A DNA stretch of 24,568 nucleotides. Source: a virus. Location: positions 1-24,568 of IMG/VR virus record IMGVR_UViG_3300007819_000002. One strand, 5' to 3'. Of the stretch, positions 1 to 24,568 are shown in pieces. Made by a program: the position numbers and the translations under genes. Under the pieces are notes generated by a model. That model saw only the letters and a list, made by a program, of their open reading frames with translations, was not told where the DNA came from and did not search any database. The stretch's first letter is position 1, and each line of letters begins with the position of its first letter.

Positions 1-324
1 CCCAAGTCCGCTATAGAAAGCCTGTTCTTGATCCTTCCTCATTTTCTCTTCATAATGTTTTCTAGACTGTTCAGCGTGTGCTTTTGCCTTTGCCCATTCA
101 TTGTCATAGGTTCTCCACTGCTGATACTCGTACTTCTGCTCGTATTGCTTCTTCTTATCTTTCTTCTCCATCTCATCGTCGCGACGAGACTTCAGCTCGC
201 GCAGGAGTACCCAAATTTCTGAAGCAGTCTTGAGATCGAGTACCATCTCAACTGTATGCGGACCGACCCCGCGCGTGCGCTGATCAAGGTCGTCGAGTAT
301 CTTGAGGATCTCCTCAAGCGTCAT
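1..324 (-). CDS. Hypothetical coiled-coil protein, partial (C-terminus beyond left edge)
   Basis: This frame is open for 108 codons from an ATG at 324 to the left edge of the window. The start overlaps the stop of the upstream membrane-protein gene by 4 bp (ATGA), which indicates translational coupling. The N-terminal third (MTLEEILKILDDLDQRTRG) is a predicted helix. Residues 44-100 are extremely rich in Lys, Glu, Gln and Tyr (for example EMEKKDKKKQYEQKYEYQQ), typical of a charged coiled coil. I recognise no family. Confidence in the gene is good because the frame is open, coupled and codirectional with its neighbours; function is unknown. Confidence 0.75.
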   Translation of the reverse strand, partial: MTLEEILKILDDLDQRTRGVGPHTVEMVLDLKTASEIWVLLRELKSRRDDEMEKKDKKKQYEQKYEYQQWRTYDNEWAKAKAHAEQSRKHYEEKMRKDQEQAFYSGLG

Positions 325-425
325 GACGTAAGCCAGCTCCCAATCATCGGCAGCACGATGAAGGCGATAATCACCAGGATGAACGCTACGCCTAGCAGCA
401 TTCCATCCGCTTCACCTTCGTCCAT
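321..425 (-). CDS. Small single-pass membrane protein (34 aa)
   Basis: A 34-residue protein with an acidic N-terminus (MDEGEADG) followed by one hydrophobic segment at about residues 9-30 (MLLGVAFILVIIAFIVLPMI) and a short polar tail. The open frame extends further upstream, but the start is set by a strong ribosome-binding site, AGGAG, six bases before the ATG. The same 15 bp (AGGAGAATCGAGATG) precede the DUF3846-like gene in this operon. Its stop overlaps the next start (ATGA). It is probably an inner-membrane micro-protein of the early region. No family recognised. Confidence 0.7.
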   Translation of the reverse strand: MDEGEADGMLLGVAFILVIIAFIVLPMIGSWLTS

Positions 426-477
426 CTCGATTCTCCTTAAGGGAGCGGACGCTCGAGGGCAGCGTCCGCGTGGCCGG

Positions 478-663
478 TTACTTCTCGGCAGGCTTGGCGA
501 AAACGTTGAGGCCAAAGCGGATACCGGGAACTCCCGTCTCCATATTGCCTCCGGTCGTGGCGACCGTTTCGTTCTTGCCGGACTTGGAAGTCCCGTTGCG
601 CTTCTTCAAGTCAACCTTGATGGTCAGGATATCCTTCTCGATCTTGGTTTCAACATTAAACAT
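478..663 (-). CDS. Hypothetical protein (61 aa)
   Basis: A short lysine-rich protein beginning MFNVETKIEKDILTIKVDLK, whose alternating hydrophobic pattern suggests a beta-hairpin at residues 1-20. A polar Ser/Lys/Gly stretch follows, then a C-terminus ending FAKPAEK. The ATG is preceded by AAGGAGAG at good spacing. It sits in the leftward operon, 53 bp upstream of the small membrane-protein gene. Family not recognised; the start pattern resembles small phage proteins, but no function can be assigned. Confidence 0.7.
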   Translation of the reverse strand: MFNVETKIEKDILTIKVDLKKRNGTSKSGKNETVATTGGNMETGVPGIRFGLNVFAKPAEK

Positions 664-687
664 CGTCGTCTCTCCTTGGTTACAGAT

Positions 688-876
688 TCATTCCATCCCG
701 CGTTGCATCTTCGTGATGTGAGCTTCCAGCTTGGCTCGGGTCAACTCCAGCATTGCCTCCTTGACATCTATATCAGCCGGATCGCCCCCACCTTTCCACG
801 AGTCAGCAATCGCAGCCTCGACGTAGCCTGCAATCAGCTTGCGCAGGTTACCCCAATCATCTGGCTTCTTCCTCAC
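688..876 (-). CDS. Hypothetical protein (62 aa), GTG start
   Basis: The frame has an ATG at 894, but a GTG at 876 has a near-perfect ribosome site (GGAGGGAAC-GTG) and overlaps the upstream stop by four bases (GTGA), the same coupling used elsewhere in this operon, so the GTG is preferred. The 62-residue product is helical and charged, beginning VRKKPDDWGNLRKLIAGYV and ending LEAHITKMQRGME. A central Gly-Gly-Gly breaks the two helices. Unknown function. It follows the HTH gene and may be co-regulated with it. Confidence 0.7.
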   Translation of the reverse strand: MRKKPDDWGNLRKLIAGYVEAAIADSWKGGGDPADIDVKEAMLELTRAKLEAHITKMQRGME

Positions 877-1205
877 GTTCCCTCCAATTCGCATAGCGCC
901 AGTTGTGCCAGCGCTACTGACTTCTTCAAGCGCCCCTGCTCAGCGGATTTTCGTGCCTGACGCAGCAACGCGATCACCTCATGCATCGGTGAATCTTTTG
1001 CCGTGCTCTTAGCTACGGCCTCAGCGATGCTGTGTTTGATTGGAATGAAGGCGTGCGTTGCATCGACACCGGCTTCACTTGCCCATCGCTGCACTGTCTT
1101 GGGCTTGACGCGGAACTTCTTTGCAATGTTGCGCACGTCATGGTCCTTTGAAAACAACTCGAGTGCTTCAGCTTTGCGCTCGTCTGAAATTCGATGCCCT
1201 TTCAT
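873..1205 (-). CDS. Helix-turn-helix DNA-binding protein
   Basis: A 110-residue protein with an N-terminal helix-turn-helix of the transposase/Hin-like class at residues 5-45. The pattern RKAEALELFSKDHDVRNIAKKF is followed by RVKPKTVQRWASEAG, where AKKFRVKPKTVQRW forms the turn and recognition helix. The C-terminal half is helical and Lys/Ala-rich (LLRQARKSAEQGRLKKSVAL). The ATG at 1205 has AGAGGAAACGAAA upstream and overlaps the preceding zinc-ribbon gene by 4 bp. It is likely a small transcriptional regulator or DNA-binding accessory protein. There is no catalytic transposase domain, so it is not a mobile element. Confidence 0.75.
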   Translation of the reverse strand: MKGHRISDERKAEALELFSKDHDVRNIAKKFRVKPKTVQRWASEAGVDATHAFIPIKHSIAEAVAKSTAKDSPMHEVIALLRQARKSAEQGRLKKSVALAQLALCELEGT

Positions 1206-1396
1206 TTTCGTTTCCTCTTGCCACCTGTGACTTCATCCATGCGCGAGGAATACCGAACCAGCTGAGTCATGCGGTGCAGTACCTCGGACACGCGCCGATA
1301 TTCCCACCGACAAATGGTTGCGCGGCATAGCGCACAGATCCGCAGCTTGGAGCGCGGACTAAGTTCGTTGTCGCATTCCTTGATCGAACACTTCAT
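1202..1396 (-). CDS. Small Cys-rich, zinc-ribbon-like protein
   Basis: A 64-residue protein with two cysteine pairs, C3-x4-C8 (KCSIKECDNEL) and C21-x2-C24 (CALCRATIC, with an additional C29), arranged as in a zinc ribbon or treble clef. The C-terminus is very basic (GGKRKRK). This composition suggests nucleic-acid binding. The ATG is preceded by GGAGAAACTCGA. It overlaps both neighbours by 4 bp, so it is the middle cistron of a tightly coupled trio. No specific family recognised. Confidence 0.75.
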   Translation of the reverse strand: MKCSIKECDNELSPRSKLRICALCRATICRWEYRRVSEVLHRMTQLVRYSSRMDEVTGGKRKRK

Positions 1397-1680
1397 TCGA
1401 GTTTCTCCAGTATTGTTGCGTACGCATCGATCTCGCGGACCGGCCCCTCAATCGTTACCTCGCTCTCGATATGCTTCAATCCTGCATAGCGATCTAGCGC
1501 GACCACGATGCGGAAAGCCGCAGCCCGCTTGCGGTCGCGCTCGCTAGGAGACGCCTCGGGGCCGCTACGGGCTTCGGCATAGCCGGCCGCTACCGTAGCC
1601 CGCGTCCGCTCGATAACGGTCCGTCCGGGCATATCTGCCGGGACGTATATCTTCAACTGCTTGGTAGGTTGCTTGAGCAT
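1393..1680 (-). CDS. Hypothetical protein (95 aa)
   Basis: The start is taken at the ATG at 1680, which follows CCGGAGGGACCT; the frame extends ten codons upstream without a ribosome site. The product begins MLKQPTKQLKIYVPADMPGR, a beta strand followed by a helix rich in Arg and Ala (ERDRKRAAAFRIVVALDRY). It ends with an acidic helix (REIDAYATILEKLE). Its stop overlaps the next start by 4 bp. It may be a small adaptor or nucleotide-binding-like protein, but no family was recognised. Confidence 0.7.
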   Translation of the reverse strand: MLKQPTKQLKIYVPADMPGRTVIERTRATVAAGYAEARSGPEASPSERDRKRAAAFRIVVALDRYAGLKHIESEVTIEGPVREIDAYATILEKLE

Positions 1681-1743
1681 AGGTCCCTCCGGTAAACGAG
1701 CCGGTAGCATGCGCCCGCGCGTCCGATTAGAAAAGCCCGAAAT

Positions 1744-2052
1744 TCAGCGGCGGTTCTCAATCCCCTTGATGTGTTCCTCGGTCGATGCGATCATCTTGGC
1801 CCAATGACCCGCGTGCATGAAGTAGGCGTTCAAGACAACAAAGGCTGTGAGTGCCGCTGGTTTGACGCCTGCATCTTTTCCCATCGCTATCTGGATATAG
1901 TCTTCCATGTGGTTAAGCCATGCTCCACGCAGGTATTCTTCCACCAGCTTTGGATCGGTATGCACCAGCTCCTTCAACTTCTCCATCACACGGATTGCAT
2001 GGCGTCCGCGATCAGCCGAGTAGGATGTCAGTTCGGCTATGTTAAGCTTCAT
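1744..2052 (-). CDS. Hypothetical helical protein (102 aa)
   Basis: The true start is taken as the ATG at 2052, because it overlaps the stop of the DUF3846-like gene by 4 bp (ATGA); the longer frame upstream is the antisense and frame-shifted shadow of that gene. The 102-residue product is mostly helical (IRVMEKLKELVHTDPKLVEEYL) with a hydrophobic segment near residues 70-82 (PAALTAFVVLNAYFM). It ends KGIENRR. Family unknown. Confidence 0.72.
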   Translation of the reverse strand: MKLNIAELTSYSADRGRHAIRVMEKLKELVHTDPKLVEEYLRGAWLNHMEDYIQIAMGKDAGVKPAALTAFVVLNAYFMHAGHWAKMIASTEEHIKGIENRR

Positions 2053-2339
2053 GACTTCTTCGGCTTCGGATGCGGAACCCAAATCACCATTGGACCGACG
2101 ATGGTATGCGTGTGGATAGTCAGTGTCATGGCACGGCGATTTGGGGGAAGATTCTTCGATAAGCCATCCTCGTCTACGTAGGCGTCGCGTATCACCTCGT
2201 GCCATCGCACCTTGACACGTTCGATATAGCCACCATCGATCTGCGCCTGCAGCGTCTTCAAATCCGGTGGCTTTGACTTGGTCCACGCCGTCTCGCCATG
2301 CGTGCCATCGGCACCGATCCTGATAAGTGTTCCGGACAT
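2049..2339 (-). CDS. DUF3846-like protein
   Basis: A 96-residue protein starting MSGTLIRIGADG after an AGGAGAATCGAG ribosome site identical to that of the 34-aa membrane gene. The order of motifs matches DUF3846 proteins of phages and plasmids: LKTLQAQIDGGYIERV, then YVDEDGLSKNLPPNRRA, then a terminal IVGPMVIW strand. DUF3846 proteins are small and of unknown function, common in phage early regions. It is coupled to the downstream gene by a 4-bp overlap. The family call comes from the GGYIE / DEDGL / LPPNRRA / GP(M)VI pattern and is not confirmed by search. Confidence 0.75.
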   Translation of the reverse strand: MSGTLIRIGADGTHGETAWTKSKPPDLKTLQAQIDGGYIERVKVRWHEVIRDAYVDEDGLSKNLPPNRRAMTLTIHTHTIVGPMVIWVPHPKPKKS

Positions 2340-2359
2340 CTCGATTCTCCTAGGGTTGT

Positions 2360-3067
2360 TTATCGAATCTGCTTCTGCAGGGATACCGTGCCACCGAAGA
2401 TGCGACCTTGCGCGTGAGCATCCCAGCTGCCGCATCCTCTACCGCCTTTGCCGCGTTGAAGTTTCGGGAAGCGCACGGCAATTTCCTGGCTATTGCGGAC
2501 CCGCTCGAGATCGTATAGCGACGCTAGCACAATAGCCGTACCGGGGCCGCTCGAAGCTTGCGACCGGCTAGCCGCGATAATCTCGCGGACTCGCTCCCTG
2601 ATCCGAGCCGCTGCGCCTAGCGCGAACGAGCGCAGGTAGGTATTGCCCGCGTATGCGTCCCTCGCTGCGCGCCGTGCCTCGCGCGCTATCGATTCGACCA
2701 GGTATTGCGCCATCTCGGCAGCGGTGATCGAGTTCGATTCGCGACCGATGAAGTAATGGCGGGTGTCTTTGCCCTTGGTCGCGCCGGTGTAGACGTATTC
2801 GCAGAAGAATAAGTCCGCTGCCGACTTGCATACCTGTCGGGCCCACGGACGGCCGTAGAACGTCGCCTCGTGCGATCCACGCGGCTCATCGTCATTGCGC
2901 TTGCCGCTCGCCTCGGCCGATGCCAGATCCAAGTTGTATTTGGCCAGCGTCGCATGCGCCATTCGCATGGCATTATCACGCTCGCCTTCGGTTGCGCCTG
3001 CATCGTTCGCCAGCGCCAGCATCTTGCGGACGCGCGATAAGATGCGGTTCTTTTCCTTCTCTTCCAT
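2360..3067 (-). CDS. DUF2786 domain-containing protein
   Basis: A 235-residue protein whose N-terminus (residues 5-52) has the DUF2786 pattern: ILSRVRKMLALANDAGATEG, ERDNAMRMAHATLAKYNLDL. It is followed by a domain of the type usually attached to DUF2786 in phages (FFCEYVYTG, TRHYFIGRESN, and a long Arg/Ala helix AREARRAARDAY). DUF2786 proteins are common in phage early regions; function is unknown. The ATG at 3067 has GAGGT at about eight bases. It ends 20 bp before the DUF3846-like gene. The C-terminus is Gly-rich (RGKGGRGCGS) and variable. Confidence 0.85.
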   Translation of the reverse strand: MEEKEKNRILSRVRKMLALANDAGATEGERDNAMRMAHATLAKYNLDLASAEASGKRNDDEPRGSHEATFYGRPWARQVCKSAADLFFCEYVYTGATKGKDTRHYFIGRESNSITAAEMAQYLVESIAREARRAARDAYAGNTYLRSFALGAAARIRERVREIIAASRSQASSGPGTAIVLASLYDLERVRNSQEIAVRFPKLQRGKGGRGCGSWDAHAQGRIFGGTVSLQKQIR

Positions 3068-3087
3068 AAACGGTACCTCGCTATTGG

Positions 3088-3564
3088 TTAATTGCTATCG
3101 TCACGCCACCACAGCGGCACTTGGGTGCGCCATGTAGCCATGTAACTCTTGTCATTAAGATAGTAGTTGCGATATGCTGCAACCGGATCATACTGCCGGT
3201 ATGCCTCGGGCATGCACTGCGCGAATGGAGTAAGATCGCCGTTGCGGATCGCACGTGGAGGCAACAACCCTGCGAACTTGGAGCAGGCATGGGTGCGGCC
3301 ATAGCGCTTGGCGTATTCGCGCAGCAGTCCGTCGAACAGCTCCGTCAGCCATGCATAATTGGCCGAGCACTTCCGAGCCCATACCGCGCAAGGGTGCATT
3401 CGATGCGTGGGCTTGCAAAGACCGCTAGGCACAGCATCGCCGTCTAGTACGTGGTGGGCCGTGCAAAGCAACTGCGCCGTTTCCAATACCATCTTGACTA
3501 CGTGCTTATCGCAGTGGTCGCGCGCAGCCTGATGCGGGTTGGCATCGAGAACGAAGATATTCAC
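3088..3564 (-). CDS. Pyrimidine dimer DNA glycosylase / endonuclease V-like protein (Pyr_excise family)
   Basis: The GTG at 3564 follows GAGGAGGGTTA and gives the canonical N-terminus (M/V)NIFVLDANPHQAARDHCDK; the open frame upstream lacks a ribosome site. Family hallmarks are HCDKHVVKMVLETAQLLC at residues 17-34, a HPCAVWARKCSANYAWL segment, PFAQCMPEAYR, and the C-terminal AYRNYYLNDK. These match phage and bacterial proteins commonly annotated as pyrimidine dimer DNA glycosylase/endonuclease V. T4 endonuclease V cuts the glycosyl bond at UV dimers, but catalysis by this diverged group is inferred. At 158 aa its size fits the family. The role is probably DNA repair or an unknown early function. 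Confidence 0.72.
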   Translation of the reverse strand: MNIFVLDANPHQAARDHCDKHVVKMVLETAQLLCTAHHVLDGDAVPSGLCKPTHRMHPCAVWARKCSANYAWLTELFDGLLREYAKRYGRTHACSKFAGLLPPRAIRNGDLTPFAQCMPEAYRQYDPVAAYRNYYLNDKSYMATWRTQVPLWWRDDSN

Positions 3565-3626
3565 TAACCCTCCTCGGTTCGGTACGGATCCTAGCACGGT
3601 AAGATGCGGGAAGGTAGCGGCATATT

Positions 3627-3878
3627 CTAGCCTCGCCAGTAAACGGCCACCACCTCCTCGACCACCTCGAGCACATGTCTTTTGTCCGGACCGTTATCTA
3701 TACCGAACGGTCCGAAGGCTGCACGTATGTGGTCGATAAGAGTTGAGGCGGCATCGATTACAGCCACGCACGCCTTGCCACACTCGCTGTTGCGCGGTAG
3801 CTTCTTCAACGTATCGTCGGACGGCCAGCGGCCCAGCTTCTCGCGGAAGTAATGGTACACGTCGGTTGGTTCAGGCAC
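3627..3878 (-). CDS. Hypothetical protein (83 aa), GTG start
   Basis: The GTG at 3878 follows GGAGGTGTAAC and lies one base after the stop of the upstream gene, so it is preferred over the longer frame. The product begins VPEPTDVYHYFREKLGRWPS, followed by two amphipathic helices (CVAVIDAASTLIDHIRAAF and EVVEEVVAVYWRG). It contains two Cys (C32 and C36 in ECGKAC-like spacing). No family recognised. Confidence 0.68.
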   Translation of the reverse strand: MPEPTDVYHYFREKLGRWPSDDTLKKLPRNSECGKACVAVIDAASTLIDHIRAAFGPFGIDNGPDKRHVLEVVEEVVAVYWRG

Positions 3879-3879
3879 G

Positions 3880-4140
3880 TTACACCTCCAGCTCGCGGAT
3901 CTCGAGCCAATTATCGTCACCGTATCCCTCCAACTCGCATGCCTGCTTGAACGTGCGTGGCCGCATCCCCGCTGCCTCGCGCTCGTCATCAGTCAAGTTG
4001 TCCCAGCTGTCTTGCGCGTCCTCGATCACGGACTGCTCTGCTGCCTTACGGGAGCGGAACAGCGACAGCCCGATAGCTTCGCCCGCACGGTCATCAACCG
4101 ACTGCGTAACGATCACAAACACCTTAATCTTCTTAGCCAT
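3880..4140 (-). CDS. Hypothetical protein (86 aa)
   Basis: The protein starts MAKKIKVFVIVTQSVDDRAG, a beta strand and a loop, then a helix (SRKAAEQSVIEDAQDSW), an acidic stretch (DDEREAAGMRP) and a C-terminus ending WLEIRELEV. This alpha/beta arrangement resembles small phage proteins of the kind that record an input-like strand-helix-strand unit, but no named family was identified. Ribosome site GAGGTGGGTT precedes the ATG. It is separated from the next gene by one base. Confidence 0.7.
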   Translation of the reverse strand: MAKKIKVFVIVTQSVDDRAGEAIGLSLFRSRKAAEQSVIEDAQDSWDNLTDDEREAAGMRPRTFKQACELEGYGDDNWLEIRELEV

Positions 4141-4184
4141 AACCCACCTCGCTTGCTATCGATCAAATAAGCTCCGTCGCAAGC

Positions 4185-4205
4185 CCGGTAGCATAGCGCT
4201 ACCGG
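4185..4205 (-). terminator. Intergenic hairpin, possible attenuator or weak terminator
   Basis: A perfect 8-bp inverted repeat, CCGGTAGC and GCTACCGG, with a 5-base loop lies 15 bp beyond the stop of the leftward 98-aa gene. No T-tract follows on the minus strand, so it is not a standard intrinsic terminator. It may be an mRNA processing or stabilising hairpin between two leftward cistrons. Confidence 0.4.
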
Positions 4206-4219
4206 ACCTGCTGCGCAGC

Positions 4220-4516
4220 TTACTCCTTCTTGACCGTGCCGAGGATGATCGAATCGACCTGCTTCTGCTGGACGGGGGTAAACACCCAGCGCTCCCGCAG
4301 GACGTGGAACGAGAGCTTCGCAGCCCGCAGCCGGCGACGGGCGACGCGCGGCTCAACACCGAGCTTGCCGCAAAGCGCCTTGAGAACGGCGGCATTGGCT
4401 TTGGCGGCGGATACCGGCTTACCGGCGGGAGTCGCAGGAGCGACCTTCTTGACGAGCTTGCGGACTGCCTTCGCGGCCGGGGGCGCAATGCTGGTGGTTG
4501 ACGCGTTGAGTTCCAT
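4220..4516 (-). CDS. Basic Ala/Lys/Pro-rich protein with C-terminal RR-helix domain
   Basis: A 98-residue protein with a low-complexity basic N-terminus (residues 8-42: APPAAKAVRKLVKKVAPATP) resembling histone-like or linker tails. A folded segment LCGKLGVEPRVARRRLRAA, then RERWVFTPVQQKQVDSIIL, follows. The C-terminal pattern (cysteine, GVEPR-ARRRLRAA, then W-F) recurs in uncharacterised phage and actinophage proteins and suggests nucleic-acid binding. GAGGTAAC precedes the ATG. It is the first gene of the leftward run below the 4517-4831 non-coding stretch, so it may have its own promoter. Function inferred only. Confidence 0.7.
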   Translation of the reverse strand: MELNASTTSIAPPAAKAVRKLVKKVAPATPAGKPVSAAKANAAVLKALCGKLGVEPRVARRRLRAAKLSFHVLRERWVFTPVQQKQVDSIILGTVKKE

Positions 4517-4831
4517 GATACGTTACCTCGCTTCGATCCGGTAAGCGGTATTGCTTTCCCGGTATGGAGTAGTATACGCGGTCGGTAAGAAAAGGGAATG
4601 GGCTTGAGAGATTTATTTTTTCTGCAATGCGGTAAGATTCGCTCCTTATATACGCGCATCCGGGCATGCGCAGCGGCAGATCGCGTATAACGCAATACCG
4701 CGTGTTTATAGCGGTTTGCCGAGGTAGCCGCTAGGTTGCTATTGCTTTTCACGCTACACCGTTTTGCCTGATTTTAGGGCCAAGATTCCGGCATGAATCA
4801 TGCCAACAATCTTACTGCAGTGCAGAAAAGT
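4517..4831. other. Non-coding stretch with repeats, possible leftward promoter
   Basis: No convincing gene was found in these 315 bp; open frames here are random. The stretch contains three direct CGGTAAG motifs (4539-4545, 4583-4589, 4630-4636) spaced 44 and 47 bp apart, and a TATACT (minus strand, 4571-4576) that could be a -10 box for the gene ending at 4220. No good -35 was seen. Further features are GC-rich GCAATACCGC motifs and a strong hairpin at 4782-4813. It is probably a regulatory region. Confidence 0.5.
4782..4813 (-). terminator. Long hairpin downstream of the 80-aa gene, candidate terminator
   Basis: Nested inverted repeats: outer AAGATT (4782-4787) with AATCTT (4808-4813), and inner GGCATGA (4790-4796) with TCATGCC (4798-4804) around a single A. 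It begins 18 bp beyond the stop of the leftward 80-aa gene. On the minus strand it is followed by a GGCCC run and CTAAAATC, not a clean T-tract, so termination is plausible but unproven. A second smaller palindrome (CTGCAGTGCAG, 4815-4825) lies beside it. Confidence 0.45.
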
Positions 4832-5074
4832 CTAGCCAACTAGCTTGCCTTTATGCATGAGCCAATACTCACGCTTTGGTCCGATCTTGGCGCGGATCGC
4901 AGCATCGGGCGACGGATAGAAAAGCCGGATCGCGTCTGGCTTGTTAGGCAGTGGAAACATCTGCCACTGCTCTCCGATCTTAACCGCCGCACCGATCCGT
5001 TCATATCGATCTCCCCATCTACGCCGCGATCTAACATAAACATCGTAGATGCGTGGCGGGAGCTTATGCTTCAT
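4832..5074 (-). CDS. Hypothetical protein (80 aa)
   Basis: The ATG at 5074 is chosen over a GTG nine codons upstream because it lies closer to the upstream stop (11-bp overlap). The product MKHKLPPRIYDVYVRSRRRW... is basic, with a beta-strand pattern (IYDVYV, AVKIGEQWQMFPLP, YWLMHKGKLVG) suggestive of a small beta barrel. No family recognised. The ribosome site (GAAGAGCAAGACG) is weak, which fits coupled translation. Confidence 0.65.
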   Translation of the reverse strand: MKHKLPPRIYDVYVRSRRRWGDRYERIGAAVKIGEQWQMFPLPNKPDAIRLFYPSPDAAIRAKIGPKREYWLMHKGKLVG

Positions 5075-5678
5075 CGTCTTGCTCTTCGAACGGTCGATCA
5101 CGGCCGGTCAAATGAGGTTGCTTCTGCTTCTCGCGTCGGTCACGCTCGGTTGCCTCTGCAATTGCATTGCGAAGCCTTAGCTGGCTTTCCGTATAGACAC
5201 GCTTACCGGCTTTCAGCTCGGCATCGTTACGCTGCTGCACCTCGGCAAGATCGCCGCTCCAGCGCTTGCGCCGCTCAATCGTCGCGTCGCGCTTCGATAA
5301 CCTTTCAGCCATAGTAATTTGTTTGCGCTCGGCACCAACCCAAGCGAATAATCCACCTTTATGAAGCAGACGTCCGAATCGATGGACGGTTGGCGAGGCA
5401 TATTCAAGAATACGAATCGTCGGTACTTTCGCTTCGGCATCTATCTCATAGCTGTAGCGATACGGAACCTCTGGCTTGATTTCGTTCGATAACCAGTTTT
5501 GAACGGTCGCATAGCGAATGATTCGCGACGCGATCATTCCAGGGTTATCCCTTACACGAGCACGATTATCGCGGAGCGCGCGACGGATAACTATCATCAT
5601 TTTCTTCGGACTTCCGTCTAGCTCCAGCACGATTGCACCGATGCTGCCTTTAATTCTTACCAAAGCACTGTTACGCAT
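5064..5678 (-). CDS. Hypothetical protein (204 aa), first gene of the leftward block
   Basis: The ATG at 5678 follows GGAGATTTGC; the frame extends upstream without a ribosome site. Residues 1-120 alternate strands and basic helices (VRIKGSIGAIVLELDG, MMIVIRRALRDNR). The C-terminal half is highly charged (KRDATIERRKRW, AEATERDRREKQKQ) and probably coiled coil. Arg-rich composition would suit nucleic-acid binding. As the first leftward gene after the divergent control region, it is likely the first early transcript. No family recognised. Confidence 0.72.
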   Translation of the reverse strand: MRNSALVRIKGSIGAIVLELDGSPKKMMIVIRRALRDNRARVRDNPGMIASRIIRYATVQNWLSNEIKPEVPYRYSYEIDAEAKVPTIRILEYASPTVHRFGRLLHKGGLFAWVGAERKQITMAERLSKRDATIERRKRWSGDLAEVQQRNDAELKAGKRVYTESQLRLRNAIAEATERDRREKQKQPHLTGRDRPFEEQDDEA

Positions 5679-5716
5679 GCAAATCTCCGAGTGCGGTAAA
5701 TTTCGCGTTTGGATTT

Positions 5717-5984
5717 TATAACGTATTGCATCCATTGGCAAAAATGTTTTACTTCTTTTTAAGTTTGCGTTTTTGGACGCCGGGTGGGAAACGGCTCGTG
5801 GATTTAATCGTCGGAAATTGCTGTAAAAAACGCGATACTTTTTTTGCGGGAATTCCCCCGTAAATAGTAAAATGTAAGATAGTACGTAAAGAATATGGTA
5901 TATAATGCGTACTATATAATCAAATAATCTCTATCGGAATGTATTTAGTCTAATATAATATACGTTATAAATCAATACGTTATA
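5717..5984. repeat. Three copies of ATACGTTATA
   Basis: Direct copies occur at 5960-5969 and 5975-5984, 15 bp apart. An inverted copy (TATAACGTAT) is at 5717-5726, just upstream of the first leftward gene, and shares an 11-mer with the copy at 5975. They flank the AT-rich core between the divergent operons, the expected place for repressor operators or initiator boxes. The binding protein is not identified. Confidence 0.55.
5880..5920 (+). promoter_or_regulatory. Candidate rightward promoter with flanking inverted repeat
   Basis: Perfect TATAAT hexamers lie at 5901-5906 and 5915-5920 (another at 5954-5959). The first is bracketed by a 7-bp inverted repeat, TAGTACG (5880-5886) and CGTACTA (5908-5914), which could be an operator. 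No convincing TTGACA was found at 16-18 bp, so an activator or phage-specific polymerase factor may be needed. Confidence 0.35.
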
Positions 5985-6162
5985 CGATCAAAGTTATCCG
6001 GGGGGGTCCCGCCTATGTAAGATATTGGTTATTTTCTTACGGAAAATTGGCTAGGAATTGGGATGGACCTTGCCATCGGGCTTAACCCTCACTACCGCTT
6101 GGTTCAATGCTCCGCATGCAATCCTCACAGCGTCGGTGAAGATCGTTCGCGCTACGAATCAT

Positions 6163-6277
6163 CTATCAACCCTGATAGTAGATTGTATGCAGTCTAGATA
6201 GTATCTAGTACGAACCAATCAAGACCGAGACGATTGTCGTTGCATTTTGTAATGCGTGACCGCATAATGCAATCGTC
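6163..6277 (+). promoter_or_regulatory. Structured 5' leader before the lipoprotein gene
   Basis: Successive hairpins: CTATCA-ACCC-TGATAG (6163-6178), CTAGAT-AGT-ATCTAG (6194-6208), and a longer stem GACGATTG (6229-6236) with CAATCGTC (6270-6277) enclosing GCATT-TTGT-AATGC (6242-6255). They end 20 bp before the lipoprotein ATG. None is followed by a T-tract. The arrangement suggests a structured RNA leader; no known riboswitch class was recognised. Confidence 0.4.
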
Positions 6278-6297
6278 GGGGAGCATGAGGTTCAAAC

Positions 6298-6399
6298 ATG
6301 AAGATCGATACGTCGACAATAACCCTAGTCATCGCGATCATGCTCAGCGGATGCAATCCTCGGCCATCGTCAGTGACGATATGCGGCCAAGTCACGTAA
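6298..6399 (+). CDS. Tiny predicted lipoprotein (33 aa)
   Basis: A 33-codon frame, too short for ordinary calling, with ATGAGG seven bases before the ATG. The product has a hydrophobic stretch and an LSGC lipobox at Cys19 (TLVIAIMLSGCNPRPS), then only 14 residues, including a second Cys. If processed it would leave a short Pro-containing lipopeptide on the membrane. Such peptides occur as superinfection-exclusion proteins or outer-membrane spanin subunits, but no inner spanin partner lies beside it. It is 12 bp upstream of the next gene and probably in its transcript. Confidence 0.55.
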   Translation: MKIDTSTITLVIAIMLSGCNPRPSSVTICGQVT

Positions 6400-6411
6400 G
6401 AGGAACCGCAA

Positions 6412-7248
6412 ATGACAAGCGAACCGATAAACAAACTCATTGCCTTGGAGCGTCGCGTCAAGCTTCTTGAGATGCGGTTGGAAGCATTCGATCCGGACTT
6501 AACTCGCAATCCGTTTAGAATGTCGCCTAAGCCAATGCACGAGAGCAACGTCGCCAGCTTCAACTCGCCTCGCTACAATCCCGCAGGCTGGATCATCGCC
6601 GTCCTTGCCGATGCAGAGCGCGATATGCTGGTTGAGGCAATCGCGGACGCAATCCAGCGTGGAGCAACCGACGCACCCAAGCGGATGCACGACACGCTGA
6701 ACGATGCCAGCAGCCTTGCGGCATCCGTTGTGCGTGACTTCGATTCGGGCTTAGATCGCAGCGGTGATGGCGTCGCACTTCATTCCATCTCGCATCCGAA
6801 TTGGCCGACGTGGGAAGATATGGAGGCAGAGATCGCGAATCGCGGCACTCAATTAGCATCGAGGCTTGTAACCATCGAAGCGCTGACGAAGGAGCGCGAC
6901 GCATTGCGGGCCCAGGTTGATGCGGACCTCGACAAGATCGAAGCCGACCGCAGGATGATCGAGACGTTGCGAATGGAGTTGACCCAAGCCAAGGCGTATC
7001 CAACCGTCGAAGCTTACGAGGCCGTATGCAAGGCGCATAACTCCCGCATCGAAGCGAACGAGAAGTTGACTCGTGAGCTTGCCGAGGCACGACAAGGACG
7101 ATGGCCCGAAGTCGTTCAATCCTTGAACGATGGCATCGACCAAGTCAAGCGACTCCAAGCCGAGAACGCACAGCTCAAGGCAGCGCTGTTGCAGCAGCCA
7201 CCGAACCAAGCACAGCAGCAGACGCGGCAGCACGGAGTCGAGCGATGA
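6412..7248 (+). CDS. Coiled-coil protein with a C-terminal GRWP module
   Basis: A 278-residue protein beginning MTSEPINKLIALERRVKLLE, an N-terminal coiled coil. A central portion (SPRYNPAGWIIAVLADAERD) is followed by long heptad-rich helices from about residue 140 to 268 (IEALTKERDALRAQ, RLQAENAQLKAALL). The C-terminal segment AEARQGRWPEVV recurs in the next gene. SD is AGAGGAAC. Its stop overlaps the next ATG by 4 bp. Function unknown; a scaffold or DNA-associated role is possible. Confidence 0.75.
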   Translation: MTSEPINKLIALERRVKLLEMRLEAFDPDLTRNPFRMSPKPMHESNVASFNSPRYNPAGWIIAVLADAERDMLVEAIADAIQRGATDAPKRMHDTLNDASSLAASVVRDFDSGLDRSGDGVALHSISHPNWPTWEDMEAEIANRGTQLASRLVTIEALTKERDALRAQVDADLDKIEADRRMIETLRMELTQAKAYPTVEAYEAVCKAHNSRIEANEKLTRELAEARQGRWPEVVQSLNDGIDQVKRLQAENAQLKAALLQQPPNQAQQQTRQHGVER

Positions 7249-7517
7249 ACCTACCGACCGATCTCGCGGCGACGATCAACGTGGCAACCGATGCCATCGA
7301 AGCTCTCGGATCTACAATTGCCGCCACGCTTCAAGAGAACGAGGAGCTAAAGGCCGCGCTGGCCGAGGCACGGGCTGGACGATGGCCGGGAGCAATCGAT
7401 CAGCTCGAGAGCTACGTCCGCAAGTTCCGGGCCCAACGTGCTGAGATAACCGTGCTGCAGAACCGATGCAAGCAACTCGAAGCGGCACTTGCGGCATGGA
7501 AGGAAACAGCGGCATGA
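7245..7517 (+). CDS. Coiled-coil protein (90 aa), paralogue of the upstream C-terminus
   Basis: The ATG at 7245 lies in the ATGA overlap; a longer in-frame extension upstream is the antiparallel shadow of the previous gene. The product begins MNLPTDLAATINVATDAIEA and contains AEARAGRWPGAI, the same module as the C-terminus of the upstream protein. A heptad helix ending LQNRCKQLEAALAAW follows. A 27-bp DNA segment is 22/27 identical between the two genes, indicating duplication. It is coupled to the downstream zinc-ribbon gene by ATGA. Confidence 0.75.
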   Translation: MNLPTDLAATINVATDAIEALGSTIAATLQENEELKAALAEARAGRWPGAIDQLESYVRKFRAQRAEITVLQNRCKQLEAALAAWKETAA

Positions 7518-7756
7518 AACCGTTTCGTTGGCTACAATGTCGTGATTGCGGATGGGAGATGGAATACGCTGCTGCGGTCAATCAGTGCGGTGATTGCGGA
7601 CGGTATGGAACGATGCACGTCCATTCCAACGTTGACGGTGAATTACCCCAGCAACTCCCTCAGCACTCTCCATCATGCAGCAACCAAAACGTCCTTGATC
7701 CGGCTGGCGCGTATCGCGGTGCGGAAGAATGCAGTTGTCAACCGAAGCCTTTCTAG
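7514..7756 (+). CDS. Zinc-ribbon-like protein (80 aa)
   Basis: The start at 7514 is in an ATGA overlap with the upstream stop. The N-terminus contains two CxxC pairs, CRDCG (residues 9-12) and CGDCGRYG (25-28), as in a rubredoxin-like zinc ribbon. A Gln/Pro/Ser-rich tail and a second C-C pair follow (ECSCQPKPF). This suggests a small metal-binding adaptor or transcription-associated factor. No family named. Confidence 0.7.
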   Translation: MKPFRWLQCRDCGWEMEYAAAVNQCGDCGRYGTMHVHSNVDGELPQQLPQHSPSCSNQNVLDPAGAYRGAEECSCQPKPF

Positions 7757-7801
7757 CCACATGGCTCTTTATAGCCTCTATAGCGTATGCTGCCGCCCCG
7801 C

Positions 7802-8344
7802 ATGGCAAAGCGGCGCATCATCGGTGATAAGAAGCATACGCCACCTTCAGCGTCGTTCGCTCCTGACCACTTGGATCTCGTGCGTATGATCGCTATGCGA
7901 GGAGCGGACGATACCGAGCTGGCCCGCACGTTCGGCGTTACATTGCCGGTATGGAAAGCATGGAGAGAGCAGTACCCCTCCCTCAACGACTCCATCGACA
8001 AGGGGCGCATGGTACCGGATGCCGAAGTCACCGTCTCCCTCTATAAGCGCGCGATCGGTTACGACTACGTTGAAGATGCCGCTGTCGGTGGACGAGATCC
8101 GTGCGTCCTTGAAGTCAAACGTCATTCACCCCCCGATGTCGGTGCGATCAAGTATTGGCTCAACAACCGCAAGTCCGAACATTGGGTCGATAAGACTCGG
8201 TCAGAGCACACCGGCAGGGACGGCGGTCCTATCGGTGTGAAGGCCGAAACCAGAAACGATTTGATCGACGCCATCATGACCCTTGTCGCTGCCAAGCCTG
8301 ATGGTCCATCGAAGCCACCACCCAGCTCGCAGAAGAAAGTTTAG
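7802..8344 (+). CDS. terS: Terminase small subunit
   Basis: A 180-residue protein. An N-terminal HTH-like region (LARTFGVTLPVWKAWREQYP) is followed by the small-terminase signature SLYKRAIGYDYVEDAAVGG and, near residue 105-130, PPDVGAIKYWLNNRKSEHW, which is diagnostic of phage TerS proteins. TerS recognises the packaging site and loads the large subunit. The second ATG is chosen; the first, five codons upstream, has no better ribosome site and lies within a TATGCT box. The C-terminus ends in a Pro/Ser/Lys tail. The gene is about 5.5 kb upstream of TerL, with an accessory block inserted between them. Confidence 0.8.
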   Translation: MAKRRIIGDKKHTPPSASFAPDHLDLVRMIAMRGADDTELARTFGVTLPVWKAWREQYPSLNDSIDKGRMVPDAEVTVSLYKRAIGYDYVEDAAVGGRDPCVLEVKRHSPPDVGAIKYWLNNRKSEHWVDKTRSEHTGRDGGPIGVKAETRNDLIDAIMTLVAAKPDGPSKPPPSSQKKV

Positions 8345-8373
8345 TTGATCCATTCCTTTCAAGGAGTTTCGTC

Positions 8374-8541
8374 ATGGAAATTTTCGCATTCATCATCCTC
8401 GTGTTCGCTTTCGTCTTCTGTGCAATCGCCTCGCGCTTTGCCGTTCCGGCACCCTGGAATCTCGGATGGCTAGGCGTGGCGCTGTTGATCCTCTTCTTCA
8501 TCATCACCACGGCACCCAAAGCCTTCGAACACTACCACTGA
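8374..8541 (+). CDS. Small two-segment membrane protein (55 aa)
   Basis: A 55-residue protein with two hydrophobic segments, about residues 3-20 (IFAFIILVFAFVFCAIAS) and 30-48 (LGWLGVALLILFFIITTA), separated by a short polar turn. The C-terminus ends AFEHYH. AAGGAG precedes the ATG by about eight bases. Two-pass proteins of this size include holins, but there is no adjacent endolysin and no dual-start motif; holin is only one possibility. It overlaps the next tiny gene by one base. Confidence 0.65.
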   Translation: MEIFAFIILVFAFVFCAIASRFAVPAPWNLGWLGVALLILFFIITTAPKAFEHYH

Positions 8542-8615
8542 TGACTATCCTCGTGACTATCCTAGGCGTAATCATCCTGGTGATCGTCCTTTTGTGGTTC
8601 TTGCGGTTGTTGTGA
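8541..8615 (+). CDS. Micro-protein with one membrane segment (24 aa)
   Basis: The ATG overlaps the previous TGA by one base (TGATG), a typical coupled re-initiation site. All but a few of its 24 residues are hydrophobic (TILVTILGVIILVIVLLWF), so it would be a single membrane helix. The small size leaves the call uncertain, but position and coupling support a real cistron. Confidence 0.5.
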   Translation: MTILVTILGVIILVIVLLWFLRLL

Positions 8616-8673
8616 GTCTATGAAGTGAGGACGGCCAAGGACTTGCGATGAACGCAATGCCAAGATCATCGAG

Positions 8674-8799
8674 ATGAGGATGAACAACTTCTCGTACAAA
8701 GAGATTGCCAAACGTCTCGGCGTCAGCGTGAACTGCGCCCGTGTCGCTTTCTCTCACCGTCCCATCAACAGCCACGCGGGGCAGCATGTCAGAGAATAA
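8674..8799 (+). CDS. HTH protein, N-terminus interrupted by an in-frame TGA
   Basis: From the ATG at 8674 the product (41 aa) is MRMNNFSYKEIAKRLGVSVN, a clear helix-turn-helix, ending in FSHRPINSHAG. The same frame continues upstream to an ATG at 8620 with a stop (TGA) as third codon: MK-stop-GRPRTCDERNAKIIE. GRPR followed by a helix is typical of such small regulators, so the TGA may be a point mutation from CGA (Arg). The shorter start lacks a strong ribosome site. It is either a decayed regulator or a re-initiated short form. It overlaps the next gene by 14 bp. Confidence 0.5.
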   Translation: MRMNNFSYKEIAKRLGVSVNCARVAFSHRPINSHAGQHVRE

Positions 8800-9172
8800 C
8801 TCATTGATCGAGATTGACGGTAATTCATCCAACTGCTTCTCGGTCTGGGGTAGTGGAAAGAAATTCTTCTTCACTACTTACGAAATCGAAGGACCAGATC
8901 GGCGGGCTGTCAAGAAAGCTGGCGATGAAACTATTGCCAAGATCATCGCTAAGATCAAAGTGTCCCCGTGGCCCACGATAGTTTGGAGATGTCGGCCATA
9001 CATCTTCGAACAGAAAGAGCACTACGGCCCACGCTGGGTACCGGTATTCAGCTGGTATTGCCGTTTAGTCACTCTCCCTTATATCGGGCCGTTCGAGTTC
9101 AATAAACCTGAAGGTAATCCCTATACACGAATCGATGCCGAAGGTCGAGTGGTGCAGCATGTCGGAAGATGA
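8786..9172 (+). CDS. Hypothetical protein (128 aa)
   Basis: The ATG at 8786 (context GGGCAGCATGTC) is preferred over an upstream start that lies in the HTH gene. The product begins MSENNSLIEIDGNSSNCFSV; the central region is aromatic- and Cys-containing (IVWRCRPYIFEQ, PVFSWYCRLV). The C-terminus ends GRVVQHVGR. The strand-rich pattern suggests a compact beta fold. No family recognised. It overlaps both neighbours by 14 bp. Confidence 0.65.
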   Translation: MSENNSLIEIDGNSSNCFSVWGSGKKFFFTTYEIEGPDRRAVKKAGDETIAKIIAKIKVSPWPTIVWRCRPYIFEQKEHYGPRWVPVFSWYCRLVTLPYIGPFEFNKPEGNPYTRIDAEGRVVQHVGR

Positions 9173-9353
9173 ACGTCTCGGGGATTCGAAGTCTAGCGAG
9201 GCTGAGATCTCCGCACGCAACACTTGGCAGAACATGAGGATGGCCAATGCGGCAGGCTGGACCAAAGATGAATGGAACTTCTTCCTCGATACCGGCAGAT
9301 ACCCAAAAGAACAGGAGGAGCGAAGTGAATGTCGCAGAGACCCGATCTACTAA
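9159..9353 (+). CDS. Hypothetical acidic protein (64 aa)
   Basis: Begins at 9159 within the end of the previous gene, with the context GTGCAGCATGTC, nearly the same as the 8786 start. The product MSEDERLGDSKSSEAEISAR is acidic; a second half reads NAAGWTKDEWNFFLDTGRYP, a likely helical pair with several Trp/Phe. The final residues include CRRDPIY. Its 3' end overlaps the start of the exported protein by 29 bp. No family recognised. Confidence 0.6.
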   Translation: MSEDERLGDSKSSEAEISARNTWQNMRMANAAGWTKDEWNFFLDTGRYPKEQEERSECRRDPIY

Positions 9354-9654
9354 GTACCTACTCCTGTTGCTTCTGCTTCTAGGCCCGGTAACCTTCGCAG
9401 CCGACACGCCAGTCCATGCTGTGATGTACGAATTCACGTATAATGCCACTACGCTGACCATCACGCACGCTCAGGTGATCGGCGGCTATCCGAGCGTTGA
9501 TGAATGTCGAGAGGCGATGCCGCGCGTCGTCGCACTCGGTGGTCCTAATCTCGATCAGGGGGAGAAGATGCAGTTGCAGTGCTCTGGCATCCGCGTACCA
9601 GCTGCTGAAGACTCCGATTCGGATGTGATCGTTGTTCCGTCTAAACCTATTTGA
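9325..9654 (+). CDS. Exported protein with signal peptide (109 aa)
   Basis: GTG start at 9325 with a strong AGGAGGAGCGAA upstream. The N-terminus is a textbook Sec signal peptide: basic NVAETRSTKY, then LLLLLLLLGPVTFA, with predicted cleavage after AFA before ADTP. The mature protein (about 82 aa) is beta-rich (VMYEFTYNATTLTITHAQV) with two Cys (ECREA, LQCSGI) that could form a disulphide, and a Val/Asp-rich tail. The gene lies directly before the secreted GH26 enzyme, so both products would pass through the host envelope. Function unknown. Confidence 0.7.
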   Translation: MNVAETRSTKYLLLLLLLLGPVTFAADTPVHAVMYEFTYNATTLTITHAQVIGGYPSVDECREAMPRVVALGGPNLDQGEKMQLQCSGIRVPAAEDSDSDVIVVPSKPI

Positions 9655-9661
9655 GGCACAT

Positions 9662-11107
9662 ATGAAAAGACTCATCCTCGCCGCAGCCCTTCTTCTCTGC
9701 GGCTTCGACATCCAGGCCCAACAGCTGACGGGCGCGATCACTGTCGGCGGGGTCACTTACCAGGTGACTGGCCAGCCAATGTCGTCCAGCAGTTCGTCCT
9801 CATCTAGTTCATCTAGTTCGAGTTCTTCGTCAAGTTCTTCATCGTCGTCCTCGAGCTCATCGAGTGGTGGATCCAGCGGTGCCTCGACCATCCCTCCGGC
9901 CACGAATCTGACCGACGCTACGGGAGCAGTCTGGACGATCAGCGCCAGCTTGGTGATGCGTAACGGCGTCCACGCAGGCAACAGCGCCAACGCCAATGGC
10001 ATGGCGATACTCGGTGGAGTTGCCGTTCACCGCAATACCTCGGGCTCATGCTATTCTTGGATCGGCGGCACTGGAACAGGTTGGGCGGCACTGGCAGGAT
10101 GTCCTGCTATCCCTCCGGCCGTGTCTAGTTCATCTAGCAGCAGTTCTTCGTCTTCATCGAGCAGTTCTTCATCTGGTGGTTCATCGTCCTCGAGCAGTTC
10201 AGGCGGCTCGGCATCTTCTGGTGGCACTCCCTCAACGCTGCTGAATTACATACAAGGACTTCCCACACAGACCAAACATATCCTGATCGGGCAGCATGAG
10301 AATATCTGGGACAGCAACCCGATGGACAGCGTGACGCCGATCCCCACGATGTCTGGCGTCAACGGCAAGCAAGTCGCCATCCTCGGAACCTCGAACGACT
10401 GGGATAACTTCTCGACCAACTTCGTTACCAACACAAACGCCTGGCTCGCCAAGGGCGGTATCGTGATGGTAACGCAGGAGGCGCCGAATCCGATTCCTAG
10501 TGGCGCTGCGGTAACTGACATATGGACTACAGGTACCACGGCCAATACGAATTGGAAGAACTACCTCAATGCGCAGATCGCGAAGTTCAAACAACTTACT
10601 GGCATGGTTATCTGGCGTCCGTTCACCGAGCCCAACGGCAATCACTTCGGTAGTCAATTCACTGGAGCGCAATTCTCAACGCTGTTCCAGTACACGCACG
10701 ACTACTGCATCTCGCAGGGCCTGAACAACGTGCTGTGGGAGTTCAACGTCAACAACACGGCCAACTCAGTTGCCGCATGGTACCCCGGCAACAGCTATGT
10801 GGACCTTGTCAGTGTTGACTCTTATCCCCCGTCAACGTCGCAGATGGGCGGTATCTATAATTTCTTCTTGACTACCGGCAAACCGATTATCATTGCTGAA
10901 ACGGGAAAGACTTGGAATAACTCAGCTATAACCCCTAATAGCTACGACAACAGCATCATCCTCAATTACGTGAAGGCGAATTTTCCCAAGGTCATCGCCA
11001 TCATGTACTGGTGCCAGAACATGGGGCTGAATATTCAGAATGGAACGGCCACGGTATTAAACGACCCTGTCGCTATCCCATTGTCTGGTCTGCCGGTACT
11101 GCACTGA
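9662..11107 (+). CDS. Secreted modular glycoside hydrolase, GH26-like, with polyserine linkers
   Basis: A 481-residue protein. Residues 1-20 are a signal peptide (MKRLILAAALLLCGFDIQAQ). A short beta segment, 28 consecutive serines (41-68), a Gly/Ser spacer, an approximately 75-residue module with a Cys pair (SCYSWIGG...AGCP) and a second linker of 17 plus 7 serines follow. The catalytic (beta/alpha)8 domain occupies about 189-481. GH26 beta-mannanase hallmarks are WRPFTEPNG (probable acid/base Glu323) and IIAETGK (probable nucleophile Glu413). The family commonly cleaves mannans and related glucans; the substrate is not known. The modules resemble soil and aquatic polysaccharide degraders, so host-derived transfer is likely. 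Start at ATG 9662 after GAGGCACAT. Confidence 0.8.
   Translation: MKRLILAAALLLCGFDIQAQQLTGAITVGGVTYQVTGQPMSSSSSSSSSSSSSSSSSSSSSSSSSSSSGGSSGASTIPPATNLTDATGAVWTISASLVMRNGVHAGNSANANGMAILGGVAVHRNTSGSCYSWIGGTGTGWAALAGCPAIPPAVSSSSSSSSSSSSSSSSSGGSSSSSSSGGSASSGGTPSTLLNYIQGLPTQTKHILIGQHENIWDSNPMDSVTPIPTMSGVNGKQVAILGTSNDWDNFSTNFVTNTNAWLAKGGIVMVTQEAPNPIPSGAAVTDIWTTGTTANTNWKNYLNAQIAKFKQLTGMVIWRPFTEPNGNHFGSQFTGAQFSTLFQYTHDYCISQGLNNVLWEFNVNNTANSVAAWYPGNSYVDLVSVDSYPPSTSQMGGIYNFFLTTGKPIIIAETGKTWNNSAITPNSYDNSIILNYVKANFPKVIAIMYWCQNMGLNIQNGTATVLNDPVAIPLSGLPVLH
9782..9865 (+). repeat. Polyserine-coding tract 1 in the GH26 gene
   Basis: Twenty-eight serine codons in a row, using TCN and AGY codons in mixed order, encoding the linker after the short N-terminal segment. 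Mixed codons show the tract is kept for its protein sequence and is not a simple slipped microsatellite. Such linkers separate carbohydrate-active domains in secreted enzymes. Confidence 0.85.
10124..10201 (+). repeat. Polyserine-coding tract 2 in the GH26 gene
   Basis: Seventeen serine codons, two glycine codons, then seven serine codons, again in mixed codon use. It separates the small central module from the catalytic domain. A Gly/Ser/Ala spacer follows up to the catalytic domain. Confidence 0.85.
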
Positions 11108-11114
11108 GAAATTC

Positions 11115-11615
11115 ATGGCCCGCTGCAAGAATCAAGAATGCCGGGAGAGTCGCACTCCAGGTGTGATCGTCGTCCCGAAGCCGAAGCCTCAGGTGGGGCA
11201 GACGATGCGGTGGGGGTGGGTTCCTTGCCCGATATGCCATCCCGATCCGAAGATCAAATTCACTCCAGTCAAGCGTAGTGAGGATCAGATCGAGGCCCGA
11301 GCGGACCTTGCAGATCGAAGAGTCCCCTACGTCAAGGACAAGCCCGAGGACCGGCTCTCGAGAATCCGTGCTGCAAACCCTGAACAGGAAGAGGATGATC
11401 GTCCGATCAATGGACATGATCATCAGAAGGCTCCTGGTCCTGCGCCGGTTCCTGCCGCTCCCTCTGAAATTTCTGGATTGATCGAGGCGCTTAATAAAGC
11501 GCTTGTACAGCAATCGATTCTCCAGGGTGAGAACATGGAACTTCGCCGGCAGCTGGCCGAGGCCACTGCACCGCTGAGCTTCGGTTCTCAATCTGGACTA
11601 AGCAAACCAACATGA
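11115..11615 (+). CDS. Zinc-finger-like and coiled-coil protein (166 aa)
   Basis: The N-terminus has C4-x4-C9 (CKNQEC) and CPIC (residues 38-41), a likely treble-clef metal site. The middle is charged and disordered (KPEDRLSRIRAANPEQEED) with a Pro/Ala stretch. The C-terminal segment at about 117-150 is a coiled coil (LIEALNKALVQQ, LQGENMELRRQLAEA) like that of the 6412-7517 pair. It follows the GH26 gene by 7 bp and lacks a strong ribosome site, suggesting coupling. No specific family named. Confidence 0.68.
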   Translation: MARCKNQECRESRTPGVIVVPKPKPQVGQTMRWGWVPCPICHPDPKIKFTPVKRSEDQIEARADLADRRVPYVKDKPEDRLSRIRAANPEQEEDDRPINGHDHQKAPGPAPVPAAPSEISGLIEALNKALVQQSILQGENMELRRQLAEATAPLSFGSQSGLSKPT

Positions 11616-11624
11616 GATAAACCC

Positions 11625-12293
11625 ATGAATACTCTGACGAGCATAGATGAATTTGCCAACATACATCTTCATGTCGATCCGATCACGGTCAATGTCGTGC
11701 ATCGGGCCGATCCCGAGTTGATTGAGTTGATTAAATCCCTCAAAGGAGATATTGCAATTATGAGTGCTACCGTACAACAGGCTCTTGACGAGCTAACTGC
11801 CGATGTGACCCAAGAAACCACCGTGGACCAGAGTGCCGTCACCCTGATCCAGGGCATGCCAGCGCTGATCTCAGCAGCCGTGGCATCAGCCCTCGCTGCC
11901 GGCGCGACTCCGGCTCAGCTCGCCGCTTTCGACGCGCTGAATGTATCCCTGCAGGCGAATGCCACCGCTCTGGCGGCTGCCGTGACTGCAGGTTCGGGAA
12001 CTGGAACCGGAACTGGTACTGGAGGAACTCCCGTTTCTCCGGCGATCACTGCACAGCCGGCTGCGGCCAGTGTTGCGATTGGTTCTACCGGATCGTTCTC
12101 TGTGGTTGCGACGGGAACTCCCGCCCCGACCTACCAGTGGAACAAGAACGGTGTTGCGATTCCAGGAGCGACTTCCTCGAGCTACGTGACACCTGCGACC
12201 GTTGCGGCCGATAATGGCGCATCGTTCACAGTCACTGTGACTAACTCGGCGGGCAGTGTTACCAGCACGCCGGTCGTCATGAGCGTTGCCTAA
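11625..12293 (+). CDS. Ig-like-domain virion-associated protein
   Basis: A 222-residue protein. Residues 1-40 are beta strands (NIHLHVDPITVNVVH), then a helical linker resembling a common phage coiled segment (VQQALDELTADVTQETTV, AVTLIQGMPALISAA). A Gly/Thr-rich hinge GTGTGTGTGG follows. Residues 138-220 form an Ig-like domain with the typical signature GSTGSFSVVATGTPAPTYQW, DNGASFTVTVTN and GSVTS. Ig-like domains on phage particles decorate heads or tails and may bind carbohydrate or host surfaces. It is located before the terminase-head genes. The start at 11625 has only a weak site (GAGATAAACCC). Confidence 0.72.
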   Translation: MNTLTSIDEFANIHLHVDPITVNVVHRADPELIELIKSLKGDIAIMSATVQQALDELTADVTQETTVDQSAVTLIQGMPALISAAVASALAAGATPAQLAAFDALNVSLQANATALAAAVTAGSGTGTGTGTGGTPVSPAITAQPAAASVAIGSTGSFSVVATGTPAPTYQWNKNGVAIPGATSSSYVTPATVAADNGASFTVTVTNSAGSVTSTPVVMSVA

Positions 12294-12317
12294 GGATTAC
12301 CCACCGGAGAAATCAAT

Positions 12318-12641
12318 ATGATTAAACCCACAGTGGGTAGGTTGGTCCATTTCCACGAGGCCGGCATTGCCAAGAAACCCGCTCTCGAGGACCAGCCACT
12401 TGCGGCCATCATCGTCTACGTCCATTCGGACCGACGAGTCAACTTGGCAGTGTTCGACCGAGACGGCACCATGCATTGCCGTGCATCGGTCTTTCTCAAG
12501 CAGGGCGATAGCGACACTCCGCCTGATTCGGGTTATGCCGAATGGATGCCCTATCAGAAGTCGGCGGCTGCAGGAGGAGTTCCTGCAAATGAGCCGGTAC
12601 GGCCTCTGCCCGTGAAGAACCCAGCCCCCAAGAGGAGCTGA
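12318..12641 (+). CDS. Conserved phage hypothetical protein (107 aa)
   Basis: A family frequently found in Proteobacteria phages, recognised by the order KPTVGRLVHFHE, QPLAAIIVYVHSD, VNLAVFDRDGTMH and YAEWMPYQ. These phage proteins have no assigned function. The C-terminus is a Pro-rich tail (EPVRPLPVKNPAPKRS). GGAGAAATCAAT precedes the ATG. An intrinsic terminator begins seven bases after the stop codon. Confidence 0.75.
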   Translation: MIKPTVGRLVHFHEAGIAKKPALEDQPLAAIIVYVHSDRRVNLAVFDRDGTMHCRASVFLKQGDSDTPPDSGYAEWMPYQKSAAAGGVPANEPVRPLPVKNPAPKRS

Positions 12642-12647
12642 TTGAAG

Positions 12648-12674
12648 AGCCCGGTTGTGAGCCGGGCTTTTTTT
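12648..12674 (+). terminator. Intrinsic rho-independent terminator
   Basis: A perfect 7-bp GC-rich stem AGCCCGG (12648-12654) and CCGGGCT (12662-12668) with a 7-base loop is followed by a run of seven T residues (12668-12674). It begins 6 bp after the stop codon of the preceding gene. It is the clearest terminator in the window and marks an end of transcript between the accessory block and the 12687 gene, or a site of partial read-through. Confidence 0.85.
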
Positions 12675-12686
12675 GAGGAGGGAATC

Positions 12687-12938
12687 ATGTCAACTAGACA
12701 TCAGTGTAAAAATTGTTCTCACATGTGGCCGGTACAGAAAGGAGATCAACTCCCGACTTGCCGACTCAACAGTCCGACGCTAGCCGCGCAACCTATACCA
12801 ACCCCCGTTAACAAGGGAGTTCTCTCACAGGGTCCTCCCGAGATGCAGATTAGCTGGTTGCAACTCGGTGCGTGGCCTCCGGTTCGACCAGAGGCCGGTT
12901 GCAGTAAATGGGAAGAGGATATAAAGCTCGACTCTTAG
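12687..12938 (+). CDS. Cys-containing phage protein (83 aa)
   Basis: The ATG at 12687 has GGAGGGAATC upstream; the longer frame (starting TTG) runs over the terminator and is rejected. CKNCSHMWP (residues 7-10, C-x2-C) and a later Cys (TCRLNSP) suggest a zinc ribbon; the C-terminus includes GCSKWEEDIKL. The central Pro-rich stretch is probably disordered. It resembles other small phage Cys proteins, but no function is established. Confidence 0.68.
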   Translation: MSTRHQCKNCSHMWPVQKGDQLPTCRLNSPTLAAQPIPTPVNKGVLSQGPPEMQISWLQLGAWPPVRPEAGCSKWEEDIKLDS

Positions 12939-13081
12939 GGAATTCAGAGCTATGCTTTCGATTGCCGGTTTGCCGAGCACCGGGCAAAACTCGGTGGTAC
13001 AGTCGGCCGCGCTTCTCTCGGTGTTCGTTACCTCGCTCGCGGGAGGAGTCGCGGCCGGCTGCGACCCACACGGAGAAGCTC

Positions 13082-13207
13082 ATGACCTTAAAGAACAGAA
13101 TTCTCGTAATCTTTGGTATCGTGCTGTACTCGGCGTGGGCCATCTACGCAATGCGATATCAGAAGTGCGACGAATGCGTTCCGGCTGCCATAGAGGCCGC
13201 GCGGTGA
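13082..13207 (+). CDS. Small membrane protein with a CxxC motif (41 aa)
   Basis: GGAGAAGCTC precedes the ATG at 13082. Residues 6-24 (RILVIFGIVLYSAWAIYAM) form one membrane segment, followed by RYQKCDECVPAA (C-x2-C) and a short tail. The gene overlaps the next start by 4 bp (GTGA). A competing frame from 12952 reads through the same region but gives polar sequence here. The two tiny genes that follow may be part of the same group. Confidence 0.62.
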   Translation: MTLKNRILVIFGIVLYSAWAIYAMRYQKCDECVPAAIEAAR

Positions 13208-13293
13208 ATGACACGGCAACTGTAGTGTTCCTGCTGATATTCTTCTGTGCCAGTACGTTGCTGCTTAAAGCCTGCGGGGTAGTCTCACAATGA
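13204..13293 (+). CDS. Micro-membrane protein (29 aa), GTG start
   Basis: GTG at 13204 overlaps the upstream TGA by four bases. GAGG precedes it. The peptide VNDTATVVFLLIFFCASTLL is a single membrane segment ending with KACGVVSQ. Its own stop overlaps the next ATG. It is one of three coupled membrane peptides; lysis or membrane modification is a guess only. Confidence 0.5.
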   Translation: MNDTATVVFLLIFFCASTLLLKACGVVSQ

Positions 13294-13406
13294 CCTATGC
13301 CTTTCAAACCGACCATCACGAAGCGATAATCGTCATCAGCATCGCCGTTGCAGTCCTTGTGATTCCCGCGTTGCTGGGATTCATGCTCTGGATGTTTCGC
13401 AACTAG
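13290..13406 (+). CDS. Micro-membrane protein (38 aa)
   Basis: The ATG at 13290 is in an ATGA overlap. A polar N-terminus with histidines (MTYAFQTDHHEA) precedes one membrane segment IIVISIAVAVLVIPALLGFM and a short tail (LWMFRN). The pattern fits the third peptide of a membrane micro-protein trio. No family recognised. Confidence 0.55.
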   Translation: MTYAFQTDHHEAIIVISIAVAVLVIPALLGFMLWMFRN

Positions 13407-13444
13407 TACAGGTCGCTTTATCCTTAACTCAGGAGCATAGCTTG

Positions 13445-13585
13445 ATGCTACGCACAACCACAGTAAGCGAAGCATATGCTCCTCAAACGGACGTGAAGCA
13501 GTTCGATAACCACGTAGAGCCGAAGCATTCCGCACAAACCGTGGAAGCGAATCAGTCCGCTAACAGCGCAGGAGAAAACGAGTGA
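13445..13585 (+). CDS. Hypothetical polar protein (46 aa)
   Basis: The ATG at 13445 follows CAGGAGCATAGCTTG. The product MLRTTTVSEAYAPQTDVKQF and the remaining QTVEANQSANSAGENE are hydrophilic with no obvious fold. The stop overlaps the following GTG start by 4 bp (GTGA), which supports it as a genuine cistron. Function unknown. Confidence 0.55.
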   Translation: MLRTTTVSEAYAPQTDVKQFDNHVEPKHSAQTVEANQSANSAGENE

Positions 13586-13782
13586 AGACAGTTCAGTCCA
13601 AGCGCTCTATGCGGCGCGTTACAGATCCCGACGTGATTGCCGTCATTGAACGTCAGGAACTAGGGTGTCCCATGGGTGGAAAAGATGCTACCGGATATTG
13701 GGTGTACTCTGATCTGGCCACAGATAGAAGTGCAGAATTTGAGGCTAACCTGGCCGCGCAGTTATCAGCCAATAAGGGCTGA
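13582..13782 (+). CDS. Hypothetical protein (66 aa), GTG start
   Basis: GTG at 13582 lies in a GTGA overlap and has a strong CAGGAGAAAACGA site. The product begins KTVQSKRSMRRVTDPDVIAV and continues ERQELGCPMGGKDATGYWVY, then an acidic/Ala tail. A DPDVIAVIERQE helix and GYWVY strand suggest a compact alpha/beta fold. It lies 38 bp before the large terminase. No family recognised. Confidence 0.62.
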   Translation: MKTVQSKRSMRRVTDPDVIAVIERQELGCPMGGKDATGYWVYSDLATDRSAEFEANLAAQLSANKG

Positions 13783-13820
13783 CCGTCTCGGTAGTTTTCG
13801 GGGCATGCTATGCTTCCCGC

Positions 13821-15317
13821 ATGTCAGATCCCGCTGCCGACATAGGAAGTATCCGAGACCGCACGGTACTCGCAGCTAAACTCTCTGAATTTTCCACGCA
13901 AGACCTTCTGCTTCTCCGCTGGCAGTTAGCCTGGAAGGCCCAAGCCAGGATTAAGCAACTCCCTCCCGAAGGGGAATGGAGAATTTGGGGTATCCGTTCC
14001 GGTCGCGGATTCGGCAAGACGCTAGCAGCCTCGCAATGGATGGGGCAAGAGGCTGCGCGCGATCCTAATTCCTACAATTTCGTGGTCGCGCCGAAGTACG
14101 ATGATGTTAGGTATACTTGTTTCGAAGGCCCTACGGGTCTTTTTTCTGTGATTCCACAGAACTTGATCGAGGATTACAACTTAACATTGCCATCGATCAC
14201 CCTGACAAATGGAGCTTTTATCCGTGGATTTGGTGCAGATGCCCCAGAACGGCTGCGTGGACCTCAATGTCATCGAGTTTGGTGTGAGGAAATAGCCTCT
14301 TGGCGCTATCCGAAGGAGACTTGGGACAACTTGATGTTCGGTTTGCGCCTCGGCAAGAAGCCTCGAGTGATGTGGACTGGTACGCCTAAGCCAAAACCCT
14401 TCATACGTGTTCTTCAGAACATGCCGAAGTCGATCGTAGTGACCGGCTCTACCTACGAAAACTCAGAAAACCTGGATGATGCCTACTACGAGAACATTGC
14501 CAAGTATGAGGGGACCGCGATAGGGCGTCAAGAGATCTATGGAGACATCCTAGACCCTGAGGATGCAGGATTTGTCAAGCGCCGAGACTGGAGAATCTGG
14601 CCTTCGAAGAAGAAATTACCGAAATTCAGGTTCATAGTGATGTCTCTTGACACTGCTTTCACTGAAAACACCTTCAATAAGCGTGAGCAGACTGGAGATC
14701 CCACTGCCTGCACTGTCTGGGGGCTCTTCGAATACGACCACCTAGAGAATATCATGCTTCTTGATGCCTGGGAAGAGCATTTGGGCTTTCCAGCATTGAT
14801 CAAACGTGTGAAATCCGAGATGACTTTCACCTATGGAGACGCAGATGAGCCTCTTTTGAGGCCTTTGGTATCAGATAAGTCTCTGGCCCCTCGGCATCAA
14901 GGAAGAACCCCTGATGTTATTCTGATTGAGAATAAGGGGAGTGGCATTTCCTTACGGCAGCAGCTTGCCGTGGAAAATATATTCACGGAGCCGTATAATC
15001 CCGGCGACTTAGACAAACTGTCGAGATTACATGCGTGCTCCCCGCTCTTCCCTGCCCGGCGCATATGGGCCGTGGAATCCGACCGGAATCCCGGCGAGCC
15101 TCGGTCGTGGGGCGAGCCAGTTATCTCGCAAGTATGTACGTACGTAGGCGAAGGCTCTCTCGAACACGACGACTTGCTCGACACGAGCACGCAGGCCCTT
15201 CTCTATCTGATGCACAAATACAGAATCAAATTTACTTCGCGTCCCGATCCGGGAGCGGAGACTGCCAAAGCCCTCGAAGCACTCAAGCGTAAGGAAAGGA
15301 AGAGTCCCTATGGCTGA
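13821..15317 (+). CDS. terL: Terminase large subunit (ATPase/nuclease)
   Basis: A 498-residue DNA-packaging motor. The N-terminal ATPase has a Walker A-like GIRSGRGFGKT (residues 57-67, Lys66), a Walker B VWCEE (153-157) with Glu as catalytic residue, and the coupling motif WTGTPK (185-190). The C-terminal RNase H-like nuclease has acidic residues in VMSLDTAF (Asp277), IENKGSG (Glu369) and HDDLLD (Asp449/450). All motifs are in the usual order and the length is normal for TerL. There is no ribosome site before the ATG, but a TATGCT box lies six bases upstream. It overlaps the portal gene by 8 bp. Confidence 0.95.
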   Translation: MSDPAADIGSIRDRTVLAAKLSEFSTQDLLLLRWQLAWKAQARIKQLPPEGEWRIWGIRSGRGFGKTLAASQWMGQEAARDPNSYNFVVAPKYDDVRYTCFEGPTGLFSVIPQNLIEDYNLTLPSITLTNGAFIRGFGADAPERLRGPQCHRVWCEEIASWRYPKETWDNLMFGLRLGKKPRVMWTGTPKPKPFIRVLQNMPKSIVVTGSTYENSENLDDAYYENIAKYEGTAIGRQEIYGDILDPEDAGFVKRRDWRIWPSKKKLPKFRFIVMSLDTAFTENTFNKREQTGDPTACTVWGLFEYDHLENIMLLDAWEEHLGFPALIKRVKSEMTFTYGDADEPLLRPLVSDKSLAPRHQGRTPDVILIENKGSGISLRQQLAVENIFTEPYNPGDLDKLSRLHACSPLFPARRIWAVESDRNPGEPRSWGEPVISQVCTYVGEGSLEHDDLLDTSTQALLYLMHKYRIKFTSRPDPGAETAKALEALKRKERKSPYG

Positions 15318-17886
15318 AGAAAACGATGGGGAGGACGAGGGCGAAGTCGCAACTCTTCCGGACGAGGAATCCTCTGTAGAAGACACTGACGATGGGGGTG
15401 CCATTGTAAAGATGGGTGGTGAGGATGAGGAACCGGCCGATGAAGATGATTTCTACTCCAATCTTGCAGAGAAGATGGAGGAGACTGATCTCAATCGAAT
15501 CTGTACTGAGCTGATTGACCTGATCGAGTATGATCGCAAGGCTCGTGAAGATCGAGACAAGATCCAGGCGAAGGCAACCGAACGCACTGGACTGACTGAC
15601 CAAAATGGCAAGGCTGCCTTTGTAGGTGCATCAGAAGCCACGCATCCGATGCTGGCCAAGGCCTACGTCGACTACCAATCTCGAACCATTCATGAGATTA
15701 TGCCGGCGAATGGTCCTGTCAAGGATTTCATTCCCGGCGAACCGACTCAGGAGCGGGTAGAGAAGGCAAGACGCAAAGTCGCCTTCATGAATTGGCAGTT
15801 CAAGATCCAGATGCCCGAGTTCCGTCCTGAGCTAGAACAGCTTCTAGGTGCACAGATCGTCGGCGGCTCTCAGTATTTGAGGCTTGTGTATGATTCTCGA
15901 AAACGCCGTCCTGTTCCTATCTTCGTCGCGACAGATGATGTGTATCTACCTTACGCCGCATCAAGTCTATACACTGCAGAAAGGGATACCTATTGCGAGC
16001 ACATCACCGAGTTCGAGTTCAACTCAAGAATCCGCAGCGGGCTCTATCGAAAGATCGATGCTGTCTCGAGCGTTTCCTCCCCTGAGCAATCCCGGTCTGA
16101 AAAGAAGTCTGACGAAGTTGAGGGAAAATCACCGAATGCCTACAACGAGGATGGTCTACGAGACATCTATAACGTCGAGACGTATGCCGACATTGAAGAA
16201 CTGGCCGCAGGTGAAGCGCCGCAAGTTGCCGGGCGCACTAAGCAGGACTCGTCGCTGAATGTAGATGAGACTGAAACGGAGCCGAGGCCCTACCTGATCA
16301 CGATTGATAAGCACTCGAACAAGATTCTTGCAATCGTCCGCAATTGGGACAAGGACGATGAAACTTTCCAGCCGCTATCGTGGATGATTGAATGGCCTCT
16401 CATTCCATGGCGCGGTGCGCAGTCAGTTGGTCTTGGTCAATTGATTGGATCTCTGGCCGGTGCTTCGACCGGGGCTCTGCGCGCTCTGCTCGATTCGGCG
16501 CTAGTGAACAACCTTGCCACGCTGGTTAAAGTGAAGGGAGCAAATACCTCCGGACAAACTCTGGACCTCGAGTACGGCAAGATCACTGAGATTGAGGGAG
16601 GAATTGCCGGGGACTCGGATATTCGCAAGTTGCTGATGGCGGTGCCGTGGAATCCGCCGTCAATGGCTCTCTTCCAACTCCTAGGGATGATGACGGAGTA
16701 TGGTGAGGAGGTTATAAAGACTGCGTTCCAGTCCTTGGCTGAGACCGCTAATCCCAATATGCCAGTAGGCACCACGCTGGCACTCATCGAACAGGGAATG
16801 AAGGTTCTATCCGCGATTCACTTGCGGCTCCACAATGCAATGGATCGGGTAATCCAAGTTCTCCATCGCATCAATCGGATGTACCTGACGGATGAACAGA
16901 TCATGGATTCGACCGGAGAGCAGATGGCTTTCCGATCTGACTTCGAAGGTCCTCTCGATGTAGTTCCCGTTTCTGATCCCGAGGTCTTCTCGGATATCCA
17001 ACGCTTTGCACAGATGCAGGTTGTTGCGCAGCGTGCACAGCTTAACCCTGATCTCTACGACCGGCGTAAAGTCGAATGCCTTATTCTGCAACGGACCAAG
17101 ATTCCGGATGCCGAAGATCTCTTGATGCCGATTCCGAACATCGATGAGACCAACTTCGTTAATGAGAATGTGGCTTTGGCTCTCGGACAACCTGCAAGGG
17201 CTTATCCTGATCAAGAGGCAGAGGCTCATATTCAGGGTCATCTTGATTTCTATCAGTGTCCAATTCTAGGGCAGAATCCTCTGATAGCTCCTAAGCTGAC
17301 GGGGCCGATGATGCAGCATCTTGCAGAGCATTTGGTCTACTGGTACTTGAATGCGATGATGAAGACTACCAATTCTGCAGTCCAGGTGGATAACCCCGGA
17401 GGGGACATTACGCATGCGCTGAAACACAAAGATCCAGAGACTGGTCAGGAGCTGGATAAGACTCTTGCGGCGGCTAGTCCGAAGGTATGTGCGGGAGCCG
17501 TGGAGACTTTTGCGAAGCTACCTCCGATTATACAGCAAGCTCAGCAGGCTCTTGCGCAGTATGCACAGCAGGCTGCTCAGGCTGCGAGTGCCGATCCGAG
17601 CGTTCAAACTGCCAAGATCGTTACAGGTGCGAAATCGGCCGATGTTCAGGTTCAGACTGCGGCTAAGACTGCCTCTGATGCAGCCGATCAGCGGAATGAG
17701 CTGGCTATCGCTGAGCAAGAACAGGAGGGTGATGATGCTCGTACCGCAGCCGAGCTACAGGTCAAGACGCAGGTTAATGCGGACGACAATGCCACAGCGC
17801 TCGAGATTGCGGCTGGGAAGATTGCCACTGGGCATAGCACGAATGTCTCGACTGGAACATCGATTGAGAAGCATGGAGGGACTTAG
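15310..17886 (+). CDS. Portal protein
   Basis: An 858-residue protein of the long portal family. The N-terminal 50 residues are very acidic. A conserved core includes FVGASEATHPMLAKAYV, SRTIHEIMPANGPVK (residues 111-138) and QLLGAQIVGGSQYLRLV. The C-terminal third is a Gln/Ala-rich helix (AQQALAQYAQQAAQAA and a following stretch), like the alpha-helical barrel of P22-type portals. The portal is the dodecameric head vertex through which DNA is packaged and ejected. It is long compared with P22 gp1 (about 725 aa). It follows TerL with 8-bp overlap. The exact subfamily is not settled. Confidence 0.9.
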   Translation: MAEENDGEDEGEVATLPDEESSVEDTDDGGAIVKMGGEDEEPADEDDFYSNLAEKMEETDLNRICTELIDLIEYDRKAREDRDKIQAKATERTGLTDQNGKAAFVGASEATHPMLAKAYVDYQSRTIHEIMPANGPVKDFIPGEPTQERVEKARRKVAFMNWQFKIQMPEFRPELEQLLGAQIVGGSQYLRLVYDSRKRRPVPIFVATDDVYLPYAASSLYTAERDTYCEHITEFEFNSRIRSGLYRKIDAVSSVSSPEQSRSEKKSDEVEGKSPNAYNEDGLRDIYNVETYADIEELAAGEAPQVAGRTKQDSSLNVDETETEPRPYLITIDKHSNKILAIVRNWDKDDETFQPLSWMIEWPLIPWRGAQSVGLGQLIGSLAGASTGALRALLDSALVNNLATLVKVKGANTSGQTLDLEYGKITEIEGGIAGDSDIRKLLMAVPWNPPSMALFQLLGMMTEYGEEVIKTAFQSLAETANPNMPVGTTLALIEQGMKVLSAIHLRLHNAMDRVIQVLHRINRMYLTDEQIMDSTGEQMAFRSDFEGPLDVVPVSDPEVFSDIQRFAQMQVVAQRAQLNPDLYDRRKVECLILQRTKIPDAEDLLMPIPNIDETNFVNENVALALGQPARAYPDQEAEAHIQGHLDFYQCPILGQNPLIAPKLTGPMMQHLAEHLVYWYLNAMMKTTNSAVQVDNPGGDITHALKHKDPETGQELDKTLAAASPKVCAGAVETFAKLPPIIQQAQQALAQYAQQAAQAASADPSVQTAKIVTGAKSADVQVQTAAKTASDAADQRNELAIAEQEQEGDDARTAAELQVKTQVNADDNATALEIAAGKIATGHSTNVSTGTSIEKHGGT

Positions 17887-17888
17887 GT

Positions 17889-18128
17889 ATGAGTTCTGTA
17901 AATCCAACCGGCGATGAGCGCACGGCCAATAATACCATGCGCCAGGAGTATCGGATTCTCTCTGAAGAGGAGAAGGCTCAGATGAGGGATATCAAAGATC
18001 TCGGATCGCAATTTTTCAGTCAGCTCATCTCGATTGAGCGTGTACGAGGGAGATCTTCTGATTTGGACATTGCCAAGCAGAAGATTCAGGAGGCAGTTTT
18101 CTGGGTTGTTCACGAAGTCACCAAGTAG
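17889..18128 (+). CDS. Probable Acb2/Tad1-type cyclic-nucleotide sponge (anti-CBASS / anti-Thoeris)
   Basis: A 79-residue helical protein. Key elements are YRILSEEEKAQMRDIKDLG (residues 21-39) and the C-terminal DLDIAKQKIQEAVFWVVHEV, which match the widespread phage Acb2/Tad1 family pattern (Y-R-x-L-S-x-E-E then S-x-A-K-x-K-I-x-E-A-V-x-W-x-V-x-x-x-T). Members form hexamers that bind cyclic di- or trinucleotides used by CBASS and related signals used by Thoeris, keeping defence effectors inactive. It lies two bases after the portal stop, within the late structural cluster. The identity comes from the motif only; ligand specificity is unknown. Confidence 0.62.
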   Translation: MSSVNPTGDERTANNTMRQEYRILSEEEKAQMRDIKDLGSQFFSQLISIERVRGRSSDLDIAKQKIQEAVFWVVHEVTK

Positions 18129-18137
18129 GAGTACGAG

Positions 18138-18359
18138 ATGTCGGACGAAAAGATCGGGCAGCACCATCGGATGGCGATGGGAGAGGATATCGGTCAGGGC
18201 GGCAAAAGCTCTCACCATGAAGGGCATTCTGTCGGAATGTCACATGGGGGCCATGTACATATGCACAAACACCACCCGAAAGGACATCACGGCGGTCACA
18301 AGACCGTGGATAGCCATTTTCCGTCGGGGCATCGCGGAGGTCACAAAACCGGCGCATAA
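18138..18359 (+). CDS. Histidine/glycine-rich protein (73 aa)
   Basis: Seventeen of 73 residues are histidine, with many in GGH, HHG or HMHKHH contexts (for example SHGGHVHMHKHHPKGHHGGH), plus two GGHKT repeats. There is no Cys, signal peptide or membrane segment. Such sequences bind Zn, Cu, Ni or Fe and occur in metallochaperones and silica- or heme-related proteins, but no match to a known family is evident. GGAG precedes the ATG. Placed between the sponge candidate and the co-chaperonin, it is probably a structural-operon product of unknown role. Confidence 0.75.
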   Translation: MSDEKIGQHHRMAMGEDIGQGGKSSHHEGHSVGMSHGGHVHMHKHHPKGHHGGHKTVDSHFPSGHRGGHKTGA

Positions 18360-18395
18360 CTGGCCACTTTTACAAGGAGGGGGCTCCAGCGTATT

Positions 18396-18656
18396 ATGGG
18401 CGTCGTTGAGAAGTACTTGGCCGAGCTAGAGGAGCTGAAATCGAAGACCGCAATCGACTCATTAGCCAATCCGGCGTCGAAAGATGCGTATGGCTTAGGA
18501 GTCGCAGTAGGAATTCAGCAAGGGTTGACTCTTGCAAGATCTACGCTCGAGAAAGTACTGAAAGGAGATGAAGAGGATGAACCGATCCGTCGAGAGGGAG
18601 AAGAGCCCCTTATCAGGCCCAAGTGGGATCGTACCCGTACGTCCAAGCGTGTCTGA
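18396..18656 (+). CDS. Conserved helical phage protein (86 aa)
   Basis: Begins MGVVEKYLAELEELKSKTAI, a helix, then DAYGLGVAVGIQQGLTLA and a second helix (ARSTLEKVLKG). An acidic then basic tail (GDEEDEPIRREGEEPL...RTRTSKRV) follows. Small proteins of this type (helix, YGLGV-G-QGL, helix) sit in many phage head clusters, role unknown. AAGGAGGGGG is about 14 bases upstream of the ATG, longer than usual. Its 3' end overlaps the co-chaperonin reading frame. Confidence 0.65.
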   Translation: MGVVEKYLAELEELKSKTAIDSLANPASKDAYGLGVAVGIQQGLTLARSTLEKVLKGDEEDEPIRREGEEPLIRPKWDRTRTSKRV

Positions 18657-19050
18657 TACGATGGAGAGAGCTTTTCCAGTCTGCGATTGCCAACATAAAG
18701 CCTTCGGCAATAGCGTGATCGTACAGATCCGTACTCCTCGCTCCAAGAGCGATGGAGGAATTGCTCTGCCGCAGGAATCTCGAGAAACCGAGAAGTGGAA
18801 TACGCAGGTGGGGAAGGTCATTTCCATAGGACCTCTCTCTTTCAAGGATCGAGATACTCTCAAGCCATGGCCTGAAGGGCCTTGGTTCAAAGAAGGGGAT
18901 TTCGTCCGAGTGCCGAAATACGGTGGTGATCGCTGGGAAGTTCCAGTGCCTGGACACCCAGACGGCTCTGCTCTCTTCGTGCTCTGTCCAGAGCTAGACG
19001 TGAGAGCCGAGATCACCGGCGATCCCCTCAAAGTCATTGCGTATCTGTAG
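18577..19050 (+). CDS. GroES-like co-chaperonin
   Basis: The product has the GroES fold order: KAFGNSVIVQI (first strands), TPRSKSDGGIALPQE (the GroEL-contacting mobile loop), TQVGKVISIGPLS, WFKEGDFVRVPKYGGD (the GDxV barrel motif) and ALFVLCPELDVRAEI. Phage co-chaperonins such as T4 gp31 replace GroES and enlarge the GroEL cavity for capsid-protein folding. No GroEL is visible. The start at 18577 has AAAGGAGATGAAGAGG upstream but overlaps the previous gene by 80 bp; an ATG at 18661 without a good ribosome site would give a 129-aa form. Insertions relative to bacterial GroES resemble other phage types. Confidence 0.78.
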   Translation: MNRSVEREKSPLSGPSGIVPVRPSVSDTMERAFPVCDCQHKAFGNSVIVQIRTPRSKSDGGIALPQESRETEKWNTQVGKVISIGPLSFKDRDTLKPWPEGPWFKEGDFVRVPKYGGDRWEVPVPGHPDGSALFVLCPELDVRAEITGDPLKVIAYL

Positions 19051-19067
19051 TTCTTAGGAGAAAGAAC

Positions 19068-20069
19068 GTGGCAGAAGAAAAGAAAGGCAAAGAGGAGCCG
19101 GAAGACGAAGAAATCGTCATGGTAGGCCCAGGTGCCGAAGATGAACAAGCTGAAGAGACATCCGAGGAGGAAGTCGAAGCAACCGGCGAAGGTGAAGAAG
19201 GAGAGGAACGAACTGGTCATGCCGAAGAAGAGGGAGAAGTTACTCCAGAGCGCAAGGCCATACGAGAGCGTCGCCGTGCGGAACGCAAAGAACGTCGCCG
19301 CAAGTATCACCAGGAGCAGACCGAACTCAACTTCCTGAGAGATCGCAACGAATCTCTCGAACGACGATTCTCGGAAGTAGAGGCCCGCACTGGCCAAAGC
19401 GAAGTGATCGCGATTGATACGCGGATCGCTGAAGTCCAGAGACAGCTTTCTACAGCTAAGACCATCTTTGCTCAGGCTATTGAGAAAGGAGCTGGTGCCG
19501 ATGCCGCTGAGGCTGCCGCGATCAAAGATCAGCTGCAGGACAGTCTACGTTCGCTCGAGGTAGCCAAGGCCGGCGTGATGCAGAACGTCGAGGCTGCTAG
19601 ACAGGGTGGAGGGAGGCAGCCGGGTCCGAATCCGCGCGTAGTAGCCCGCGCCAAACAATGGATCGAAGAGAACGATGATTGGTTCGATCCGACTTTGAGG
19701 GATGAGGATTCCCATCTGGCAAAAGCCATTGAGGATCGCCTCTACAACGAGGGGAGGCTCGATCCTACCACCGATGCCTATTGGGATGAATACAACCGAC
19801 GCCTTGCCAAGCGTCTTCCCCATTTGGGTCTTGATGAGGATGATAAGGGAGGAAAGCCTTCCAAGAAAGGCAATGGTGCGGGCAGCGGCGGTCCTAAGTT
19901 CGCCACTGGAGGCCGGGAGCGTCGTCTCGGCAAGAATGAAGTTTACGTGTCTCCCGAGCGCAAAGAGGCCATGATAAAGGCCGGGGTTTGGGATGACGAA
20001 GAACTACGTGCCAAGTATCTGAAGTCGTACCAACGCTACGACAAAGAGAACAGCGCGAGTCGGCATTAG
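19068..20069 (+). CDS. Scaffolding protein
   Basis: A 333-residue, highly charged protein with GTG start and AGGAG site. Residues 1-55 are extremely acidic (EEPEDEEIVMVGPGAEDE, EGEEGEERTG). Long coiled-coil helices at 60-115 (ERRRAERKERRRKYHQE, FLRDRNESLERRF) and 120-185 follow. A WIEENDDWFDPTLRDEDS segment and a Gly/Lys-rich tail end with RYDKENSASRH. Position between portal and capsid and the acid-coil architecture are those of phage scaffolding proteins, which assemble the procapsid and are later removed. No protease is seen in this window. Confidence 0.8.
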   Translation: MAEEKKGKEEPEDEEIVMVGPGAEDEQAEETSEEEVEATGEGEEGEERTGHAEEEGEVTPERKAIRERRRAERKERRRKYHQEQTELNFLRDRNESLERRFSEVEARTGQSEVIAIDTRIAEVQRQLSTAKTIFAQAIEKGAGADAAEAAAIKDQLQDSLRSLEVAKAGVMQNVEAARQGGGRQPGPNPRVVARAKQWIEENDDWFDPTLRDEDSHLAKAIEDRLYNEGRLDPTTDAYWDEYNRRLAKRLPHLGLDEDDKGGKPSKKGNGAGSGGPKFATGGRERRLGKNEVYVSPERKEAMIKAGVWDDEELRAKYLKSYQRYDKENSASRH

Positions 20070-20092
20070 CATTCGTAGGAGTGCGGGTTAAC

Positions 20093-20647
20093 ATGGCTAA
20101 AGTCAATCGAGATGCCAGGATCAAGAGGGAAGGCGACAGCCGGGCTGATCGCGCGAGTTCTGATCGCGCAGTGACGCAGAACCGGGAGCTGAGTGACTCA
20201 GAGCGCATCGATATGTTTCGTAAGCGTTTCTTCCAGTCCTCTTTGCCCGATCTTCCAAAGATACCGGGCTTTCACACTTGTTGGTTGACTACGGCAAATC
20301 CGCGTGATCCTATCCACGGACGCCTACGGCTCGGCTATTCCTTGATCAAATCGTCGGACATCCCCGGTTGGGAATACGTGAGTATGAAGACCGGAGAGTA
20401 TGCGGGCGTGATCGGAGTGAACGAGATGCTCGCTGCGAAGATCTCTCTACCCCTCTGGGAAGCTTACATGCGTGAAGTTCACCATGACCAGCCTCTCGAG
20501 GAAGAGCGTCGGATCTTCGATGAGATCGAGATCAAAGCCGAGGATGCCAGAAGGGTGAGAGCGAAGTTGGTAATGGAAGGTGGCATGGAGGGCCTTGGAC
20601 AGGCCCCTGATGCCCCGCCGTTTGCTGATGCTTACGACGAGGACTAA
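20093..20647 (+). CDS. Conserved phage head-module protein
   Basis: The ATG at 20093 is preferred over an upstream GTG (20081) that lies on top of its ribosome site (AGGAGTGCGGG). The basic N-terminus (AKVNRDARIKREGDSRADRA) precedes a conserved core, PGFHTCWLTTANPRDPIHGR, LGYSLIKSSDIPGWEYVSM, VIGVNEMLAAKISLPLWEAY. The family is repeatedly found between scaffold and capsid in tailed phages, function unknown. The C-terminal EDARRVRAKLVME is a charged helix and the tail is acidic. It is likely a virion or assembly protein. Confidence 0.72.
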   Translation: MAKVNRDARIKREGDSRADRASSDRAVTQNRELSDSERIDMFRKRFFQSSLPDLPKIPGFHTCWLTTANPRDPIHGRLRLGYSLIKSSDIPGWEYVSMKTGEYAGVIGVNEMLAAKISLPLWEAYMREVHHDQPLEEERRIFDEIEIKAEDARRVRAKLVMEGGMEGLGQAPDAPPFADAYDED

Positions 20648-20679
20648 GGGAGAACTCAGATGCACTTGGAGTCTCTCAA

Positions 20680-21258
20680 ATGTCAGCCACGCTCAACCCG
20701 TTCGGGATTGCGCCCCACTTGCACCAGTCGGGAACTCTCCGACCTGCACCAACGCCGGGTACGTTAGCCGCTGCCTACGCCACTTCGATCTTTCAGAACT
20801 CGGCTGTAGCGGTTAACTCATCCGACGGTAACATCATCCTCGCTGCTGTAGGCAGTACCAACCGTCTCGTCGGCTCAATGCAGGGTGTCGAATACACACC
20901 CAACAACGGCCGGCGCGTCGTCTCCAACTTCTGGCCCGCAAGTACGGCCTTCATTGCTGGCCAGCTCACGCTCTGGTACACCCGCGATCCCATGATGACC
21001 TATCTCATCCAGGCGGATGGGGCTATCACGCAGGCCATGCTCGGTAATCAGGCCCCCCTGAATGCCGAAACCGGAAACTCCGTCACGGGGTTCTCCACGG
21101 AGTCGCTGGCTTCTGGCAGCGTCACATCGAGCAGTAATGCTCAACTTCGCATCGTAGGCTTCTGGCAGGACGTGAACAACGCTCCTGGGGATGCGTACAC
21201 CGTCGTCCAAGTGCAGATCTCTCAGCACCAGGATGTCGCTAACCAGGCCGCTTACTAA
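20680..21258 (+). CDS. Probable capsid decoration/stabilising protein
   Basis: A 192-residue protein directly before the major capsid. The motif order SATLNPFGIAPHLHQSGTLR, ATSIFQNSAV, GVEYTPNNGRRVVSNFWPA, WYTRDPMMTYLIQADG and DVNNAPGDAYTVVQVQISQHQDVA is well conserved in phages, in which the gene always sits beside the capsid. The beta-rich sequence fits a decoration protein. GGAGTCTCTCAA precedes the ATG. A cementing or portal-proximal role is possible; no biochemical function is shown by the sequence. Confidence 0.72.
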   Translation: MSATLNPFGIAPHLHQSGTLRPAPTPGTLAAAYATSIFQNSAVAVNSSDGNIILAAVGSTNRLVGSMQGVEYTPNNGRRVVSNFWPASTAFIAGQLTLWYTRDPMMTYLIQADGAITQAMLGNQAPLNAETGNSVTGFSTESLASGSVTSSSNAQLRIVGFWQDVNNAPGDAYTVVQVQISQHQDVANQAAY

Positions 21259-21282
21259 GCGCCTGCCTACTAGGAGAACCAC

Positions 21283-22203
21283 ATGGCAGACCCGATGCGC
21301 AGTACAGACTTCCGATCGATCGTCGAGCCTATTCTCAATGAGACGTTCGACGGAATCTACGACCAACGTGCCGATGAGTGGAAGATGCTCTTCCGCGAGT
21401 CGAAAGGCACTCCACGCAACTACCACGAAGAGCCCGTCCTGTTCGGTATGGGTGCTGCACCGGCTCTGCCGGACGGTACGCCCGTCACCTACCAGTCCGG
21501 TGGCGTTCTGTTCATTCAGAGGTACCTCTACCTGGTCTTCGGTCTCGCGTTCGCGCTGACCAAGGTTCTGGTCGAGGACGGTGACCATATCAAGATCGGC
21601 CAGATCTATGCCGAACACTTGGCGCAGTCACTGATCGAGACGAAGGAGACGCTATGCGCGAACATTCTGAATCGCGCCTTCAACGGCTCCTACACTGGAG
21701 GCGATGGCGTATCTCTGGTGGCGACGAATCATCCGCTTGCTCCTCCGGCCGGTACCTTCTCGAATCAGCTGGCGACGGCAGCGGCAATGTCGCAGACTAG
21801 CGTCGAGCAGATGCTGGTTCAGATCCGGAATGCGGTTGACAATAACGGCAAGCGAATCCGTCTTACGCCGTTGCAGCTGGTCACTGGACCTTCGAACGTC
21901 TTTCAGGCCGAGGTCATTCTCAAGAGCGTTCTGCGGTCTGGCGGGGCGAACAACGACATCAACCCGATTAAGTCAATGGGAATGCTGTCGAAGGGTCAGG
22001 CGAACATCTCTCGTATCACTTCCACTACGATGTGGGGTGTGCAGACTGATGCTCCGCAGGGTCTGAAGCTGCTGATGCGCCGCAAGCTCGAGAAGAGCAT
22101 GGAAGGTGATTTCGAGACCGACTCGATGCGGTACAAGTCCACGGAACGATACATTCCGGGCTGGACCGATCCTCGGGCGTTCTGGGCCACCCCTGGTCTG
22201 TAA
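21283..22203 (+). CDS. Major capsid protein, HK97-fold type
   Basis: A 306-residue protein. Key points are the helical N-terminus (IVEPILNETFDGIYDQRADEW), YLVFGLAFALTKVLVEDG with a likely E-loop/P-domain helix nearby, and the loop GGDGVSLVATNHPLAPPAGTFSN at about 139-161, a frequent motif of HK97-type coats. RLTPLQLVTGPSNVFQAEVI continues as the spine and a C-terminal TERYIPGWTDPRAFWATPGL. It follows scaffold and decoration genes, with AGGAG upstream. No N-terminal cleavage region like HK97 delta is evident. It is the most abundant virion protein by family role. Confidence 0.88.
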   Translation: MADPMRSTDFRSIVEPILNETFDGIYDQRADEWKMLFRESKGTPRNYHEEPVLFGMGAAPALPDGTPVTYQSGGVLFIQRYLYLVFGLAFALTKVLVEDGDHIKIGQIYAEHLAQSLIETKETLCANILNRAFNGSYTGGDGVSLVATNHPLAPPAGTFSNQLATAAAMSQTSVEQMLVQIRNAVDNNGKRIRLTPLQLVTGPSNVFQAEVILKSVLRSGGANNDINPIKSMGMLSKGQANISRITSTTMWGVQTDAPQGLKLLMRRKLEKSMEGDFETDSMRYKSTERYIPGWTDPRAFWATPGL

Positions 22204-22216
22204 AGAAACGGGTACG

Positions 22217-22238
22217 GAGGGCAGGTAACACTGCCCTC
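22217..22238 (+). other. Hairpin downstream of the capsid gene
   Basis: A perfect 8-bp inverted repeat GAGGGCAG (22217-22224) and CTGCCCTC (22231-22238) with a 6-base loop, 13 bp after the capsid stop. There is no T-tract after it. It could slow 3' decay or partially terminate transcription to set the capsid dosage. Confidence 0.5.
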
Positions 22239-22258
22239 TGACCTATAGGAGACTTCTC

Positions 22259-23032
22259 ATGTTTGATCGAACAATTACCAGGTTTGGTGCCCAAGGCAGT
22301 AATCGGGGAGGGGTAGCCTCAGACAATGATACTGGCTTCTTTTCAGATCTAGGGCTGCCGAATCCGACTCGGTATCACTCATATCTTAACGACTTCGACA
22401 CCTATGCAGCCGGAGATTGGACAGTCACCAAAGTTGGCACTGGTACAGTGGCTTTGGGAGCTGTCAACAACGGCGCTCTGGTGCTGACCAACACCACGGG
22501 GACTTCTGATTCGATTGCGATGCAGTTGGTGAATGCCTCGTTCAAGCTCGTGACCGGCTACAGATGCTGGGGTAAGTTCCTTGGTCAAGTCAGTTCGTTG
22601 CTTCCTAACCTGCTGTTAGGATTGGCAAACACATCAACTACCCCGATTGCGGGGCTGACCGATGGTATCTGGCTGTCGGCTGCTGCCGGCGCTACCACGA
22701 TGAACATCCAGGCAAATTCTGGAGCGGTCCAGTCGGTCTCGACCGGGTTACCAGTTCTAGTTGCTGGATCTCAATTCAATTTCTCCTTCTACTACGATGG
22801 TAACTGCTACAGCGGTCCGCAGTATGGGCGGGTGATGTTCGAGTTATCTGGTGCGGGAGTTGCGGTTCCCTACCGAGGGGAGATTGCCTGCGGTTCGGCC
22901 TTTCCCTTTACCACCCTGCTTGCGCCGCAGATCGAGTTCCAGAACACAACGGCGTTAGCCAGCGTGTTCACACTCGACCAGCTCTGGATCATCGAGGATC
23001 GGATTAACATCAACGCAACTCCGGCCTTCTAG
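22259..23032 (+). CDS. Virion protein with lectin-like beta-sandwich features
   Basis: A 257-residue beta-rich protein. NDFDTYAAGDWTVTKVGTGT, GALVLTNTTGTSDSIAMQLV, GYRCWGKFLGQV, LLGLANTSTTP and GNCYSGPQYGRVMFELSG match a conserved phage virion group that resembles concanavalin-type jelly rolls. AGGAG lies about eight bases upstream. It is located after the capsid gene, before other beta-rich virion genes, so a head-surface or head-tail role is likely. Carbohydrate binding is an inference from fold class only. Confidence 0.7.
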   Translation: MFDRTITRFGAQGSNRGGVASDNDTGFFSDLGLPNPTRYHSYLNDFDTYAAGDWTVTKVGTGTVALGAVNNGALVLTNTTGTSDSIAMQLVNASFKLVTGYRCWGKFLGQVSSLLPNLLLGLANTSTTPIAGLTDGIWLSAAAGATTMNIQANSGAVQSVSTGLPVLVAGSQFNFSFYYDGNCYSGPQYGRVMFELSGAGVAVPYRGEIACGSAFPFTTLLAPQIEFQNTTALASVFTLDQLWIIEDRININATPAF

Positions 23033-23041
23033 GAGTAGAGC

Positions 23042-23680
23042 ATGCGCCCTGTAATTCTCTCAGTCTCGTATGTGGCTGGAGCCGTAGGCGCAATCGCTGC
23101 GTCGCAGACGCCAGCTGGAGCCGGTAATCTTCTGATAAACGGTTCTCTGGCGTCTGCCGGTGTTGCGACTCTTGATGCCCAGCGACTCATCGGTATCACG
23201 TCGGCCGGAGATGACTCTAATCGCACTTTTGTTATCACTGGTACCGATAATCAAGGTCGAGTGATCTCGGAGACCTTGACAGGTCCAAATGCGGCTACGG
23301 TTCTTTCAACCCTTAACTACAAGACGATCACGAAGATCACTATCTCTGGGGCTGCTGGTACGGCGTTGACGGTTGATACGGTCTCAACGACGTTGACTGG
23401 AGCCTCGCAGGTGGTCCCCTTGGATCTCTACTTGAACCCGTTTAACGTAACGGTAGCGGTTGAGATCATCGGAACACTGAATGCGACGGCTCAGTTCACT
23501 CTCGATGATATTTTCGGAGGTCCAGGACCTTTCACGTGGTATCCGATCACGGGGCTTGTAGGGATTACGTCTAGCACGGCAGGAACTTTGATCTCTGCCG
23601 TTAGAGCGGTACGATTGCTGGTGAATACCGGGAATGGATCGGCTCAGCTGGTTGTTAACCAATCGGGAGCCGTTGGCTAA
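23042..23680 (+). CDS. Conserved beta-rich virion protein (212 aa)
   Basis: Begins MRPVILSVSYVAGAVGAIAA, then a Gly/Ala-rich beta stretch (LLINGSLASAGVATLD, ITGTDNQGRVISETLTGPN, TITKITISGAAGT). The last part VEIIGTLNATAQFTLDDIFG and PFTWYPITGLVGITSSTAGT completes the pattern of a known phage structural family found after capsid genes. TAGGAG precedes the ATG. Its stop overlaps the next ATG by one base (TAATG). Function probably structural. Confidence 0.72.
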   Translation: MRPVILSVSYVAGAVGAIAASQTPAGAGNLLINGSLASAGVATLDAQRLIGITSAGDDSNRTFVITGTDNQGRVISETLTGPNAATVLSTLNYKTITKITISGAAGTALTVDTVSTTLTGASQVVPLDLYLNPFNVTVAVEIIGTLNATAQFTLDDIFGGPGPFTWYPITGLVGITSSTAGTLISAVRAVRLLVNTGNGSAQLVVNQSGAVG

Positions 23681-23835
23681 TGCCTACCTCTACTGGAGTC
23701 TGCGGCTCATCCGTGATAGGAGCTGGAGTGGTTGGAACGGGTGTGTCGGGCGGCGGTACCTCTGGAAGTAATGTTCTCGTAACTGCCAGTGGAGTTCCGA
23801 TCACCACTGCAAGTGGAGTGAAGATCAAAACATGA
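23680..23835 (+). CDS. Small Gly/Ser/Thr/Val protein (51 aa)
   Basis: The ATG shares one base with the previous TAA (TAATG) and the stop overlaps the next ATG by four (ATGA). The sequence is low-complexity: VIGAGVVGTGVSGGGTSGS, then TASGVPITTASGVKI. Beta-rich repeats of this sort are common in small virion adaptors of the tail-fibre region. Function unknown; position favours a structural or fibre-associated role. Confidence 0.6.
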   Translation: MPTSTGVCGSSVIGAGVVGTGVSGGGTSGSNVLVTASGVPITTASGVKIKT

Positions 23836-24568
23836 ATATCTTAAGACATCTATGGGTATTGATGCTCATCGGAGCCGCAACTGCACAGGTTACGATTCCT
23901 AATTTGCCAGCTAATGCGGCACCGGCAGCAGCCGATCTTGTCGTAACGCAGGAGCAACCCACTGCTCGGGACGGCGATGGTACGGTAAAAACGACTCTCA
24001 CGCAGCTTGCGACGTTCGATGCTTCGGTAAATAATTCCGCAAATGCTACGCTTACTAACAAGACGGTAAGCAGTGCCAACAACACCGTCACGATTGACTG
24101 CAACACGGCGACGTGCAGCAACTTCCCTGCTGGCAGCCCGGCTAATCCTACTGCCAAAGTAGGCACGAGTGCCGTCAATGGTTCGGCCTCTACTTTTATG
24201 CGTTCAGACGCATCGCCGCCGGTTGATCTGACATTTTCTCCTACGTGGACTGGCACGCACACCTTCAACGGAACGGTCGCTGGAACTGGCCTATCCACCT
24301 ATGTAACCAATTTCCTAGCAGCCTCTCCCACGCTGGTGACTCCTGCTCTAGGCACACCCTCCTCGGGCGTTGCCACGAGCATTACTGGGCTGCCTCTCAC
24401 TACTGGCGTGACCGGCGTATTGCCTATCGCAAACGGCGGCACTAACGCCACGACACTTGCCGGCGCGAACATCCCGGTATTGTCAGGGACACCGACCGCT
24501 GGGCATTGTGTTGAGTGGTTGTCATCGACGGTGCTGGAAGATGCTGGGGCCGCTTGCGGCAGCGGCGG
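23832..24568 (+). CDS. Tail-fibre-like protein, partial (right edge)
   Basis: This frame remains open for 245 codons to the window edge. The N-terminus is an apparent signal peptide (MNILRHLWVLMLIGAATA, cleavage before QVTIPNLP). The body carries typical phage tail-fibre repeats: TWTGTHTFNGTVAGTGL, SPTLVTPALGTPSSGVATSI, TGLPLTTGVTGVLPIANGGT. These beta-rich segments trimerise and contact the host surface. The start overlaps the preceding stop. A signal peptide on a virion fibre is unusual and may be a hydrophobic anchor or membrane-associated assembly signal instead. The receptor tip lies outside the window. Confidence 0.8.
   Translation, partial: MNILRHLWVLMLIGAATAQVTIPNLPANAAPAAADLVVTQEQPTARDGDGTVKTTLTQLATFDASVNNSANATLTNKTVSSANNTVTIDCNTATCSNFPAGSPANPTAKVGTSAVNGSASTFMRSDASPPVDLTFSPTWTGTHTFNGTVAGTGLSTYVTNFLAASPTLVTPALGTPSSGVATSITGLPLTTGVTGVLPIANGGTNATTLAGANIPVLSGTPTAGHCVEWLSSTVLEDAGAACGSG

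Follow-up and report, generated by a model that had tools for sequence, protein, structure and literature searches.

The viral DNA analysed here, a 24,568-nucleotide fragment of a tailed-phage genome referred to as the window, carries between its two terminase genes a gene for a multidomain protein with a predicted export signal, polyserine linkers, a small all-beta module and a catalytic domain of glycoside hydrolase family 26 (GH26). We propose that the gene is accessory to the phage and encodes an exported or released GH26-fold depolymerase acting on a glycan of the host matrix, a reading to which we assign a probability of about 0.5. The family, fold and catalytic residues of the enzyme, the conservation of its architecture in a second phage and the location of related genes next to lysis genes form the basis of this proposal.

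Domain architecture and catalytic domain

The gene spans positions 9662-11107 of the window (plus strand, as all window features given below), starts with ATG, ends with a stop codon and encodes 481 amino acids. It was assigned as an exported polyserine GH26 protein from this open reading frame, from a match to the GH26 profile PF02156 (E 1.9e-16), and from its architecture and dN/dS in comparison with a homologue in a second phage, G001. The domain order is signal peptide, short spacer, 28 serines, a module of 75 residues, tracts of 17 and 7 serines, and the GH26 domain. In the N-terminal sequence MKRLILAAALLLCGFDIQA, a charged n-region is combined with a hydrophobic core, and cleavage after A19 is plausible. 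By a simple rule on hydropathy and visual inspection rather than by SignalP, residues 1-19 (9662-9718) are predicted to form a Sec signal peptide, which supports the one proposed in a preliminary description of this DNA, and the G001 homologue, P0010, likewise starts with one. A lipoprotein processed at LLLC-G is unlikely, as the residue at -1 is leucine and the G001 homologue has no such cysteine.

The serine tracts, described before as 28 and 17+7 residues in mixed codons, were found as such at residues 41-68 (linker 1; 9782-9865), 155-171 (linker 2a; 10124-10174) and 174-180 (linker 2b; 10181-10201). All six serine codons are present, with TCN and AGY in mixed order. Since these two types are not interconvertible by single synonymous changes, the tracts are kept at the protein level and do not represent slippage repeats, ruling out a simple-repeat artefact. 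Across the six frames of the window, only one other run of at least six serines occurs (6 Ser at 8489). With a signal peptide by the simple rule and polyserine tracts between its domains, the protein has the features of a polyserine-linked secreted glycanase. The earlier link of this design to polysaccharide degraders is borne out by the literature, which describes such linkers for Saccharophagus and Cellvibrio (PMC2386152).

The catalytic domain comprises 292 residues at the C-terminus (190-481; 10229-11104). The whole protein matched PF02156 with 60.7 bits at a Pfam cut-off of 20.2, which rules out a chance match, and the catalytic domain alone gave an E-value of 5.8e-17. In a PDB sequence search with the protein, the matches were almost throughout GH26 enzymes and GH26 fusions. 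An AlphaFold2 model of the domain, built on an alignment of 13 sequences, is an eight-stranded (beta/alpha)8 barrel (mean pLDDT 81, pTM 0.86), and its best 40 PDB fold matches were all GH26 enzymes or GH26-derived constructs, led by mannanases of Bacillus and Klebsiella (TM up to 0.83). Among the residues invariant across 13 GH26 domains are R130, E134, N136, D197, Y199, E224 and W261 (domain numbering). E134 corresponds to E323 of the protein (codon 10628-10630), the presumed acid/base, which is located after strand 4 in the motif WRPFTEPNG (residues 318-326) and aligns with RPLHE of the mannanase KMAN (7eet). E224 corresponds to E413 (codon 10898-10900), the presumed nucleophile at the end of strand 7 in IIAETGK (residues 410-416), which aligns with LVEVG of the same enzyme. 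In the model, this placement is the clan GH-A arrangement. Profile, barrel model, fold matches and catalytic residues agree on the GH26-type domain that the preliminary description had read from the two motifs; loss of the glutamates in homologues or another fold, which would have spoken against it, was not observed. As no peptidoglycan-degrading domain was found in the protein, an endolysin is ruled out.

Among GH26 enzymes with established activities, mannans are the main substrates, and some members cleave mixed-linkage glucans or xylans. The residue before the acid/base glutamate is threonine in the window protein and its G001 homologue but histidine in the other 11 aligned GH26 domains, this histidine being typical of GH26 and not a formal family criterion. 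The acid/base loop of the phage pair reads TEPNGNHF, compared to HExNGxWFWW in canonical mannanases. An unusual substrate is therefore plausible and the protein should not be called a mannanase; the mannan-like substrate considered earlier is not supported by these residues. The altered loop also speaks against an auxiliary metabolic gene, in which case the enzyme, secreted by the infected cell, would break down mannan-like polysaccharide of plants or algae to nourish that cell during infection. We regard this as rather unlikely, even though degraders of plant and algal polysaccharides have enzymes of the same multidomain polyserine design (PMC2386152), a further example being a bacterial protein with polyserine linkers before GH26 (L172; catalytic domain about 24% identical to that of the window protein), and soil viruses provide precedents, with a GH5 endomannanase shown to be active (PMC6786970) and a GH26 mannanase entry listed for mangrove soil viruses (PMC6460857).

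The module between the polyserine linkers

A module of 75 residues (75-149; 9884-10108), delimited by its profile relatives and an AlphaFold2 model, is located between the linkers. A small cysteine-containing module had been noted at this place; the module itself stands, but its two cysteines are not kept in the G001 relative. It gave no Pfam match, had no relatives in annotated phages and did not match any PDB entry by profile. A profile built from six module copies found matches in secreted proteins of the Burkholderiaceae Paraburkholderia, Caballeronia and Trinickia (loci L068-L138). These proteins have Tat- or lipoprotein-like N-termini and one to five tandem copies of the module before a catalytic domain that, from its sequence, is putatively of clan GH-A; Pfam gave no match for this domain in two of them. 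One of the genes lies about 2.5 kb from a gene for an exopolysaccharide tyrosine autokinase (L066). The module further occurs in two GH26 proteins on IMG/VR contigs (L162 and L169).

The model of the module is all-beta, with the strands in two groups (pLDDT 85). In a fold search, the best match was the lectin tectonin 2 of Laccaria (5fsc; Foldseek probability 0.99, TM 0.60) at an E-value of 0.18, which is not significant. A phmmer comparison with the designed propeller Ika8 gave an E-value of 1.6e-4 with no stretch passing alone, at most consistent with a blade. The module may be a two-blade propeller unit and may bind glycans. Of the undescribed carbohydrate-binding domain that had been considered, the absence from Pfam holds and carbohydrate binding is at most suggested. 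A phage-only distribution is ruled out by the copies in secreted proteins of Burkholderiaceae. The module offers an entry point to a domain family of secreted bacterial proteins that is as yet undescribed.

Genomic context and related genes in other phages

As stated in the preliminary description, the GH26 gene is flanked by the genes of the small (7802-8344; phrog_309, E 4.1e-35) and large (13821-15317; Terminase_6N, phrog_2) terminase subunits and adjoins a second gene for a protein with a signal-peptide-like N-terminus. The latter is located directly upstream (9325-9654) and was identified as a GTG-started open reading frame with an AGGAGG site and by hydropathy. The interval also holds small membrane proteins, among them a small protein with two transmembrane segments by hydropathy (8374-8541), which is holin-like in size only; family searches with these two proteins, holins included, gave no match. 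Downstream follows a protein with an Ala-rich segment and an Ig-like domain (11625-12293; Ig_3, E 1.8e-7). Within the window, the GH26 gene has no recognised lysis gene next to it, its neighbours being unknown genes between the terminases. Uptake or sugar-metabolism genes were not recognised nearby either, a further argument against an auxiliary metabolic gene.

The large terminase is 48% identical to those of the Caulobacter phages GB2A, RLK, KcrB and RW. Because the interval between the terminase genes is short in RLK and free of GH26 in L008, the closest terminase relative, the GH26 gene is considered accessory. Host contamination is ruled out by phage hallmark genes on the same strand on both sides and by the occurrence of the same protein in the terminal-repeat phage G001. 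Two further observations were made on the head and packaging genes: the window encodes a GroES-like co-chaperonin among the head genes (18568-19050; phrog_3188, E 1.3e-9), and the large terminase of L008 (5682-8036) has an apparent intein-like insertion of about 290 residues, identified by eye, with the ends CTIADTLVFTKTGERRIVDIQVGDEVLTRSG and FFANGILVHN.

G001 (IMGVR_UViG_3300027645_000001), a phage of 61.9 kb whose two ends match exactly over 99 bp, is the one close relative found in IMG/VR. A scan of this database for W-R-P-x-T-E-P-N-G returned this contig only, the window's own record possibly being excluded from such scans. P0010 of G001 has the same architecture as the window protein (signal peptide, 33 serines, module, long serine tracts, GH26), and the two GH26 domains are 72% identical. 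For the catalytic domains, dN was 0.21 and dS about 1.9, resulting in a dN/dS of about 0.11. As judged from these sequence comparisons, the exported architecture is under purifying selection in two distantly related phages. In addition, G001 encodes a second protein composed of signal peptide, polyserine and GH26, P0011 (PF02156 E 1e-11), whose gene (G001 26398-28083; L005 6398-8080) adjoins the portal region. Beyond the GH26 proteins, the window and G001 have one further common segment by blastp, in which the 11625-12293 protein and G001 60391-61281 are 51% identical over 51 residues; the G001 protein carries the Ala-rich segment in fusion with an SLT transglycosylase. The large terminase of the window had no match in G001, though G001 encodes its own terminase, indicating that the two phages are not close kin. 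As little else is common to both, the GH26 gene has either moved between phages or been kept across a deep divergence.

In G001, the gene order over the circular junction is large terminase, coiled-coil/transmembrane protein, SLT-domain protein, protein with two transmembrane segments, unknown protein, putative NlpC/P60-like protein (recognised by eye only, without a family match) and then GH26. On the contig L162, the GH26 gene is located directly downstream of a GH108 endolysin gene. It is chiefly because of this linkage to lysis genes in G001 and L162 that a role directed at release or at the matrix is preferred, and the same linkage argues against an auxiliary metabolic gene. The L162 protein (7138-9301) differs in its layout: this phage GH26 lacks a signal peptide, carries a copy of the module at its C-terminus and has proline-rich linkers.

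In a GH26 tree of 26 rows, the window/G001 pair forms its own long branch (support 100/99), which joins P0011 weakly (91/71), and the tree contains no bacterial sequence close to the pair. Relatives of the GH26 protein in annotated phages were found only in three gut phage records, at 24-27% identity. In searches of about 780 genomes, sampled from one phylum (399) and one class (385) so that a closer donor could lie beyond them, all GH26 domains found were distant ones. A scan of genome contigs with the GH26 pair also gave no match, which is weak evidence of absence as its two automatic patterns were narrow. An auxiliary metabolic gene would derive from a cellular metabolic gene; the sampled genomes contained no close cellular homologue. 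The lack of a close bacterial mannanase relative there or in the tree argues against this explanation as well.

The phage depolymerases known so far are mostly tailspikes of the virion, and the protein might similarly join the particle, its signal peptide notwithstanding. Some tail-fibre-like proteins in these phages indeed also start with signal peptides, the N-terminal segment of P0011 is common to a fibre-like protein in L063, and the GH26 gene of L167 closes a tail-gene run. Neither the window protein nor its G001 homologue, however, has a recognised tail or attachment domain, neither is encoded in a tail-gene run, and signal peptide and polyserine linkers suit a soluble exported enzyme, making a virion-associated depolymerase improbable. 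The signal peptides on tail-fibre-like proteins would not be expected on components of a particle that is assembled in the cytoplasm; they were observed in the window (23832-24566), in G001 (38748-41258, internal start), in L063 (7992-9779) and twice in L167 (1782-3833 and 4377-8219).

Proposed role and comparison with known systems

In the proposed role as a matrix depolymerase, the accessory phage gene would give rise to a multidomain GH26-fold retaining endo-glycanase, which the predicted signal peptide would direct through Sec into the host envelope and which would then be secreted further or freed at lysis. The small all-beta module may tether the enzyme to the glycan, and the polyserine linkers, by analogy with bacterial enzymes, would act as flexible spacers. 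The barrel, in which both glutamates are in place, would cut the polymer via the two-glutamate retaining mechanism. The likeliest target would be a glycan in the capsule, exopolysaccharide or biofilm matrix that the host itself produces, and its cleavage would release the progeny and give them access to neighbouring cells.

From the sequences, this role is favoured by the exported architecture being kept in G001 under purifying selection together with a second exported polyserine-GH26 protein there, and by the module, which otherwise occurs in secreted proteins of Burkholderiaceae, one of them encoded near an exopolysaccharide tyrosine autokinase gene. On the other side, export past the periplasm would require a further step, the gene has no recognised lysis gene beside it in the window, the lectin-like fold match of the module is not significant, and the activity range of GH26 is as compatible with a polymer from plants as with one from bacteria. 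The predicted export signal and the accessory position of the gene, absent from the interval in L008 and RLK, would also suit an enzyme that modifies the infected cell itself by trimming a glycan of a receptor or the capsule, blocking superinfection or re-adsorption of progeny instead of promoting release. Phage-driven surface conversion of hosts is a general precedent for such a function; the linker-and-module design, however, points to an extended external polymer, and we regard surface modification as very unlikely.

A further-reaching version of the matrix role is tentative and as a whole unlikely: the two phages might represent a GH26 subfamily found only in phages (TE variant), whose specificity for a polysaccharide of the bacterial matrix would be new. 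The exported enzyme would be directed by a two-blade propeller lectin module, as yet undescribed and common to secreted proteins of Burkholderiaceae, and would open the matrix at the time of lysis, as a type of phage release protein active beyond the cell wall. If the matrix role is true, a conserved exported multidomain glycanase tied to lysis genes would represent a different phage route past host slime, and a reason for caution before all viral enzymes of the hemicellulase type are labelled auxiliary genes of carbon cycling.

The open-access literature searched contained no report of an exported polyserine-GH26 protein in phages. With the solved GH26 enzymes, such as Man26 of Bacillus subtilis (2whk/3cbw) and KMAN of Klebsiella oxytoca (7eet), the window protein shares PF02156, the barrel (TM up to 0.83) and both glutamates, but it is only about 20% identical to them, has threonine for histidine before the acid/base and a changed loop thereafter. 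The polyserine-linked glycanases of Saccharophagus and Cellvibrio (PMC2386152) likewise combine signal peptide, polyserine linkers, accessory module and glycoside hydrolase domain, whereas the window protein is phage-encoded and its accessory module is of another kind. The module's best fold match, although not significant (E 0.18), is to tectonin-type beta-propeller lectins (5fsc), of which it would represent only about two blades. Among viral enzymes, the levan-degrading GH32 enzymes of the Bacillus phages SP10, phiNIT1 and SPG24 (PMC4595243) are also phage-encoded soluble glycoside hydrolases with host exopolysaccharide as proposed target; they belong to another family and are reported without signal peptide. 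The glycoside hydrolases of soil viruses (PMC6786970, PMC6460857, PMC9485262), including a GH75 chitosanase (PMC9485262), resemble the window protein as glycan-degrading enzymes of phages from uncultivated samples, but are of another family or are presented in the main text without sequence detail, and the texts consulted do not describe an exported, module-bearing design with two linkers or a linkage to lysis genes. Viral glycoside hydrolases, GH26 included, are thus already on record, and it is the exported polyserine, module-bearing GH26 variant that seems to be new in phages.
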